This document shows, one piece after another, positions 1 to 64,000 of a stretch of 64,000 bases of DNA. The DNA lies in the NCBI GenBank assembly GCA_024998755.1, contig JACEUU010000002.1, positions 1-64,000 of the forward strand. The letters run 5' to 3'. Source of the stretch: Vampirovibrio sp. Lineage in GTDB: Bacteria; Cyanobacteriota; Vampirovibrionia; Vampirovibrionales; JAJTHC01. Below the pieces are notes generated by a model. The model saw only the letters and a program-made list of their open reading frames with translations. It was not told where the DNA came from and did not search any database. The position numbers and the translations under genes were made by a program. Within the stretch, counting starts at the first letter, position 1, and each line of letters begins with the position of its first letter.

Positions 1-38
1 TTAGAAGGGAAGTTATAATTGCCGGATACCATCATCAT
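1..38 (-). CDS. 5' end of an unknown gene running off the left edge
   Basis: On the minus strand, three consecutive ATG codons (38-30) open a frame with no stop up to the window edge (12 codons, MMMVSGNYNFPS). An AAAGG-type ribosome-binding sequence lies about 10 bases upstream. The tandem ATG matches the start style of many firm genes in this window, which is the main reason to call it. The product cannot be identified from 12 residues. Confidence 0.4.
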   Translation of the reverse strand, partial: MMMVSGNYNFPS

Positions 39-191
39 TGCATTGGTTACCTTTCATTGGTTGGAAAGTAGTCGTTATTTCATAAAGAAAAGAAGGGGCT
101 AGTTTGTTAAAGGTATCGGTCGACACGGGTGTTTTATTGTGTAACTGTTACTAAACTGTTACATTTAAGGGTCTTCTATTCGCTCGGTTTA

Positions 192-200
192 TGGTATACT
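192..200 (+). promoter_or_regulatory. extended -10 promoter of lspA-rluD
   Basis: TGGTATACT (TG at 192-193, hexamer 195-200) is a good extended -10 element; no convincing -35 hexamer lies upstream. Transcription would start near 207, ahead of both candidate lspA starts. Similar TGnTAnAAT boxes precede asnS and mqnA. Confidence 0.4.
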
Positions 201-303
201 CAACCCAGTTTTTCTTCTCTTAACTACGATGAAAGTCCTTTCCGTGTTTTTCTTTCAACCACAAACTGATGCTAACATTTGTGCCACCCACAAGGTGAAA
301 TCT

Positions 304-873
304 ATGCAGTTGAAGCTAACGGCTATCGCATTAGATGCCCTCCTTATTGAAGGGTTGATAAAAATAGTGGTCATGGTTGCCATGCCTGTTGGTACTGCTA
401 TTACGCTAATACCTTCGTGGTTGGCTTTATGGCATACGGAAAACAAGGGCATTGCCTTTAGTGCGTTGGCAACTTTGCCCATGTGGATGATTAGCCTTCT
501 AACAGGCTTGTTACTGCTAGGTATGACTTGGTATGTTTATAAGAAGGTTGTGTTAAAATCGCCGGTTCAAGTTGTTAGTTTGGCTTTACTGCTTGCTGGC
601 GGATGGAACAATTGGCTAGACCGAACCCTAACAGGGGCGGTTACGGATTATATTGCCGTTGCCCAGTTTCCTGTTCTTAACTTGGCAGATGTGTTTATTT
701 CAGAGGGATGCTTTTTATTGTTAGCTTATACCTTATTGCCTTACTACTTTACGCAAGCCCCATTGGCTGAAACGGAAAGTCAAACCCCTTATTTAGACCA
801 CGAAACCCAAACCGTGATGTGTGCAAGCGATGTTGCCAAACTGACCGCTACCCATCCCGTGCAATCGAATTAA
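304..873 (+). CDS. lspA: lipoprotein signal peptidase (signal peptidase II)
   Basis: Integral inner-membrane aspartyl protease that cleaves the signal peptide of prolipoproteins after diacylglyceryl transfer. Four hydrophobic segments are visible. Family motifs are present: NKGIAFS (residues 47-53), GGWNNWLDR (99-107) and VLNLAD (124-129); Asp106 and Asp129 are the expected catalytic pair. The frame is open back to an ATG at 229, but ATG 304 has a strong AAGGTG ribosome-binding site five bases upstream and gives 189 residues, closer to the usual 160-170, so 304 is preferred. A soluble tail of about 40 residues follows the last membrane segment. rluD starts three bases after the stop, suggesting one operon. 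Confidence 0.85.
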   Translation: MQLKLTAIALDALLIEGLIKIVVMVAMPVGTAITLIPSWLALWHTENKGIAFSALATLPMWMISLLTGLLLLGMTWYVYKKVVLKSPVQVVSLALLLAGGWNNWLDRTLTGAVTDYIAVAQFPVLNLADVFISEGCFLLLAYTLLPYYFTQAPLAETESQTPYLDHETQTVMCASDVAKLTATHPVQSN

Positions 874-875
874 TC

Positions 876-1901
876 ATGATGATAGTAGAACAACCTTCCG
901 TTGATGATGTTGAACTTTCTGAAGACCACCTCGAACCGCTCCGTTTTGTTATTACGGCGGATTTAGTGGGCGTTCGGTTGGATAAGGCATTAACGGTGCT
1001 GGCTACCCCGCTTTGTTCTCGGGAACACCTAAAGACCCTCATTTTAGAGGGGTGTGTTCACCTCAATGGAAAAATCTTAAAAAAGCCGTCGCATAAACTG
1101 GAAAACTTGCCTGAACACAGTGAAATCCACCTGTTTTTACCGCCAGATGAACCCTTGAATATGCCCCATTACAACTTTCCGTTGGATGTCGTTTTTGAAG
1201 ACGAGCATTTATTGGTCATCAACAAACCCTGCGGTATGCTAACGCACCCTACGGGTCGGCATCAGCCAGATACGTTGGTTAATGCGTTGTTGCACCATTG
1301 CGAAGGCAATTTGTCTTCCATTAACGGGGTTATTCGCCCTGGTATTGTGCATCGGCTTGATAGAGATACCGAGGGGTTGTTGGTGGTGGCTAAAAATAAC
1401 GTGGCACACCAACACCTTAGCCAGCAGTTGAAAACCAAAACCATGCGTCGGGAATATTATGCTATTGTGCAGGGAGCATTTGCTCAACCCAGCGGGCTGG
1501 TGGATTTCCCGATTGGGCGGCATCCTAACCATCGTCAGAAGATGATGGCGAACCCAACTAGCACGCCTAGCCGAACGGCGTTGACGCATTACACCGTGCA
1601 GGAAACGTTGGCTGATAAGTTTGCGTGGATTCATTGCCAGTTGGCAACAGGGCGAACGCATCAAATTCGGGTACATTTAACGGCGATTGGGCACCCTTTG
1701 GTGGGCGATGTGCTTTATGGTACGGGGCTGGAAAAGAATTGGAAGCAGTTGGAAACGGATGCGGGCTTGTTGGGGCAGGCGTTGCAGGCGTTTCGGTTGA
1801 CGCTGGCTCACCCTGTTTCGGGCGAAACCATGGTGTTTGAACGCCCCAAATCCCCCCGTTTGCTGAAAACATGGCAGGTGCTAGCCTCCTTGGTTGGGTA
1901 G
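876..1901 (+). CDS. rluD: RluA/RluD-family 23S rRNA pseudouridine synthase
   Basis: Converts uridines of 23S rRNA to pseudouridine. An N-terminal S4-like RNA-binding domain (about 31-90, containing the RLDKAL motif) is followed by the catalytic domain. The signature HRLDRDTEGLL contains catalytic Asp162, and the later GRTHQIRVHL block is typical of the RluA/C/D group. The start is the ATG ATG pair at 876, three bases after lspA; the upstream extension of the open frame overlaps lspA and is not needed. At 341 residues it fits RluD or RluC length. The exact target uridines cannot be assigned from sequence alone. The lspA-rluD pairing is also common in other bacteria. Confidence 0.85.
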   Translation: MMIVEQPSVDDVELSEDHLEPLRFVITADLVGVRLDKALTVLATPLCSREHLKTLILEGCVHLNGKILKKPSHKLENLPEHSEIHLFLPPDEPLNMPHYNFPLDVVFEDEHLLVINKPCGMLTHPTGRHQPDTLVNALLHHCEGNLSSINGVIRPGIVHRLDRDTEGLLVVAKNNVAHQHLSQQLKTKTMRREYYAIVQGAFAQPSGLVDFPIGRHPNHRQKMMANPTSTPSRTALTHYTVQETLADKFAWIHCQLATGRTHQIRVHLTAIGHPLVGDVLYGTGLEKNWKQLETDAGLLGQALQAFRLTLAHPVSGETMVFERPKSPRLLKTWQVLASLVG

Positions 1902-1904
1902 TTT

Positions 1905-2195
1905 TTAAGAAGCTAACCGTTCTACTGTAATGTGTTGTTGTTTTGCCAGCCATAAATCAACGCTTAGTTGCAAATTCAACCAAAATTCGGCGGTTGTGCC
2001 AAACGTATCGGCTAAAACCAATGCAGATTCTGGCGTAATGGCTCGTTTTCCGTGAATAATTTCCGAAATTTTAGCGGGAGTCCAGCCCGTGTGTTCAGCT
2101 AACATTTTCTGGGTTACTTTGGCTGGTTTTAGAAATTCTTCCAATAAAATCTCGCCAGCTAGCGTGGGGCATCTGTGGGTGGGTAGTTTAGTCAT
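1905..2195 (-). CDS. higA: HigA-type antitoxin, Xre-family DNA-binding protein
   Basis: A 96-residue protein with one helix-turn-helix (about residues 27-52) and the HigA signature EEFLKP followed by ISEIIHGKRAITPE and TTAEFWLNLQ. It should neutralise the HigB toxin encoded 37 bases upstream in the same operon and repress the operon. Here the toxin gene comes first, as is usual for higBA. The gene is tail-to-tail with rluD, only three bases apart. Confidence 0.88.
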   Translation of the reverse strand: MTKLPTHRCPTLAGEILLEEFLKPAKVTQKMLAEHTGWTPAKISEIIHGKRAITPESALVLADTFGTTAEFWLNLQLSVDLWLAKQQHITVERLAS

Positions 2196-2232
2196 AGTTT
2201 AGTTGATCCTTTTTAGTATTTTAATAGGGTGT

Positions 2233-2523
2233 TTAATGATAATCAATAATTTCAGCATCAATTGCATGACCATTGACCCATGTAAAACAGAGTCGCCATT
2301 GGTCGTTAATCCGAATGCTAAATTGTCCTTTTCTATCACCTTTTAAGGCTTCAAGACGGTTTCTCGGGGGTACTAATAAATCAGAAACTTCTACAGCACT
2401 GTTTAGCATATCTAATTTTCGCCTAGCTACTTTAACCACTGTTGGTGGGAGTTTTTTGACAGTTTTTGTGTTAGTTCCATTGAAAATATCTTCGGCTAAC
2501 GCATTTTTAAAGGTTTTAATCAT
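2233..2523 (-). CDS. higB: HigB/RelE-superfamily toxin
   Basis: Ribosome-dependent mRNA interferase-type toxin of the HigB (plasmid maintenance killer) group, 96 residues from ATG 2523. The family core is clear: RKLDMLNSA, LEALKGDRKGQFSIRINDQWRLCF and a C-terminal AEIIDYH. The frame is open 20 codons further upstream, but that extension crosses the operator palindromes, and ATG 2523 has an AAGGA ribosome-binding site, so the short form is chosen. It is co-transcribed with higA. Confidence 0.85.
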   Translation of the reverse strand: MIKTFKNALAEDIFNGTNTKTVKKLPPTVVKVARRKLDMLNSAVEVSDLLVPPRNRLEALKGDRKGQFSIRINDQWRLCFTWVNGHAIDAEIIDYH

Positions 2524-2533
2524 GGGTTTTTCC

Positions 2534-2575
2534 TTATCGGTAAGCGATAACTTTATTATTATCGATAAACGATAA
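2534..2575 (-). promoter_or_regulatory. double palindromic operator upstream of higBA
   Basis: Two perfect inverted repeats TTATCG-N5-CGATAA (2534-2550 and 2559-2575), 25 bp centre to centre, lie immediately upstream of the higB start and over its likely promoter. Two operators spaced about 2.4 helical turns fit cooperative binding by a HigA dimer or the HigBA complex. The assignment to HigA is inferred from position and from the known autoregulation of the family. Confidence 0.7.
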
Positions 2576-2633
2576 TTTTGCAACCCCTCTACTTGAAATT
2601 TTCACATTGCCCCCACACAACCCGCTGAAAATC

Positions 2634-2642
2634 TGTTAGAAT
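2634..2642 (+). promoter_or_regulatory. extended -10 promoter of asnS
   Basis: TGTTAGAAT (hexamer TAGAAT at 2637-2642) lies 48 bases before the asnS start. No strong -35 hexamer is seen. Confidence 0.4.
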
Positions 2643-2689
2643 AGAGGGTAAATTAATTAATCTATCTGTTTTTAAAGGATACCTCCACC

Positions 2690-4036
2690 ATGATGATGAT
2701 GACCTTCAGCCCACCCCCATTGGCTACCCCCACCCCTAATTTACCCGTTGTTCGTATAACAGAAGTAGCTCAACACCTCGGGGAAACCGTTCGCTTGCAA
2801 GGGTGGCTTTACAACAAACGCTCTAGCGGAAAACTGCAATTCCTGCAACTTCGCGATGGGTCTGGGGTCATTCAGTGCGTAGTGTTTAAGGGCGATGTAC
2901 CGGAATTCATCTTTGAAGAAGCAGGGCATATTGGTCAAGAAACCTCAATTTGGGTGGAAGGTACGGTTAAAGAAGATACTCGGTCTGCTTTGGGGTTTGA
3001 ACTATCCGTTTCGCAACTGGGTGTTATTAGCCATTCGTATGATTTTCCTATTTCCCCCAAAGAACATGGGGTGGCATTTTTGATGGAAAACCGGCATTTG
3101 TGGTTGCGGTCTGCCCGCCAAGTGGCTATTTTAAAAATCCGAGCCACGTTAATGAAAGCCATCCGTCAGTATTTTGATGACCGTGGTTTTACCAATGTCG
3201 ACGCCCCCATTTTCACGCCCAACGCTTGCGAAGGCACTAGCAATTTATTTGAAGTGGAATACTTTGAAAAAACCGCCTATCTTACCCAAAGCGGACAATT
3301 ATACATGGAAGCGGCAGCCATGGCGTTGGGCAAGGTGTACTGTTTCGGGCCTGTTTTTCGGGCAGAAAAAAGTAAAACCCGTCGGCATTTAACTGAATTT
3401 TGGATGGTTGAACCGGAAATGGCGTTTGTGGAACATGAAGAAAACTTGCAAGTAGCCAGCGAATTGATTGCGTTTGCGGTGCAAGCCGTTGTGCAACAGT
3501 GCCAAGCGGAATTGGTGGTTTTAGAACGAGATGTGGCGAAACTAGAAGCCATCACCTTGCCGTTTCCTCGGATAACTTATGACGAGGCAATTAAGATTTT
3601 GCATCATCATGGGCGTACCGACGTGGTTTGGGGCGATGATTTGGGGGGCGATGAGGAAACCTTGGTTTCCCAAGCGTTTGATAAACCGGTGATTATTGAA
3701 AAATACCCTGTAACGTTGAAGCCGTTTTACATGAAGCGGAATCCTGAAAACCCTCAGCAGGTGTTGAATATGGATATTATTGCTCCTGAAGGCTATGGCG
3801 AAATTGTGGGGGGTAGCCAGCGGGAAGATGATTTGGCGGTGTTGGAAGGCTTAATTGCGGAACATGGGTTGGATGAAGATGTGTTTCGGTGGTATTTGGA
3901 TTTACGCACTTATGGGTCTGTACCCCATTCGGGCTTTGGTTTGGGGTTGGAGCGTTTGGTGGCTTGGGTTTGTGGGTTGCATCATGTGCGGGAATGTATC
4001 CCCTTCCCAAGGTTGATGGATAGGTTAAGCCCTTAG
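2690..4036 (+). CDS. asnS: asparaginyl-tRNA synthetase
   Basis: Class II aminoacyl-tRNA synthetase that charges tRNA-Asn. An N-terminal OB-fold anticodon-binding domain (about 20-115) precedes the catalytic core. Motif 2 is [15 protein letters not shown] (223-237), motif 3 is [10 protein letters not shown] (415-424), and MENRHLWLR is characteristic of AsnRS rather than AspRS. Length is 448 residues. It starts with four consecutive ATG codons (2690-2701); the AAAGGA ribosome-binding sequence at 2674-2679 is best spaced for the first or second. The presence of AsnRS implies that Asn-tRNA need not come from the amidotransferase route. Confidence 0.92.
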
Positions 4037-4125
4037 GCTACTTTAGTTTTGGGCGTTGCGTGCGGTGAAGACCCGCCCGCCGTTACCCCCTGCTTCGCAC
4101 TCAACCCCGCCGGCCCTCACCCTAG

Positions 4126-4146
4126 CCCTCTCCCAGAGGGAGAGGG
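4126..4146. repeat. GC-rich hairpin repeat
   Basis: Perfect 9-bp inverted repeat CCCTCTCCC / GGGAGAGGG with a 3-base loop (4126-4146), 90 bp downstream of asnS. It is not followed by a T-run, so it is more likely an interspersed palindromic repeat than an intrinsic terminator. Confidence 0.55.
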
Positions 4147-4244
4147 AACTATGAACTCTAGTAATGGCGGGTTTTCGCCCTATCGGGTGGGGCAACTAAC
4201 GCTTTAGAAACGGGCGGATGCAGTCAGCCCCTACACAATAGCCT

Positions 4245-4496
4245 AAACCATCGTCATGTTGAGCTTGTCGAAACATCCCCTTAGACCAATTATAGTATTT
4301 TGAATAATTAACCACCTATTTTAATGTAGGGGCGTAATTTATTACGCCCCTACACAATCCCCAAAAGGATGCGTTGCCCTGCATAGACCGTAGGGCTAGT
4401 AAATCGCACCCCTACAGAGAAGCAGAAGAAAGAAACACTTCAAAATACTATACAGAGAACGAGATTCCTCGGCTACGCTCGGAATGACAAGACGAT
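4245..4496. repeat. palindromic GTCATGTTGAGC-type repeat, interrupted
   Basis: The left arm (about 4254-4281, CGTCATGTTGAGC then GAAACATCCCC) and the right arm (about 4461-4494, GATTCCTCGGCTACGCTCGGAATGAC) match the two arms of the intact element at 5575-5643. The 162-bp repeat at 4291-4452 lies between them, so this copy appears to have been split by insertion. The rest of the non-coding stretch 4037-4526 holds further GTAGGGGCG-type fragments and no gene. Confidence 0.5.
4291..4452. mobile_element. 162-bp MITE-like element with 14-bp terminal inverted repeats
   Basis: It is bounded by perfect inverted repeats TATAGTATTTTGAA (4291-4304) and TTCAAAATACTATA (4439-4452). The interior contains a perfect 14-bp palindrome arm pair TGTAGGGGCGTAAT / ATTACGCCCCTACA (4325-4354) and a CATAGACCG-TAGGGCTA block that also occurs in the 161-bp elements near 58 and 60 kb, which have different termini. 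No ORF is present. Confidence 0.6.
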
Positions 4497-4526
4497 TTAA
4501 TTCTTTGCCTACCCCATAACTGGTGG

Positions 4527-5453
4527 TTATGGTTGCGGTTGAGGCTTTTTATTGCCCACTGAATACCCAATCCATGCACCAGCGGCCACCGTTGCTGCCG
4601 TAAGAGCGGCAATCCATCCCACTTTTCTACCTGCTCCGTGTAGCAGGTTTTCGATGCCTTCGGGGTTTTTTAACCCTTTAAATTTGTCAAAAGCATCCAT
4701 TGCTTTAACTTGGTCGCTCATTAACATTTTTTTCAACTCCTCAACATTGGTTGGGTTAATATGAGGCTTTGTATCATCCTTTATCAATCCTAGCAAATGG
4801 TCAGATTCTTTTAACACCATTTTACCGTCTGCATCTTTCACCACATTAAAGGCAATAGTTTCTTTAGTACTGCTTACCTGTACACTGTTTTTATCTGTAT
4901 GAACCCCAAATTTTTCTCCTGCATTTATGGCTAATGCATCCATAGAACCTTGCTTTAAAGTAATATCACTCCCAGCCTCAATAAATCTGGTCAACAACTG
5001 TCCTTCATGCGGAGATTTGACAAAATGATTCCACTCCTTATCACCAACTTTGATTTCCCCTACAATGTCTTTTACCTTGTATTTTCCATCGGCTTTTTCC
5101 ATTGTGTAAGTGTAGCCATCGTGCATAACCTTATCGCCTTCAATGGTTACAACATCTGTTTTCCCCGCTTTTACTTTCAGTTCCGTGGGTTGGTTCAGCG
5201 GCACAAACGCAGACCCTAAACCCCCAACAAACAATCCAGTACCACCACCAACCAACGTTGAAGCGATGGGGAATACGGATTTATCGGTTGGCGTTGCCAT
5301 GGGGGTAAAGGTATCACCTTCTTCCGCTTGGGCTTTGCGGGGTATCCCTGCTGGGGTTTGGTCTTTAGACAATTGGTTATTGTTGAATTGGGTATTAACG
5401 CCATTGTTGTTGAATGGCATCGCATTAAAATTGCCGCTAGAAATACTACTCAT
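4527..5453 (-). CDS. unknown protein with two Gly/Ala-rich membrane segments
   Basis: Not recognised as a known family. The 308 residues comprise an Asn/Gln-rich disordered N-terminus (1-60), a Gly-rich hydrophobic segment (about 63-86, VGGGTGLFVGGLGSAFV), a soluble middle of about 190 residues with a charged, beta-like pattern, and a C-terminal membrane segment (about 283-303) followed by a short Lys/Pro/Gln tail. The plan resembles the protein at 44308-45705 and, in part, those at 36779-37870 and 30577-33960. It probably spans a membrane twice with the middle domain on one face. No partner genes lie next to it. Confidence 0.65.
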   Translation of the reverse strand: MSSISSGNFNAMPFNNNGVNTQFNNNQLSKDQTPAGIPRKAQAEEGDTFTPMATPTDKSVFPIASTLVGGGTGLFVGGLGSAFVPLNQPTELKVKAGKTDVVTIEGDKVMHDGYTYTMEKADGKYKVKDIVGEIKVGDKEWNHFVKSPHEGQLLTRFIEAGSDITLKQGSMDALAINAGEKFGVHTDKNSVQVSSTKETIAFNVVKDADGKMVLKESDHLLGLIKDDTKPHINPTNVEELKKMLMSDQVKAMDAFDKFKGLKNPEGIENLLHGAGRKVGWIAALTAATVAAGAWIGYSVGNKKPQPQP

Positions 5454-5574
5454 CCTTAATTATCTCCTTGTTTATACCTAATTCACACCACTGTTGAGGT
5501 ATTATAATTAAACACACTATCAGCATAAAAACCCCATCCCACTAAAAATGTGCTAGCAAGAATCAAAAAGCAAC

Positions 5575-5643
5575 GTCATGTTGAGCAAATGCGAAACATC
5601 CCCTGAGACGCTAAGGGGATTCCTCGGCTATGCTCGGAATGAC
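5575..5643. repeat. 69-bp palindromic interspersed repeat
   Basis: An imperfect inverted repeat begins GTCATGTTGAGC and ends CTCGGAATGAC, with a central CCCC-TGAGACGCTAA-GGGG. It belongs to the same family as the split copy at 4245-4496 and is related in layout to the long perfect palindrome at 36697-36765. It lies upstream of the minus-strand gene at 4527-5453. Confidence 0.55.
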
Positions 5644-5704
5644 AAAACACGCTATTGAATCTATGAATGGGTACTAGAACTGACCCTTGATTTCCTCCCC
5701 ACAA

Positions 5705-5885
5705 TTCAAGTGCTTCTTGAAAAAATGGGATTTATTCAACCGACACTTGAAATGGTGGTAAAGAATCAAGTTTAGCCTCTGGCTAAAATGCTTGAAACCT
5801 AATCATTAGTAGCATCTTCAGGTTTTAAGTTGCTTAAACTGTCTTTAATCTTGAAATTTACCCTTTATTTCAAGTGGCACTTGAA
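5705..5885. promoter_or_regulatory. cluster of TTCAAGTG / CACTTGAA half-sites upstream of selO
   Basis: A perfect 17-bp palindrome TTCAAGTG-G-CACTTGAA lies at 5869-5885, about 100 bp before selO. Additional half-sites occur at 5705-5712 and 5744-5751, and shorter CAAGT boxes lie around them; a CACTTGAA(A)TGGTGGTAAA block occurs twice. This looks like a multi-site operator or a decayed repeat. No regulator gene is adjacent. The remainder of the 530-bp gap 5454-5983 shows no gene. Confidence 0.4.
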
Positions 5886-5983
5886 TGGTGGGTAAACAAT
5901 CAAGTTTTTTGGGTATTTTGCTTCTTTTTTGTTACCATTGAAGTATGAAATTCCCTTAAAATCATTTTAGAAAAAACCACAAA

Positions 5984-7543
5984 ATGTCTGATATTCACCC
6001 ACCCCTCCCTTGGGATTTTTCGTTTTTAGAACCGTTTGAATCGGTAAAATCCCCTGATTTTATTAGCTTCTTGCCCCCATCCCCCCTCTCAACCCCAGTG
6101 CAATGGGGGCATTATAATCACGCTTTTGCTGAAGAACTGGGTTTAGGGGCAATTCCCCCTGAAATTCTTTTACCAGTCCTCAGCGGAAATGCCGTTCTTA
6201 CTGGGTCTACACCGTATGCGGTGGTTTATTCAGGGCATCAATTTGGCTATTACGTTCCCCAATTGGGCGATGGTAGAGCGACTACGATTGGCACACTATC
6301 AACGGCTTCCATGGGGCTACAAACCTTGCAGTTAAAGGGGGCAGGGCAAACGCCTTATTCCCGTATGGGCGATGGGCGGGCGGTTTTGCGTTCCAGCATT
6401 CGGGAATATTTATGCAGTGAAGCGATGCAAGCCTTGGGCATTCCCACCACTCGGGCGTTGAGCTTAACCGTGGCGTTAGATGAACCCATTTACCGCGAAA
6501 CCATTGAGCCTGCGGCGGTTGTGTGTAGGGTTGCTCCGTCGTTTTTGCGGTTTGGCAATTTTCAATTTTGGGCGAAATTGGGGCGTGTTGATGTTTTAAC
6601 CGCACTGGCTGATTACACCATTAATCACCATATGCCTGAAATCAAATCGGCTGAAAACCCTTATACGGCATTGGTTTTAACTGTTGTGGAACGCACGGCA
6701 ATATTGATGGCTCAATGGCAAAGCGTCGGGTTCTGCCACGGCGTAATGAATACCGATAATATGAGTATCCTAGGTTTGACGCTGGATTACGGGCCTTTCG
6801 GCTTTTTAGATGCCTTTGACCCCGCCCATATTTGTAACCATAGCGATAATGGGGGGCGTTACGCTTATAATCAGCAACCCGCCGTGGGGCAGTGGAATGT
6901 GATGCAGTTTGTCAACGCCATCAAGCCGATTTTAGGTATTTCAGCAGACCAGTGGGAAGCCTTTGAAGACAAGTGTTTACGGCTTTATGAAACGAGCTTC
7001 TACAAGGCTTTTATGGGGCTTTATACCCAAAAATTAGGGTTGCCAACTTCCGTCATGAGCGAACCTTTTTTGAAGCAATTACTCCAGTGGATGGCGATTT
7101 TCCAGGTGGATTATACCAATACCTTCCGTGGGTTTAGCCAGTTGCAAGCCCTTTTAAACGCTAGTTCTGCCAATGGTTTAGCGACGAATGAAGCCATTCT
7201 TGCTTGGAAACAACAAACGCTGGGTGAAGGGTGTGTTAATCCTGAAAAAGAAGGATTGGTAGATGCGTGGTTAGTGGCTTATCAAGCCTTGTTATTGGCA
7301 GATACTGGGGTTTGCATAGAAGAACGTAAACGGCAAATGGATGCAGTGAATCCTAAGTTTCTTTTGCGGAATTACTTATTACAAGAAGCCATCGTTCAAG
7401 CCGAAGCAGGCGATTTCTCTGAAATAGACCGATTATTTCAGTTAATGAATGCCCCGTTTGATGAGCACCCTGAATTTGAAGCCCATTACACGCAACCCCC
7501 GCCTTCTTGGGCGAAAGCCTTGTGCATCAGCTGTTCATCGTAA
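5984..7543 (+). CDS. selO: SelO/YdiU-family pseudokinase-like protein AMPylase
   Basis: SelO has a kinase fold with reversed ATP orientation and transfers AMP to Ser/Thr/Tyr of target proteins; in known systems it acts in redox stress. Diagnostic blocks are YSGHQFGYYVPQLGDGRA (82-99), LKGAGQTPYSRMGDGRAVLRSS (117-138) and HGVMNTDNMSILG (252-264) with the following LDYGPFGF metal-binding block. At 519 residues it is full length. The C-terminus ends CISCSS, a Cys in the region where eukaryotic SelO has selenocysteine. The start at 5984 is the first ATG, and the stop abuts the rdgB stop. Confidence 0.9.
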   Translation: MSDIHPPLPWDFSFLEPFESVKSPDFISFLPPSPLSTPVQWGHYNHAFAEELGLGAIPPEILLPVLSGNAVLTGSTPYAVVYSGHQFGYYVPQLGDGRATTIGTLSTASMGLQTLQLKGAGQTPYSRMGDGRAVLRSSIREYLCSEAMQALGIPTTRALSLTVALDEPIYRETIEPAAVVCRVAPSFLRFGNFQFWAKLGRVDVLTALADYTINHHMPEIKSAENPYTALVLTVVERTAILMAQWQSVGFCHGVMNTDNMSILGLTLDYGPFGFLDAFDPAHICNHSDNGGRYAYNQQPAVGQWNVMQFVNAIKPILGISADQWEAFEDKCLRLYETSFYKAFMGLYTQKLGLPTSVMSEPFLKQLLQWMAIFQVDYTNTFRGFSQLQALLNASSANGLATNEAILAWKQQTLGEGCVNPEKEGLVDAWLVAYQALLLADTGVCIEERKRQMDAVNPKFLLRNYLLQEAIVQAEAGDFSEIDRLFQLMNAPFDEHPEFEAHYTQPPPSWAKALCISCSS

Positions 7544-8281
7544 TTAACGCCCCCGAAAAAAGGTGGCAACTTGGGCTAAAGCTTTGCCTCTGTGGCTAAT
7601 GGCGTTTTTTTCAGCCATGCTCCACTGTGCCATGGTTCGGTCTGAAAGTTCGCCTGTAGCTTCGTCAATCCCAAAAGAAATAAGAGGGTAAACCATTGGG
7701 TCATACCCAAACCCATTCGTCCCAAGCAGTTCAGGCGTTGGAGCAACGCTAACAGGACAAAGCCCTTCCATCGTATGCATTTTGCCAGATGAAACTTCTA
7801 ACAACACCATTGCACAATGATAAGCCCCTTTACGATTAGGGTTATCTCCTAACAAGCGAAAAACTGCCATACACCGCTGCGGATGCGTAATAGGGCTTTC
7901 AAAAGCTGGTGCATCTTCATCTTCTCCCAACAAAAGGCCTCGTCGTTCCGTCGTTAACCACCGATTAGACTGCACCCCCGGAAAAAGCGGCAACCCATAC
8001 TGCCCTGCCAAGGCCTCGACGGAAAAGCCCGAATCATCGCCCAAAACCCACTGGCAATTGGCATCTTTGGCTTGTTGGTAGGCGAATTGCACTTTCAATA
8101 GGGCATTGGCGGTAAAGGTATCGCCTGTTTCTTCCAGCCCCTCAAGGCTTTTGGGTAATACCACTGTGATGGGTAAATTTTCCTGCGTGAAATACGCCTG
8201 CATTTCTTCCAGCTTATGGACATTTTCAGACGCTATCATTAAGCGGATGGTGGTTGGTGAAGTGGGGGGTGTTTGGTGCAT
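7544..8281 (-). CDS. rdgB: RdgB/HAM1-family non-canonical purine NTP pyrophosphatase
   Basis: Hydrolyses dITP, XTP and related damaged nucleotides to monophosphates, protecting DNA. The family motifs are ASENVHKLEEM (the TGNxxKxxE block), DTFTANALLK, DDSGFSVEAL and FPGVQSNRW, with SHRGKAL near the end. The start is set at ATG 8281: the first beta-strand IRLMIAS must be included, which excludes the ATG at 8239 even though that one forms a TAATG overlap with the upstream gene. The chosen start overlaps the upstream gene by 43 bp. It is somewhat longer (246 residues) than the usual 195-210, with an insertion around residues 105-125. Confidence 0.87.
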   Translation of the reverse strand: MHQTPPTSPTTIRLMIASENVHKLEEMQAYFTQENLPITVVLPKSLEGLEETGDTFTANALLKVQFAYQQAKDANCQWVLGDDSGFSVEALAGQYGLPLFPGVQSNRWLTTERRGLLLGEDEDAPAFESPITHPQRCMAVFRLLGDNPNRKGAYHCAMVLLEVSSGKMHTMEGLCPVSVAPTPELLGTNGFGYDPMVYPLISFGIDEATGELSDRTMAQWSMAEKNAISHRGKALAQVATFFRGR

Positions 8282-9132
8282 AGCCAAGCGATTCTTTCAT
8301 ATTGCCAGTTGATAAACGAATTGGGAAGCGGGTTTTCCAGTTTTACCCATGTTAGTTGCTGCTGAAGGGCATCAGGCAATTGCTGAAATAACTGTTCCTG
8401 CTGGGCGGCTTCTTCAGGCGTTAAGTTGATAATCAACAGAACACCGCCCTGTGTCAATAGCGAAACGCACTGGGTTAGTATCGCCAGTGGTTTAAACTGT
8501 TGCGTGGGCAAGCCCCAACTGACCAACGGGTCTTCAAACACGAAGGGCAGAAACAGAGAAATTCCTTCGTATTGCTGGGTTTCTTCAAGCATATCGCCAC
8601 TACGGTAGGTGGTGTTGGGTAGCAAGTTTACAATCCCGTTGGCATAGGCGGTACGGCTAATGCCTTGAGCGTCTAACCGCCCCGCATCGAGTTCGATGCC
8701 TGTTAGTTGCCAAGGGATTTCTAGGTTAATCCAGTGTTGAAGAAACACCGCCAAGGCGGGGGCGTAGGCGAAGTTTTTACTGCCAACATCTAACCAGCGG
8801 AGTGGCTTCGCTGGTTTTGGGGGCGATGGAAAGGCTGGGTGATGGAGAAAAACAGAAAGCCATTCCAGTGTTTGGAGGCTTTCCAGCCCTGCCCATGTGG
8901 TTGCGGGGGGCAGGAAGCGGGTTAGCTTTTCTGGGGTGAAGTGTGTTTCAAGCTGGTTGAAGGCTTCTGAAGCGAAGGGTTGTTTTTGGTGCTTCTGCAC
9001 GGAAGCGTTTAACGCCCATTGGTCGGGTGGTATGGGTTTTTTTGGGGTTTTTGACTTGTTTTCAGCGTTAAACCGAAGGATGTTAATCCAGTTTTTAAGT
9101 AATCGGAACACTTGGGGAAGCCTTTTTAGCAA
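8239..9132 (-). CDS. probable class I SAM-dependent methyltransferase
   Basis: The protein is about 297 residues. LRWLDVGSKNFAYAPAL (about 112-128) looks like the glycine-containing SAM-binding motif I, and LTGIELDAGRLDA the acidic end of strand 2, followed by GDM and a hydrophobic strand GGVLLIINL typical of a Rossmann methyltransferase core. The substrate is unknown. The first 90 residues are not recognised. The frame opens at a TTG (9132); a GTG at 9111 has a better placed AAAGG ribosome-binding sequence, so the start is uncertain. It overlaps rdgB, so the two are likely co-translated. Confidence 0.55.
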   Translation of the reverse strand: MLKRLPQVFRLLKNWINILRFNAENKSKTPKKPIPPDQWALNASVQKHQKQPFASEAFNQLETHFTPEKLTRFLPPATTWAGLESLQTLEWLSVFLHHPAFPSPPKPAKPLRWLDVGSKNFAYAPALAVFLQHWINLEIPWQLTGIELDAGRLDAQGISRTAYANGIVNLLPNTTYRSGDMLEETQQYEGISLFLPFVFEDPLVSWGLPTQQFKPLAILTQCVSLLTQGGVLLIINLTPEEAAQQEQLFQQLPDALQQQLTWVKLENPLPNSFINWQYERIAWLCTKHPPLHQPPSA

Positions 9133-9204
9133 TGGATGGCGTAAAGACTTTATTATACTCTATTAATTTTTAAGCTTGCGTTTGTAATTGATACACACTA
9201 AACG

Positions 9205-9420
9205 ATTAAATAGCGTACCAACCAGTAGGAACGACCATCGCGTTTGCTCTGCAGTCGTCGATGCGTTCCGTCCACCAAAGGAGCGAAAAAAGCATCCCCC
9301 CGTCAGTGCCCTTGTGGCATAGGGGGGTGTTTTTTCGGGGGTTTTTAGGGGCTTGCCCCTGAATTTGTGGGGGGTGTCGGGGGGTGCCCAAACAGGCATC
9401 CCCTTATGTGTTGGTAGAAC
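9205..9420. repeat. degenerate member of the G-rich hairpin element family
   Basis: It contains a GGAACG..CGTTCC stem (9229-9262), a C6/G6 stem followed by six T (9294-9336), an AGGGGCTTGCCCCT hairpin and the diagnostic GGGGGGTGCC-CAAAC-AGGCATCCCC hairpin (9379-9403). Its last hairpin shares the loop and stem logic of copies at 56.2, 58.1 and 60.2 kb but has diverged stem bases that still pair. No ORF is credible in 9133-9591. Confidence 0.5.
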
Positions 9421-9591
9421 AAAACGGTGCTAGTCGATCGTCCATTCCCCTCGGCTCCAAACAACCGATTGTCAGCAAGATCACTAGCACCGTTTTACAA
9501 GGGATGCCATTTGAACAGATGCCCGAACTCTAACGTTCGTACCATAAGGCTAAATCCAAATCCCTATTTTTCTACCAAAGGAAATCCTACC
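9421..9591 (+). ncRNA. candidate IS110 bridge RNA region
   Basis: The 171 bp between the likely IS110 left end and its transposase begin with a perfect 14-bp stem, AAAACGGTGCTAGT (9421-9434) and ACTAGCACCGTTTT (9483-9496). It encloses a 48-base region with a small TCGG/CCGA hairpin, and a CGAAC/GTTCG hairpin follows near 9525-9540. IS110-group elements are known to encode a structured bridge RNA in this position. The RNA assignment is inferred from position and structure only. Confidence 0.45.
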
Positions 9592-10515
<924 letters not shown>

Positions 10516-10572
10516 CACAGATGCTGACAAACCAACCAGCGAAAAGCGTTAGCGGTATAGCTGTTCCAAAAG

Positions 10573-11119
10573 TTATTGAGCCATTTTAAAGGCTTGGTCA
10601 ATGGCTTCATCTAAAGATAAGGTATCGGTTAGTAACCGACGAATTCTCGCCTTCAACGCCGACCAAAATCGCTCAATCGGATTCAAATCAGGACTGTAAG
10701 GCGGTAAAAACAACAACCGACAACCCGCAGATTCAATCAGCTGTTGAATCTCCCAAGATTTATGAAAACTCGCATTATCCCCAATGACCGTCATCCCCGC
10801 CGTTAAACTCGGTAACAACTCATGTTCAACCCACGTCAAAATAACCTCGGTATTACAATAGCCCTTAAAACACCACGGGGCTAATGGCTTTCCACCCTGT
10901 AACCCTGCTATAATAGAGGTACGTTCGGTGCGTTGACCACTAATTTCCTCCTGCACCCGTTCACCTTTAGGGGAACGACCATACAAGCGTTCAACGCTTC
11001 TACGGTCAACCCCACATTCATCCACAAACACAAGACTGGCGGGCGTTAGCGGTTCTATCTCCTGCTTATAAACTGTGCGTTTGGCTTCACTTCGTTCTCG
11101 GTAGAGCGTGCTTTTTTTT
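10573..11119 (-). CDS. IS630 transposase orfB (DDE domain), copy A
   Basis: The DDE catalytic half is read in the frame that joins orfA at the A8 tract. Catalytic residues are visible as FVDECGVD, VIGDNASFHK and PPYSPDLNPIERFW (Asp, Asp, Glu). The frame is open upstream to 11385 but that part only shadows orfA; no good internal start exists, so a fused protein is likely. Confidence 0.8.
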
Positions 11120-11419
11120 ACGGCTAATGCCGAGTTTAATGAGGTTGTAGGAGATGGTGGATTTTTTAGAACCGAGCAAGAGAGCCAATTCGTCCAAATA
11201 GGCACTGGGGTTGGCTTTTTGTATGGCGAGTAGTTGGTTTCTGTCGATGCTTGTTGCGGTGGTTGCCCCTGGTTTTTTGGGGATGAGACAGGTTCGTTTG
11301 ACCCATCGTTTGACGGTGGCGAGACTGACTTTGAATCGGATGACGGTGGCTTGTTGTGTTTCTTTTTCTTGATTGATGCAATCAACGACTCGTTGTCTTA
11401 AATCGACGCTATATGCCAT
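11087..11419 (-). CDS. IS630 transposase orfA (helix-turn-helix part), copy A
   Basis: 110 residues from ATG 11419 with a GGAGG ribosome-binding site. The N-terminal half carries a helix-turn-helix (VIRFKVSLATVKRWVKR) and the second half a second DNA-binding helix set (ELALLLGSKKSTISYNLIK). The frame ends shortly after an A8 tract (minus strand, 11119-11112), where a +1 slip would join it to orfB. Confidence 0.85.
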   Translation of the reverse strand: MAYSVDLRQRVVDCINQEKETQQATVIRFKVSLATVKRWVKRTCLIPKKPGATTATSIDRNQLLAIQKANPSAYLDELALLLGSKKSTISYNLIKLGISRKKKHALPRTK

Positions 11420-11755
11420 AGATGAATCCTCCTTTTTCGTGAACGTTATCCTCCTTATTATAGCTCAATAATTATTGGAACAGCTATATGATTTGAAGCT
11501 TAAAATTTTAGCCTAAATCAAGCAATAATACCTATTCCGCAATTTGGTTAGGAGGCGTAAAAAATTATTGAGCCTGTAGGGGCGTGATTTATCACGTCCG
11601 TCTGAAGATTTACAGAAACGGGCGGATGCAATCCGCCCCTACACTAAATGGAGTCAAAAAATTTTAAAAAACGATACTATTGGCACAAAGGTGTGTTTCC
11701 ACTATAGTAAAGAGGTAGTTGTTTTTTGATTTTTAAGTATAAGGAGATGGATGTA

Positions 11756-12271
11756 ATGATGATGATGGCAAGCGGTGAAGCCAGTTTTGACGTAGTTTCA
11801 GAATTTGATGCCCAAGAATTAACCAACGCCCTAGACCAAGTAAAACGAGAAATTGGTGCACGGTTTGACCTAAAAGACGCCAACACTGAAATGGATTTAG
11901 GCAAAGATACGCTAACCATTACCACCGCAGATGAAACCAAACTAAAAAACGTGATACTAATTATTGAAGAACGCCTCATTAAACGTGGACTTTCTCCGTT
12001 TTTGCTAGATACGCAAACGACCAGCCCTGAAGCCGCTTTAGGCGGTAGGGTGCGGCAAGAATTTCCGTTAAAAACAGGGATTGATTCTGATTTAGCCCGT
12101 AAGGTAGTGGCGGAAATTAAAGGTTTGAAACTCAAAGTACAATCTGCCATACAGGGCGAACAAGTGCGGGTTTCAGGCAAAAGCAGAGACGATTTGCAAG
12201 CCGTTATGGCACACCTTCGTCAAAGTGCTGCAAAGTGGGAAGTACCCCTTCAGTTCAATAATTTTAGATAG
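11756..12271 (+). CDS. yajQ: YajQ-family nucleotide-binding protein
   Basis: Small protein of the YajQ/UPF0234 family, two ferredoxin-like folds that bind nucleotides (some members bind cyclic di-GMP). The conserved opening SFDVVSEFDAQELTNALDQ and the central RQEFPLKTGID block are present, and the length is 171 residues. Four ATG codons in a row (11756-11767) precede ASGEASFD; homologues begin at the position of the last one. The AAGGAG site at 11741-11746 is nine bases before the first of them, excluding the ATG at 11747, which would directly abut it. Confidence 0.88.
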   Translation: MMMMASGEASFDVVSEFDAQELTNALDQVKREIGARFDLKDANTEMDLGKDTLTITTADETKLKNVILIIEERLIKRGLSPFLLDTQTTSPEAALGGRVRQEFPLKTGIDSDLARKVVAEIKGLKLKVQSAIQGEQVRVSGKSRDDLQAVMAHLRQSAAKWEVPLQFNNFR

Positions 12272-12288
12272 ATAGGAATCTGCATCCC

Positions 12289-13617
12289 TTGTCTCAAGCC
12301 ATTTCCGCCACTGAATCTACTGTTGTTATAGAACATTCCAAACCGAATTCGCCCCTCATGGGTCAAACTAAAAGGTACCTGTTTTGGGTCTTTTTAGGTT
12401 GCTGGTTAGGAGGTATTTTTGATGGTATGGATTCTAGCCTAATGCACATTGTTCTACCCGATGCCGTTGGTGAACTGGTCGGAAAATCAGTCGGTACGGC
12501 GGTTACTAGCCAAGTAGCCAGCTGGGTATCAACCGTTTTCTTGTTGGGGTGGATGCTGGGCGGTATAATTTTTGGTAGGCTGGGCGATACGCTTGGGCGT
12601 GTAAAAGCAATGGTCTTCAGCATTCTGTTATATTCTTTGTTTACAGGGCTTTGCGGTTTTGCCCATAGTTGGCAGGAATTGGCGGCTTATCGGTTTTTAA
12701 CAGGCGTAGGAATTGGCGGAGAGTTGGTTAGTATCGCCACTTTTTTAAGCGAAGTTTGGCCTAAGAAAACCAAAGCCATCGCCATTGGATGCCTATTAAC
12801 TTCATACCAAGTAGGGGTTTTTTTAGCCGGCGGGCTAAACTTTTTACTGCATGATTGGCGGCAAGTGTTTTTTGTAGGTGCGTTACCCGCCTTGTTAGTG
12901 CTTTTCTTAAGGTTGTTTCTGAAGGAAAGTCCGCTTTGGATTGCTACTCAAGAAGCTCATGCTCATACTGAATTGCTGTTAGATGATGCAGGCGAAATCA
13001 TTAGACCCCCTAGTCTGTGGCAGTCTTTTAGAGAAAAAGACCAACTGCGGTCGCTTATTGTAGGGTCTTTAGCTTTTACAGGGTTATTAGTTGGTTATTG
13101 GGCTAGCTTGGCTTGGATACCCATGTGGATTCATTCCTTAGAAAACGTGCCACCCAATGCCAAAAGTTTCGCTACCATGGTGCAAGGGTCTGTTGCCATT
13201 TTGGGTTGCCTATTGGGTGGACCGTTATGTGATGCTGTTGGGCGTAGATGGTCGATTGTTATTGCTGGACTAGGATGCTTTGGGGCTTCTGCATGGTTGT
13301 TTTTAGGGCATCCTACTGCGTTTGTTCCCTCGGTTTATTGGGCTAGCGGTGCGTTGGGCTTCTTTATTGGCTTGTCGCAATCTAGCTTGTATATTTATTT
13401 ACCCGAATTATTTGAAACAAAAATTAGAGCGACTGCGACAGGTACTTGCCTCAATTTAGGCAGATTCGCTACAGCCATTGCGGTTTTGTTTATGGGTGTT
13501 GTTGTTCAAAGTTTAGGTGGCTATGGTAATGCTGCCTTTGCCTTTGGTTTTTCATACTTGATAGGCACTTTGGTCATGTTTTGGGCAAAAGAAACGAAGG
13601 ACGCTTCTTTACTTTAA
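12289..13617 (+). CDS. major facilitator superfamily transporter
   Basis: Twelve hydrophobic segments over 442 residues. The MFS loop 2-3 signature GRLGDTLGRVKA, the TM4-5 region RFLTGVGIGGELVS and the LPELFETKIRATATG block resemble the sugar/aromatic acid:proton symporter groups. The substrate is unknown. The start is probably TTG 12289 with a TAGGAA site ten bases upstream; the first ATG (12358, MGQTKRYLFW) would also retain all membrane segments. It is 17 bp downstream of yajQ. Confidence 0.8.
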   Translation: MSQAISATESTVVIEHSKPNSPLMGQTKRYLFWVFLGCWLGGIFDGMDSSLMHIVLPDAVGELVGKSVGTAVTSQVASWVSTVFLLGWMLGGIIFGRLGDTLGRVKAMVFSILLYSLFTGLCGFAHSWQELAAYRFLTGVGIGGELVSIATFLSEVWPKKTKAIAIGCLLTSYQVGVFLAGGLNFLLHDWRQVFFVGALPALLVLFLRLFLKESPLWIATQEAHAHTELLLDDAGEIIRPPSLWQSFREKDQLRSLIVGSLAFTGLLVGYWASLAWIPMWIHSLENVPPNAKSFATMVQGSVAILGCLLGGPLCDAVGRRWSIVIAGLGCFGASAWLFLGHPTAFVPSVYWASGALGFFIGLSQSSLYIYLPELFETKIRATATGTCLNLGRFATAIAVLFMGVVVQSLGGYGNAAFAFGFSYLIGTLVMFWAKETKDASLL

Positions 13618-13621
13618 AGCA

Positions 13622-14365
13622 TTACATTTGGGTACGGAAAACTTTTGAACTTTCTTCTTTTAGAAAGAGAATGGCTTCTACATCTTCTTGTTCCACCAAT
13701 TCTAAGCGAACTAAAATTTCCCCAATATTGGTGCGTTCACCCATAGCAACCGTAATGTATTGTTGCGTTAACAGGGCTTGCTCCATATCCTCTTCCGTAA
13801 TGCGTTGAGACTGTACCAAGTATTCTCCCAGCCTTGTTTTATTGCCTAAATACCGCATTGTCGCATCAATGGTTAAAGAAATAGACGGCTCTATGTAACC
13901 CGTTGCAATCGTATCACACAATAAAATGCAGCATTTTTCCAATGTCCAATGCAGTTCTGTACAAATATTGGCTACATTTAATCCATTTTTACAGAATTTT
14001 AACAATTGTTGCACATCCTTAGAAACATTAGCACTCGGGTTCAATATTTCATTCTTCCCACGAGTCGCTAGAATAGGGTCCCAAAGTTGCAAGAAGTGTT
14101 GTTTGTCCAACGTCTTAATGGTTTTGGCACTCATTTCTTTTTCAAGTGCATCGCGTAAATCTGTATAGATAACTTGTCTAATCCATAAAGGTAAAGAATT
14201 AATAGATAGGAGTAAATGATCTAATTGCGTTTCTCCTGAAGTTTGCGGCGTTAAAATGCCATTAATATTGAAAGAAGATTCAGGTGTTTTTGCTACACTT
14301 GGTGATGGAGATACTGTAGCTTGAGGATGTAAATTGGGGTTTTGTGAGGGGGGTAACATAGCCAT
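13622..14365 (-). CDS. protein with a GspE-N/MshEN-like C-terminal repeat
   Basis: 247 residues. The C-terminal part holds two copies of the pattern LGEYLVQSQRITEEDMEQALLTQQ / IGEILVRLELVEQEDVEAIL (about 177-242), as seen in the N-terminal domains of type II secretion and type IV pilus ATPases and in MshEN cyclic di-GMP-binding domains. The first 45 residues are Pro/Ser-rich and probably disordered; the middle is helical and not recognised. No ATPase domain is present, so a regulatory or adaptor role is possible. It converges with the MFS gene. Confidence 0.55.
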   Translation of the reverse strand: MAMLPPSQNPNLHPQATVSPSPSVAKTPESSFNINGILTPQTSGETQLDHLLLSINSLPLWIRQVIYTDLRDALEKEMSAKTIKTLDKQHFLQLWDPILATRGKNEILNPSANVSKDVQQLLKFCKNGLNVANICTELHWTLEKCCILLCDTIATGYIEPSISLTIDATMRYLGNKTRLGEYLVQSQRITEEDMEQALLTQQYITVAMGERTNIGEILVRLELVEQEDVEAILFLKEESSKVFRTQM

Positions 14366-14641
14366 TTAACTTTAAAACTCCTGTTGCTTGTACCGTATAA
14401 ATACCTATTGAGCGTGATAGTGGTACTATCGGTACAAGCAATCAAAAAGTTTAATAATGATTTTTCTATGCAATTGTAGGATTAAATAGGTTATCTTGTT
14501 CTTTAGGGGTCGGTTCATGCTATATTTCAGGGGAAGGAGGCTCTTGCTTAATAATTAATACCTTGTTAACCTTGTCTTCCATTTTCATTATCAACAAAAA
14601 AGAAAAACAATTCATAGAGTAAAATTGCTTAACGACAAAAA
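14366..14641. other. intergenic stretch without a gene
   Basis: Apart from a short GATAGT-GGT-ACTATC inverted repeat (about 14417-14431), nothing is recognised before the terminator at 14642. It would hold the promoter of the minus-strand gene ending at 14365. Confidence 0.4.
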
Positions 14642-14670
14642 TCCACCGATACTTATATCGTATCGGTGGA
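14642..14670 (-). terminator. intrinsic terminator of the respiratory operon
   Basis: Perfect 11-bp stem TCCACCGATAC / GTATCGGTGGA with a 7-base loop, followed on the minus strand by a T-rich tract (ATTTTTGT). It lies 37 bp after the stop of the cytochrome c gene. Confidence 0.75.
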
Positions 14671-14707
14671 TAAATTGCACTAAATCAGTCGCTTTTAAAA
14701 CAAGAGC

Positions 14708-16195
14708 TTAACTTTTAGTCGTAGTACTTTGCGGTGCTGATTCAGTTGCCATTTGGGCTTCTGCTTTTTCAGCACCAGCTTCCATCCCTTTTTTGGAAAG
14801 GGTTACAAGATATTTAGATAATGCATCTAATTCATCTTGATGACCAACAACCGGCGGCATATAGCCATTGTAAGGTGTTTTAGCTTTGGTTGTAATTACG
14901 GTGTTGCCTTTTTCATCTTTTGATTCTTCACTGAGGATAACATGGTTATCTTTCATTAAAGTAATTAAATTAGCAATGGCGTTTTCATCACGTTCGCCCA
15001 ACAACCTTGCCATTGAACGGTATCCGTTACCAGTAGCCGTGTGGCAGCTCATACATTGATACCGAAACATTAATTTACCATGACCTACAGTATCTTCTTT
15101 CGCCAAGGTAGCACCTTCTGCTCTTGCCCATGCGTTGGATTTGAAAAAGCCATCGGCATTAACTTGAGCAATTTGATTTTTGCGTAATCCGTTAGAATAC
15201 ATATAGTTGTAAATAACGTAAGGTTTACGCATCATTTCACGGCTCCATTCTTCCGTGAACATAAAACCAAACCCTGAAGCTAATAACATTAAGGCAAAGG
15301 TTGTATTAAACCCTTTTGGGTTTAAGAATGGCCCAACAATAACCATACCAATTAGGCCGGTTGCAAATACGATACAGAGGAAGATGACTTTCGCCATCAT
15401 GGAGAAGTTACCTTCGCCCAGTGATGATAAGCCAGATACAATAACTTGTTGAGTAGCTGGTGGTAATGTAAACATATACCATACGACAAATAGAGGACCC
15501 GCAATTAGACCCGGCAACATCCACTTGGCTGAATAGCGAAGCAAATACTGTTTCAAATCATCTTGACCTTTAATAGTAGAAGCTGTTAGCAAGGCATAAA
15601 TACCTGCCAAAGCAAACATTATAAAGAGTCGAATTGCTAAGGCAGGCCAGAAGGCAGGGTTAAAGAATGAATCGTAAACCGTGCCAACAATATTACCTTG
15701 TGCATTTAACCAACCACCGTTGGTCAACATACCGGTTAAAATGCCGTTAATTACAAACAATGTTCCAAACGAAATACCAAAATAAATCCATGCTAATACG
15801 CAGTGGTTTTTCTTGTCCATTTTACCCATTGTGTAATAATAGGCCAAGAAAGTGGCTAGTTCTGCGGCGAAAAATGTCCATTCCGCACCCCAGAACAATC
15901 CAAAGTTTTGGATTAAAACAGATGCTCCGGAAGGGTTTGCTAAGCCAATAGCCCACCAAATACCCACACCAGAAACTGCACCTAGTACGGTGGTTAGTAG
16001 CAAGAAGAACTTACTATGTTTCTTGATATAGTCATAAATACGGTCGTCGTTTTTTTTGTAGGCTAAGGTTTCAGTCAAAGCTAAAAATGCACCGCCACCA
16101 ATAGCAAAGTGAGAAATAAACACGTGAAAAATAGCGATTAAGCCAATAATCCACCCGTTACCGATGTTAGGAACTTCCCATACTGGATAACTCAT
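14708..16195 (-). CDS. bd-oxidase-like membrane subunit fused to a cytochrome c domain
   Basis: 495 residues. The N-terminal part is a multi-span membrane protein whose first helix, AIFHVFISHFAIGGGAFLALTE (about 21-42), has the His-bearing layout of cytochrome bd subunit I (CydA), with candidate haem ligands His24 and His29. The C-terminal part is a monohaem cytochrome c domain: CMSCH at 381-385 and likely axial Met446 in GYMPPVVG. The last 30 residues are Ala/Glu/Thr-rich. ATG 16195 overlaps the cytochrome b stop as TAATG, so the two are translationally coupled. It probably accepts electrons from the Rieske/cytochrome b pair and passes them on or to oxygen; the terminal acceptor is unproven. 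Confidence 0.7.
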   Translation of the reverse strand: MSYPVWEVPNIGNGWIIGLIAIFHVFISHFAIGGGAFLALTETLAYKKNDDRIYDYIKKHSKFFLLLTTVLGAVSGVGIWWAIGLANPSGASVLIQNFGLFWGAEWTFFAAELATFLAYYYTMGKMDKKNHCVLAWIYFGISFGTLFVINGILTGMLTNGGWLNAQGNIVGTVYDSFFNPAFWPALAIRLFIMFALAGIYALLTASTIKGQDDLKQYLLRYSAKWMLPGLIAGPLFVVWYMFTLPPATQQVIVSGLSSLGEGNFSMMAKVIFLCIVFATGLIGMVIVGPFLNPKGFNTTFALMLLASGFGFMFTEEWSREMMRKPYVIYNYMYSNGLRKNQIAQVNADGFFKSNAWARAEGATLAKEDTVGHGKLMFRYQCMSCHTATGNGYRSMARLLGERDENAIANLITLMKDNHVILSEESKDEKGNTVITTKAKTPYNGYMPPVVGHQDELDALSKYLVTLSKKGMEAGAEKAEAQMATESAPQSTTTKS

Positions 16196-17286
16196 TATAC
16201 TTGTAACCCCATATATGTTAATACGCCTAAAGCGATAAGGAATACAACACCCCAAATAGTAGCTAATTTAGATATGGTGGGGTTTTTACCCGTATCTAAA
16301 AACGGAATAAGTACCATAGTTGAAGCCGCAGCACCAATAATTGCCATTGCCACATGGGCTCCTTCAAAGAAGAGAAACTGAGAGGGCATTAGCTTAAGCA
16401 CTTGAAACTGAGATAAGAAATACCATTCAGGCTTAATTCCAATAGGAGCAGGAGCTGAAGGGTCAATTGTTGGACCAAGAGGCCAAGGATTGAGGCAAAC
16501 AATTGCTAAAAATAGTAAGGTAACACCACCCCAAACAAACATATCGTTCATAATAAAGTCTGGGAAGAATTTTTCGTACTTCTTAATGCTTAGCTTTTTA
16601 AAATATTCGGGTTCAGAAATACCGTGAATCTGAATAAGCAACAAGTGCAAACCTAATGCACCCATTAAGGCTGCAGGTAAAGCACAAACGTGAATCAAGA
16701 AAAACCGATTCATCGTCGCTTGTCCTACTTCTTCACCACCACGCACGAAGTTGGCAACAAGTTCACCAATAAAAGGTGCTTCACCCGCTACATCAACCCC
16801 AACTTTGGTGGCGAAAAACGCCATTTCATCCATTGGTAATAGGTAGCCAGTAAAACCGAAGACCATCGCTAAACCAATCAAGCCTAAACCTGAAAACCAA
16901 GTCAATTCCCTAGGAGACCGATAAGCTTTCATAAAGTAGGTTGAAAACATGTGAATAACCAAAATGGCGATAAACAGGTTTGCACCCCAGCTATGCATTG
17001 AGCGTATTAACCAGCCAAACGGAATTTTGTTGTTAATAGCCATAACGGATTGGTACGCACCTTCATAGGAAGGTACATAGTGCACCATTAATAACAAGCC
17101 AGTTACTAACTGAAGTACTACAAACAGCATACAAATGCCGCCCATGTAATACCAAATAGAATGCTTATGAACAGGAACCTCTTTTTTGGTTGCGAACTTA
17201 ATAGCGGCTTCTAGAGGCACTCGCTGGTTAAGCCAATCATAGCCAAACTTGAGGAGATTCATTTTTTTAAAAGTTTCAAATGCCAC
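16195..17286 (-). CDS. petB: cytochrome b6-type cytochrome b with fused subunit IV
   Basis: Quinol-oxidising membrane subunit of a b6f/bc-type complex. The haem ligands (numbered from GTG 17286) are His98/His112 in helix B and His199/His214 in helix D; the 14-residue gap in the second pair is the b6 signature (bc1 has 13). The C-terminal half contains PEWYFLSQFQVLK, the Qo-site PEWY motif of subunit IV, fused in one chain of 363 residues. Tyr47 stands where b6 has the Cys that attaches haem cn. GTG 17286 has a GGAG site ten bases upstream; ATG 17262 is the alternative start. It lies third in the operon. Confidence 0.88.
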   Translation of the reverse strand: MAFETFKKMNLLKFGYDWLNQRVPLEAAIKFATKKEVPVHKHSIWYYMGGICMLFVVLQLVTGLLLMVHYVPSYEGAYQSVMAINNKIPFGWLIRSMHSWGANLFIAILVIHMFSTYFMKAYRSPRELTWFSGLGLIGLAMVFGFTGYLLPMDEMAFFATKVGVDVAGEAPFIGELVANFVRGGEEVGQATMNRFFLIHVCALPAALMGALGLHLLLIQIHGISEPEYFKKLSIKKYEKFFPDFIMNDMFVWGGVTLLFLAIVCLNPWPLGPTIDPSAPAPIGIKPEWYFLSQFQVLKLMPSQFLFFEGAHVAMAIIGAAASTMVLIPFLDTGKNPTISKLATIWGVVFLIALGVLTYMGLQV

Positions 17287-17337
17287 AGGGGGAATTCTCC
17301 ATATTAACAATTAATAATAACTAGATAGCCACTGAAA

Positions 17338-17868
17338 TTAGGCCTTAGCCCCTGCTTTTTCAGGACGAATAACAATTTCACCTGCTTCAACGGAAGCTAA
17401 TAATTTATGCAAGCCTTCAGGCGGAGGACCAGCTACTACATTACCAGTTGCAGGGTCATACGTTCCACCGTGGCAAGCACAATAAATGTTATTTTTTGCT
17501 TGTTGATATTGAACAGTACAGCCCAAATGGGAACAGGTTGCGTTGAATGCGTGCATGCTACCATCTGGCGAATGAATAAATAGGGCAGGAATACTACCAA
17601 ATTTAAAGTTTTTTGACGTACCGGCTGGAAATTCAGCCACTTTACCTAGTACTAATTTGTCAATTTTAATAGCGGTTGATTTGGGTGGCCATAAATAGCT
17701 AAGTAACGGCCCAGCTGCTACTGCAGCCATTACTGCACCAAATACACCAATCATGCCACCCATAAATAACCGACGAGACATTGTTTCACCAGCTGTTTCT
17801 GCTGAATAATCAAACGTTGGTGGGGTTTCAATTTTTTCTTCTTGACCTGTTGCCATCATCATCATCAT
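17338..17868 (-). CDS. petC: Rieske [2Fe-2S] protein
   Basis: Rieske subunit of the cytochrome b complex. The cluster motifs are CSHLGC (112-117) and CACHGG (130-135), giving the two Cys and two His ligands plus the disulfide pair. A twin-arginine-like SRRLFMGG (31-38) precedes the membrane anchor (about 37-58). The start has five ATG codons in a row (17868-17854); a GGAG sequence lies 11 bases upstream of the first, while a TTG three codons earlier would sit too close to it. Length is 176 residues. It is preceded by the bd-like gene and followed by cytochrome b in the same operon. Confidence 0.9.
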   Translation of the reverse strand: MMMMMATGQEEKIETPPTFDYSAETAGETMSRRLFMGGMIGVFGAVMAAVAAGPLLSYLWPPKSTAIKIDKLVLGKVAEFPAGTSKNFKFGSIPALFIHSPDGSMHAFNATCSHLGCTVQYQQAKNNIYCACHGGTYDPATGNVVAGPPPEGLHKLLASVEAGEIVIRPEKAGAKA

Positions 17869-17889
17869 TTTAGACAACGCTCCAATCTT

Positions 17890-19029
17890 TTATTTGTTTT
17901 GATACGCTTTATGAACAATTTTAGCTAACCAGCCCAGATACAAAATCAACGCAACAAACAAGACTAAGAAAATAATCAAGATTTCTGTTTGAGGTTGTAC
18001 TGCGTGGGTATTAGGGTCTAATATGTTACTAATAGAAAAAACACGCACTAAATGACGCATTTCCGACATGGCACCTATTAACAATAGAGCTGAAACCAAC
18101 CCTGTAATAAAGGCTTTAGAACTACCTTTGACGTAAGCAATAGCCATTGCTATTAACGCAATAACATCTAAGCCTAACGAGGTTCTAAACAAGTGAGACG
18201 CCATTTTGTTTAAGCCCATAAAGCCAGCACCGTTCACATCGAAAAACTGTTGCTGAACAGGACCAGGCAAGGTAAACAAGAACCAAGGACCGACAATGGT
18301 TTGTAACAAGGTAATGCCTAAAAACAAGCCAGCACCTGTTTTAATGAGCCAAGTTGCGTACCCATCATCCTTCTTTTTAAAGTACAAGCCAAAGCTACCA
18401 ATAGCCAAACCCGTTACGGCAACAGCAGCTAATACAAAGTGAACAAACCTTGGAATTAACGTCGGTTCACTTAAGTTTAAGTGCATACCACTTGGGCTTG
18501 CTTGGTACATTGGCAAGAATTTTTCAGGGGTAAGCATCAGCGTCATATTATTGCTAAAGAAAAACGCAATGACCATAAACAACACGGAAGAACCCAGTAA
18601 AAACCAAGGTGATTTTTCACCTAACTTGTTTTGACCATAGTTAAAGATGTAAAGACCATAATAACCAATGACTAATAGGAATAGTACACTTAACCAGGGA
18701 ACTGCCATTAAAATTGACGAGGTATAGGTTAATGGCCCGTATAGAATTTGTAAAAACAACAAGGGGACAATCCCGTTTGTGATTGCCGCAGTGGTAAATA
18801 GTGGCAACGAAGCAGCAATTTGTTTGCCTGCCCGCTGTTGATAACTTTCCGGCTTGTTTTTACCTTGAAATAGTAAAATAGCCGATGTAATACCACCCAT
18901 TAAAGCAACGTTCATGGGAATGGCGTGAATAAAAAAGCCTACTACTAAAAGCGTTTCCATAAGCCAAACTGGCGCAGGAAAAGGCATGGGTTGGTAAGCA
19001 CCGATTGGATATAATGTGATTGGATCCAT
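17890..19029 (-). CDS. bd-oxidase-like multi-span membrane protein, first gene of the respiratory operon
   Basis: 379 residues with about ten hydrophobic segments. The first helix METLLVVGFFIHAIPMNVALMGG (about 24-46, His35) resembles helix 1 of the fused protein encoded at 14708-16195, and both recall cytochrome bd subunit I. The two may be paralogous halves of one complex. No c-type haem motif is present. ATG 19029 (MDPITLYP) is chosen because the 40-codon upstream extension is not hydrophobic in the expected way; its ribosome-binding site is weak. A strong promoter lies at 19215-19243. No family name is offered beyond bd-like. Confidence 0.6.
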   Translation of the reverse strand: MDPITLYPIGAYQPMPFPAPVWLMETLLVVGFFIHAIPMNVALMGGITSAILLFQGKNKPESYQQRAGKQIAASLPLFTTAAITNGIVPLLFLQILYGPLTYTSSILMAVPWLSVLFLLVIGYYGLYIFNYGQNKLGEKSPWFLLGSSVLFMVIAFFFSNNMTLMLTPEKFLPMYQASPSGMHLNLSEPTLIPRFVHFVLAAVAVTGLAIGSFGLYFKKKDDGYATWLIKTGAGLFLGITLLQTIVGPWFLFTLPGPVQQQFFDVNGAGFMGLNKMASHLFRTSLGLDVIALIAMAIAYVKGSSKAFITGLVSALLLIGAMSEMRHLVRVFSISNILDPNTHAVQPQTEILIIFLVLFVALILYLGWLAKIVHKAYQNK

Positions 19030-19214
19030 AAGAATAGAGCGGTCCCATCTACTAAAAAAAGATTGATACGAAATCAGTGAAAGTCTGCAAAGCAACCCTT
19101 GGGTTGAATCTAGACCGTTCAGCCGAAAGAAACTGAAGGCTTCCATCAAACAACTGAATAACGTCTAACAACAAATAAAACAACATTTTAATAACTTTTT
19201 AGTTATTTGCTAAC

Positions 19215-19243
19215 ATTATACTGATAGCATACTAAAGAAGCAA
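19215..19243 (-). promoter_or_regulatory. sigma-70-type promoter of the respiratory operon
   Basis: On the minus strand TTGCTT (19243-19238), a 17-base spacer and a perfect TATAAT (19220-19215). It leaves an untranslated leader of about 180 bases before ATG 19029. The rest of 19244-19407 shows nothing certain. Confidence 0.65.
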
Positions 19244-19407
19244 TGGCATGGCTGAAATAACCAGCGATACCTGTTGAATTAAAATTGAGTTAGTGTGTTA
19301 ATCACTAATTACTTAGTAGTTTAAACCGTTCAACCTAAATGCACCTTGAGCGGACGCATGGAGGTTTTGTCTTTATAAAATCTTTATAAGTTAGGTGTTT
19401 TCTTACG

Positions 19408-19737
19408 TTATGCTTGAAGCTTGAACGTACTTTCAATACTTTTACTAATAATCTTCCGTAAGCCATCTACTTCTGTAGTAATAGCTTGGTGCTGAAGCTG
19501 AATGCGGTTGGCAATCAATTCTAACCGTTTATCTTGGTTTTGAACACGCTCCATAAATTGCTCTTGTAAAACCACTGCAGGGTTTTCTGGTTCTAACGAT
19601 TGTGCACTGGCATAAAGTTTGTCCAGTACATTTGTTAGCCGTAACCGTGCTTGGTTAATTTGCTGCAACTGGAATTCTAAGTCCATTTTGCGAGCAAGCA
19701 ACATATAGAGCCGTGCGCTACTAGCAGCGAACCCCAT
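19408..19737 (-). CDS. small coiled-coil protein of unknown function
   Basis: 109 residues from ATG 19737 (a GGGG-containing ribosome-binding sequence lies about 11 bases upstream). The N-terminus MGFAASSARLYMLLARKMDLEFQLQQINQARLRL recalls a family of short coiled-coil proteins I associate with Melainabacteria genomes, which resemble the N-terminal helices of flagellar or secretion-related proteins; this is recollection, not a match I can test. The whole chain is predicted helical with heptad character. Function is unknown. Confidence 0.5.
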   Translation of the reverse strand: MGFAASSARLYMLLARKMDLEFQLQQINQARLRLTNVLDKLYASAQSLEPENPAVVLQEQFMERVQNQDKRLELIANRIQLQHQAITTEVDGLRKIISKSIESTFKLQA

Positions 19738-19752
19738 AGCTGTAATCCCCAA

Positions 19753-20076
19753 TCTTAATTGTTAAGGTGAGTGTAAACAAAACATTTATAAAATTAAACT
19801 GTAAAAAGAGAGTTTGTAACCTAATTGATTTGTTTGAAAAGGCTTTTCTTTGCGAAGAAGGTTGTTTCAAAACATCGAATTGACCGTGGCAGCAAATTCC
19901 GAAAAGAAGAGACAATAATCCATTGCATCTATAATTAAAAGCATTCCCGATATCCAAGTATATAAAAACAAGATGCATGAGGTTTTGTGCTAGCAATTCA
20001 TAAACTTGGTAATAGGGCTTGGTTAAATCGATTTTATCCTAACTATTGACCCTTTGGTTTGTTTGAAAGAAGATAA
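19753..20076. other. intergenic stretch before atpD
   Basis: No gene is credible here; the open frame on the minus strand lacks a good start and codon character. It must hold the divergent promoters for the small coiled-coil gene and atpD. Confidence 0.4.
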
Positions 20077-20085
20077 TGCTATAAG
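20077..20085 (+). promoter_or_regulatory. extended -10 promoter of atpD-atpC
   Basis: TGCTATAAG (hexamer TATAAG 20080-20085) lies 65 bases before the atpD start; the -35 region (TTGTTT or GTTTGT) is weak. Confidence 0.4.
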
Positions 20086-20105
20086 TTTATCTGTACTATT
20101 GTTAG

Positions 20106-21590
<1,485 letters not shown>

Positions 21591-21691
21591 CTTTGTAATT
21601 CAACAGCGGTCTCTCTTTTGAATAGTTGAAGACTGACCGTTGTTGGCTTTAATCTTATTTAAATAAAATTCCAGAAGGTAATGCTAGTGCT

Positions 21692-21955
21692 ATGGATATT
21701 GCATCAAAATACTTAAAATTGTTGGTGTTATCACCTGAAAAAACGATATTAGACAATGAACCTGTGCTATCAATTGTTGCTTGTGGTGAAGAAGGTTCTT
21801 TTGGGGTTTTGCCTAAGCACCAACCTTTATTAGCCCCCTTGAAAGCTGGCGTATTGGAATACCGTGATTTGTCTGGTGAAAAACGGACGGTAATCTTGCC
21901 TTCTAAAGCTATTTTATCTACTGACGGAGATGAAGTGGTTATTCTTTGCCAATAA
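21692..21955 (+). CDS. atpC: ATP synthase F1 epsilon subunit, short form
   Basis: Only 87 residues: the N-terminal beta-sandwich domain (LKLLVLSPEKTILD, GSFGVLPKHQPLLAPLKAGVL) is complete, while the C-terminal helical hairpin of the usual 130-140-residue protein is absent. The beta-sandwich is what contacts gamma and the c-ring; the missing helices normally inhibit ATP hydrolysis. No frameshift is visible downstream that would restore them, so the short form appears genuine. It is co-transcribed with atpD (101-bp gap). Confidence 0.88.
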   Translation: MDIASKYLKLLVLSPEKTILDNEPVLSIVACGEEGSFGVLPKHQPLLAPLKAGVLEYRDLSGEKRTVILPSKAILSTDGDEVVILCQ

Positions 21956-21985
21956 TAGCCTTAAATTTTATAAAGGTATCCGTGA

Positions 21986-22909
21986 ATGACTTTTTCTGTA
22001 AAAAAACCGACGACTCTTTTGTTTTCCTTGTTTCTTTCAATTGCCACGATAGCTATTATGGGTTCAACGGCTTTTGCTGATGACTATGATGCTGATACGG
22101 TGGATGTGATTGATATTGAAAATTTGCCTTGGGGAACGCCTAATCAGCAAGAAGCAGCGACAGAAAAATCTACGGAAAAAAAATCTTTCAGCCCGACAGA
22201 TTTTCTCAATGAATCTGAATTTCAGGCTCACAAACGCACGTTGACGGAATTGAACCAAGTGTTGAAATCCATTTACGATCGTAATCCTAGTTACTTATCG
22301 CAATTGGCTATGTTTAAAGTCAGTACGGCTACTCGGCTTTATAATGCGTTTATTTATAATCGAGGTGCATTTTTCATTGGCAAAGGCTTTTGGAATGCTT
22401 TACAAACCCCTGACGCCAGAGCATTTGTAATTTTAAACGCCATTACGTGGAAGAAAAATAAAGGCCCTGATAAAGCTCAAAAAGTTAGTTTGCATAGTAA
22501 AATTGGTGCTTTCCCTGGTGGGCTTGTGTTGCTGTTTGCAACCAGTTTGCTTTCCTTGCCTTATAGTGGCTGGGCTACTTACCAAGCTTATAAGGGGTAT
22601 CCTAATTTTATTTTCAGAACGGATATAATGACCTTAGACCAACTTGAAAAATTAGGATATGATCCTAATAAAGCCATTGAAGCTTTAACGGTATTGGATG
22701 ATACCGATGCGTTTTCTTTTTTGGATCAACCCACCAAAACTTATTATGAAGCTCAAACGGGGCGTTCGGTTTACAACCCAAGCAATTATCGGTTAGCCAA
22801 ACAAGGATTTACTATGGGCGTCCCTAAGCCTGAAAAACGGTATGAAAAACTAGCACTTTATTTGGCTAAGCAAGCTAAACCTTCTGTTAATGTTACCAAA
22901 AAACCTTAA
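21986..22909 (+). CDS. secreted M48-like protein lacking the zinc motif
   Basis: 307 residues with a signal peptide (hydrophobic 9-28, cleavage likely after AFA at 31). Residues 119-151 (YNAFIYNRGAFFIGKGFWNALQTPDARAFVIL) follow the layout of M48 metalloproteases (NAF..GG.i.i..gll), and 212-237 (TDIMTLDQLEKLGYDPNKAIEAL) that of the EADRLGLEYLAKAGYDP block. Where HEXXH should stand the sequence is NAITW, and the third ligand Glu is missing, so it is probably a non-catalytic member. A further hydrophobic segment lies at 174-195. It is 30 bp after atpC but functionally unrelated. Confidence 0.5.
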   Translation: MTFSVKKPTTLLFSLFLSIATIAIMGSTAFADDYDADTVDVIDIENLPWGTPNQQEAATEKSTEKKSFSPTDFLNESEFQAHKRTLTELNQVLKSIYDRNPSYLSQLAMFKVSTATRLYNAFIYNRGAFFIGKGFWNALQTPDARAFVILNAITWKKNKGPDKAQKVSLHSKIGAFPGGLVLLFATSLLSLPYSGWATYQAYKGYPNFIFRTDIMTLDQLEKLGYDPNKAIEALTVLDDTDAFSFLDQPTKTYYEAQTGRSVYNPSNYRLAKQGFTMGVPKPEKRYEKLALYLAKQAKPSVNVTKKP

Positions 22910-22926
22910 CCCCATTAGCTTTATTT

Positions 22927-24036
22927 CTACCAATTTTGCTTAATGGTATCGATGACTTTTATTTGTTGTTCTTCTGTCAAGGTACCCGAAGAGGGTAAAT
23001 TAATATGTTCACGCCATAGTTTTTCTGCTACAGGAACTGAGTTGGATTGATTGGTAGTGGCATAGGCTTGGGTTAAAGGCAGTGGTTTAAAAATAGGGCG
23101 TGCTTCAATACCAGCTTCGCCTAATTGGGCTAGCAACGCTAACCGTTTTTCAGGGTGTGGCAACCGTAAAGTGGAAAGCCAATAGCTAGGCACTTGTATC
23201 ATGCCATTTTGGGGTGGTGGGCACCCTCTAAACCAGCTCTCAAAAGCCTGTTCATAAGTAGTAGCAATCGCAATACGTTTAGCTAGTAATTCAGGGAAGC
23301 GTGCCAATTGCACCAATCCTAAGCTAGCAGGTATAGCAGACATTCGGGTATTGTAGCCCACATCAAAATGGTCAAGTTCGCCATTGGTGAAAATTTTGGC
23401 TTGTGTAGCAAGGCGTTTAATGGTTGCCATTTCGTCGGCATTTTGACCTACTAACATCCCACCAGACCCAGTTGTAAGTGTTTTGTTGCCATTAAAACTA
23501 AATGCACCAAAACGTCCGAAGCTACCCACTGGCTTCCCATTTACTTTAGTACCTAATGCTTCCGCAGCGTCTTCAATCAGGATGAGGTTGTGAGCATCTG
23601 CCAAAGCCCGAAGCCCAACCACATCGCACGCAAACCCATAAAGATGGGTTGCAATGATAGCCTTGGTTTTCGGGGTTATGAGTGGTTCTACGGTTTCTGG
23701 GCAGAGCCCGAAGGTTTCTTCGTGAACATCTGCAAAAACGGGCGTTGCCCCAACATATCGAACGGGATTAACCGTAGCTACAAAGCTTAATGCTGGTACA
23801 ATGACTTCATCGCCTGTTTGAATGCCACTGGCAGCCAACGCCATCCAAATGGCACTGGTACCACAATTTGTACTGACGGATGCATTAAAGCCTAACTGCT
23901 TTACAAAAGCCGTTTCAAATTCATCCACCATGGGGGCTGCAGTGGAAAGCCAGCCAGATGCAATGGTTTCAGCAACAGCCGATTGTTCAGCGTGGGTCAA
24001 CCAAGGTTCTGATAAAGGAATTCGTTCAACAGGCAT
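22927..24036 (-). CDS. DegT/DnrJ/EryC1-family sugar aminotransferase
   Basis: PLP-dependent aminotransferase acting on nucleotide-linked keto-sugars, likely for surface polysaccharide. The motif STNCGTSAIWMAL, the IEDAAEALG block and the PLP lysine in FSFNGNKTLTTGSGG are present; 369 residues, full length. ATG 24036 is the start. No other sugar genes are adjacent, so the specific product cannot be assigned. Confidence 0.85.
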   Translation of the reverse strand: MPVERIPLSEPWLTHAEQSAVAETIASGWLSTAAPMVDEFETAFVKQLGFNASVSTNCGTSAIWMALAASGIQTGDEVIVPALSFVATVNPVRYVGATPVFADVHEETFGLCPETVEPLITPKTKAIIATHLYGFACDVVGLRALADAHNLILIEDAAEALGTKVNGKPVGSFGRFGAFSFNGNKTLTTGSGGMLVGQNADEMATIKRLATQAKIFTNGELDHFDVGYNTRMSAIPASLGLVQLARFPELLAKRIAIATTYEQAFESWFRGCPPPQNGMIQVPSYWLSTLRLPHPEKRLALLAQLGEAGIEARPIFKPLPLTQAYATTNQSNSVPVAEKLWREHINLPSSGTLTEEQQIKVIDTIKQNW

Positions 24037-24134
24037 TCAAGGCAAGCATTCTAAACGGTTATAAGCATATAAAGATGTTTTAATTATAGCCTAGAACCCT
24101 AAGAATTGGCTTCCCCTAGCCAGTTGAAACCTAC

Positions 24135-24584
24135 CTACAGGCTTAATTGATGTTTTAAAAAATCCAAAACCCAAGGTTCAATGGGTTGATTGGTTGAAGA
24201 AAGGGTGTTTAGTTGATTAGCAATCCATGGTCTAGCAACTAAACCAGTCCGAAGAAACACCATGATGACCCAACTTTTTGTTTGAACAGACCCAACGGAA
24301 AGTGCTTGCCACAACAACGGAAATTGAGTTTCATCCAGCTGTAGAGCTACTAATTGATTTTCAAACTGTTTTAATTGGTCAGGATTGGTTGTGGTTGAAG
24401 CTTGTTCTAACAACCTGGCCACAGGGTTCAAGCTTAATGCGGGTGCTGGTTTTTGAATTAAGGAAAGTCTTTTTCTAGCAGGAGACGTAATCGTACTAGT
24501 GCCAACGGTCTGTTTTGTGGCAACTGAAGGTTGCTTTTTAACAGGTGAAGGCTTTAATAAAAATGTTGTAGTCGATGTAGTCAT
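24135..24584 (-). CDS. unknown protein
   Basis: 149 residues from ATG 24584. The first 60 residues are rich in Ser, Thr, Pro and Lys and probably disordered; the rest is predicted helical, with no recognised motif. An upstream extension of the frame (to 24653) would add a hydrophobic stretch from a non-standard start and is not favoured. Confidence 0.45.
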   Translation of the reverse strand: MTTSTTTFLLKPSPVKKQPSVATKQTVGTSTITSPARKRLSLIQKPAPALSLNPVARLLEQASTTTNPDQLKQFENQLVALQLDETQFPLLWQALSVGSVQTKSWVIMVFLRTGLVARPWIANQLNTLSSTNQPIEPWVLDFLKHQLSL

Positions 24585-24653
24585 TTCAGACGATTTCTTT
24601 CTTTGTAAAAAACAGAGATACTTAGCAATCAATACACACAGTAGCAACAACAC

Positions 24654-25019
24654 TACTTTATCGGTTTAACGGATGACAGGCAAGTTACTTGCAACGGGAA
24701 AAATGGGTTTAAAGCCATTATTTAAAGTCCAATCTTTACATGGGCAGTAGGGAACGGGTAAAAACAGGCAGAAATAGCGGACTACTTCTAATTGCTAGCG
24801 GTTTAGCCCTTAATGTGCAGAGTTATTTCTTGATGGTGCAATAATCAAATCTTTATCTGTTCTTAATCTCAAAAACGTCTTTTCTCCATATTGTAAGGTA
24901 AGTATATGGTCATAAGTCATTAAAAAACGAAAGCACGATTCTTCTATTAGCTGTTTTTTTGCTTTAAGATGAGGTAGTATCAGCCCTCTACAGTTATTGC
25001 TTAGGATGAAAACGATTTC
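24654..25019. other. divergent intergenic region
   Basis: A 366-bp region between divergent genes. A minus-strand frame (24810-25043) has no convincing start and overlaps the next gene. No repeats or hairpins of note are seen. Confidence 0.35.
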
Positions 25020-26060
25020 ATGGTGGGCATTACCCCCGTTCAATTACAGTCAACCGTGGTAAAACCTCAAGCTATTGAGGCTATTTCGCTTATGCCAAAA
25101 AATCAGCCTAGAAGTGGGGTTACCATTCTGGCGTTTTCTTCTTATCCTAATGGGTTTCCCGTGTTGGATTTAGACGATAAAACCGCCATGAAGATGGTAG
25201 AAAAAGCCTTGCCCAGTGTTTCTGTTGAAGAAAAAAGACTGCTTTTTGGTAGAACGAAATGGCAAGGTAGAACGGTAGGGGCAGTGGTCTACCCCATTTC
25301 AGAACAGGATATTCGGCAAGTGCAGAATATTATGAACGATAGCAGACTTTCAGATTACGAACGGAATATGAAAGTTAATGATTATATGCCTACCGTGATG
25401 GCTAAAGACACGGGATCGACCAGAATTTTCGATATTCAGCGTAATAAATTGCTGGGTCTTCAAGAAGCGGAAGACTTATCAAAAGTAGGGCACGTTGCTT
25501 TGACGGATGCGAAAAAACAAGCAGAAAAAATGACCGCTATTGAAGGAGCTGCTTCTACGCAAGCCGTAAAAGAAAAAGAAGGGGGTGTTAAAACAACGGT
25601 TAGCGATGAGAAACATCGTAAACAATTGTCTGATTTTCATCAGCAATTATTGCGGGTAACAACGCAATCTAGCCAGTATAATAAAAGCCCTGTAACAGAT
25701 ACCCTTCCCTTGTTACCTCAGCCATTAAAGCCTGTTTTATGGAATAATAGTTCTACTTTTTTTTTACCATTGCAGTCGCCAGTGCCTCCGCCCGTAGTAG
25801 TTACACCAGTTAATAATAATAAGACTTCACCAATACCCCCTTTGTTGCCTCAAGCCACTGAAGTTGCTGAACAACCAAAAGCTATGAATAAAGAATTGAG
25901 TGTTACCATACCTTCTCCCACGCAATCATTACCTTCAACCCCTGTTGTGAAGCCGACCCAACCGGTGCAACCCACTGCTGATAAAACGACGGCATTACCT
26001 GCTGTACAACAATCATCAGCTACTATACCCATTGATTTTTATTCAGTACCAAGCTTTTAA
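25020..26060 (+). CDS. unknown protein with a Pro-rich C-terminus
   Basis: 346 residues. The first 200 are a mixed alpha/beta region without a recognised family (TILAFSSYPNGFPVLDLDDKTAMKMVEKALPSVSVEEKRLLFG). Residues 220-346 are Pro/Thr/Ser/Gln-rich and probably extended. No signal peptide or membrane segment is seen. ATG 25020 has an AGGATG-type site about 13 bases upstream. The Pro/Gln-rich style recalls the proteins at 27653-28828 and 44308-45705. Confidence 0.55.
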   Translation: MVGITPVQLQSTVVKPQAIEAISLMPKNQPRSGVTILAFSSYPNGFPVLDLDDKTAMKMVEKALPSVSVEEKRLLFGRTKWQGRTVGAVVYPISEQDIRQVQNIMNDSRLSDYERNMKVNDYMPTVMAKDTGSTRIFDIQRNKLLGLQEAEDLSKVGHVALTDAKKQAEKMTAIEGAASTQAVKEKEGGVKTTVSDEKHRKQLSDFHQQLLRVTTQSSQYNKSPVTDTLPLLPQPLKPVLWNNSSTFFLPLQSPVPPPVVVTPVNNNKTSPIPPLLPQATEVAEQPKAMNKELSVTIPSPTQSLPSTPVVKPTQPVQPTADKTTALPAVQQSSATIPIDFYSVPSF

Positions 26061-26158
26061 TTTTGTGGTTTTGAACATATTAGGGTCTGTTTTCAAATAG
26101 AGTAGTTGTTTTTTTGTTAAAATAGGGCTGTAACCTTTGTATACAGAGCCTATAGCCC

Positions 26159-26284
26159 ATGCGATTTGACCTAACAGATACCCAATTTGAACAAATTCAC
26201 GCTCTATTTCCTAATGGAATCGAAACGAGAGGCAGAAAACCGATCGATATTCGGCAAGTCATTAACGGTATTTTCTACATTCTT
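26159..26284 (+). pseudogene. IS5-family transposase N-terminal fragment
   Basis: MRFDLTDTQFEQIHALFPNG..GRKPIDIRQVINGIFYI is the start of an IS5/IS427-type transposase (LTD.Q...I..LLP...GR...R.V.N.IFYI). It is cut after 42 codons by the IS630-type element beginning at 26286; the rest of the IS5 gene is not found on the other side. A related fragment from the middle of such a transposase is at 58363-58538. Confidence 0.7.
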
Positions 26285-26299
26285 ATACCAATTCTCAGT

Positions 26300-26560
26300 T
26301 TAAATGACGTGTTGAATATAGGGAAAATAGGCAAACGATTTCACCCACGTCGTATTTGCCTCTACCCAACGCAAAGCCTTAACTAAATGAGCTTCCACTG
26401 CCCAACGCTCTCCTTGTGGCAACAAAACTCGGCGTAATTGACAAATTTTGCCAAACCTCGCTTCATCTTGAAAAAAGACCCGAACGGTCTTTTTTACTAT
26501 TTTCGTAACAAAATTAATGCGTTCAGGGAGTTTTTTTGAAGAGGGTTTGATCCTCCTCAT
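26300..26560 (-). pseudogene. IS630-type orfB with an internal deletion
   Basis: Starts MRRIKPSSKKLPE and reads VRVFFQDEARFGKICQLR, then jumps at GERWAVEAHLVKALRWVEANT. The junction corresponds to two separate VEA sites in the intact protein, VVEAQHIR and AVEAHLVK. The second Asp and the Glu of the DDE triad (LDGAGWH, NPVEQLW) are lost, so it cannot be active. Confidence 0.75.
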
Positions 26561-26972
26561 TATGATTGGGGTGAATTGATCGGGGTACCTTCGGCTTCCA
26601 GCCGTGGCGATTAAGCAGACGGTAGCCGCTTTGAAACCCTACGTTTCGCCCCACTTGTGCATTAAGTGCTTGGTGTAAATCGTAGATGCCAACCTTGCCT
26701 TTGTGTTGGTCAAGTAACGCCATTTCGACTTGTTTGTTGGGTAATAGGCTGTTACGACGAATGCCTTTTTTGGGGTTGAGGATGTGAAGTCCGTGTTGTT
26801 GGACTTGGGCTTGGATGGGTTGTACTTGTCTAAGGCTGTAGCCAGTGTGTTGGGCTATTTCAGCTTGTTTTTTTGGGTCGACGATTTTAAGCTGAATACA
26901 GAGGAATCGACGGTAGGTTTTTCTTGTCGGTGAAGGTTTTTCAAAGGCGAGTACGTCTTCTTGGGTAAGCAT
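26523..26972 (-). CDS. IS630-type orfA (helix-turn-helix part), older copy
   Basis: From ATG 26972, MLTQEDVLAFEK..KTYRRFLCIQLKI, homologous over its full length to the 149-residue orfA at 59455-59904. It ends at an A7 tract (26537-26531, minus strand) where the orfB frame joins. Confidence 0.6.
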   Translation of the reverse strand: MLTQEDVLAFEKPSPTRKTYRRFLCIQLKIVDPKKQAEIAQHTGYSLRQVQPIQAQVQQHGLHILNPKKGIRRNSLLPNKQVEMALLDQHKGKVGIYDLHQALNAQVGRNVGFQSGYRLLNRHGWKPKVPRSIHPNHNEEDQTLFKKTP

Positions 26973-27038
26973 AATAAAGGTCTTTGAAACAGACAATAAC
27001 ACGCCCTTATTATACGACACTTAAAGTGAGAATTGGTA

Positions 27039-27383
27039 TTACCCACAGGCTTGGCGGTTTCTAAAGCAACGGTCAATGTTTATGTTTTAGATTCAAATAT
27101 TAAAACCATTACAACTGGCGGTGTAACAAGGAAGTCTTTAAATATTAATGTTTATTCAGCTACTCCTACAGGTACTATTTTTATTAGAACAATTGCTTTA
27201 AATGTAAGCGATGAAGTTTTTACTAATGCAACAGATAGGTTAACCAATGCAGGGGTTAGTGGTAGTATTATGCTGTTGACTTTGGACGAAAACAAGACTC
27301 AGTTTTACGTTAATGTTGAAGCAGCAGGAACGGCGGGTAACCCTGGTATAATTTATCAATTTGGCTCAGACCAAGCCATTTAA
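27039..27383 (+). pseudogene. 3' remnant of an unknown gene cut by the IS element
   Basis: About 114 codons without a start follow the right end of the IS630-type copy: a Thr/Val/Asn-rich, beta-like sequence (VNVYVLDSNIKTITTGG, NINVYSATPTGTIFIRT). It is not recognised. The upstream half is not on the other side of the IS, where an IS5 fragment lies instead, so a rearrangement is likely. A good terminator follows. Confidence 0.45.
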
Positions 27384-27409
27384 CACAATTAACTTTACCC
27401 TTTATAAAA

Positions 27410-27447
27410 ACATACCAGACTGTACCTCAAGGTGCAGTCTGGTATGT
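27410..27447 (+). terminator. intrinsic terminator
   Basis: A 13-bp perfect stem ACATACCAGACTG / CAGTCTGGTATGT is extended by T.G and ACC/GGT pairs to a TCAA tetraloop, then TTTATTGG. It lies 27 bp after the remnant gene. Confidence 0.7.
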
Positions 27448-27652
27448 TTATTGGTGCATTTAAAAAAGGTGTATTTTTATTATTTGTTACATATTAGTTA
27501 CTTATTTTAAAAAACAAGCAACATATTCAGTGGAATTGTTTTTATTAACTTGTAGACCAAATACAATACCCCCATTTCCCAACATTCATCCACTTTAAAG
27601 ACTAAGCTATAAAAGCCAAATCTAACATTTTTAAAAAAGGACCCCACCCACA

Positions 27653-28828
27653 ATGACAATGCCTCAAGTTTCTTTACCACCTTCCGCAACTAATTTAGGG
27701 TTGCAATCACAATTAGACCCCAACAGTGCCTTGGCACAGTCTTTACAAGCTCGCTCATCGACTTTAGCAAGTATGAGTGCTCTTATTCAACCATCATTAT
27801 CCAGTCAAGGGTTGCAATCACAATTAGACCCCAACAGTGCCTTGGCACAATCGCTACAAGCTCAATCAGGTACATTAGCAAGCATTAATAGTAGTCTTAT
27901 GCCACAATCTGTAGGGTCTACGTTAAGTCAACCTCCTTCTGCTGGTTCTGTATTAACGCCTGATGTTTTGAAACGCTATATTGCCAAAGAAGGTATCGGT
28001 AGCCCCGCACAAGCCGCACAAATTGCGTTGCTTGCATGGCAAAATGGCGATATCGCCGTAGCTCAATTCGCCGCTAAAATTGCAACAAATTACAGTATTT
28101 CCAAACTAATCGCTGGGCAAGATGGCGACGCCAACAGCATTAGCTGGACTGATTTAGGGAAGCTTGCCAAAGGTAAATCTGCCATTGGTAGAGATGATAT
28201 TGGTGCCGCTCCTGATTTAACCGAAGCCTTAGAAAGTGATTTAAGAGCCATGGCTGGTTTAGCCGCTGGTGCTTCTTCACAAAACCAATGGGACCCCTAT
28301 GGTACTACAGCGGCAGGTGTGGGTGGTCAGCCTCCAATGCCTGGGCAAGTAGGTCAGCCCCCAATGCCAGGTGGTATGCCCCAAGGGCAACCAGCTTCAT
28401 TGAATGGCGTTAACGGTAACGTTTACATGATGCCCTATGCTCAAGCTCAACAATTGCAACTTTCCCAACAAGGTCAAATTTTACAACCACAACAATTAGC
28501 TAACTTAACACCGCTTCAACAAAGTATGCAATTGGCTGGCGTAGGTGCCAATCTTTCACCACTAATGCAACAAGCTGGGTTGGCATCTCCTGGAACTTTT
28601 CAACAACAACAACCAAGCGTAGCCATACCTGCTGCTATTAGCCAACCCATTTCTTCGGGTAATATGTTACAACAACAACCACCAGTCGGGTATCCGCAAC
28701 AACAGCCAATGGCTCCAGCTTATCCACAGCAAGGTGGCGTTCAACCCCAATACCCTCAACAGCAAATGGCTTCAATGCCTCTTTCCTTACCAGGTAGTTA
28801 CCGCTTAGCTTTAATCCCTACGTTCTAA
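27653..28828 (+). CDS. Gln/Pro-rich protein with two tandem 37-residue repeats
   Basis: 391 residues, family not recognised. Residues 16-52 and 53-89 repeat GLQSQLDPNSALAQSLQ(A)(R/Q)S. A folded Ala-rich helical region (about 105-210) follows, including a DQDGD-like stretch (AGQDGDANSISWTDLGKLAKG, perhaps a calcium-binding-like loop). The last 170 residues are Gln/Pro/Met-rich with many QQQP runs. No signal peptide is visible. It starts at ATG 27653 with an AAAAGGA site. Low-complexity Q/P tails of this kind are often surface or scaffold proteins, but the role is unknown. The stop lies at the edge of a 144-bp repeat. Confidence 0.6.
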   Translation: MTMPQVSLPPSATNLGLQSQLDPNSALAQSLQARSSTLASMSALIQPSLSSQGLQSQLDPNSALAQSLQAQSGTLASINSSLMPQSVGSTLSQPPSAGSVLTPDVLKRYIAKEGIGSPAQAAQIALLAWQNGDIAVAQFAAKIATNYSISKLIAGQDGDANSISWTDLGKLAKGKSAIGRDDIGAAPDLTEALESDLRAMAGLAAGASSQNQWDPYGTTAAGVGGQPPMPGQVGQPPMPGGMPQGQPASLNGVNGNVYMMPYAQAQQLQLSQQGQILQPQQLANLTPLQQSMQLAGVGANLSPLMQQAGLASPGTFQQQQPSVAIPAAISQPISSGNMLQQQPPVGYPQQQPMAPAYPQQGGVQPQYPQQQMASMPLSLPGSYRLALIPTF

Positions 28829-28972
28829 TACCAATTTCAAATAGGCATAGCGTCAGCGTCTACGTTGTTACCGTCAAGCAAAAAATCCTCAACGTACGTC
28901 TGTGTACGCCTGCGGTTTTTTACTTGCCAGTGCCTAGTATCCATCTAACGCTATGCCTATTTGAAAATGGTA
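28829..28972. mobile_element. 144-bp MITE-like element, copy 1
   Basis: Runs from TACC to GGTA with about 25-bp terminal inverted repeats (TACCAATTTCAAATAGGCAT / ATGCCTATTTGAAAATGGTA). The centre has an A-run, a GTACGTCTGTGTAC-type hairpin and a T-run, which would read as an intrinsic terminator in both directions. The second copy at 45807-45950 is exactly the same length in opposite orientation. It touches an IS630 copy on its right. Confidence 0.75.
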
Positions 28973-29041
28973 TATAGCTGTTCCAATAATTATTGAGCTA
29001 TAATAAGGAGGATAACGTTCACGAAAAAGGAGGATTCATCT

Positions 29042-29374
29042 ATGGCATATAGCGTCGATTTAAGACAACGAGTCGTTGATTGCATCAATCAAGAAAAAGA
29101 AACACAACAAGCCACCGTCATCCGATTCAAAGTCAGTCTCGCCACCGTCAAACGATGGGTCAAACGAACCTGTCTCATCCCCAAAAAACCAGGGGCAACC
29201 ACCGCAACAAGCATCGACAGAAACCAACTACTCGCCATACAAAAAGCCAACCCCAGTGCCTATTTGGACGAATTGGCTCTCTTGCTCGGTTCTAAAAAAT
29301 CCACCATCTCCTACAACCTCATTAAACTCGGCATTAGCCGTAAAAAAAAGCACGCTCTACCGAGAACGAAGTGA
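29042..29374 (+). CDS. IS630 transposase orfA, copy B
   Basis: 110 residues, identical in sequence to copy A orfA. It ends just after the A8 tract at 29342-29349. Confidence 0.85.
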   Translation: MAYSVDLRQRVVDCINQEKETQQATVIRFKVSLATVKRWVKRTCLIPKKPGATTATSIDRNQLLAIQKANPSAYLDELALLLGSKKSTISYNLIKLGISRKKKHALPRTK

Positions 29375-29888
29375 AGCCAAACGCACAGTTTATAAGCAGG
29401 AGATAGAACCGCTAACGCCCGCCAGTCTTGTGTTTGTGGATGAATGTGGGGTTGACCGTAGAAGCGTTGAACGCTTGTATGGTCGTTCCCCTAAAGGTGA
29501 ACGGGTGCAGGAGGAAATTAGTGGTCAACGCACCGAACGTACCTCTATTATAGCAGGGTTACAGGGTGGAAAGCCATTAGCCCCGTGGTGTTTTAAGGGC
29601 TATTGTAATACCGAGGTTATTTTGACGTGGGTTGAACATGAGTTGTTACCGAGTTTAACGGCGGGGATGACGGTCATTGGGGATAATGCGAGTTTTCATA
29701 AATCTTGGGAGATTCAACAGCTGATTGAATCTGCGGGTTGTCGGTTGTTGTTTTTACCGCCTTACAGTCCTGATTTGAATCCGATTGAGCGATTTTGGTC
29801 GGCGTTGAAGGCGAGAATTCGTCGGTTACTAACCGATACCTTATCTTTAGATGAAGCCATTGACCAAACCTTTAAAATGGCTCAATAA
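29342..29888 (+). CDS. IS630 transposase orfB (DDE domain), copy B
   Basis: Same DDE motifs as copy A; ends DQTFKMAQ where copies A and C read DQAFKMAQ. It is entered by a +1 slip on the A8 tract. Confidence 0.8.
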
Positions 29889-30072
29889 CTTTTGGAACAG
29901 CTATAAATACCAAAAAGTAACGGATTAAATGTTACAGAACCGTAAAATTACGACAGGCTTTTTGAAGAAAGGCTAAACCGCTTCCGATTAATCTTTTATA
30001 GCATGATGAGGATTTAATAAATCCCTGAACCCGTCTTGTTTTAAAATGAACCCATGGAAAGTAGGTTGCCTT

Positions 30073-30573
30073 ATGTCAAACAAACCTCAAACTAAAGTTT
30101 GGTCTCGGTGGTACGAAAAAGATAAAGATTTGCTGACTTTTGTTACCAGTTTAAGAAGAATGCCTAATTGGTTGTTGGAAGCCTATTGTAAAATTATTAT
30201 TCATCACGCCAATAATATGTATTCTTTGGATAGTAGTAAACAGTATTTACTACAACATGGCTCCGACAAACACCTTTCCTTGCTTAAATCAATGGGAAGA
30301 AAGCGGTGGTATGACAAAAACAAATATGCCTACAGAGCCTTCAATGCCCTTTATTTAATGGAAGAAACATCTCGTAGAACGTTAGTTTTACAACTTAATG
30401 ATAGTGCTAATTTGTTGCATTGTTACCAAGGGCGTTGTGAACTGTATAACTTAGAACCATCGTCATTAGTGTTTGAAGACTTGCTAAAAACTTGGGTACT
30501 GACTGGTGAACAAGACGCTTATCATCAAATTGATGAGTTTGAAAGTCTTGGGGCTTTGGTAAGAGATAGTTAA
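30073..30573 (+). CDS. unknown protein
   Basis: 166 residues from ATG 30073, which has an AGTAGG site eight bases upstream; an in-frame ATG at 30046 is the alternative. It is predicted all-helical, rich in Tyr, Leu and Lys (WSRWYEKDKDLLTFVTSLRRMPNWLLEAYCKIIIHHA), with no signal peptide and no recognised motif. It converges with the large UbiB-like gene, three bases apart. Confidence 0.55.
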   Translation: MSNKPQTKVWSRWYEKDKDLLTFVTSLRRMPNWLLEAYCKIIIHHANNMYSLDSSKQYLLQHGSDKHLSLLKSMGRKRWYDKNKYAYRAFNALYLMEETSRRTLVLQLNDSANLLHCYQGRCELYNLEPSSLVFEDLLKTWVLTGEQDAYHQIDEFESLGALVRDS

Positions 30574-30576
30574 GTT

Positions 30577-33500
30577 TTACCCTAACAACCCTTTTTGCTT
30601 GAGCGAAGGGGTTGTTTTCGATAGTTTTCTGTTCTGTTTTTGAGCCAATGCTATATTGGCAATAAACGCTTTTTCTTCGCGTTCTGCTTTTTTGTGTTTA
30701 ATTTGGTCTATTTCAAATTCATTGTATTTTAAAATGCCCACACCCGCTAAAGCCGTTGCCCCTAGTCCAGCTATAGCAAACGGAATTGCCTGCTTTAGGC
30801 TATTAACCTGTTTTACAAACCCTGTAACTAAATCCGCCGTGGCTTGAGGTAGAAATAGTGCCATCATTTTGCCTGCTTGTTCAGGTTGGGTAATAAAAGC
30901 ATGGGTCAAGGTTTCTTTGGCTAAGCTAGTGAAGGCTTTTCCATTTAAACTATGGGCTTTATAAAAAATACGCAATAATGATTTTACGAGCAAGTCATTG
31001 TGGTCTCCGCCCGCCATTTCCAATAAAGCGTACCCTGTGGTTACTTGCAATAACTTGGCTTTTAACACATCAAAATTAGGGTAGTTGTAGCCAATTCTAC
31101 GCCGGCTTAATTCAGATTGGACTAAATTAAAAGCCAATTCAAAGTTTTGCACATTGTCTTTAATTTCAAAAATTTGTTGGTTAAACAATGACGGTAATTC
31201 TGCTTCAAATAGCGTTTGTCTATCTTCTAGTAGTTTGCTAAAAAAGTTTTCTAAGGGATTGTGGGATTTTAGTATGACCGCCAGTTCCTGTTCCAACACG
31301 GTTTTTTTACTGGGGTTGTTTGCCAGAAATTGTTTAGCCCGTTCACTGTAAAGCTCTTCTGTAAAGACGGTTAAAAGTTCTGGTAACTTTTGTTCGTTCA
31401 ACAAACTAGGTAAGTTATGTGTTTTTAGTAGCCGTTTTTTTTCAATGTCAGTCAAAGAAGCCTCATACGTAATTTGAGATTTAAAATAATCCTGCAGTTG
31501 CTTTGGGTTACCTGTACAGTAGCCTAGCACCAGCTTTAAATCATCTATAAACAGGCTACTATCAAGTGATTGTATCCCGCCAGTATCAATATACTGAATG
31601 CGATAGGGGTTGATATTACCTTCCAACCCGAGCTGAATTAACTTATCTGCCTTATCTGTTACGGTGGGGTCAAACAGTATTTTTTGGGCTCGTTGAAGTA
31701 GTACCAAGGTACTGTCTTTTTTGCTGTTTTGGCCTTTGGTAACCGCTCCACCTTTTAGTTTCTCATACAGCTTATCATCTCTATAAACAAAGGCGTTGGC
31801 TTGTGTTACGTCCATGTGAAGCCTTATTTTACCCAGTGCGTCGCCTTCTCTTATGGTGGTTTGCGTCATTTGTGTGGCGGTGGCCTGTGCGAACGATTCC
31901 CCTACTTGCGTCATTAAATGAGGGTCGTTTACTAGCCATGGGTATTGCTGAATCAGTTCGATAGATTTTAATAACACCTTACTGTTGGCATCTTTCAGTT
32001 GGTTTACTAAAATATCATTGACCATTGTTTGTAAATTATTACTGCTGGCAGGCTGGTTTAATGCGTTGGTATGAACACCCGAAATAATGCCTTCCAATGC
32101 CATTTCTAACTGATTGGTTAATTGAATGGAAGAAGCTACTTCTTGTGCGGGTGGCTTGTGGGCTATTGGGGCATTTGCCCATAGTAGTTCCATTTTTTGT
32201 TCTAAGGCTTGGGTTTGTTGTTTTTGGTGTTCTTTATCTAGCTTAAACCGCTGAAGACCTGCTATAGCAATTGATTTTTTTGCGTCTTCAGAAGCTAAAA
32301 TTTCCCGAAGGGTTGCTTGCGGGTGTTGGTCTAAATAAGCTATCAGCCCTTCAGAAACAATGTTACGGGTATATTCTTTGGTTTCCATCAGTTGTTTCAG
32401 AGAGATGCCCTTAGCTTCTACTTGTAAATCAATACAGCTGGTTGCAAAGTCAGACAAAGCCACGTCATACATAGGGTACGGATTGCCCTCTACATCCAAC
32501 TGAAGCGGTTGCCCATTTTTATCACGTAAAATGGCGGCTTCTGCTAATATTCTGCCATTTTCAGCCCCATTCCTCAGGTCTAATTCAGGTTCCCAGCTAG
32601 CACACAGTGTGTTTACCTGCCCTAGCCAATAGTCTAACACTCGGGGGTCATCGCTAATGAGTGTAAACAGTTTAGTGAGCAATTCTTTATCTCGAGCCAT
32701 TTGTTTTTTTGGAAGATCTTCAAGTTTCGTATTTTGTTCCCACCATTGCGATTCCACTAAATTTTTCTTGAGTACTTTAATAATTCGCCCTTGTTCATCG
32801 CCCGTTATTCTACGCTGGCTGAGTAGTTCACGGGTTGGGTCTTTTTTGGAAACGACCCGCAGTTTACACCGATATACTTCGGCTGTGGAAGCCACCCCGA
32901 GAGGTTCGATGTTTCCGTTTTTGTTTTTTAGTAACTCAATAACAACTCGTCCATCACGCAGTAGTTCTTCTTTAGCATGTTTGTTTTCAGGACGATTAGC
33001 AATTTGTTCAATAAAACGATACTGCTCAAATTGAGATTCAATGATTTTTACTACCTCTTTCGGTTCCCAAGAAGGTGGCAAATCACTTTGAAATGATTTC
33101 AGTGCTTGGTATACAGCATCAGGCATACTATTTCTTGCACTGCTGTTATTGCTAATAATTTGCATGAATTTGGCAAACCCAATGGAGTTTTTACCGATTA
33201 GTCGAAGGCAATCTTTCAAAGCCAAATCTTTATCTGCTTGTGTGCAAGGTAATTTTGTTTTTTTGTTAATAACTGGTTTAGACCAATAACCTTGCCATTC
33301 AAACCAGTAAGGTTTTGAAAGATTTCGTTGGGAATTAAACCATAATGGCAGTGCTTCCGTTATAAAACTCCACGGGGTCATGACATTTTCCACAACCACA
33401 TTGGTTAATATTCTGGCACATAGCTTCGGTGGAAACCCATTGGGTGGCTTAAATGAAATGGTGTCGTTGGGATTTGTTGTTATAACCCCTTTTATTAAAT

Positions 33501-33960
33501 CCCTAAAAGGGTCTTCTAAATTAGGAATCACATAACCGTGCTCTCTGCCTTCCCCTGCAGTATGGTGGGGACGGTACTGGGTATGATTGAGAACGGCTCT
33601 CGCTGTTTCTGGTATTTTCATATTCATGATCAAATCGAACCACGAAGAATCCACCTCGTCAGGGTTCAAGGAAGGGAGGGTACAATCATCAACGTGTTGA
33701 GCGTACCACCTGTTGCTACTACCAGATGCCACCGTTGGTGGGTTATTAGTAGCTGGTGTGGCGGATGCCGTTATGAAACCGCTCCGATTTTTAGCTGTTA
33801 TTGTTAGGGTATCGGTGGTATTGGTTGTAGTGGGTTGCCATTGCAGGGTTGTATTGATGGGTACTGCCAATGGCGTTGCAAAGCTAGTAACCCTAGGCTG
33901 CGAAAGCTTGTTTAGCTTGTTTGGTTCTTGTCCACCCACCGCATTGGTTTTCACTACCAC
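30577..33960 (-). CDS. large divergent UbiB/ABC1-like atypical kinase with C-terminal membrane anchor
   Basis: 1127 residues, GTG start with an AAAGG site six bases upstream. The ABC1/UbiB motif series appears in order: a KxxQ element KFMQ (264-267) with QSDLPPSW; an Ala-loop-like EPLGVASTAEVYR (352-364); a VAVK-like RIIKVLKK (Lys395); ELDLRNGAEN (459-468); a catalytic-loop-like HMDVTQAN (715-722, Asp717, Asn722, compare HADxHPGN); and YIDTGG (790-795, compare LDFG). About 190 extra residues separate the N- and C-lobe motifs. Residues 40-80 are Thr/Ser-rich. A hydrophobic helix (1058-1077) and a charged tail end the protein. UbiB proteins are ATPase/kinase-like and support quinone biosynthesis or lipid traffic; whether this one is active is unknown. 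Confidence 0.5.
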   Translation of the reverse strand: MVVKTNAVGGQEPNKLNKLSQPRVTSFATPLAVPINTTLQWQPTTTNTTDTLTITAKNRSGFITASATPATNNPPTVASGSSNRWYAQHVDDCTLPSLNPDEVDSSWFDLIMNMKIPETARAVLNHTQYRPHHTAGEGREHGYVIPNLEDPFRDLIKGVITTNPNDTISFKPPNGFPPKLCARILTNVVVENVMTPWSFITEALPLWFNSQRNLSKPYWFEWQGYWSKPVINKKTKLPCTQADKDLALKDCLRLIGKNSIGFAKFMQIISNNSSARNSMPDAVYQALKSFQSDLPPSWEPKEVVKIIESQFEQYRFIEQIANRPENKHAKEELLRDGRVVIELLKNKNGNIEPLGVASTAEVYRCKLRVVSKKDPTRELLSQRRITGDEQGRIIKVLKKNLVESQWWEQNTKLEDLPKKQMARDKELLTKLFTLISDDPRVLDYWLGQVNTLCASWEPELDLRNGAENGRILAEAAILRDKNGQPLQLDVEGNPYPMYDVALSDFATSCIDLQVEAKGISLKQLMETKEYTRNIVSEGLIAYLDQHPQATLREILASEDAKKSIAIAGLQRFKLDKEHQKQQTQALEQKMELLWANAPIAHKPPAQEVASSIQLTNQLEMALEGIISGVHTNALNQPASSNNLQTMVNDILVNQLKDANSKVLLKSIELIQQYPWLVNDPHLMTQVGESFAQATATQMTQTTIREGDALGKIRLHMDVTQANAFVYRDDKLYEKLKGGAVTKGQNSKKDSTLVLLQRAQKILFDPTVTDKADKLIQLGLEGNINPYRIQYIDTGGIQSLDSSLFIDDLKLVLGYCTGNPKQLQDYFKSQITYEASLTDIEKKRLLKTHNLPSLLNEQKLPELLTVFTEELYSERAKQFLANNPSKKTVLEQELAVILKSHNPLENFFSKLLEDRQTLFEAELPSLFNQQIFEIKDNVQNFELAFNLVQSELSRRRIGYNYPNFDVLKAKLLQVTTGYALLEMAGGDHNDLLVKSLLRIFYKAHSLNGKAFTSLAKETLTHAFITQPEQAGKMMALFLPQATADLVTGFVKQVNSLKQAIPFAIAGLGATALAGVGILKYNEFEIDQIKHKKAEREEKAFIANIALAQKQNRKLSKTTPSLKQKGLLG

Positions 33961-34093
33961 TAATTGCCTTTCTAAAAGACTTTTTTCTTTACGATAAAAC
34001 CGATATACACACGCACTAACGCATGGTTAGAAAAACACACGAGACGATACAAGTGTATGAAACCCAAATCCCCTGTTTTTTGTGCGGTATTGA
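33961..34093. other. short intergenic stretch
   Basis: Upstream region of the UbiB-like gene; no promoter is obvious. A 158-bp repeat follows immediately. Confidence 0.3.
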
Positions 34094-34251
34094 TACCAAT
34101 TAAACGATTAAATGACGTGTTTATATTTACATCATCGTCGGGCGACCACAAGGGTTCGCCCCTACAGTAAGCTTTCAATTTTATCTCCGTAGGGGAGACC
34201 CTCGTGGTCTCCCGCCCCAAGATTTTACGACATTACAATTTTGAATTGGTA
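34094..34251. mobile_element. 158-bp MITE-like element with IS630-type termini
   Basis: Bounded by TACCAATTAAACGATTAAATGACGTG and an end reading TTTTGAATTGGTA, close to the termini of the 1083-bp IS630-type family. The interior carries GGGCGACCACAAGGGTTCGCCC and GGGGAGACC..GGTCTCCC stems and no ORF. Confidence 0.65.
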
Positions 34252-34304
34252 TTACAGGATTGTATTAATCAATTCCCGTAATTTTTAAGCCTATGATGAT
34301 GCTA

Positions 34305-34805
34305 CTATTGGTTTTTGAAATTAACGTTTTTTACTTCCCGTTGCATTTCACGGTCTGATTGTTTCGCTTTAAGGGCATCACGTTTATCATGCAATTTTTT
34401 ACCTTGGCACAACCCCAATTCAATTTTCACCCAACACCTTGCAAAATAAAGGCGAAGTGGAATCAACGTTAACCCTTTTTCTTGAACCGCTTGATGAAAT
34501 TTAATAATCTGTTTTTTATGCAATAGTAAGCGTCTTGCCCGTAGCGGGTCATGATTATTGTAAGTGCCTGCTTCATAGGGGCTAATATTCAACCCATAAA
34601 GCCACATTTCGCCTTTTTCAATACGGGCATGGGCTTCATTCAGGCTAGCCCGCCCTTTTCGCAATGATTTTATTTCTGTACCCGTCAGGGCAATACCCAC
34701 TTCTAATGAGTCTAGTACGGTAAATTCATGGTAAGCCTTGCGGTTAGAAATGGCGACTCTACCGCTGGAGGTTTTATCATTTTTTGCTTTGGCAGCGTTC
34801 ATCAT
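34305..34805 (-). CDS. smpB: SsrA-binding protein SmpB
   Basis: Partner of tmRNA in trans-translation. ISNRKAYHEFTVLDSLEVGIALTGTEIKSLRKGRASLNEAHARI, then GLNISPYEAGTYNNHDPLRARRLLLHKKQI, is the canonical OB-fold signature, followed by KGLTLIPLRLYFARCWVKIELGLCQGKKLHDKRDALK. 166 residues, starting ATG ATG at 34805. The tmRNA gene itself was not found in the window. Confidence 0.95.
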   Translation of the reverse strand: MMNAAKAKNDKTSSGRVAISNRKAYHEFTVLDSLEVGIALTGTEIKSLRKGRASLNEAHARIEKGEMWLYGLNISPYEAGTYNNHDPLRARRLLLHKKQIIKFHQAVQEKGLTLIPLRLYFARCWVKIELGLCQGKKLHDKRDALKAKQSDREMQREVKNVNFKNQ

Positions 34806-34841
34806 GGTAGAGGGTTTTTCATTCTAACAACGGGGTGAATT

Positions 34842-35019
34842 AGGTGCTGTTGACAATAGTGGGCTGGTGGTGCAGATTCTAGGCACGTTGATTGTTTACA
34901 ATCATTCTGTCAAAGGCAGAAAATAACGCAGAACCGCAGTGTATAGAGAAATACATGAGGATTCGAGTAACGCAGTAACAACGAAGATGCCCATCAGAGC
35001 GTTATTGTCAACAACACCT
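34842..35019. repeat. 178-bp inverted-repeat element, copy 1
   Basis: Ends are AGGTGCTGTTGACAATA and TATTGTCAACAACACCT (one mismatch). The interior includes GATTG-TTTA-CAATC and a conserved GAGTAACGCAGTAACAACG block. A second copy of the same length lies at 43993-44170. No ORF. Confidence 0.7.
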
Positions 35020-35053
35020 GACATCACTATAGCATAGAAATAGGTGGTATCAG

Positions 35054-36151
35054 CTAGTTTGTATTAAAGGTTCGGTTAATCGCTACGGATAAATGAGAGG
35101 GTAGTATATCGGTTCTACACGCATCAGTAGCACAAGTTTTAGCAATGCAAGGTTTGCAAGGCAACACCAGTGAAACGGCTTCAAATCGACCAACTTCAAC
35201 GTTGGGTGGGTGCCATTGGTTGGGGGAAACAGCCCCATAAACCCCTACAACATGAGGGACACCAACGGCACTAGCCATATGCAATGGGGCGGAATCCAAC
35301 CCAATTAACCCAGTTGAAAGAGAGAGCAAAACGGCTAATTCCCGCAAGGAAGTTCTGCCTGCCAAATTAAAACTGCGTTGGGGTTGACTGGCACTTGCCT
35401 GTAAAAAAGTACCTTCTTGAATGAATTTTTCGTATAAGGGGGAATGGTTTGGCATACCTGTAAATAACAGTTGAGCGGTTGGATTATTCTCAACAAGCAG
35501 GGTCAATCCTTGTTGAAGCTGTTCTAATGGCACATCTTTATGCTTGCTGGCACTCGCCCAATGAATTACTATCCATGGGGCTACCGAGGGTGGGGTAATG
35601 TTAAAATTTTGGGTTAGTTTTTCTTGCAGGGCTTCTTGTTCTTCAGGGTGTATCCAAAGTTCTAATGCTCTATCTGTTTTGTCTAAAAATGGTAAGGATA
35701 GAGGCTCTAACAGTTCCCATAAGTAATCTTGCTGGTGTCGGTGGGCTGTTAAAACAGGATGGTTAACAGGATGCGTTAAACCAATACCCCAATGCAGGTA
35801 GTTCTTTTTAGTTAAGCGTTGAGATTGAAATCCAATGACCGTTTTAACGCCAGCCCATCTCGCCAACAGGGCTTCTCTGGCGGAATGGCGGGTTAAAATA
35901 ACGGTATCTACTTGATGTTGCTTTAATGTGTCAATAAACTCAGCAGATTGCTGCGTTGCTGGTTTAACCCAATCGACATAGGGACAATTTTCAAAAAGAG
36001 GGAGGGCTATTTCAGGCAACCAAAGTCCTAACTCAACTCGGCTACCCCATGCTTTTTTCAGTTGGCGAAGCAGGGGCATTAAAAACAGGCAGTCGCCGAC
36101 AAAGCGTGGGGGAACAAAGCAAATTTTTCGAGTAACCGTAGGAGTTGTCAT
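35054..36151 (-). CDS. GT9-family (heptosyltransferase-like) glycosyltransferase
   Basis: 365 residues with two Rossmann-like lobes. The N-terminal RFVGDCLFLMPLLRQLK is the GT9 donor-lobe motif (usually R.GD....P....L), and GLIGLDSAPLHMASAVGVPHVVGVYG (about 285-310) is the signature of ADP-heptose:LPS heptosyltransferases. The protein would act at the cytoplasmic face of the inner membrane in LPS core or other glycan assembly. A Cys-rich stretch near the end (PCKPCIAKTCATDAC) resembles the four-Cys motif of many GT9 proteins. It is eight bases from the DciA-like gene, likely one operon. Confidence 0.85.
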   Translation of the reverse strand: MTTPTVTRKICFVPPRFVGDCLFLMPLLRQLKKAWGSRVELGLWLPEIALPLFENCPYVDWVKPATQQSAEFIDTLKQHQVDTVILTRHSAREALLARWAGVKTVIGFQSQRLTKKNYLHWGIGLTHPVNHPVLTAHRHQQDYLWELLEPLSLPFLDKTDRALELWIHPEEQEALQEKLTQNFNITPPSVAPWIVIHWASASKHKDVPLEQLQQGLTLLVENNPTAQLLFTGMPNHSPLYEKFIQEGTFLQASASQPQRSFNLAGRTSLRELAVLLSLSTGLIGLDSAPLHMASAVGVPHVVGVYGAVSPNQWHPPNVEVGRFEAVSLVLPCKPCIAKTCATDACRTDILPSHLSVAINRTFNTN

Positions 36152-36158
36152 TGGCTGA

Positions 36159-36596
36159 CTAGAACACGCCTCCTACTTTAACATCAATGCCTTGTAAGGT
36201 AATGCCTGTTTGCGGGGCTAGTTTATTGAGTTTTGAAAGTAATTGACTCAGTTGAAAGCTTAATTCGGTTGCTAATGAAGGGTTTTGCACGGCGACTAAT
36301 AGGCGTTTTTCCGCCCCACGCTGTTGAACTTTGATGGCTTTGGTGTAGAGCGATAAGGGCGTTCCCACAATGCCATTCCATGCACCTAATAACGCCAGTT
36401 CAGCTAGTTTTTTATCAAACCCAATTTGCTTGGCAACCTCTGGGAAAATAGCTTGTAAGCTAGCATACCCAGCTTGATAGGCTGGTAATGCTTCGCCTTT
36501 GGCTAACTGCTTGCGGTAGGTTCTTTTTCGCCCAAGGTGTCGTGTGTCTTCCGTGTTTTTATTGAAAAACGACGATGTGCCCGATTTTTTTTCCAC
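36159..36596 (-). CDS. DciA-like (DUF721) protein
   Basis: 145 residues. WNGIVGTPLSLYTKAIKVQQRGAEKRLLVAVQNPSLATELSFQLSQLLSKLN matches the DUF721 core (W..ivG..l...t.p......L.V.v.....a.EL). DciA proteins recruit the replicative helicase DnaB in bacteria lacking DnaC/DnaI. A basic N-terminal segment (RKRTYRKQLAKG) precedes it. GTG 36596 has an AAGGCGG site eight bases upstream. Confidence 0.65.
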   Translation of the reverse strand: MEKKSGTSSFFNKNTEDTRHLGRKRTYRKQLAKGEALPAYQAGYASLQAIFPEVAKQIGFDKKLAELALLGAWNGIVGTPLSLYTKAIKVQQRGAEKRLLVAVQNPSLATELSFQLSQLLSKLNKLAPQTGITLQGIDVKVGGVF

Positions 36597-36696
36597 GATT
36601 CAAACCGCCTTGCCTTCACCATTACAATGCTATCTTATATTAGCCCTAGTTTACCGTAAAGAGAAAGAGAAGGCAAAGCCTTAAATAGCGTGTTTC

Positions 36697-36765
36697 GTCA
36701 TCCTGAGTGAAGCGAAGGATCTCCTGAGACAACCAGAGGAGATCCTTCGCTTCACTCAGGATGAC
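36697..36765. repeat. perfect 29-bp palindromic repeat
   Basis: GTCATCCTGAGTGAAGCGAA.. (36697-36725) and its exact complement (36737-36765) are separated by an 11-base loop. It lies 14 bp past the stop of the minus-strand gene at 36779, so it could act as a transcription barrier. No T-run follows. Its layout matches the GTCAT..GAGC family at 4.2 and 5.6 kb. Confidence 0.75.
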
Positions 36766-36778
36766 AGTATTTAAATGG

Positions 36779-37870
36779 CTAAGCTACGTTAGTGCCTTCT
36801 AATTGTTCTTTTAAAAGAGTGTAAACCTCTTCCACCAAAGGCTTTAGCCCTTCAACACCGTTGGTAGGCTTCAATCGATAGTTTCTAATTTCGGCGGCTA
36901 ATTTTTCAACCTCTGTAGCAGTAGTAGGTAATAAAACAATCTCTTTCCACTCTGGGGATTCCAAAGCGGTTTCAGGGTTAATATCTGTAAACGCTGGCTT
37001 CAGGGTTTTTACAGTCGCAAGTAACGTTTCCATTTTAGGCTTTGTTTTTTCAGTATCTGCTAAAGTCTCTATATGTGTCTCGAAGGCTGGTAAAACGGTT
37101 TCGTGTAAAAACCGAGCATCTTTCCGTAGGGCTATGTTGTCGGTGTCATTGTTAAAAAATGTACTCTTACGGTCAAAGAACTTCCCTTTGAGATCAGCAA
37201 AACTCTCGAGTCCGTTTACAAACCAATTGTTAGCCCACTTTGCTATTACTGGTGCGTTTTCAGGCAAAGTCTCTATACGACTAGCATATTTCGCACCCCA
37301 TGAAGCGATTTTTTTAGCTTTTTCAGCAGCCTTTTCTACAATACCCACCCTTTGATCTAGTGCGTCTACTACTGTTTGCTGTGCCTTTTCTGACATCTCT
37401 GCTGTTAATTTCGTCACTTTGTTTTCCAATTTTGTAGTGGCTTGCTTAGCGAAATTTAATTCTTCCTTGAGCCCATTTATTTCCCCATGTTGACCAAACA
37501 CCATAAAGCCTAACCCTAAAACGCCTAAGCCTGCGAAACTACCTGCAATGGTACCAATCAGCCCTAAGTTAGGGGTAGCAGGGGCTACAGGTTGAACACC
37601 AGCAACGGCAGGGGAAGAAAGAGGTAGAGGGGAAGACGGTAGTACAACAGGCGTAGCACTAGCCATAGTCGATAAATTATCGGTTGGTGCTGTCGTAACA
37701 ATCGGTTGAGGGGGCGTGTCTGTCGGCATGGCTTCTCTCGCTGACCGACTAAACTGCACGTTATCCGCTTTCAGGGGCTGGTAAGCGGTTTGTTTCTGCT
37801 GTTTTTTGATAAGCACAGAATTTGACTGATTGTAATTAGGTGAAACGGTATTTAACGTGATATTCATCAT
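36779..37870 (-). CDS. unknown membrane-anchored coiled-coil protein
   Basis: 363 residues beginning ATG ATG. A disordered Pro/Thr/Val-rich N-terminus (1-100) contains the short motif VQFSRSARE (38-46). A Gly-rich membrane segment follows (103-126, GLIGTIAGSFAGLGVLGLGFMVFG), then a coiled coil (130-190, EINGLKEELNFAKQATTKLENKVTKLTAEM) and a helical C-terminal domain. Family not recognised. It resembles the two-TM proteins at 4.5 and 44.3 kb in its N-terminal half but lacks the C-terminal membrane segment. Confidence 0.6.
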   Translation of the reverse strand: MMNITLNTVSPNYNQSNSVLIKKQQKQTAYQPLKADNVQFSRSAREAMPTDTPPQPIVTTAPTDNLSTMASATPVVLPSSPLPLSSPAVAGVQPVAPATPNLGLIGTIAGSFAGLGVLGLGFMVFGQHGEINGLKEELNFAKQATTKLENKVTKLTAEMSEKAQQTVVDALDQRVGIVEKAAEKAKKIASWGAKYASRIETLPENAPVIAKWANNWFVNGLESFADLKGKFFDRKSTFFNNDTDNIALRKDARFLHETVLPAFETHIETLADTEKTKPKMETLLATVKTLKPAFTDINPETALESPEWKEIVLLPTTATEVEKLAAEIRNYRLKPTNGVEGLKPLVEEVYTLLKEQLEGTNVA

Positions 37871-38123
37871 ATAAATGAATTGAACTCCGAAGGTTATCTA
37901 TAAAAAAACTATGACTTGAAGAGAGAGAAAAATAGAAAGGTTAAACTAAACAAAGTGGGGTCTACTGTATTTAAAGTAGCCTCACTAGGGTAGAAATGCA
38001 AGTAAAAAATAAATGATGCCTACCAAATTGCAATTTTTCTTCACAAAAACCAGCAAGAACGATTGTTTTAGTGTAGAATAATAGTACCTTGTTTTCTATT
38101 ATGATTGATTGGACTTTGAGATA
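37871..38123. other. divergent intergenic region
   Basis: An AT-rich stretch of about 250 bp between divergent genes. Candidate TATAAT-like boxes exist but none with a matched -35. Confidence 0.3.
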
Positions 38124-38624
38124 ATGTTGATATTAATACCTGACCCTAAAGCTACTACGTTAACAGCTTCGTTGAAACGAATTGTTGTAGGTTGTTTGTT
38201 GCTACAACTAGGTTTATGGGGTGTTGAAGCGGTTCAAGCCAAACGCCATGCTAAAGGAAAGCCAAGTGCTGTTGTGGTTGAGCAACCAGTCAATGAAGCA
38301 TTGCCATCTTCTGATGCTGTTGCGGAAACAGGCCTGAAGCCAGCTAAAAAATTAAAATTTAAAAAAACGAAACAAGAAGCACAGATAACCGCTTTTGAAT
38401 TAGAGCCCCCCGCTAACCCAGATTACCCCGCTCAATTGTGTGGTAAGCGGCGGGAACGTCTCGTGGAATTGCAAACCATGCCTTGGGTAGTAAAGCCGTT
38501 TTTTTTAGGAGAACGCAGAATTGAACAATGGCAATATCGGTTATGTTTATCCAAAACCATGCCAGAAGTTCAACGCTATTTGGAATCATTCCCTGTGCCA
38601 TACACGGCAACCCCAGCTAATTAG
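38124..38624 (+). CDS. unknown protein with an N-terminal membrane or signal segment
   Basis: 166 residues from ATG 38124 (a TTG at 38109 is less likely). Hydrophobic 19-36 (IVVGCLLLQLGLWGVEAVQA) ending in AxA suggests export. The middle is Lys/Pro-rich (AKKLKFKKTK), and the C-terminal 70 residues have three Cys and aromatic residues (AQLCGKRRERL, WQYRLCLSK). No known family. Confidence 0.5.
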   Translation: MLILIPDPKATTLTASLKRIVVGCLLLQLGLWGVEAVQAKRHAKGKPSAVVVEQPVNEALPSSDAVAETGLKPAKKLKFKKTKQEAQITAFELEPPANPDYPAQLCGKRRERLVELQTMPWVVKPFFLGERRIEQWQYRLCLSKTMPEVQRYLESFPVPYTATPAN

Positions 38625-38639
38625 GATTATTTCTTTTTT

Positions 38640-38948
38640 ATGCCAGAATCTTACAGCCATTTTATCCATACTATTGAAAAATATGCCTTTATCATCGTTG
38701 TGTTAGAACTTTTGCTGATAGTAATTGGTGGTATTGTATTTCGGGCGTTATTACGAACAAACCTTACGTTAAAGGCTAGGTTGCTTGGGTTTGTTACCAA
38801 GTTAAAGCAGGCTAAAATTGCTTCAAAGCAACTAAACCAGCAACTGCAGGCTAATCAAGAACTGTTAGCTTCAGGCTTTCTTTCTGCTGGTAAAGCCTTG
38901 CCTAAACCCCTGCGATGGTTTTCAACCCTGTTAAGCTGGATAGCTTAG
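38640..38948 (+). CDS. small single-TM protein
   Basis: 102 residues: membrane helix 15-35 (YAFIIVVLELLLIVIGGIVFRAL) followed by an amphipathic Lys/Gln-rich helix. ATG 38640 is 15 bp after the preceding gene, so they are likely co-transcribed. Function unknown. Confidence 0.5.
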   Translation: MPESYSHFIHTIEKYAFIIVVLELLLIVIGGIVFRALLRTNLTLKARLLGFVTKLKQAKIASKQLNQQLQANQELLASGFLSAGKALPKPLRWFSTLLSWIA

Positions 38949-38955
38949 CCCAATT

Positions 38956-39903
38956 TTAATCATCGAAGGCTATTTTGTGTACTTTTTGAATATGTGCCTT
39001 TTGAATGTGGGTATAAATTTGCGTGGTAGCAATATCTTGATGCCCCAATAATTCTTGAACTACGCGTAAATCTGCTCCGTTTTCTAGTAGATGACTAGCA
39101 AAACTATGCCGAAATGAATGCGGTGAAAGTGGCTTGCCTAAGAATGCTTCCCATTGTTTGCTCCACTGCCAAATTTTCATTCGGTTAACCGGCTTGAAGT
39201 AATCGATTTTATTGCGGGGCAAAATCGTTTCTGGGGTGATGAGATAAGCAGGTAAAATGGCTTGTTTCTTATCTTTCACTGGAAATTCATACCGATAATC
39301 TTCCAGTAAGGCAATGGTAACAGGGGGCAGGGGAATGAGGCGTTCTTTTTGTCCTTTACCAAAACACCGAATAAACCCAACCGACAAATCGATTTGATGC
39401 CAACACAAGTTGACCAATTCCGTTACCCGCAATCCGCACGCATAAAGTAACCCTACTGCCACCAGTTGGTGCGTCGCTTCTTCGTTGGTTAACGATTGGT
39501 TTTTTAAATGGCTGAATAGTCGTTTAATATCTCCTTGGCTGATTGCTTTGGGTAAGGCGTGGATGCGTTTGGGTAATTCTAGCCAATCAAACACGTTTTC
39601 TTGTAGATGATGATGTTCCTGCAGCCACAGAAAAAACCCCCGAAGGGCAGAAATTTTACGCAAAACACTGCGGGTTTTGTAGTCTTCTTGGTGAAGTATC
39701 CCTAAAAACTGATTCACGCTTCTACGGTTGAGGGCTTGCCAGTTGGTCAGTTGGTTGGCTTCCATAAAGTCTAAAAATTGCAAAATATCGCCTTCATAAG
39801 CGGAAAGTGTGTGGGCGGAATAGCCCCGTTCTTCACCCAGCATAGCAAGATAGTTTGAAAGTAAGGCTTGCGGATGAGAACAGTCATCCTGTAGTTGCGT
39901 CAT
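38956..39903 (-). CDS. XerC/XerD tyrosine recombinase
   Basis: 315 residues: an N-terminal SAM-like DNA-binding domain (8-95) and a catalytic domain with the R-H-R-H/W-Y set visible in GLRVTELVNLCW, SPHSFRHSFASHLLENG, LLGHQDIATTQIYTHI (Tyr297). It resolves chromosome dimers at dif. There is a roughly 25-residue insertion between the FGKGQKERLIPL and catalytic HxxR blocks. XerC versus XerD cannot be decided. The tRNA-Thr lies 94 bp away, divergently oriented. Confidence 0.88.
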   Translation of the reverse strand: MTQLQDDCSHPQALLSNYLAMLGEERGYSAHTLSAYEGDILQFLDFMEANQLTNWQALNRRSVNQFLGILHQEDYKTRSVLRKISALRGFFLWLQEHHHLQENVFDWLELPKRIHALPKAISQGDIKRLFSHLKNQSLTNEEATHQLVAVGLLYACGLRVTELVNLCWHQIDLSVGFIRCFGKGQKERLIPLPPVTIALLEDYRYEFPVKDKKQAILPAYLITPETILPRNKIDYFKPVNRMKIWQWSKQWEAFLGKPLSPHSFRHSFASHLLENGADLRVVQELLGHQDIATTQIYTHIQKAHIQKVHKIAFDD

Positions 39904-39996
39904 AGTACGAAGGCGTTTTCCACTTTATGGGGGTTGATTTTTAGGTGTTTTTTTATCATTATAGTTGAAGTTAAGCGTAATTGCTTGGTTTGGTTT

Positions 39997-40069
39997 GCCA
40001 ACATAGCTCAGTCGGTAGAGCAGTTGATTCGTAATCATCAGGTCGCAGGTTCGATTCCTGTTGTTGGCA
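39997..40069 (+). tRNA. tRNA-Thr (anticodon CGT)
   Basis: The acceptor stem GCCAACA / TGTTGGC pairs fully; the D stem GCTC/GAGC and the T arm with TTCGATT are normal; the anticodon CGT (40030-40032) is in the loop TTCGTAA and reads ACG. The second pair of the anticodon stem is a T-T mismatch (40024/40038) and the first T-stem pair is G-T. The 3' CCA is not encoded. Confidence 0.9.
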
Positions 40070-40127
40070 CATTTTAACTTTGGGGGACTAAAGACAATTT
40101 CATAGCTGGATTTTTGGTTAAATGCCT

Positions 40128-40156
40128 TTGCCTTTTCGGTTTGTTTTGGGTATGAT
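40128..40156 (+). promoter_or_regulatory. sigma-70-type promoter of gyrA-proB
   Basis: TTGCCT (40128-40133), a 17-base spacer and TATGAT (40151-40156); gyrA starts 61 bases downstream. Confidence 0.6.
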
Positions 40157-40216
40157 TATGGTTAGCATTAACCTGTAATCTCTATATCCTAGAACAGAAA
40201 GCGTTTTTTACCTCTT

Positions 40217-42766
40217 ATGATGATGAGTAAACCTGCCATAAACCCCTACAACCAAGTTTTCGGAGACGGTAACATACAGCCAATCTCTATCCGTGAAGAA
40301 ATGCGACGTTCCTATATTGATTACGCCATGTCTGTTATTGTTGGGCGTGCTTTGCCTGACGTACGTGATGGTTTAAAGCCTGTTCACCGTCGTATTCTTT
40401 ACGCCATGCACGAACTGGGGTTAAGTCCTGAAAAATCCTTTAAAAAATGTGCTAAAATTGTTGGGGAAGTACTCGGTAAATATCACCCTCACGGTGATAC
40501 GTCTGTTTACGACGCACTCGTGCGGATGGCTCAAGATTTTGCCCTTCGGTATCCGCTAATTAACGGGCACGGTAACTTTGGTTCCATTGAAGGCGATAAC
40601 GCCGCCGCCATGCGGTATACGGAATGTAAACTGGCTCATATCGCCATTCCTGTTTTACAAGACATTGAACAAGATACCGTTGATTTTCAACCCAACTATG
40701 ACGGGTCTGAAGAAGAACCTTCAGTTTTGCCGACCCGTTTGCCCATGTTGTTGCTGAATGGGTCTGGTGGTATTGCGGTCGGTATGGCTACCAATATTCC
40801 CCCATTTAACGCTCGTGAAGTGATTGATGGCATTGTTGCCCTCATTGACGACCCCACCATTGATAATACATGTATTCTTCAGTATATCAAAGGGCCTGAC
40901 TTCCCCACAGGTGGGGAAATTATCGGGCAAGCGGGCATTCGTGAAGCGTTCCGCACAGGGCGTGGTTCGGTTAAAATGCGGGCGGTTACTTCCATTGAAC
41001 AAATCCCGGGTGGGGCAGGAAGGCATGAATGTACCGCCATTGTTATTCATGAAATTCCGTACCAAGTAAACTTAACCACGCTGATTGAAAAAATCGCCGA
41101 ATTGGTTCGGGATAAGAAAATTGAGGGTATTCGAGATTTACGCAACGAATCCGATAGAGACGGTCTTCGCTTGGTGATTGAACTCAAACGGGATGCGATG
41201 CCCGATGTGGTGAAACGGAACTTATTTAAACACACCAGTTTGCAAACCAGTTTTGGTGTGAATATGTTGGCATTGGTGAATAATCAACCTCGGTTGTTGA
41301 CTATTGTCGATGTATTGCATGAATTTGTGGAACACCGTGTCGTTGTCGTTGTTCGGCGAACTCGGTTTGAATTGCGAAAAGCGGAAGCTCGGGCACATAT
41401 TTTATCAGGCTTATTGATTGCTTTGAGCGATATGGACGCCATTATTAAGCTCATTCGAGCGGCTAGCACGTCAGAAATTGCTCGGCAAGGGCTGATGAGC
41501 CAATATAGCTTAGATGAATTGCAGGCTAATGCTATTTTAGAAATGCAATTGCGTCGTTTAACGGGCTTGGAACGGGAAAAAATAGAAAAAGAATACGCCT
41601 TATTGCGTGAAGCTATTATGGAATACAAATCGATTTTATCAGATAGAGTCAAAGTGCTGACCATTATTAAAGGCGAATTGCTCGAACTGAAAGACAAGTT
41701 TGGCGACGACCGGAAAACACAAATAGTGATGGGTGAAGATGCTGATTTTTCCATTGAAGATTTAACGCCAAATGAAGAGATGGCGGTGTTTATCACGGAA
41801 AAAGGCTATATTAAACGCATTGCTTTAGATACGTTTGAACGACAAAATCGTGCTACTCGTGGTAAAGGTGCTATGAAAACCCGAGACGAAGACGATGTAA
41901 CGCATTTCTTTACGGCGGGTATGCACAACCAAGTGTTGTTCTTTACCTCTAAAGGTGTGGCTCATTCGTTGAAGGTTTACGATTTACCCGAGGGGTCTCG
42001 GCAAGCCAAAGGGTTAGCAATTATTAACTTGCTACCGTTGGCTCAAGATGAACGCATTACTTCCGTGGTGCCTGTTAAAGAATTTGTTGAGGGTCATTTC
42101 CTTCTGATGCTAACCCACAACGGGTGGATTAAGAAAATTGACATGAACAATTTCGAAAACATCCGTAAAAATGGGTTAATTGCCGTAACCCTTGAAGAAG
42201 GTGATTCACTTGGCTGGGTAATGGAAGCCGCTGAAGCAGACACCGTGTTTATTTCTTCCCATATGGGTATGGCGATTCGCTTTGCTGTGGATGATTTACG
42301 TTCAATGGGTAGAACCGCTAGAGGTGTTATTTCAATAAAACTTCGTACGGGCGACCAAATCGCTTCGATGAGCGTGTTACCTTCCGTTGAAGACCCTGAA
42401 AACCCATCAGAAATTCTGTTTGTAACCAACGATGGCTACGGTAAACGGGTGGCTACCTCCGAATTCCGTCCGCAAGCCCGTGGTGGTATCGGCTTAATTT
42501 CCACGAAGTTTAAAAATCGTCAATCTTTACTGGTTTCTACTTGCGTGGTGCATGAAGCCGATGAGCTGATGATTACTTCCACGAATGGCGTGGTGGTTCG
42601 CTTAGCCGCTTCCAGTATTTCTCGTCAAGGGCGTCCTGCTACAGGGGTTCGTATCATGAATATGGATGCGTCCGATAGTGTTTCGAGCCTAACGAAAGTG
42701 GTAGCAACAACGATTGATGACGTCATTCAAGGCACAGAAGCTGAAACCGGTGGCGAAGCGGAATAA
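40217..42766 (+). CDS. gyrA: DNA gyrase subunit A
   Basis: Breaks and rejoins DNA during supercoiling. Catalytic Tyr134 is in AAAMRYTE; the quinolone region reads [10 protein letters not shown] with Thr95 and Asp99 (E. coli Ser83, Asp87). Six C-terminal beta-propeller blades follow (about 520-840). The GyrA-box is degenerate: RATRGKG instead of QRRGGKG (about 551-557). Length 849 fits GyrA better than ParC. It starts with ATG ATG ATG at 40217. proB begins three bases after the stop. Confidence 0.88.
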
Positions 42767-42769
42767 CAG

Positions 42770-43978
42770 ATGACTGCGATTGATTCAACCGTGATTGAAC
42801 AGACGTTGAAAAACGCCAAACGGATTGTGATTAAGTTTGGTAGCCAAATTTTGGTGGATACACAAGGTAGGCTAGCCATTGATAAGCTAGCTGCCTTGGT
42901 TCGCCAATGTTCAGAATTGGTTCAGCAAGGCAAGCAGGTTATTTTGGTTACGTCTGGGGCAATTGCTTCAGGGCGGTTTCAGCTAGGCTTTTCGTTAGAT
43001 CAACAATTAACGAGAGTTCAAAAGCAGGCGTGTGCAGCGGCTGGGCAAAGTAACATGATGCAAACTTATCAAGAGTTGTTTCGGCATTATGGCGTGGGGG
43101 TTGCCCAAGTATTACTTAACCCAAGCGATTTTTCCCAACGGTGGCGATACCTCAGTGCTAAAGCCTTACTAGAAGAATTGCTAAACTTAGGGGTTGTACC
43201 CATTTTAAATGAAAATGATGCTCTGTCAGAATCCGGTATTTTTGAACAACCTTCTTGCGTGGCAACCACCAGTTTTGGCGATAATGACAAACTTTCTGCG
43301 TTGGTTTCAGCCCAATTGGAAGCAGATTTATTAGTGGTGCTTTCTAATGTGGAAGGCATTTTTACTGCGAATCCGTTTGATGACCCCACGGCTAAACGCT
43401 TACCCTTTATTCATGAATTAGAAGAATTAACCCGTATTAGCACGGCGGGAAAAAGCAAAAGCGGACGGGGCGGGATGAGTTCCAAACTGGAAGCAGCTCA
43501 ATTGGCTGCTCAATGCGGCACGCATATTGTGATTGCTACAGGCTTGGCGAATCAAGCGATAGCAAGGCTATTTGAATTTTCGGGGCAAAATGAGGTTTTT
43601 CCAGCCACGTTTATATTGGCACACCCAGACAAAACGCAAAATAGCATGAAGCGGTGGATTGGTTTAGCTTCAGGTTATTCGGGTATTTTAACGTTAAACC
43701 AAGGGGCTAAACAAGCCTTGTTAGAACGGGGTGCCAGTTTGTTGACTGTTGGTATTGTTGGGGTTGAAGGCGAATTTGCATCGCACCAAGTGGTTAGTTT
43801 GCAAGATGAAACGGGCTTAGAATTTGGGCGGGGTGTGGTTCATTTTTCATCGCAAGCATTGCAAGAAATGGTAGGCAAATCGAAATCGGAATTAGTTCAA
43901 CGCTTTGGGGCGGAGGTGGCTAATTTGGAAGTGGTACATCGTAGTAAATTATTTCTTTCCGGCGAAGAGGCTATTTAA
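42770..43978 (+). CDS. proB: glutamate 5-kinase
   Basis: First step of proline synthesis: phosphorylates L-glutamate. Amino-acid kinase domain (18-270: VIKFGSQILVD, LVTSGAIASGR, NENDALS, FGDNDKLSALVS, GRGGMSSKLEAA) followed by a C-terminal PUA domain (about 292-380, GILTLNQGAKQALLERGASLL). 402 residues with an unusually long linker. Its link to gyrA appears to be only transcriptional. Confidence 0.92.
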   Translation: MTAIDSTVIEQTLKNAKRIVIKFGSQILVDTQGRLAIDKLAALVRQCSELVQQGKQVILVTSGAIASGRFQLGFSLDQQLTRVQKQACAAAGQSNMMQTYQELFRHYGVGVAQVLLNPSDFSQRWRYLSAKALLEELLNLGVVPILNENDALSESGIFEQPSCVATTSFGDNDKLSALVSAQLEADLLVVLSNVEGIFTANPFDDPTAKRLPFIHELEELTRISTAGKSKSGRGGMSSKLEAAQLAAQCGTHIVIATGLANQAIARLFEFSGQNEVFPATFILAHPDKTQNSMKRWIGLASGYSGILTLNQGAKQALLERGASLLTVGIVGVEGEFASHQVVSLQDETGLEFGRGVVHFSSQALQEMVGKSKSELVQRFGAEVANLEVVHRSKLFLSGEEAI

Positions 43979-43992
43979 AACAAATAGGTATT

Positions 43993-44170
43993 AGGTGCTG
44001 TTTAGAATAATAGGCTAGCGAGGCAGATTCTAGGCACGTTGATTGTTTACAATCATTCTGCCAAAGGCAGAAAATAACGCAGAATCGCAGTGTATATAGA
44101 AATACATGAGGATTCGAGTAACGCAGTAACAACGAAGATGCCCGTTAGAGTGTTATTCTCAATAGTACCT
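43993..44170. repeat. 178-bp inverted-repeat element, copy 2
   Basis: Ends AGGTGCTGTTTAGAATAA and TTATTCTCAATAGTACCT. Same length and interior as copy 1 at 34842-35019; both terminal arms have changed relative to copy 1 and much of the pairing is retained. Confidence 0.7.
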
Positions 44171-44307
44171 AGCACAAAATAAAATATGGGTGGTTTTATC
44201 CTTCTGTAGCTTAGTTTAAGATGAAACACCCTGCACAAGCTTTCGATAAATTTATTCTGATTTTATTTGTTTTTGATTACATATTTTTCGCATTAGGAAA
44301 TCTAATA

Positions 44308-45705
44308 ATGACGTATTCTCCAGATTTTTCATCGGCATCGCCAGCCAGTAATTGGGTTGCTCCTCCAGCTAGTATCCCGTCTGCTGATTACACTTACCAG
44401 CCAGATGCTTATGCTGAGGCTAGCCAATCGGCTGAATCAGTTTATGTGCCTACGGCTCCGTTAATGCAAGCCCCCGTTCAAGATGTTTATTCGCCCCCCG
44501 TCCTTCAGCCAACAGTTGGTACTGTTAGTTCTGCTGATAGCTATACGCCATCTTTTGCGACACCCTCTACACCGGAAGAAGCTGATGCTGAAGAGGCAAA
44601 TAAACCGATGCCCTTTATGGGTAAACACCCTACGCAAACCTTATTAGCTACTGGGGTTGGTGCTTTAGGTGGCGGATTAATTGGGGGTTCTGTTAAACAT
44701 ATATTTTTTAGCGGAGAGAGTGATGACGCAAAGTCAGCCTCTTCAGGGAAACCCACTAGCACTACGGCATCACCCAAAATCGCTAATGGCTGGGAATTTA
44801 CTGGGGTGCATGATGATGGTATAACGCCAAAAATGATCAAAAATACCAGCACGGGTTTTACTTATGAAATTAACAAAGAAACCAAAGCAGTTGTTACTAA
44901 GGATGCTTCGGGAAATATTGTTACACCAAATACTAGCCAACAAAGCCTGCTACAAGGTATAACTTTAGGTAAAGAATCTGTTGTGGAAAGTGAGACCTTC
45001 ACTGTTAATGAACTCGGAATAACTACACTTGTAATTGTTAAAAAAACGACTCTCGTGCAACAAAAAGCTCCTCATATATTAGAAACCACCATTACCGCAG
45101 AAGATGCTGTATGGAGTACAAAAACCCATCGCACTTTAGTTCATCAGCAACAGAAAGTAGCTCTTGAATTAAATGAAAAGAGTGAAATTGTAGGCATTTT
45201 TAAAATAGCAGACAAGAGTAACCTTGGCTGGTTTCAAGGACTTTTTAATGGAGAAAAACTATCTGATATTGAAATCCAAAACATATTACAGAGTTTCCCA
45301 GATGCTGTTTTGAGTCAGGACATAAAGCTTAAATTTTCGGACAAAATAAAAAAAAGGTTTGGGCGACCTAATATTTCTGTGCTTGCTTTCGATAAATTAA
45401 AAGCTGAAGAACAACAATTATTAAGAGAACTTTGTGTTTTTGGTACTTCATCTTCAAGCAATGGCTACTATCCAGATTTTAAGGCCCTCAATGCTCAGTG
45501 CAAATTTGTACCAGAATCTGTTGCTAAAACCACAGAAGCAGCCAAGGAAGCGGCTGAAAAAGCAGCGAAAGAAATTAAGTGGGGTGAATTAGCCTTGCCT
45601 GCACTGGCTGGTGCAAGTATTGTTGGAGCAGGCGTGTTTGTGGCTGATTTTATTTTACAACGCAGAAAACCCAAAGCTACCACCGCTGAACCCCAAGGAG
45701 CTTAG
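44308..45705 (+). CDS. unknown two-TM protein with a disordered N-terminus
   Basis: 465 residues from ATG 44308, which has a TAGGAA site about nine bases upstream; the in-frame ATG at 44221 adds a hydrophobic stretch but no ribosome-binding site. Residues 1-100 are Ser/Pro/Ala/Tyr-rich. KHPTQTLLATGVGALGGGLIGGSVKH (about 106-131) is a Gly-rich membrane segment, a middle domain of about 270 residues is unrecognised, and a C-terminal membrane helix (about 430-450) is followed by a basic tail. The plan parallels the 308-residue protein at 4.5 kb. Confidence 0.6.
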   Translation: MTYSPDFSSASPASNWVAPPASIPSADYTYQPDAYAEASQSAESVYVPTAPLMQAPVQDVYSPPVLQPTVGTVSSADSYTPSFATPSTPEEADAEEANKPMPFMGKHPTQTLLATGVGALGGGLIGGSVKHIFFSGESDDAKSASSGKPTSTTASPKIANGWEFTGVHDDGITPKMIKNTSTGFTYEINKETKAVVTKDASGNIVTPNTSQQSLLQGITLGKESVVESETFTVNELGITTLVIVKKTTLVQQKAPHILETTITAEDAVWSTKTHRTLVHQQQKVALELNEKSEIVGIFKIADKSNLGWFQGLFNGEKLSDIEIQNILQSFPDAVLSQDIKLKFSDKIKKRFGRPNISVLAFDKLKAEEQQLLRELCVFGTSSSSNGYYPDFKALNAQCKFVPESVAKTTEAAKEAAEKAAKEIKWGELALPALAGASIVGAGVFVADFILQRRKPKATTAEPQGA

Positions 45706-45806
45706 GCTGACTAGCCAGCTATCAGAGCTATCTTTGAGGTTTTACAGAGAATTTCCAAGTATCTTCATGCTAAACTAAAGCTAACCGTTACTATTTAACA
45801 CGTTTA

Positions 45807-45950
45807 TACCATTTTCAAATGGAAATAGCGTTAGATGGATACTAGGCACTGGCAAGTAAAAAACCGCAGGCGTACATAGACGTACGTTGAGGATTTTTTA
45901 TTTGACGGTAACAACGTAGACGCTGACGATATTTCTATTTGAAAATGGTA
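45807..45950. mobile_element. 144-bp MITE-like element, copy 2, abutting mqnE
   Basis: The reverse orientation of copy 1 (28829-28972), TACC to GGTA. Its right end is two bases from the AGAAGG ribosome-binding site of mqnE. The central A-run / GCGTAC-ATAGAC-GTACGT hairpin / T-run resembles a terminator on either strand. Confidence 0.75.
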
Positions 45951-45968
45951 TTAGAAGGTTTTGCTGAT

Positions 45969-47207
45969 ATGATGATGCGTCCACTCATTCAACCTGCTTC
46001 TGCTACCGATGCTTTTCCGTTTTCATCTGCTTTTGAAGCTGAAATGATGTTAGGCAAGCAACATCCGTTGCGTCCGTATTTTGAAAAAGTCATAGCCAAA
46101 GAACGCTTGACTCAAGACGATGCGTTGGCTATTTATCATTCCACTGATTTGTTAGCCATCGGCTTACTGGGCGATGTGGCACGCAAGGTTAGGGCTACAC
46201 AAGGGCATGAAAATAGTGTTTGGTGGGTGCATAATTACCATATTAACCCAACCAACATTTGTGAAGACACCTGTACGTTTTGTTCCTTCAAAAAAGGAGA
46301 ACAATCACCACACGCCTATTTTTGGCCCATTCAAAAGGTGATTGACGATATTCATGCTTATGAAGGCAATGAAACCCTTCGGGAATTCCATATTGTGGCG
46401 GGGCATTACAAAAAAGCAAATTTAGCTTACTATGCAGAGATGTTTAAAGCCTTACGGAAGGCATTCCCGTGGGTGAACATCAAAGGTTTAACCGCTGCTG
46501 AAATTGACTATATTGCCAAAATTGAAGGCATCACATGGGAAGAAACGCTGAAAGTGTTGATTGATTCTGGGCTTCAAGCCCTCCCTGGTGGCGGAGCAGA
46601 AGTATTTTCACCTAGAGTGCGTGCCTTGGTTTGCCCTGATAAAATTTCGGGCGAAACGTGGTGTGATATTCATGGATTAGCCCATAAAATGGGGCTTAAA
46701 ACCAACGCAACCATGTTGGCGGGCTTGGGTGAAACCCCCGAAGAACGGGTACAACATATGATAGCCTTGCGGGAACAACAGGATAAAACTGGCGGATTCC
46801 TCAGTTTTATTCCGCTGAATTGTTATTATGAAAAAAACAAGGCAGATGCTCAGCACGCATTGACTGGGTTTGAAAACTTGAAAAACTTTGCTGTTAGCCG
46901 GTTGGTGCTGGATAATTTTCCGCATATTAAAGCGTTTTGGATTCATATGGGCGAAAAAATATCGCAAGTGGGCTTGCACTTTGGGGTTGATGATGTAGAC
47001 GGTACGGTTATTCAAGAAAAAATTGCTCATGCGGCGGGTACGCAAACGGCTCAAGGGCTGACGGTTCGGCAGTTGGTGCACTTAATTCGGCAAGCGGGTA
47101 AAACACCTGTTGAACGTGATGCGTTTTATAATGTGGTTAAGGTGTGGGATGAAACGGCTCAAGCAGAACTAGCCCCAGCCGTGGTTTTGAATAAAGCGTA
47201 TCATTAG
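45969..47207 (+). CDS. mqnE: aminofutalosine synthase (radical SAM)
   Basis: Second step of the futalosine menaquinone pathway: joins the MqnA product to SAM-derived adenosine. Radical SAM cluster NPTNICEDTCTFC with Cys98, Cys102, Cys105; then LPGGGAEVFSPRVR, the CPDKISGETW..IHGLAHKMGLKTNATML block and DNFPHIKAFWIHMG typical of MqnE rather than MqnC. It starts ATG ATG ATG at 45969 with AGAAGG 12 bases upstream; the ten codons of open frame before this come from the 144-bp repeat and are excluded. 412 residues. mqnA follows 77 bp later. Confidence 0.9.
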   Translation: MMMRPLIQPASATDAFPFSSAFEAEMMLGKQHPLRPYFEKVIAKERLTQDDALAIYHSTDLLAIGLLGDVARKVRATQGHENSVWWVHNYHINPTNICEDTCTFCSFKKGEQSPHAYFWPIQKVIDDIHAYEGNETLREFHIVAGHYKKANLAYYAEMFKALRKAFPWVNIKGLTAAEIDYIAKIEGITWEETLKVLIDSGLQALPGGGAEVFSPRVRALVCPDKISGETWCDIHGLAHKMGLKTNATMLAGLGETPEERVQHMIALREQQDKTGGFLSFIPLNCYYEKNKADAQHALTGFENLKNFAVSRLVLDNFPHIKAFWIHMGEKISQVGLHFGVDDVDGTVIQEKIAHAAGTQTAQGLTVRQLVHLIRQAGKTPVERDAFYNVVKVWDETAQAELAPAVVLNKAYH

Positions 47208-47238
47208 GTAGATGGCTTCCCCCAATACCTATCAAACA

Positions 47239-47247
47239 TGGTAGAAT
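47239..47247 (+). promoter_or_regulatory. extended -10 promoter of mqnA
   Basis: TGGTAGAAT (hexamer 47242-47247), 38 bases before the mqnA start. Confidence 0.35.
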
Positions 47248-47284
47248 ATCGGTAGTAATCATCTTTTCATAAGGGTTAAATACT

Positions 47285-48184
47285 ATGCACCCCAAACAAC
47301 ATGAGTATCCGCTACCGAACCAACCTCCAGCTACCGTATTGAGAATCGGGAAAATATCCTATCTCAACACCTTGCCGATGGTTTTCAACCTGCCGTTGGA
47401 AGCTACTGTGGGTATGCCTGTTCAGTGGTTGGAAGCACCGCCAGCTGAACTAAATCAAGCCATGAAACAAAACCAATTAGATATTTCCTTGGTTTCCACC
47501 GTTGAATTTCTTCGTAACGAAGCGGATTGGGTACTTCTACCCCATCTTTCTATTAGTTCATTTGCCCCTGTGCAAAGTGTACTTTGGGTTGCAGATACCC
47601 AAGGGCATCGGTTGAACTTTCAGCAAGCCCTTGCTCAATTTGACCAATTCCCTGTTACGTCAGATTCCGCTAGTTCTGTGGTTCTGCTGAAATGTTTAGC
47701 TCAATTATATACGGGTAAGCCGTTGTTTGCCAATCAGCTGAAGCCCTATCCTGCTAGTCAATATCGGTATCAATTAGGGCATTACGGTAATGTGCTAATG
47801 ATTGGCGATGATGCCTTATCCTTTTTAAATTCCGGCTTACGCAAAAGCGATTGCGTTTACGATCTTGCCCAATTGTGGAGCGATTTCCACGGTGGGCAAT
47901 TTCCCTTTGTGTTTGGCGTTTGGGTCGCTAACCGCACTTGGGCCAATCAAAACGTTGAACTACTTAATAAAGTGATTGGGTGCTTGCAACAGCAGGTTTA
48001 CGAAAACTTACATAATCCCGCTCAAAAAGAAGCTTTATTGCTTCATGCACACAGTTTAGGCTACCAAACACCCGCCCAGTTAGACGCTTATTTTTCACAT
48101 TCGCTTTCGTATGAATTGACGCCTCGGCATTTGCAAGCCATGCATCAATTTAAGCAATATCTCGTAGATTTTCAACTGCTATAA
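47285..48184 (+). CDS. mqnA: chorismate dehydratase MqnA
   Basis: Opens the futalosine pathway by converting chorismate to 3-[(1-carboxyvinyl)oxy]benzoate. Periplasmic-binding-protein-like fold: RIGKISYLNTLPMVFNL, the PPAELNQAMKQNQLDISLVSTVEF block, SDSASSVVLLKCLAQLY and IGDDALSF. 299 residues. Preceded by AAGGG. The neighbouring mqnE supports menaquinone synthesis; the other mqn genes are not in the window. Confidence 0.9.
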   Translation: MHPKQHEYPLPNQPPATVLRIGKISYLNTLPMVFNLPLEATVGMPVQWLEAPPAELNQAMKQNQLDISLVSTVEFLRNEADWVLLPHLSISSFAPVQSVLWVADTQGHRLNFQQALAQFDQFPVTSDSASSVVLLKCLAQLYTGKPLFANQLKPYPASQYRYQLGHYGNVLMIGDDALSFLNSGLRKSDCVYDLAQLWSDFHGGQFPFVFGVWVANRTWANQNVELLNKVIGCLQQQVYENLHNPAQKEALLLHAHSLGYQTPAQLDAYFSHSLSYELTPRHLQAMHQFKQYLVDFQLL

Positions 48185-48218
48185 TCAATAATTATAATTA
48201 AAGGACAATGCTTCTGCT

Positions 48219-48983
48219 ATGCAAACCAATCAGCAACCACTTATTCAAGTCAAAAATCTTAAGAAAAAATATGCCGAAGATGGGCCTTGGGTCTTAAATG
48301 ATATTACATTTGATGTTTATGAAAACGAAGTGTTGGCGATTATTGGCACCAGTGGCTGCGGAAAAAGTACGTTATTGAAGTGTATTGCAGGGTTGGAATG
48401 CCCCACCGAAGGACAGGTTGTTTTGAATGACCCTAATTACACCCTTGTTTTCCAGTATTCTGCTTTGTTTGATTCGCTCAGTGTGTTTGAAAATGTGGCA
48501 TTTGCTTTGTTAGAACCGCCTGATGATGCCACTACGTTCAAGCGTCTACCAAAGGCTGAAATTGCTAAACAGGTAGAAGAAAAGCTCAAAATGGTTGGTT
48601 TGGACGGCATTGAAGAAAAACGCCCCAACGAACTTTCTGGTGGTATGCAAAAACGGGTTAGTTTTGCTAGGGCGATTATGTCGAACCCCAGAATTATTCT
48701 TTATGATGAGCCGACTTCGGGGTTAGATCCTGTAGCAGCCAATACCTTGGAAGATTACATGAATGTGTTAAGCAGAGAATTAAAAGCTGCTTCAGTAGTA
48801 GTTACCCATACGCTTTCAACCATTTGCAGAACCGCTCATCGGGTTATTTTGTTGAATGAAGGGGTGATTCATTGGTCAGGCACACCGCAGGAATTATTAC
48901 AGACAGATGACCCTATTGCTAGCAGATTTGCAAAAGCCGCCTTGGATACGACTTCCGCTGCGGCTACAGGCGTTCGGGTTTAG
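48219..48983 (+). CDS. mlaF: MlaF-like ABC transporter ATP-binding protein
   Basis: 254 residues with Walker A GTSGCGKST (43-51), Q-loop VFQYSALFDSLSVFENVAFALL, signature LSGGMQKR and Walker B RIILYDEPTSGLDP. The Q-loop region SLSVFENVAF is typical of the MlaF/TGD3 phospholipid-transport ATPases of the outer-membrane lipid asymmetry system. The permease and MCE-domain partners are not adjacent, so the subfamily call is tentative. Confidence 0.72.
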   Translation: MQTNQQPLIQVKNLKKKYAEDGPWVLNDITFDVYENEVLAIIGTSGCGKSTLLKCIAGLECPTEGQVVLNDPNYTLVFQYSALFDSLSVFENVAFALLEPPDDATTFKRLPKAEIAKQVEEKLKMVGLDGIEEKRPNELSGGMQKRVSFARAIMSNPRIILYDEPTSGLDPVAANTLEDYMNVLSRELKAASVVVTHTLSTICRTAHRVILLNEGVIHWSGTPQELLQTDDPIASRFAKAALDTTSAAATGVRV

Positions 48984-49083
48984 TTGGTTATTTTGGGTAC
49001 TTGGCATTTTTTCCATGTTTATGCTTAAATTAAGTGATAAGTTTAATTTAATAGTTATGATTGATGCTTGAAAGGGCGATATA

Positions 49084-49653
49084 ATGGGATACGTTTCTAC
49101 CAACGATTTTAAAACAGGGTTGACCCTTGAAATTGATAGTGCTTTAATGCAGGTTATTGAATTTTTGCACGTAAAACCCGGTAAAGGTGCGGCGTTTGTT
49201 CGTTCAAAACTGCGTAACGTGTTAACAGGGCAAGTGGTTGAAAAAACGTTCCGTGCTGGTGAAAAATTGGAAACTGCCCATTTGGATAGAAGCGATATGA
49301 GCTACCTTTATAATGATGGCACTGAATATACCTTTATGGATACCAACACGTTTGAGCAAATCACCATTCCTGCCAGTATGATTGGCGATAATGGCATTAA
49401 ATACCTCAAAGAAAATATGATTTGCATGATTGTTCGGCACAACGACAAGGTTGTGATGGTGGATATACCTTCGCACGTTGAACTTGAAGTAGTGGATACC
49501 CCCCCTAACGATAAAGGTAACACCGCTCAAGGTGGCTCGAAACCTGCTACGTTGGAAACAGGGGCTACGGTTCAAGTGCCTTTCTTTGTTGTGAATGGGA
49601 CAATTATTCGGGTAGATACTCGCAATAACTCTTACCTTGACCGTGTAAACTAG
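49084..49653 (+). CDS. efp: translation elongation factor P
   Basis: Relieves ribosome stalling at polyproline. Domains I-III over 189 residues; the modifiable residue is Lys34 in KPGKGAAF. Domain III contains a roughly 9-residue Gly/Asn-rich insertion (TPPNDKGNTAQGGSKPATL). Efp is apt here because several neighbouring proteins carry Pro-rich runs. accB follows 43 bp later, as in many bacteria. Confidence 0.94.
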   Translation: MGYVSTNDFKTGLTLEIDSALMQVIEFLHVKPGKGAAFVRSKLRNVLTGQVVEKTFRAGEKLETAHLDRSDMSYLYNDGTEYTFMDTNTFEQITIPASMIGDNGIKYLKENMICMIVRHNDKVVMVDIPSHVELEVVDTPPNDKGNTAQGGSKPATLETGATVQVPFFVVNGTIIRVDTRNNSYLDRVN

Positions 49654-49696
49654 GCGTTATTCAGCTTTTTGTTAATTAAAAAGGACTCAATTCCTC

Positions 49697-50188
49697 ATGA
49701 TGGACGTTAATATTGAACAACTTAAAGCCTTGGCTGAACTAGCAAAAGCCAATGAATTGGCTGAAATTACGGTTACAGATGGTGATAAAAGTATTACCAT
49801 TAAAACACCGTCTTCAGTTTCTCATACCGTAAACCAGTTTTCTGGTGGTGGTGTTTCTACTTTCGCTCCTGCAATGGCTGGTGCAACCACTGCTGTAGCC
49901 ACGGAATCTTCCAGTCCCTCTCCTTCTGTTGTTGCGGTAGATGCGGCAAACATTAAAACGATTAGTGCCCCAATGGTTGGTACGTTTTATGCGTCTTCTT
50001 CCCCAGAATCACCCGTTTTTGTTGAAAAAGGGACGGTAGTAAAAGTGGGTCAAACACTTTGTATTTTGGAAGCCATGAAGCAGATGAATCAGCTGGAAAG
50101 TGAATTGGCTGGCACGATTGTTGAAGTGTTAGGTCAAAATGGTCAGCCTGTTGAATTTGGTCAGCCTTTATTTAAAATTCAAGTGTAA
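49697..50188 (+). CDS. accB: biotin carboxyl carrier protein of acetyl-CoA carboxylase
   Basis: 163 residues, starting ATG ATG at 49697. A C-terminal biotinyl domain (about 87-163) carries Lys128 in EAMKQMN (usual EAMKLMN); the N-terminal part is helical with a Thr/Ser/Ala-rich linker. The usual partner accC is not present downstream. Confidence 0.93.
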   Translation: MMDVNIEQLKALAELAKANELAEITVTDGDKSITIKTPSSVSHTVNQFSGGGVSTFAPAMAGATTAVATESSSPSPSVVAVDAANIKTISAPMVGTFYASSSPESPVFVEKGTVVKVGQTLCILEAMKQMNQLESELAGTIVEVLGQNGQPVEFGQPLFKIQV

Positions 50189-50227
50189 CGGTTTTATTTT
50201 AGTTCGTTTGTTTGAGGTTTATCGTTG

Positions 50228-51283
50228 ATGTTTTCTTCTCTCGTTCAGTCTGCTTTTCATGCTAAAACGGTTCAACGGGTTGGCTTCAGTTGGCTTTTCG
50301 TTGTAGTTACCTTCTTTGTCTGCTTATTCATTAGTCAAGTTATGGCTCAACCTTTGCGGTTGGCTTCAAGTAGTTATTGGCAAGCAGGAATGAACTTTAT
50401 TACCGCTTCTTTAAGCGATAAAGAACCGAATACAACCCATTTTATCGCCGTGGGCGATACGGGTTCTGGCAATAACAATCAACAAGCGGTAGCTACGGCT
50501 ATGAAAGACCGGTATGCTACGAACCCCTATCAATTCGTTTTGCATTTGGGTGATATTATTTATCCTGTAGGTAATGTAGATAAAGATGGGGAACGGTTAT
50601 ATACCAATTTTTATCGGTTTTGGTATGAAGAGTTCAAAGTGCCTGTTTGGTTAACCCTTGGTAACCACGATAAAATTTATAAACACGGCAAGCCTGCTCT
50701 TAAATTTTACCGTATGCCGAATTATTATTATAAAAACACCATGGGTAATATGGAACTGTTCACCTTAGATACCAACAACTTCGATGCGAAGCAACAAGCA
50801 TGGCTAAAAAGCGGGCTAGCTTCTTCTAAAGCGAAATGGAAAGTGGTCTACGGGCATCATCCTATTGGTACTTCTGGGGAGCACGCCAGAGAAAAGTTGG
50901 TGTTGGATTTGAGAAAAACGTTATTACCAACCCTTGCTGAAGGCAAAGCAGACTCTTACTTGGCAGGACACGACCATGATTATGAACGGTTTACCCCAAT
51001 GGCTGAAAGCCCCTTGATGACTATTGTTTCAGGTGGTGGTGGTGCTTATTTACGAGATAAAGCCGAAGAACGTGTGGGTAGCTTGAAATTTATTAAAGCT
51101 CACCATTACTTGGAAGGTTTGGCGGATGATAAAACCTTGCGTCTTCAGGCGTTAGATGTGAATAATAAGCAGTTGGATTGCGTGGTTCTTAAGAAATCTG
51201 CAGCTAAGTTGGTTTTTCAATCTGCTGTTTGGAAAACGTGCGACCAAGTGGTTGTTCCGTTTACGACTGAGGTGGCAAAATAG
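50228..51283 (+). CDS. secreted purple-acid-phosphatase-like metallophosphoesterase
   Basis: About 351 residues with a signal anchor (hydrophobic 18-38, ending VMAQP). Metal-binding motifs occur in order: GDTGSG, LGDIIY, LGNHDK, GHHPIG and GHDHDYER, matching the calcineurin-like tartrate-resistant acid phosphatase group. It probably acts in the periplasm on phosphate esters. ATG 50228 is preferred to the adjacent TTG. Its TAG stop overlaps the GTG start of the bolA gene. Confidence 0.85.
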   Translation: MFSSLVQSAFHAKTVQRVGFSWLFVVVTFFVCLFISQVMAQPLRLASSSYWQAGMNFITASLSDKEPNTTHFIAVGDTGSGNNNQQAVATAMKDRYATNPYQFVLHLGDIIYPVGNVDKDGERLYTNFYRFWYEEFKVPVWLTLGNHDKIYKHGKPALKFYRMPNYYYKNTMGNMELFTLDTNNFDAKQQAWLKSGLASSKAKWKVVYGHHPIGTSGEHAREKLVLDLRKTLLPTLAEGKADSYLAGHDHDYERFTPMAESPLMTIVSGGGGAYLRDKAEERVGSLKFIKAHHYLEGLADDKTLRLQALDVNNKQLDCVVLKKSAAKLVFQSAVWKTCDQVVVPFTTEVAK

Positions 51284-51570
51284 TGGTTTCAAGCGTAGTT
51301 AAATTAGTTGAAGAGAAATTGAAATTAGCTTATTGCCCCACTTACTTTGAATTGGTTGATAATTCTTGGCAACACGCTGGTCATGCCGGTAATAAAATGG
51401 GTGGTAGCCATTTGGGTGTTTTGATGGCTTCTGCTGTGTTTGAAGGGCTTTCTACTTTGCAACGTCATCGTCATGTTAATAATACCCTGAAGGCAGAAAT
51501 GGCAGGGTCTGTTCACGCATTAGAACTAAGACTTTACACCCCTGAACAGTTCGCCCAGCTTGGTTCATGA
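51283..51570 (+). CDS. bolA: BolA-family protein
   Basis: 95 residues. GSHLGVLMASAVFEGLSTLQRHRHVNNTLKAEMAGSVHALELRLYTPEQF is the class II KH-like BolA core, with the conserved HR.V......E...HAL.....T..E. These proteins pair with monothiol glutaredoxins in iron-sulfur handling or act in envelope stress. GTG start overlapping the previous stop (TAGTG), with a GAGG site in the preceding gene. Confidence 0.82.
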   Translation: MVSSVVKLVEEKLKLAYCPTYFELVDNSWQHAGHAGNKMGGSHLGVLMASAVFEGLSTLQRHRHVNNTLKAEMAGSVHALELRLYTPEQFAQLGS

Positions 51571-51608
51571 TTTTGTTTTTTAAACGATTCTAGTGGATAT
51601 TTCAGTAC

Positions 51609-52799
51609 CTACCCCGATATGTTTATAATGGCTTGCTCTAAAGTGGCTAGTTGTTTAGCAAAACAAACCCGAACATATTGCGTTTCAATGCTGTTTTCAC
51701 GAGGAGGGGTTCGGTAAAAACATCGCCCTGGCACGACTGAAAAGCCTTTAGTTCGAATCCACGAATCAACCGCTTCTAAATCAGAGTTAAATCCAGCAGG
51801 GGTAACAGGCAACCAAAAGTAATAAGCACCTTGCGGTAAACCTGCATAAGGCAAACCTAAGGCATCCAAAAAGCCGACCATTTTCCCCCTCCGCTGATGG
51901 AAATCAGCTGAAAGTTGATGTAAATAAGTTGGTAATTCAGGGCTAGTTAACAAATAACTGGTGGCAATTTGCCAATGGCTAACCGTACCAGCACTTAACA
52001 CATCATGGATTTTGCGTATAGCTTCAGTAACAGTGGGGTTCGCTAAAACCCAGCCCACACGCCAACCCGTAGCACTAAAGGTTTTTGAAACACTTTGCAG
52101 GGTAATAACCCATGGACGAATAGCAGTATCTAACGTGGCGGTGGGCGTGTGTTTGCGTCCATCGTACAAAAGGTTTTCATAAACTTCATCGCTAACCAAA
52201 TAAATACCCCGCTCCGCACAAGCTAACCCTAATGCTGTTAAAGAAGCGGTATCAAAAACCGTACCGGTAGGGTTACAGGGGGAATTAATGATAATAGCCT
52301 TCGTTTTTGGCGTGAAGCTTGCGATAATTCGGTCAACATCTAAAGCAAACAAGGGTGGGGGTAGCGGCACAAAAACTGGCGTTGCCCCTAGTAATTTAAT
52401 GACTGGTAAATAACTTTCATAAAAGGGTTCTAGCAAAACTACTTCATCTGCAGGGTTAAGAACTGCGGCTAAGCCAGCATAAATGCCTTCAGTAGCCCCT
52501 GTAGTAACGGTTATTTCCGTTTCAGGATGATAACTAATACCATATTGTTGTTGATTATAACTGGCAATGGCTTGGCGAAGCGGTTGGTAGCCCCAGGTAT
52601 TTTCCGCTTGATGCCAAACCCCGTTGCCTGCTAAAGCTTGCTGAGCAGCGTTTAACACCAGCGGAGCGGGTGCGAAATCAGGCAAGCCTTCTGCTAGGTT
52701 AATAGCCCCTACTTGGTTGGCAAGCCTAGTCATATTGCAAATAACTGATTCTGAAATGCCTTGCACAACCGTACTAATGATATTTTTAGAAAAAGACAT
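51609..52799 (-). CDS. class I/II PLP-dependent aminotransferase
   Basis: 396 residues. NLAEGLPDF near the start, TTGATEGIYAGL, the NSPCNPTGTVF block, SDEVYENLLYDG and PLP-Lys SVSKTFSATGWRVGW, then RVCFAKQ. It is closest in style to the YbdL/kynurenine-oxoglutarate transaminase group that transaminates methionine, glutamine or aromatic amino acids. The substrate is not certain. Confidence 0.85.
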   Translation of the reverse strand: MSFSKNIISTVVQGISESVICNMTRLANQVGAINLAEGLPDFAPAPLVLNAAQQALAGNGVWHQAENTWGYQPLRQAIASYNQQQYGISYHPETEITVTTGATEGIYAGLAAVLNPADEVVLLEPFYESYLPVIKLLGATPVFVPLPPPLFALDVDRIIASFTPKTKAIIINSPCNPTGTVFDTASLTALGLACAERGIYLVSDEVYENLLYDGRKHTPTATLDTAIRPWVITLQSVSKTFSATGWRVGWVLANPTVTEAIRKIHDVLSAGTVSHWQIATSYLLTSPELPTYLHQLSADFHQRRGKMVGFLDALGLPYAGLPQGAYYFWLPVTPAGFNSDLEAVDSWIRTKGFSVVPGRCFYRTPPRENSIETQYVRVCFAKQLATLEQAIINISG

Positions 52800-53040
52800 G
52801 AATAAAATAAACTTTCTATTCTTTAGTATGCAAAATAATAACTTACTGTTATTATAGCTTTTTTATGAAAACAATGTATAAAAATACACCCTTAAATACT
52901 ACAACGCTTTAAAAATTATCCGTGGATACAGAATTATTGCTATGTTAAATAAGCCACATATGAAAATTAGCCTAGTGCTAGTCTTTCAAAACAACCTAAT
53001 TTAGGTGAATTAGAAGCAATGGTTTTTAATAATTAACCAA
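52800..53040. other. intergenic stretch without a gene
   Basis: 240 AT-rich bases; no hairpins or frames of interest. It must carry the promoter of the aminotransferase gene. Confidence 0.3.
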
Positions 53041-54144
53041 CTACCAGTGCCAGTTTTTGATGGTATCTACCACTAACGCCACGTTTTCAACTGGGGTTAG
53101 GGGTAATACACCATGCCCCAAGTTAAACACATAATGACTTTGCCCGCCTTGAGCAATAGTGGCTTCCGTTAAAGCTTGAAGCTTGGCTTTATCAGTCAAA
53201 AACAACGCAGTAGAATCCAAATTACCCTGTAAAACCGTCCCTGCTGGAAATAGATTTCTAGCCTCATCTAATCGGGTTAGCTCATCAAGGCTAAAGCAAT
53301 CAGCATTAAGCTTAGCCATAGTAGGCAACAACCCACGGGAATGCTTCACAAAGATGATAACAGCCACCGTAGGGTGTTTCGCCTTTAATGCATCTATGAC
53401 TTGGGCTTGGTATGCCTGCACAAAGGCTTCATAATAAGCGGTTGGTACATTGCCCGCCCAAGTATCAAACAATTGAATAACTTGAGCACCCGCTTGAATT
53501 TGAGCATCGCAATAGTCAATGACCATCGCCGTAATGGTTGCTAATAGCTGATGCAACGCTTCGGGCTGTTCAAACAACCACTGTTTTGAAAACCGACCGG
53601 TTTTCCAGCTACAGCCTTCTAAGGCGTAACTAGCCAACGTCCACGGAGCACCCGCAAAACCAATCAAGGCAATGCCCGTATCTTTCAATTCATGTCGCAT
53701 CATTTGAAGCGATTTGATGAGAAAATCACAATCAACCATCGGGTCAAAGCCATGAAGGCGTTTCAAATCATCCACATGTCGAACAGGGTTGGCAAACTGC
53801 GGGCCTTTTTCATCGGTGAACGCCAGTTCCAACCCCATAGCTTGAAGGGGTATAAGAATATCTGAAAAAATAATGGAAGCGTCAAACCCGAATTGCTGAA
53901 GTGGTTGCAACGTTACTTCTACCGCTACTTCGGGTGTATGGCAAATTTCCAAAAACGTATGGCGTTTACGGACAGCTTGATATTGGGGCATATATCTGCC
54001 CGCTTGCCGCATCATCCACACAGGTGGACGTTCTAATGTTTCACCCTTTAAGGCTCTTAGTAATAAGGGCTCAAAATTGGGGGTTTCAGCATAAGGGGTA
54101 GGCAAGTTGCCGGTCGGTTGATAGCGGGTTGAAGTCATTGTCAT
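53041..54144 (-). CDS. hemE: uroporphyrinogen decarboxylase
   Basis: Converts uroporphyrinogen III to coproporphyrinogen III in haem synthesis. RPPVWMMRQAGRYMPQY is the diagnostic N-terminal motif, with SDILIPLQAMG, GFAGAPWTLASYALEG and the late FNLGHGVLPLTPVENV. 367 residues. It would supply the b- and c-type haem of the respiratory operon. A small membrane protein gene lies upstream on the contiguous minus strand after the stop of the next gene. Confidence 0.95.
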   Translation of the reverse strand: MTMTSTRYQPTGNLPTPYAETPNFEPLLLRALKGETLERPPVWMMRQAGRYMPQYQAVRKRHTFLEICHTPEVAVEVTLQPLQQFGFDASIIFSDILIPLQAMGLELAFTDEKGPQFANPVRHVDDLKRLHGFDPMVDCDFLIKSLQMMRHELKDTGIALIGFAGAPWTLASYALEGCSWKTGRFSKQWLFEQPEALHQLLATITAMVIDYCDAQIQAGAQVIQLFDTWAGNVPTAYYEAFVQAYQAQVIDALKAKHPTVAVIIFVKHSRGLLPTMAKLNADCFSLDELTRLDEARNLFPAGTVLQGNLDSTALFLTDKAKLQALTEATIAQGGQSHYVFNLGHGVLPLTPVENVALVVDTIKNWHW

Positions 54145-54186
54145 TTTATGTTTACAGCCTTTTAATTCATAGCAAGTAATAGTGGG

Positions 54187-54495
54187 TTAAGCCTTATCAA
54201 TAACCCATGCGGAAAATAGAAAAATCAACTGCAAAATCAAGGCTGTTGCAGCTAACCGAACAAATGCTCCCTTGGGGCTTTCTGGGTTATTAGGCGGTGC
54301 TAGCAAATAAGGGATACCCACGCAAGGCATGGCAAAAACGGCACTAAGCCAAGGGAAAACCGGTTTTTCTGTTTTTTTACAATACCGATAGCAACTGAGC
54401 AGAAAAAATACGTTTGGCACTAAGATAATAGCCACTGTAAACAAGGGGTGTCGCATGGGCAACAACGCTGGTAAATCTAAAAATAACATCATCAT
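54187..54495 (-). CDS. small membrane protein of unknown function
   Basis: 102 residues with three hydrophobic segments (about 17-36, 47-62, 80-98). The start has three ATG codons (54495-54487); the AGAGG site touches the first and is best spaced for the second or third. Not recognised. Confidence 0.5.
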   Translation of the reverse strand: MMMLFLDLPALLPMRHPLFTVAIILVPNVFFLLSCYRYCKKTEKPVFPWLSAVFAMPCVGIPYLLAPPNNPESPKGAFVRLAATALILQLIFLFSAWVIDKA

Positions 54496-54573
54496 TTCCT
54501 CTACCAAATAAGGGTTGAATAAACACCTTATTAGTATAAGTGAAATATGGGCTTACCAGACTATGAATTTTCA

Positions 54574-54685
54574 AAAAGCCTCGGAAAAAGTTTCAGTGGG
54601 ATGGGATAATGAGGCACGTTGATTCCTCTGGAATCACTCCCGCCTCGGGATTAGCACGCTCAATGGAGCTTTTTCCGAGGCTTTT
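54574..54685. repeat. 112-bp long inverted repeat between minus-strand genes
   Basis: Perfect 17-bp arms AAAAGCCTCGGAAAAAG (54574-54590) and complement (54669-54685) enclose 78 bases with a GATTCC-TCT-GGAATC hairpin. It overlaps the stop of the gene at 54685 and has T-rich arms, so it may serve as a terminator. Confidence 0.6.
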
Positions 54686-54939
54686 CAAGAATGGGTGCTG
54701 ATTGTTTCAATAGGCTGCGTAAGCACGGGGTTGCTTTTAAACATTTTGGCTATAAAGGCTTCAACCCCAGTAGGGCCAGCTATCATTAACCCACCTAAAA
54801 TAACGGTGGTTAGCAGAAACGTGCAAAGATATTCATAAATACCACGTTGAATGCTAATGCGTTGCGTGGGGAATTTATGCGAAGCAGGTTCAATGGCTTG
54901 AGAAACGACAAACGATGTTGATTGTTGTGATACTGCCAT
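54685..54939 (-). CDS. small single-TM protein
   Basis: 84 residues with one membrane helix (about 34-55, YEYLCTFLLTTVILGGLMIAG). ATG 54939 has a good AAAGGG ribosome-binding site. Unknown function. Confidence 0.5.
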   Translation of the reverse strand: MAVSQQSTSFVVSQAIEPASHKFPTQRISIQRGIYEYLCTFLLTTVILGGLMIAGPTGVEAFIAKMFKSNPVLTQPIETISTHS

Positions 54940-55386
54940 GAGACCCTTTCCCCTCTTTTTTACTTGGATTATTAGATAAATTCACTATTTTTTGATTCTG
55001 TTATTCTCAGTCTCTTGTTAACAATACCTATCGGATACTAAAAACGATAGGTAAAGGGGTCGGCTTATTTAGTAACAATTCCTTTACAAAAAAGCAAGTC
55101 AAATTGTAACTAAATGTAACTAATTTATGATGATTGTATGACTATCTACTACCTTGTAGTAAAATAATCACAATGGTAATGTTCTAATTTAGTGTGATTC
55201 TTAGTTCGTTGATTCACTTCTTTTTCGCTTTTGACTTTACTTTTTTTCTTTTACAGGTGTAATAAAAATGCTAAAATATAACCTTCAGTGAAGGGTTCAG
55301 CTTTGTTACATTCAGATGTTTAAAAAATTACAAAAAAGCAGTTGCTTTTATTTTAAAATTTCAAACAATCAAATTGGTACTTATTT
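54940..55386. other. AT-rich divergent intergenic region
   Basis: About 450 bp with several A/T-runs and no gene. It contains promoter-like TATAAT fragments, none of which is decisive. Confidence 0.35.
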
Positions 55387-55971
55387 ATGATTACGTCTCT
55401 TCCTTATTATCAATCCACCACACCCACTGTTTCTACTCAGTCTGCCGCATTGCGTTCAGGTAAAATTGAATTGTTTGTAGGGTCTACACCCGCCGTTGAA
55501 GCTGTCATGGCTCAGCCTGTGCCGGTAAATCAACCGGTGTTAAGGCTAACGGCCAACACCTACGAAAGCCCTGAAGATTACGGACTGTTTGCCCCTAAAA
55601 AACCCGTTGAAAAAACACTGTTTTCCCATGCTGATGCTGACAATATTGTGCCCAATGGGGTTCAAGGGTCTGAAGCGGGTTATTTGTACCCGTTAAAAAA
55701 AGGGCAAACCTTTGGTATTCGAATTACAGATAAAGACGTTGAAAGATTTCTGAATAGCATTGGGGTTGAACGTTGGCCTGGCTTGGTTGCCAACCCTATT
55801 CGGTTAACAAGAACCTTGGGCGATTATTTAAATGAATCGCTTTATAAAGATGCTGCGAATAAGCCTGTGGGTATTCAAGAAGTAGCCTTGGCTAACACTT
55901 CACCAACCGCTGAAAAATCGCCACGGTCAGTGAATGTGGGTCGTATTAAACCGCTCAATGTAATGGCTTAA
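55387..55971 (+). CDS. unknown protein
   Basis: 194 residues: an extended Thr/Val/Pro-rich N-terminal half and a compact region around LKKGQTFGIRITDKDVERFLNSIGVERWPGLVANPIRLTRTLGDYLNES (about 103-155). No signal peptide, no membrane segment, no known family. Confidence 0.5.
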   Translation: MITSLPYYQSTTPTVSTQSAALRSGKIELFVGSTPAVEAVMAQPVPVNQPVLRLTANTYESPEDYGLFAPKKPVEKTLFSHADADNIVPNGVQGSEAGYLYPLKKGQTFGIRITDKDVERFLNSIGVERWPGLVANPIRLTRTLGDYLNESLYKDAANKPVGIQEVALANTSPTAEKSPRSVNVGRIKPLNVMA

Positions 55972-55980
55972 GTTTAACTA

Positions 55981-56302
55981 CATAACACCTGACAAAAACA
56001 AGATAAACACTGATGTTTTATAGCTTTTGTTAGAATTGTTAGCTTCAAACCATAGGCAGTTGAAGATAGGCTGGTGCAAGCGTAGCGAAGCAGACCAATT
56101 AGGGAGCTTCTAGCTTCCGGTCAAGCCTATTTTCAACGTATACCCAAACCAATTAACCAGTTGTTCCCCTGGGGATTATTAAGGGGGTTACGGGCGAAAG
56201 CTCCCTAACTTTTGCGGGGGGTGTGGGGGGTACTCAAACAGTACCCCCCATGAAGCCCTAGCCCGAAGCGATAACCTTCAACCAAAAAAGGTCAGGTTTT
56301 AG
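55981..56302. repeat. G-rich structured repeat element, copy 1
   Basis: It begins CATAACACCTGAC and ends GGTCAGGTTTTAGG, an imperfect terminal inverted repeat. It includes the stem GTTGAAGATAGGCT / AGCCTATTTTCAAC and the hairpin GGGGGGTACT-CAAAC-AGTACCCCCC (56225-56249, perfect 10 bp). No ORF. Other copies: 57929-58201, 59973-60255, and a degenerate one at 9205-9420. Confidence 0.65.
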
Positions 56303-56397
56303 GTCTTAACTTTCTATTTCTACCCAAGTACTTTCTTTTTGTGTAAAATTGAACTACCTGCTAATTCATTCATTACAATAAGAAAGCTTATTACATC

Positions 56398-57855
56398 ATG
56401 CCTAAACCTAGTAGCACTGCTATTGCAGCCAAAACAGTCGTTGTCATTGGGGCAGGGCCAGGTGGCTATGCCTGTGCTATTCGGCTAGCCCAACAGGGGC
56501 ACACGGTAACTCTCATTGAAAAAGAAAACCTAGGTGGTACTTGCCTTAACTGGGGATGTATTCCTTCTAAAGCGTTTATTCATGTCGGCGAATTTTATCA
56601 TCAACTGCTTTCAGGTGAAAGCGAAGCCTTTGGCGTTTCAGTTAGCCAAGCGACGTTAGATTGGCAAAAAACAGTGGCTTGGAAAGACGCTATTTTAACC
56701 CGTCTTCGAGGTGGTATTCAACACCTACTAACCAAACACAAAGTAACCATCATCAAGGCAACTGCAGTTCTTGAAGCCAATAAAACCATCCAATTAACCC
56801 ATGCAGATGGTAAAACACAAACCCTACAACCACAAGCCATTGTATTAGCGATGGGTTCTAGACCTTCTATTCTGCCTAATTATGCTGATATACTAGACGG
56901 TCAATTTATACTCAATTCCAACCAGTTGATGATGCTACCTAGCCTACCTAAAAGCATGGCTATTTTAGGCGGGGGTATTATTGGGCTTGAATTAGGCTGT
57001 ATGCTAGCCCATTTGGGGGTAGATGTTACCATTATTGAATTTCAGCCTACAGTGCTTACCCATTGGCATACCGAAACGGTTAAGGTGTTTTTACAACAAT
57101 TAAAATCACTCGGTGTTAAGTTACTACTTGAAACGACCATTGAAGGCTTGCCTGTCATCAACCAAGTTGATAATACGGTATCTATTACGGTAAAAGATAA
57201 AAAATCGAATCAAACGACGGGTCTTTCTGTGGAAAAACTATTGTTATGTACCGGTAGAAAGCCTAATATTGAAGGCTTGGCTGAAGCCGGTATTTCGATA
57301 AGCCCTTCGGGCAAAGTGGCGGTTAATCATCAACTGCAAACCACTGTGGCAGGTGTTTATGCCATTGGCGATTTAATTGAAGGCCCTCAACTAGCCCATA
57401 AAGCCACCAAAGAAGGACTATTAGTTGCAGATGTCATTTCAGGTTTCCCTGAACTAAAAGATTGGCGGGCTTTGCCTTCCGTTGTTTACACTGCCCCTGA
57501 ATTAGCCCAAGTGGGGCTCAATGAAACCCAAGCGAAAGTGGCAGGCTATGGTCAAGCAACAACCATCTTGTTTCCATTAGGTGCATTGGGGCGTTCTCAT
57601 ACGCTTTCCAGTAGTGCTTCGCCCAAAGGGCATTTTATTTTAGTGGTAGACGCCGTTACCGATGTGGTTTTGGGCGGAGAAGTGGTTGCACTCAATGCCG
57701 GTGAACTAATAGCAGAAATAGCGTTGGCGGTAGAATGTGGGCTAACAGCGACGGATTTAGCCTTAACCGTTCACGCCCACCCAACCCTTTCAGAAGGCTG
57801 GATGGAAGTGGCAGAAGCGGTACATAAACAGGCCGTTCATCTTTTTCAAGGGTAG
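56398..57855 (+). CDS. lpdA: dihydrolipoamide dehydrogenase
   Basis: FAD-dependent E3 component of 2-oxoacid dehydrogenase complexes or the glycine cleavage system. FAD-binding GAGPGGYACAIR (18-29), redox-active disulfide GGTCLNWGCIPSK (Cys49/Cys54), NAD-binding GGGIIGLELGCMLAHLG, GRKPNIEG and AIGDLIEGPQLAH, and the C-terminal HAHPTLSEG with the catalytic His (about 461). 485 residues. No E1/E2 genes nearby. Confidence 0.94.
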   Translation: MPKPSSTAIAAKTVVVIGAGPGGYACAIRLAQQGHTVTLIEKENLGGTCLNWGCIPSKAFIHVGEFYHQLLSGESEAFGVSVSQATLDWQKTVAWKDAILTRLRGGIQHLLTKHKVTIIKATAVLEANKTIQLTHADGKTQTLQPQAIVLAMGSRPSILPNYADILDGQFILNSNQLMMLPSLPKSMAILGGGIIGLELGCMLAHLGVDVTIIEFQPTVLTHWHTETVKVFLQQLKSLGVKLLLETTIEGLPVINQVDNTVSITVKDKKSNQTTGLSVEKLLLCTGRKPNIEGLAEAGISISPSGKVAVNHQLQTTVAGVYAIGDLIEGPQLAHKATKEGLLVADVISGFPELKDWRALPSVVYTAPELAQVGLNETQAKVAGYGQATTILFPLGALGRSHTLSSSASPKGHFILVVDAVTDVVLGGEVVALNAGELIAEIALAVECGLTATDLALTVHAHPTLSEGWMEVAEAVHKQAVHLFQG

Positions 57856-57928
57856 TAGAGCTTAAATAATTGCTTCGGTCTGAAATAAAATATAAACGTT
57901 TATAATTGATAGTTTTTACAGAGATTTA

Positions 57929-58201
57929 TAGCTTCAAATCATGGGCAGTTGAAGATAGGCTGGTGCGAGCGTAGCGAAGCAGAGCATTTAGGGAGCCTCT
58001 TTTGCTTCCGCTCAAGCCTATTTTCAACGTACACGAAAGCCAATTAACCAGTTGTTCCCCTGGGGATTACAAAGGGGGTGGCGAGCAGCCCCTTTGTTTT
58101 GCGGGGGGTGTGGGGGGTGCTCAAACAGTACCCCCCATGAAGCCCTAGCCCGAAGCGATTAACCCGTCCGCATTTTGAAAAATAAAAAAGGTCAGGTGTT
58201 A
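57929..58201. repeat. G-rich structured repeat element, copy 2
   Basis: Same order of stems as copy 1. Here the middle stem is ACAAAGGGG / CCCCTTTGT and the last hairpin GGGGGGTGCT-CAAAC-AGTACCCCCC (58112-58136) has a G.U in place of A-U. It lacks the left terminal repeat. Confidence 0.65.
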
Positions 58202-58362
58202 TAGCAATTCAAAGTTAGAATAGCGTATAGCTTTCTCTATGTAGGGGTGCGATTTATCGCATCCGTTTAGGGCTTGTGGGACGGACTGATGCAACGCATA
58301 GACCGCTAGGGCTAATAAATCACGCCCCTACAAAAACACGCCATTTAATCTTTGAATTGGTA
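58202..58362. mobile_element. 161-bp MITE with IS630-type termini, copy 1
   Basis: Starts TAGCAATTCAAAGTTAGAATAGCG (one base off TACC) and ends CTTTGAATTGGTA. The interior has GTAGGGGTGCGATTTATCGCA and a CTAATAAATCACGCCCCTAC block. Confidence 0.75.
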
Positions 58363-58538
58363 TTAGACACCTTCTTCCAAGAGAACAACCTCATTCTTAA
58401 AGAAGGCAACTTGGTAGATGCCACCTTTATTAAAGCCAATAGCAAACAGAGAAAAAAGCCTGAAGACCAGAGCGACCCTGATGCCACTTATGGCTACAAA
58501 GGCTTTGGTTACAGTGCCACGGTTAATGTGGATGCTAA
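58363..58538 (+). pseudogene. IS5-type transposase internal fragment
   Basis: About 58 codons, LDTFFQENNLILKEGNLVDATFIKA..DPDATYGYKGFGYSATVNVD, from the middle of an IS5/IS1182-like transposase (the region around the first catalytic Asp in VDAT). It has no start and no end and is enclosed by two 161-bp repeats. Confidence 0.75.
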
Positions 58539-58699
58539 TACCAATTCAAAGTTAGAATAGCGTATAGCTTTCTCTATGTAGGGGTGCGATTTATCGCATC
58601 CGTTTAGGGCTTGTGGGACGGACTGATGCAACGCATAGACCGCTAGGGCTAATAAATCACGCCCCTACAAAAACACGCCATTTAATCTTTGAATTGGTA
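58539..58699. mobile_element. 161-bp MITE with IS630-type termini, copy 2
   Basis: TACCAATTCAAAG to CTTTGAATTGGTA (perfect 13-bp ends); otherwise identical in layout to copy 1. Confidence 0.8.
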
Positions 58700-58743
58700 T
58701 GATTTGTTGGCTTCCACGTTAGAAAGAGGCTTGAGCGGAAGGC

Positions 58744-58885
58744 TATAGCTGTTCCAAAAGTTATTGAGCCATTTTAAAGGCTTGGTCAATGGCTTCATCT
58801 AAAGATAAGGTATCGGTTAGTAACCGACGAATTCTCGCCTTCAACGCCGACCAAAATCGCTCAATCGGATTCAAATCAGGACTGT
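58744..58885 (-). mobile_element. truncated end of a 933-bp IS630 copy
   Basis: The first 142 bp of the 10556-11488 type element (terminal repeat plus the end of orfB), broken at GGACTGT where the second IS630-type element begins. Confidence 0.85.
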
Positions 58886-58901
58886 CATACCAATTCCAAG
58901 T

Positions 58902-59492
58902 TTAAATAGCGTGTTGAATATAGGGGAAATAGGCGAACGATTTCACCCACGCTGTATTAGCCTCTACCCAGCGTAAAGCCTTCACTAAATGAGCTTCCAC
59001 TGCATCCAACGTCTCAAAATAAGCATTGCCAAAAAACCGAGTCCGAATACCCTTCCACAACTGCTCCACAGGGTTCAACTGCGGACTATACGGCGGTAAA
59101 CAAACCAACCGAATGTTAGCAGGAACAACCAGCCCCCCACTTCTATGCCAACCTGCACCATCCAAAACAAGCACAATCTCATCTGCAGGGTAACGCTCAC
59201 TTAATTCACGTAAGAATACGTTCATCCAATCCGTATCCGCATACGGAAGAATCAACGAAACACTCTCTCCCGTCTTGGGTTCCATGGTACTATACGCATA
59301 GAGGTATTGCCGTATATGTTGAGCTTCCACTACTGAACGTTCACCCTTGGGTAACCATACTTTACGAACTTGGCAAATTTTGCCAAACCTCGCCTCATCC
59401 TGAAAAAATAGCCGAACTGGCTTTTTTACTGTTTTTGTAACAGAGTTAACGAAGTCAGGAAGTTTTTTTGAAGAGGGTTTGAGCCTCATCAT
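58902..59492 (-). CDS. IS630-type transposase orfB (DDE domain)
   Basis: 196 residues. Catalytic residues in FFQDEARFG, LVLDGAGWH and LPPYSPQLNPVEQLWKG. The frame opens with ATG ATG at 59492, and can also be reached from orfA by a +1 slip on A7 (59469-59463), giving one 320-residue-class protein. Confidence 0.85.
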   Translation of the reverse strand: MMRLKPSSKKLPDFVNSVTKTVKKPVRLFFQDEARFGKICQVRKVWLPKGERSVVEAQHIRQYLYAYSTMEPKTGESVSLILPYADTDWMNVFLRELSERYPADEIVLVLDGAGWHRSGGLVVPANIRLVCLPPYSPQLNPVEQLWKGIRTRFFGNAYFETLDAVEAHLVKALRWVEANTAWVKSFAYFPYIQHAI

Positions 59493-59904
59493 TATGGTTG
59501 GGATGCACTGGGCGAGGTACTTTTGCCTTCCAATCGTGGCGATTGAGCAGGTTGTAAACAGTTTGAAAGATGACGGGTCTGCCCACCAGTGCGTTGAGTG
59601 CCTGGTGTAAATCGTAGATACCGACCTTACCTTTGTGGCGTTGTAGTAGGTCTATTTCGGCTTGTTTACTGGGTAGTAGGCTATTGCGTACAATCCCTTT
59701 TTTAGGATAGAGACTGTAAAGTCCGTGTTGTTGAACTTGGGCTTGAATGCGTTGGACGTGTCGAAAGCCGAAACCCGTATGTTGGGCTATTTCGGCTTGT
59801 GTTTTACCGTCGATTATTTTGAGTTTAATGCAGAGGAATCGGCGATAGGTTTTCTTGTCGGTGAAGGTTTTTTCAAAGGCGAGTACGTCTTCTTGGGTGA
59901 TCAT
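59455..59904 (-). CDS. IS630-type transposase orfA (helix-turn-helix part)
   Basis: 149 residues: KTYRRFLCIKLKIIDGKTQAEIAQHTGFGFRHVQRIQAQVQQHG is a helix-turn-helix, followed by a winged region with KGKVGIYDLHQALNALVGRPVIFQTVYNLLNRHDW. Ends two codons after the A7 tract. Confidence 0.85.
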   Translation of the reverse strand: MITQEDVLAFEKTFTDKKTYRRFLCIKLKIIDGKTQAEIAQHTGFGFRHVQRIQAQVQQHGLYSLYPKKGIVRNSLLPSKQAEIDLLQRHKGKVGIYDLHQALNALVGRPVIFQTVYNLLNRHDWKAKVPRPVHPNHNDEAQTLFKKTS

Positions 59905-59972
59905 GATCAGAATCTTTCAAACAAACAATAATACCCCTCTATTATACGCTATTTAAACTTGGAATTGGTATT

Positions 59973-60255
59973 ATAGCTTCAAACGCTTCAAACCATAGGC
60001 AGTTGGAGATAGGCTGGTGCGAGCGTAGCGAAGCAGAGCATTTAGGGAGCCTCTTTTGCTTCCGCTCAAGCCTATTTTCAACGTACACGAAAGCCAATTA
60101 ACCAGTTGTTCCCCTGGGGATTACAAAGGGGGTGGCGAGCAGCCCCTTTGTTTTGCGGGGGGTGTGGGGGGTGCTCAAACAGTACCCCCCATGAAGCCCT
60201 AGCCCGAAGCGATTAACCCGTCCGCATTTTGAAAAATAAAAAAGGTCAGGTGTTA
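59973..60255. repeat. G-rich structured repeat element, copy 3
   Basis: Near-identical to copy 2 from AGATAGGCTGG onward; the left stem reads GTTGGAGATAGGCT, pairing through an extra G.U. Final hairpin at 60166-60190. Confidence 0.65.
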
Positions 60256-60416
60256 TAGCAATTCAAAGTTAGAATAGCGTATAGCTTTCTCTATGTAGGG
60301 GTGCGATTTATCGCATCCGTTTAGGGCTTGTGGGACGGACTGATGCAACGCATAGACCGCTAGGGCTAATAAATCACGCCCCTACAAAAACACGCCATTT
60401 AATCTTTGAATTGGTA
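60256..60416. mobile_element. 161-bp MITE with IS630-type termini, copy 3
   Basis: Its left flank equals that of copy 1 and its right flank that of copy 2, so it is the single-copy form of the 58202-58699 arrangement. Confidence 0.8.
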
Positions 60417-60477
60417 TGATTTGTTGGCTTCCACGTTAGAAAGAGGCTTGAGCGGAAGGCTATAGCTGTTCCAAAAG

Positions 60478-61024
60478 TTATTGAGCCATTTTAAAGGCTT
60501 GGTCAATGGCTTCATCTAAAGATAAGGTATCGGTTAGTAACCGACGAATTCTCGCCTTCAACGCCGACCAAAATCGCTCAATCGGATTCAAATCAGGACT
60601 GTAAGGCGGTAAAAACAACAACCGACAACCCGCAGATTCAATCAGCTGTTGAATCTCCCAAGATTTATGAAAACTCGCATTATCCCCAATGACCGTCATC
60701 CCCGCCGTTAAACTCGGTAACAACTCATGTTCAACCCACGTCAAAATAACCTCGGTATTACAATAGCCCTTAAAACACCACGGGGCTAATGGCTTTCCAC
60801 CCTGTAACCCTGCTATAATAGAGGTACGTTCGGTGCGTTGACCACTAATTTCCTCCTGCACCCGTTCACCTTTAGGGGAACGACCATACAAGCGTTCAAC
60901 GCTTCTACGGTCAACCCCACATTCATCCACAAACACAAGACTGGCGGGCGTTAGCGGTTCTATCTCCTGCTTATAAACTGTGCGTTTGGCTTCACTTCGT
61001 TCTCGGTAGAGCGTGCTTTTTTTT
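60478..61024 (-). CDS. IS630 transposase orfB (DDE domain), copy C
   Basis: Protein sequence identical to copy A orfB; entered at the A8 tract 61024-61017. Confidence 0.8.
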
Positions 61025-61324
61025 ACGGCTAATGCCGAGTTTAATGAGGTTGTAGGAGATGGTGGATTTTTTAGAACCGAGCAAGAGAGCCAATTCGTCC
61101 AAATAGGCACTGGGGTTGGCTTTTTGTATGGCGAGTAGTTGGTTTCTGTCGATGCTTGTTGCGGTGGTTGCCCCTGGTTTTTTGGGGATGAGACAGGTTC
61201 GTTTGACCCATCGTTTGACGGTGGCGAGACTGACTTTGAATCGGATGACGGTGGCTTGTTGTGTTTCTTTTTCTTGATTGATGCAATCAACGACTCGTTG
61301 TCTTAAATCGACGCTATATGCCAT
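60992..61324 (-). CDS. IS630 transposase orfA, copy C
   Basis: 110 residues, identical to copies A and B; ATG 61324. Confidence 0.85.
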   Translation of the reverse strand: MAYSVDLRQRVVDCINQEKETQQATVIRFKVSLATVKRWVKRTCLIPKKPGATTATSIDRNQLLAIQKANPSAYLDELALLLGSKKSTISYNLIKLGISRKKKHALPRTK

Positions 61325-61393
61325 AGATGAATCCTCCTTTTTCGTGAACGTTATCCTCCTTATTATAGCTCAATAATTATTGGAACAGCTATA

Positions 61394-61767
61394 GCAGGAA
61401 CAACCAGCCCCCCACTTCTATGCCAACCTGCACCATCCAAAACAAGCACAATCTCATCTGCAGGGTAACGCTCACTTAATTCACGTAAGAATACGTTCAT
61501 CCAATCCGTATCCGCATACGGAAGAATCAACGAAACACTCTCTCCCGTCTTGGGTTCCATGGTACTATACGCATAGAGGTATTGCCGTATATGTTGAGCT
61601 TCCACTACTGAACGTTCACCCTTGGGTAACCATACTTTACGAACTTGGCAAATTTTGCCAAACCTCGCCTCATCCTGAAAAAATAGCCGAACTGGCTTTT
61701 TTACTGTTTTTGTAACAGAGTTAACGAAGTCAGGAAGTTTTTTTGAAGAGGGTTTGAGCCTCATCAT
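61394..61767 (-). pseudogene. truncated IS630-type orfB
   Basis: Identical to the first 127 residues of the complete orfB up to SGGLVVPA, then runs into copy C. It lacks PPYSPQLNPVEQLW with the catalytic Glu. Confidence 0.85.
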
Positions 61768-62179
61768 TATGGTTGGGATGCACTGGGCGAGGTACTTTTG
61801 CCTTCCAATCGTGGCGATTGAGCAGGTTGTAAACAGTTTGAAAGATGACGGGTCTGCCCACCAGTGCGTTGAGTGCCTGGTGTAAATCGTAGATACCGAC
61901 CTTACCTTTGTGGCGTTGTAGTAGGTCTATTTCGGCTTGTTTACTGGGTAGTAGGCTATTGCGTACAATCCCTTTTTTAGGATAGAGACTGTAAAGTCCG
62001 TGTTGTTGAACTTGGGCTTGAATGCGTTGGACGTGTCGAAAGCCGAAACCCGTATGTTGGGCTATTTCGGCTTGTGTTTTACCGTCGATTATTTTGAGTT
62101 TAATGCAGAGGAATCGGCGATAGGTTTTCTTGTCGGTGAAGGTTTTTTCAAAGGCGAGTACGTCTTCTTGGGTAATCAT
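61730..62179 (-). CDS. IS630-type orfA of the truncated copy
   Basis: 149 residues, identical in protein sequence to the orfA at 59455-59904; probably expressed without a functional partner. Confidence 0.8.
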   Translation of the reverse strand: MITQEDVLAFEKTFTDKKTYRRFLCIKLKIIDGKTQAEIAQHTGFGFRHVQRIQAQVQQHGLYSLYPKKGIVRNSLLPSKQAEIDLLQRHKGKVGIYDLHQALNALVGRPVIFQTVYNLLNRHDWKAKVPRPVHPNHNDEAQTLFKKTS

Positions 62180-62266
62180 GATCAGAATCTTTCAAACAAA
62201 CAATAATACCCCTCTATTATACGCTATTTAAACTTGGAATTGGTATTAAAGTAATTATATCGTATT

Positions 62267-63472
62267 TTACAAACTGGCTTGGGCATGAAACCGTCCATGA
62301 TGATGCTTCGAATGATGCGTAGAAGCCGTAGCATGGCTTCCTCCTTCAACTAAAGTGCCTTGCGAACGATTAACCGACGTTTTAGCCCCTATTGTTGGGT
62401 TGGCTACAATTGTTGCTGTAACTGGTTTAAGAGGCGAAACAATGGGTTTTTTAGTTATGGTGGAGGCTCCTAAAACCGTTGCTAACGTTGCAACTTCACT
62501 CAGCCGTACTTGTTCCACATAAGAAGGTTGTTGGGTAGCCACGGCTTTCGTTGTGTTTGGTTTTTCTGTTGTGGGAGGCGTCGTTGTCGCTTCCGTAATA
62601 CCCAAGAAAGTGGTATTAACCAGCAACGGACGCATAATGCCATAAGAAAGTAAATTAGAAATCATTACAAAGGCTAAAGAAAGCCCCGTTTTGTTATGGC
62701 CTTCATTAAGTGTGTTCCACGACCACTGCAACCCATCCGCGGTTTTATGTAAGCTTTTACCCACGGCTTGGTTTAGCCCTTTCCACCCTTCCGTTTTGGC
62801 TAGCCATTGTTCTGCCTGGTTGCGTACAACGTGGTTCTTTTTGCCCGCCAATGCAATGCCATCTACCAACGCAAAACTAGCTACAGCCTGCACACAATGA
62901 ATAGCAGCTCCAACAACTTGCCGAGCAATTTCTTGGTTATTAAGCAGTTTTTCTTCTTTGGGAGTGATTTTTTTAGCTTTTTTTAGCTCTTTGTTAATCC
63001 AAATCGTCGTCATAATGGTAACGATAGTAGACGGTACATATTGCATAACAACGAAGGCTTGTAGCCATTTGTTTACTTCGGTTTTACCCCCCGTAATAGC
63101 ATCTTTTATCTGCTGTTTTAAACTATCCACATAGGTATTGTTTTGAGTTAAGGGTCCGCCCACTTTTTGTTGTACGGTTTGCCAGATAGCATCTGCCGTT
63201 TGATGACTTTCTTGTTTTACACTGTTAAGTAAACTAATTAATTGGTCATCTGTCAAAGTGTGGTTAGGATGATTAACCAATAGCCATTCTTTAACTAGGT
63301 TAAGAATTTTCTTCGGGTTTTCTTCGGATTGTTCCAAGGCTTTTTTTAAGGGCGAATCTTCCGTTTTAGATGATTTTCCTGAACGCATACTAGCACCAGT
63401 AATAGAGGGTAAGCCCTGTTGATAGACCGATTTTCGGCTATTACTGTAGGGTGTTATCAATTGCATCATCAT
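62267..63472 (-). CDS. unknown membrane protein under a TPP riboswitch
   Basis: 401 residues from the ATG ATG ATG run at 63472, 11 bases after a GGAGG site that belongs to the riboswitch 3' end. A helical, charged N-terminal region (1-135) is followed by three clear membrane segments (about 137-159, 186-209, 262-290) and a Thr/Pro/Val-rich tail ending in a His-rich stretch (THHSKHHHGRFH). It matches none of the thiamine transporters or enzymes I know. The riboswitch implies control by thiamine pyrophosphate, so a role in thiamine uptake or use is possible but unproven. IS debris begins 22 bp after its stop, so any downstream operon partner may have been lost. Confidence 0.6.
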   Translation of the reverse strand: MMMQLITPYSNSRKSVYQQGLPSITGASMRSGKSSKTEDSPLKKALEQSEENPKKILNLVKEWLLVNHPNHTLTDDQLISLLNSVKQESHQTADAIWQTVQQKVGGPLTQNNTYVDSLKQQIKDAITGGKTEVNKWLQAFVVMQYVPSTIVTIMTTIWINKELKKAKKITPKEEKLLNNQEIARQVVGAAIHCVQAVASFALVDGIALAGKKNHVVRNQAEQWLAKTEGWKGLNQAVGKSLHKTADGLQWSWNTLNEGHNKTGLSLAFVMISNLLSYGIMRPLLVNTTFLGITEATTTPPTTEKPNTTKAVATQQPSYVEQVRLSEVATLATVLGASTITKKPIVSPLKPVTATIVANPTIGAKTSVNRSQGTLVEGGSHATASTHHSKHHHGRFHAQASL

Positions 63473-63479
63473 AAGAAGG

Positions 63480-63612
63480 TTTTCCTCCGCTGGCATTACC
63501 CAGATCAGGTAGTAAGGGTCCGTTACACCGTTGTTTCAGTAACGCTCTCAGCCGACTGTCAGCAGAAAAACTATCAAAGTTTTCTGTCGGGCGTCAGCTC
63601 CCCATGGGGTTG
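63480..63612 (-). promoter_or_regulatory. TPP (thi-box) riboswitch
   Basis: On the minus strand: GGGGAGC, a long P3 stem (GCTGAC..GTCGGC), CTGAGAG (63545-63551 region), ACCC, then CTGATCTGGGTAATGCCAGCG (split here as CTGATCTGGG and TAATGCCAGCG, 63508-63488) and GGAGG. These are the invariant pyrimidine- and pyrophosphate-binding parts of the thiamine pyrophosphate aptamer. P1 is not obvious. The 3' GGAGG is the ribosome-binding site of the next gene, so control is probably at translation initiation. Confidence 0.92.
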
Positions 63613-63897
63613 TAAGTATCTATGTACCTAAAACCTTGTAAATAAAAAATAGAATCAAGAGAAATCCATAACCTATTCTATTAAAGGTAAAATACGGTCT
63701 ACTATATATAGTATTTCTCATAGAATAAAAAATGAATGAGTTGATTGAATTTTATTATTGCAATTAAATTGCATTTGTATTATTGTTACTAAGGTTAGCT
63801 TTTTCATCTTTAAGCACACTTCTATCTGTTAATGGTTTTATCAAGGTAGATAGTTTTTCTTTTTCTCTCTTCTCACATTATTGGTTTTTTACATTGA
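63613..63897. other. AT-rich divergent intergenic region
   Basis: It holds a TACTATATATAGTA palindrome (about 63699-63712) that could overlap the promoter of the riboswitch transcript. No gene. Confidence 0.3.
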
Positions 63898-64000
63898 ATG
63901 ATAGTGTCTGCTTCTACTCCCCCCCTTACCACAAAACTTCATAAAGCTGCCGTAGAACGTCATCAACCTGCCCATGCTAAACCTCGTGGGGTTTCTACTA
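63898..64000 (+). CDS. 5' end of an unknown gene running off the right edge
   Basis: ATG 63898 opens 34 codons without a stop (MIVSASTPPLTTKLHKAAVE..), Ser/Thr/Pro-rich like the N-termini of other unknown proteins here. No clear ribosome-binding site, so the start is tentative. Confidence 0.4.
   Translation, partial: MIVSASTPPLTTKLHKAAVERHQPAHAKPRGVST

What the first reader, a model, noticed from the sequence alone, without database searches (positions are those of the whole stretch)
62267..63612. TPP riboswitch controlling an unrecognised three-TM protein with a His-rich tail
The thi-box elements (CTGAGAG, CTGATCTGGG, TAATGCCAGCG) are unmistakable on the minus strand, and the aptamer ends in the GGAGG that serves the next ATG. 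The controlled gene is not a known thiamine biosynthesis or transport family by eye: helical soluble N-terminus, three membrane spans, Thr/Pro linker, His-rich end. It could be a new thiamine-related membrane protein, or a riboswitch whose original operon was broken by the IS cluster that begins 22 bp after the stop.
Basis: partly seen in the sequence, partly recalled or inferred. Interest (0 to 1): 0.85.

Follow-up and report, generated by a model that had tools for sequence, protein, structure and literature searches.

The report
Vitamin B1 riboswitch, new membrane protein
A genuine vitamin-B1-sensing RNA switch sits directly on the start of a gene for a previously unnamed small membrane protein, and the same pairing recurs across a whole order of Melainabacteria (relatives of Vampirovibrio) whose vitamin-B1-requiring members keep it without exception, so the protein is probably part of how these bacteria take up vitamin B1.

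Summary
The finding holds up. RF00059 (TPP riboswitch) matches 63604-63482 (-): 42.6 bits, E = 5e-7 per genome, below Rfam's cut-off (54.3) but the only credible TPP hit in the genome. Its 3' strand supplies the Shine-Dalgarno of a 401-aa protein (62267-63472, -). The protein has no Pfam, NCBIfam, PDB-sequence or PDB-fold relative. An HMM finds the family in 17 of 18 genomes of the order (12 of 12 near-complete) and in none of 40 other genomes of the class. In 13 of the 17, a TPP aptamer lies directly upstream, each time providing the ribosome-binding site. The four without it all have thiC under a TPP riboswitch elsewhere. The ten genomes without thiC (this one included) all keep the riboswitch on the family gene. 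This genome keeps ThiL but lacks ThiC, ThiE, TPK and PnuT. So this is the riboswitch's native target, not an operon broken by IS insertion. Conserved core: three helices, E-x-x-R-Q, R-P; the His-rich tail and N-terminal domain are lineage-specific. Best explanation: a TPP-repressed membrane protein for uptake of thiamin or thiamin monophosphate, probably working as an oligomer or with a partner. Transport itself is inferred, not shown.

The parts
63482..63604 (-). TPP riboswitch aptamer (RF00059, model positions 11-88), with extended P3 and P3a
   Evidence: cmscan 42.6 bits, E 4.3e-7; only credible TPP hit in genome
63630..63637 (-). candidate 5' strand of P1 (AAGGUUUU), pairing with 63476-63483, about 25 nt from P2 rather than adjacent to it
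   Evidence: 8-bp perfect complement; found in 0.9% of shuffles of the 42-nt upstream stretch; forcing it costs about 1 kcal/mol in the constrained fold. Suggestive only
63476..63483 (-). candidate 3' strand of P1 (AAAACCUU), between Shine-Dalgarno and start codon
   Evidence: sequence
63484..63488 (-). Shine-Dalgarno GGAGG, part of the conserved 3' end of the aptamer (GCGGAGGA)
   Evidence: sequence; same arrangement in all 13 TPP-linked homologues
62267..63472 (-). riboswitch-controlled gene, 401 aa, tandem ATGATGATG start
   Evidence: ORF; dN/dS about 0.2 against the C-terminal part of G001; homologues in 17 of 18 genomes of the order
63092..63352 (-). N-terminal helical domain, present only in family f1 (G000-G003)
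   Evidence: alignment; AlphaFold pLDDT about 81-93 over most of it
63002..63058 (-). hydrophobic helix 1 (AFVVMQYVPSTIVTIMTTI)
   Evidence: hydropathy; alignment
62918..62932 (-). conserved motif E-x-x-R-Q (E181, R184, Q185 of the 401-aa protein; 182/185/186 in tool numbering)
   Evidence: nearly invariant columns
62861..62917 (-). hydrophobic helix 2
   Evidence: hydropathy; alignment
62618..62674 (-). hydrophobic helix 3, ending in the conserved R-P (62627-62632)
   Evidence: hydropathy; P nearly invariant
62270..62476 (-). low-confidence Thr/Pro- and His-rich C-terminal tail, not conserved even in the same genus
   Evidence: alignment; pLDDT below 50

Best explanation
A TPP riboswitch represses translation of a new three-helix membrane protein family that serves thiamin salvage, most likely uptake of thiamin or thiamin monophosphate. 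When TPP is plentiful, the aptamer folds around its ligand and holds the Shine-Dalgarno, which is part of the aptamer's own 3' end. When TPP is scarce, the site is free and the protein is made. The protein sits in the membrane by three helices with a conserved E-x-x-R-Q at the start of helix 2 and R-P at the end of helix 3, probably on the same face. With three helices it would have to work as an oligomer or with a partner. In this genome imported vitamer would be finished by ThiL. Shown: aptamer match, RBS overlap, recurrence behind TPP aptamers, thi-gene pattern, purifying selection. Inferred: ligand binding and switching, membrane insertion, transport, and the vitamer.
For: TPP aptamer directly upstream of the family gene in 13 of 17 genomes. 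All 10 genomes with the family and no thiC keep it, against 3 of 7 with thiC (Fisher p = 0.015, not corrected for phylogeny). In the same 10 genomes the aptamer on this gene is the only convincing TPP aptamer. Own genome: no ThiC, no TPK, no ThiE, ThiL present at 215 bits over cut-off, no PnuT-type transporter. Family present in 12 of 12 near-complete genomes of the order. dN/dS 0.10-0.20. Three hydrophobic helices in most members. Established knowledge: membrane proteins under TPP riboswitches are typically thiamin or precursor transporters; PMC6593275 lists ThiT, ThiBPQ, PnuT, ThiV, YkoEDC, CytX, ThiW, and a 'ThiL/ThiN only' genotype that requires B1.
Against: No similarity to any transporter by Pfam, NCBIfam, PDB sequence or PDB fold. 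Three helices of moderate hydrophobicity are few for a transporter. Family members persist in thiC-positive genomes, four without a recognisable riboswitch. Other thiamin transporters (ThiT, ThiBPQ, YkoEDC, CytX, MFS) were not searched for, so another importer may exist. A sodium:solute symporter, the class to which ThiV belongs, is adjacent in two of the three families.
Confidence: 0.55

Rival explanations
1. The protein is an accessory, not the permease: a TPP-controlled helper or regulator of another transporter, for example the sodium:solute symporter whose gene lies tail-to-tail with it in families f2 and f3.
For: The SSF gene is convergent and adjacent to the family gene in the f2 and f3 genomes, even where the other flank changes from hemE (f3) to a solute-binding protein (f2). 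SSF proteins are found in 16 of 18 genomes. ThiV, a predicted HMP/thiamin importer, is an SSF protein (PMC11452348). Three helices suit an accessory subunit.
Against: The SSF gene is on the opposite strand with no TPP riboswitch found at it. In f1, including this genome, it is elsewhere (G000:C1:331894). Its closest models are general SSF/PutP, below all equivalog cut-offs, and its nearest solved structures are choline transporters.
Confidence: 0.2
2. A TPP-regulated membrane protein with another role in thiamin metabolism or in adaptation to thiamin shortage (a membrane enzyme, an exporter or a stress protein).
For: Conserved charged and polar residues (E, R, Q) fit many roles. It persists in thiamin prototrophs, sometimes without the riboswitch.
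Against: Apart from this family, TPP aptamers in the class precede thiC, thiG, a thiamin-binding domain (PF01910) or other small membrane proteins, so the regulon looks like synthesis and acquisition only.
Confidence: 0.17
3. The riboswitch is a stray: its true operon was lost when IS elements inserted, and the gene behind it is incidental.
For: An IS copy begins about 15-20 bp after the stop.
Against: Same gene, same junction in 12 other genomes of three families without that IS cluster; the Shine-Dalgarno lies inside the aptamer; purifying selection.
Confidence: 0.02
4. The RNA is a decayed or non-binding TPP aptamer.
For: Score below the gathering cut-off; J2/4 reads CUUACUACCUGAUC instead of CUUUGAACCUGAUC; P1 not matched by the model.
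Against: Core recognition sequences intact; P3 and P3a keep pairing in G001 despite sequence change; the loss of score comes largely from long P3/P3a and P1; G001 has the same architecture.
Confidence: 0.06

Closest known systems
TPP riboswitch (Rfam RF00059), translational type as in Escherichia coli thiM
   Same: Core sequence and P2-P5 architecture; Shine-Dalgarno at the aptamer's 3' end, start codon shortly after
   Different: Score below the family cut-off; long P3 and P3a; P1 apparently remote from P2; controls a protein family with no known link to thiamin
TPP-riboswitch-controlled thiamin/precursor transporters (ThiT, PnuT, YkoEDC, ThiW, CytX, ThiV)
   Same: Membrane protein whose gene follows a TPP aptamer in thiamin-requiring bacteria
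   Different: Only three hydrophobic helices; no sequence or fold similarity found to any of them in the libraries searched
f7 proteins behind TPP aptamers in another family of the class (L043, L045, L047, L048; 168-229 aa where complete)
   Same: TPP aptamer directly upstream; small proteins with two or three hydrophobic segments; an E near helix 2 and, in some, K-P near helix 3
   Different: No significant profile match (hhalign probability 0.6%, P 0.096); may be analogous or very remote relatives
Thiamine_BP domain proteins (PF01910) behind TPP aptamers in family f5
   Same: Short gene with the aptamer supplying the RBS, in the same class
   Different: Soluble thiamin-binding domain, unrelated sequence

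Membership tests
TPP riboswitch (RF00059) | Covariance-model match to the aptamer | tested here: met
   42.6 bits, E 5e-7 per genome, although below the curated 54.3
TPP riboswitch (RF00059) | Intact pyrimidine- and pyrophosphate-sensor core (CUGAGA; GCG with ACCUGAUC) | tested here: met
   Alignment; conserved in G001
TPP riboswitch (RF00059) | P1 helix closing the aptamer | tested here: inconclusive
   Not matched by the model; an 8-bp alternative exists about 25 nt upstream
TPP riboswitch (RF00059) | TPP binding and ligand-dependent regulation | not testable with these tools
   Needs in-line probing and a reporter
Known thiamin transporters (ThiT, PnuT, ThiV, ThiBPQ, YkoEDC, CytX, ThiW) | Sequence membership in a known transporter family | tested here: not met
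   No curated Pfam or NCBIfam match; no PDB sequence match
Known thiamin transporters (ThiT, PnuT, ThiV, ThiBPQ, YkoEDC, CytX, ThiW) | Fold of a known transporter | tested here: not met
   Foldseek against PDB: best E 0.8 for the conserved core, 0.26 for the window protein; models only partly confident
Known thiamin transporters (ThiT, PnuT, ThiV, ThiBPQ, YkoEDC, CytX, ThiW) | Vitamer transport activity | not testable with these tools
   Needs uptake assay
New TPP-linked three-helix family (defined here) | Significant HMM match with the E-x-x-R-Q and R-P core | tested here: met
   17 of 18 genomes in the order, 0 of 40 other genomes in the class
New TPP-linked three-helix family (defined here) | TPP aptamer providing the RBS | tested here: met
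   13 of 17 genomes; absent in G006, G011, G013, G015 and at the second copy in G016

The most novel reading that the evidence does not exclude
A new family of thiamin-vitamer importers with only three membrane helices, under TPP-riboswitch control throughout an order of Melainabacteria related to the algal predator Vampirovibrio. In the thiamin auxotrophs, which keep ThiL but lack ThiE and thiamin pyrophosphokinase, it would bring in thiamin monophosphate directly.
Probability: 0.4. Interest if true: 0.75.

Novelty: new variant of a known kind. Interest (0 to 1): 0.62.

Why it matters
Riboswitches point to the function of unknown genes. Here one points, consistently across an order, at a protein family that the protein and structure libraries used here do not recognise. 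If it is a transporter, it is a minimal and structurally unassigned route for vitamin B1 uptake, it explains how many members of an order related to the algal predator Vampirovibrio obtain B1, and it gives a readily testable candidate for a missing step.

Tried and rejected
Broken-operon reading: rejected, because the same junction exists in 12 other genomes. Start at 63496: rejected, because that ATG is inside the aptamer. His-rich tail as a functional mark: rejected, absent from G001 and all others. Pfam hits to Mlp, Myb-like and DUF4920: below cut-off or in a single member. Homology of the f7 proteins: not significant. PnuT: absent from the order. The search for related loci with the family alignment failed for want of conserved stretches; with the window protein alone it returned only one relative, a Lac Pavin 'Candidatus Melainabacteria' MAG contig of the same length as G001:C14. 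Literature searches found no paper holding both 'TPP riboswitch' and 'Melainabacteria'; the Vampirovibrio chlorellavorus genome paper says that it can make thiamin diphosphate (PMC4451040).

Full report
OBSERVATION. On the minus strand, RF00059 matches 63604-63482 with 42.6 bits (E 4.3e-7 in 501 bp; 5e-7 for the whole 2.49-Mb genome). It is below Rfam's gathering score of 54.3, so the default scan lists only a tRNA, but nothing else in the genome comes near it (next hit E 6.5). The loss of score comes from an unmatched P1 and long P3 and P3a arms. The recognition core (CUGAGA, ACCUGAUC, GGUAAUGCC, GCGGAGGA) is intact, while J2/4 carries ACU in place of UGA. In the same-genus genome G001 the aptamer has the same architecture, and its P3 and P3a fold as hairpins although much of their sequence has changed. 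A candidate P1 (AAGGUUUU 63637-63630 with AAAACCUU 63483-63476) lies about 25 nt from P2; the 5' strand occurs in 0.9% of shuffles and forcing it costs about 1 kcal/mol, so it is only suggestive.

The Shine-Dalgarno GGAGG (63488-63484) is the aptamer's own 3' end. The gene's start is the tandem ATGATGATG at 63472-63464, not the ATG at 63496, which lies inside the aptamer. The product has 401 aa and ends at 62267. Tool residue numbers are one higher, because the submitted stretch carried one extra codon. An IS copy begins about 15-20 bp after the stop.

IS THE GENE THE REAL TARGET? Yes. A protein search found homologues in the same genus and family and weak hits in other families of the order that turned out to lie directly behind TPP aptamers found independently. 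Reading the gene behind each aptamer gave family members behind it in G000-G005, G007-G009, G012, G014, G016 and G017, thirteen genomes in three families. In each, the start codon follows the aptamer's GGAGG- or AAGGA-type end within a few nucleotides, so the switch acts on the ribosome-binding site. A profile of these sequences (A1) finds the family in 17 of 18 genomes of the order (12 of 12 near-complete; the exception is 56% complete) and in none of the 40 other genomes searched in the class. The profile was built from most of these members; G006, G013, G015 and the second copy in G016 are independent finds. Four members have no detectable aptamer: G006, G011, G013, G015. G015 still shows what looks like the 3' half of one (CCGGGCATTGCCAGCGGAGGAACC). 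The gene is under purifying selection (dN/dS 0.10-0.20). In G001 it is split over two contig ends that overlap, and is followed by a convergent gene, so no thi operon is missing.

THIAMIN CONTEXT. ThiC is present in G006 and G011-G015, and its first part, behind a TPP aptamer, at a contig end in G017. Strong ThiE-type matches occur in the same six genomes. Thiamin pyrophosphokinase is absent throughout the order and PnuT is absent. ThiL is present in this genome at 215 bits, over its cut-off, and in most of the order. All ten family-bearing genomes without thiC have the TPP aptamer on the family gene, and it is the only convincing TPP aptamer in each. Of the seven with thiC, three have it (Fisher p = 0.015; not corrected for shared ancestry). 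This genome therefore looks like a thiamin auxotroph that can finish TMP to TPP. Absence is judged on draft genomes (this one 94% complete).

THE PROTEIN. No curated Pfam or NCBIfam match and no PDB sequence match. Most members have three moderately hydrophobic segments (Kyte-Doolittle about 1.1-1.9). AlphaFold gives a three-helix core with pLDDT about 90 for a compact member. For the window protein it gives a confident N-terminal helical domain found only in family f1, a moderate core and a disordered tail. Foldseek against PDB finds nothing significant for either (best E 0.8 and 0.26). Nearly invariant: E-x-x-R-Q at the start of helix 2 and P (usually R-P) near the end of helix 3. By topology these would lie on the same side of the membrane. 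The His-rich tail is unique to this genome.

NEIGHBOURS. In f2 and f3 the family gene is tail-to-tail with a sodium:solute symporter gene; hemE is on the other side in f3 only. The symporter passes no equivalog cut-off, and its nearest solved relatives are choline transporters. ThiV of SAR11 is also an SSF protein (PMC11452348), so a functional pairing is possible. In f1 the symporter gene is elsewhere, so adjacency is not required.

WIDER PICTURE. Of 289 genomes of the class, 42 have TPP aptamers. Outside the order they precede thiG (f8), thiC (f4), a Thiamine_BP protein (f5, PF01910) and, in f7, small membrane proteins of similar layout but without significant profile similarity.

MECHANISM AND VERDICT. 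The best reading is TPP-repressed translation of a membrane protein for thiamin-vitamer acquisition. The regulatory architecture is read directly from sequence and recurrence; switching, membrane insertion, transport and substrate are inferred. TMP is an attractive substrate, because ThiL is kept while its usual supplier (ThiE) and the bypass (pyrophosphokinase) are missing, but a thiamin kinase such as ThiK was not searched for. The riboswitch is a known kind; the protein family behind it appears to be unnamed, hence 'new variant of a known kind'.

Noticed in passing
L005/L026 7320-7413 (-) in G002; L061 (G024); L062 (G043): TPP aptamers carrying an insert of roughly 120-145 nt in J2/4, between ACCCUUA/ACCCGUA and ACCUGAUC, that folds into a long rod (whole stretch -54 to -69 kcal/mol). 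G024 and G043 share internal-loop sequences (AUAUGCAAGGCUURCGAAGUU ... UAUAACGCAGCAGAUGG). No Rfam match besides TPP. Could be mobile palindromes or an added RNA domain.
   Followed up: partly
window 2690, 11756, 17854-17868, 20151, 40217, 45969, 54487, 63464; L023 6752-6763: ATGATGATG occurs 19 times in the window against 0.36 expected; most distinct sites are in-frame tandem start codons of genes (asnS, yajQ, petC, atpD, gyrA, mqnE, this gene; obgE just outside).
   Followed up: partly
L043, L045, L047, L048: A second set of small membrane proteins behind TPP aptamers in family f7, with a similar layout but no significant profile similarity to this family.
   Followed up: partly
L033, L034, L035, L040-L042, L061, L062: TPP aptamers directly in front of 113-124 aa proteins of the Thiamine_BP (PF01910) type in family f5; three were tested, two pass the cut-off and L034 is below it.
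   Followed up: partly
G000:C1:331894-333276 and G001:C6:3265-4656: The symporter homologue lies in an open frame of about 850-860 aa in this genus, against about 470-520 elsewhere, suggesting a fused extra domain.
   Followed up: no
G016:C73:1125-1616 (L095): A second, divergent copy of the family without a riboswitch.
   Followed up: no
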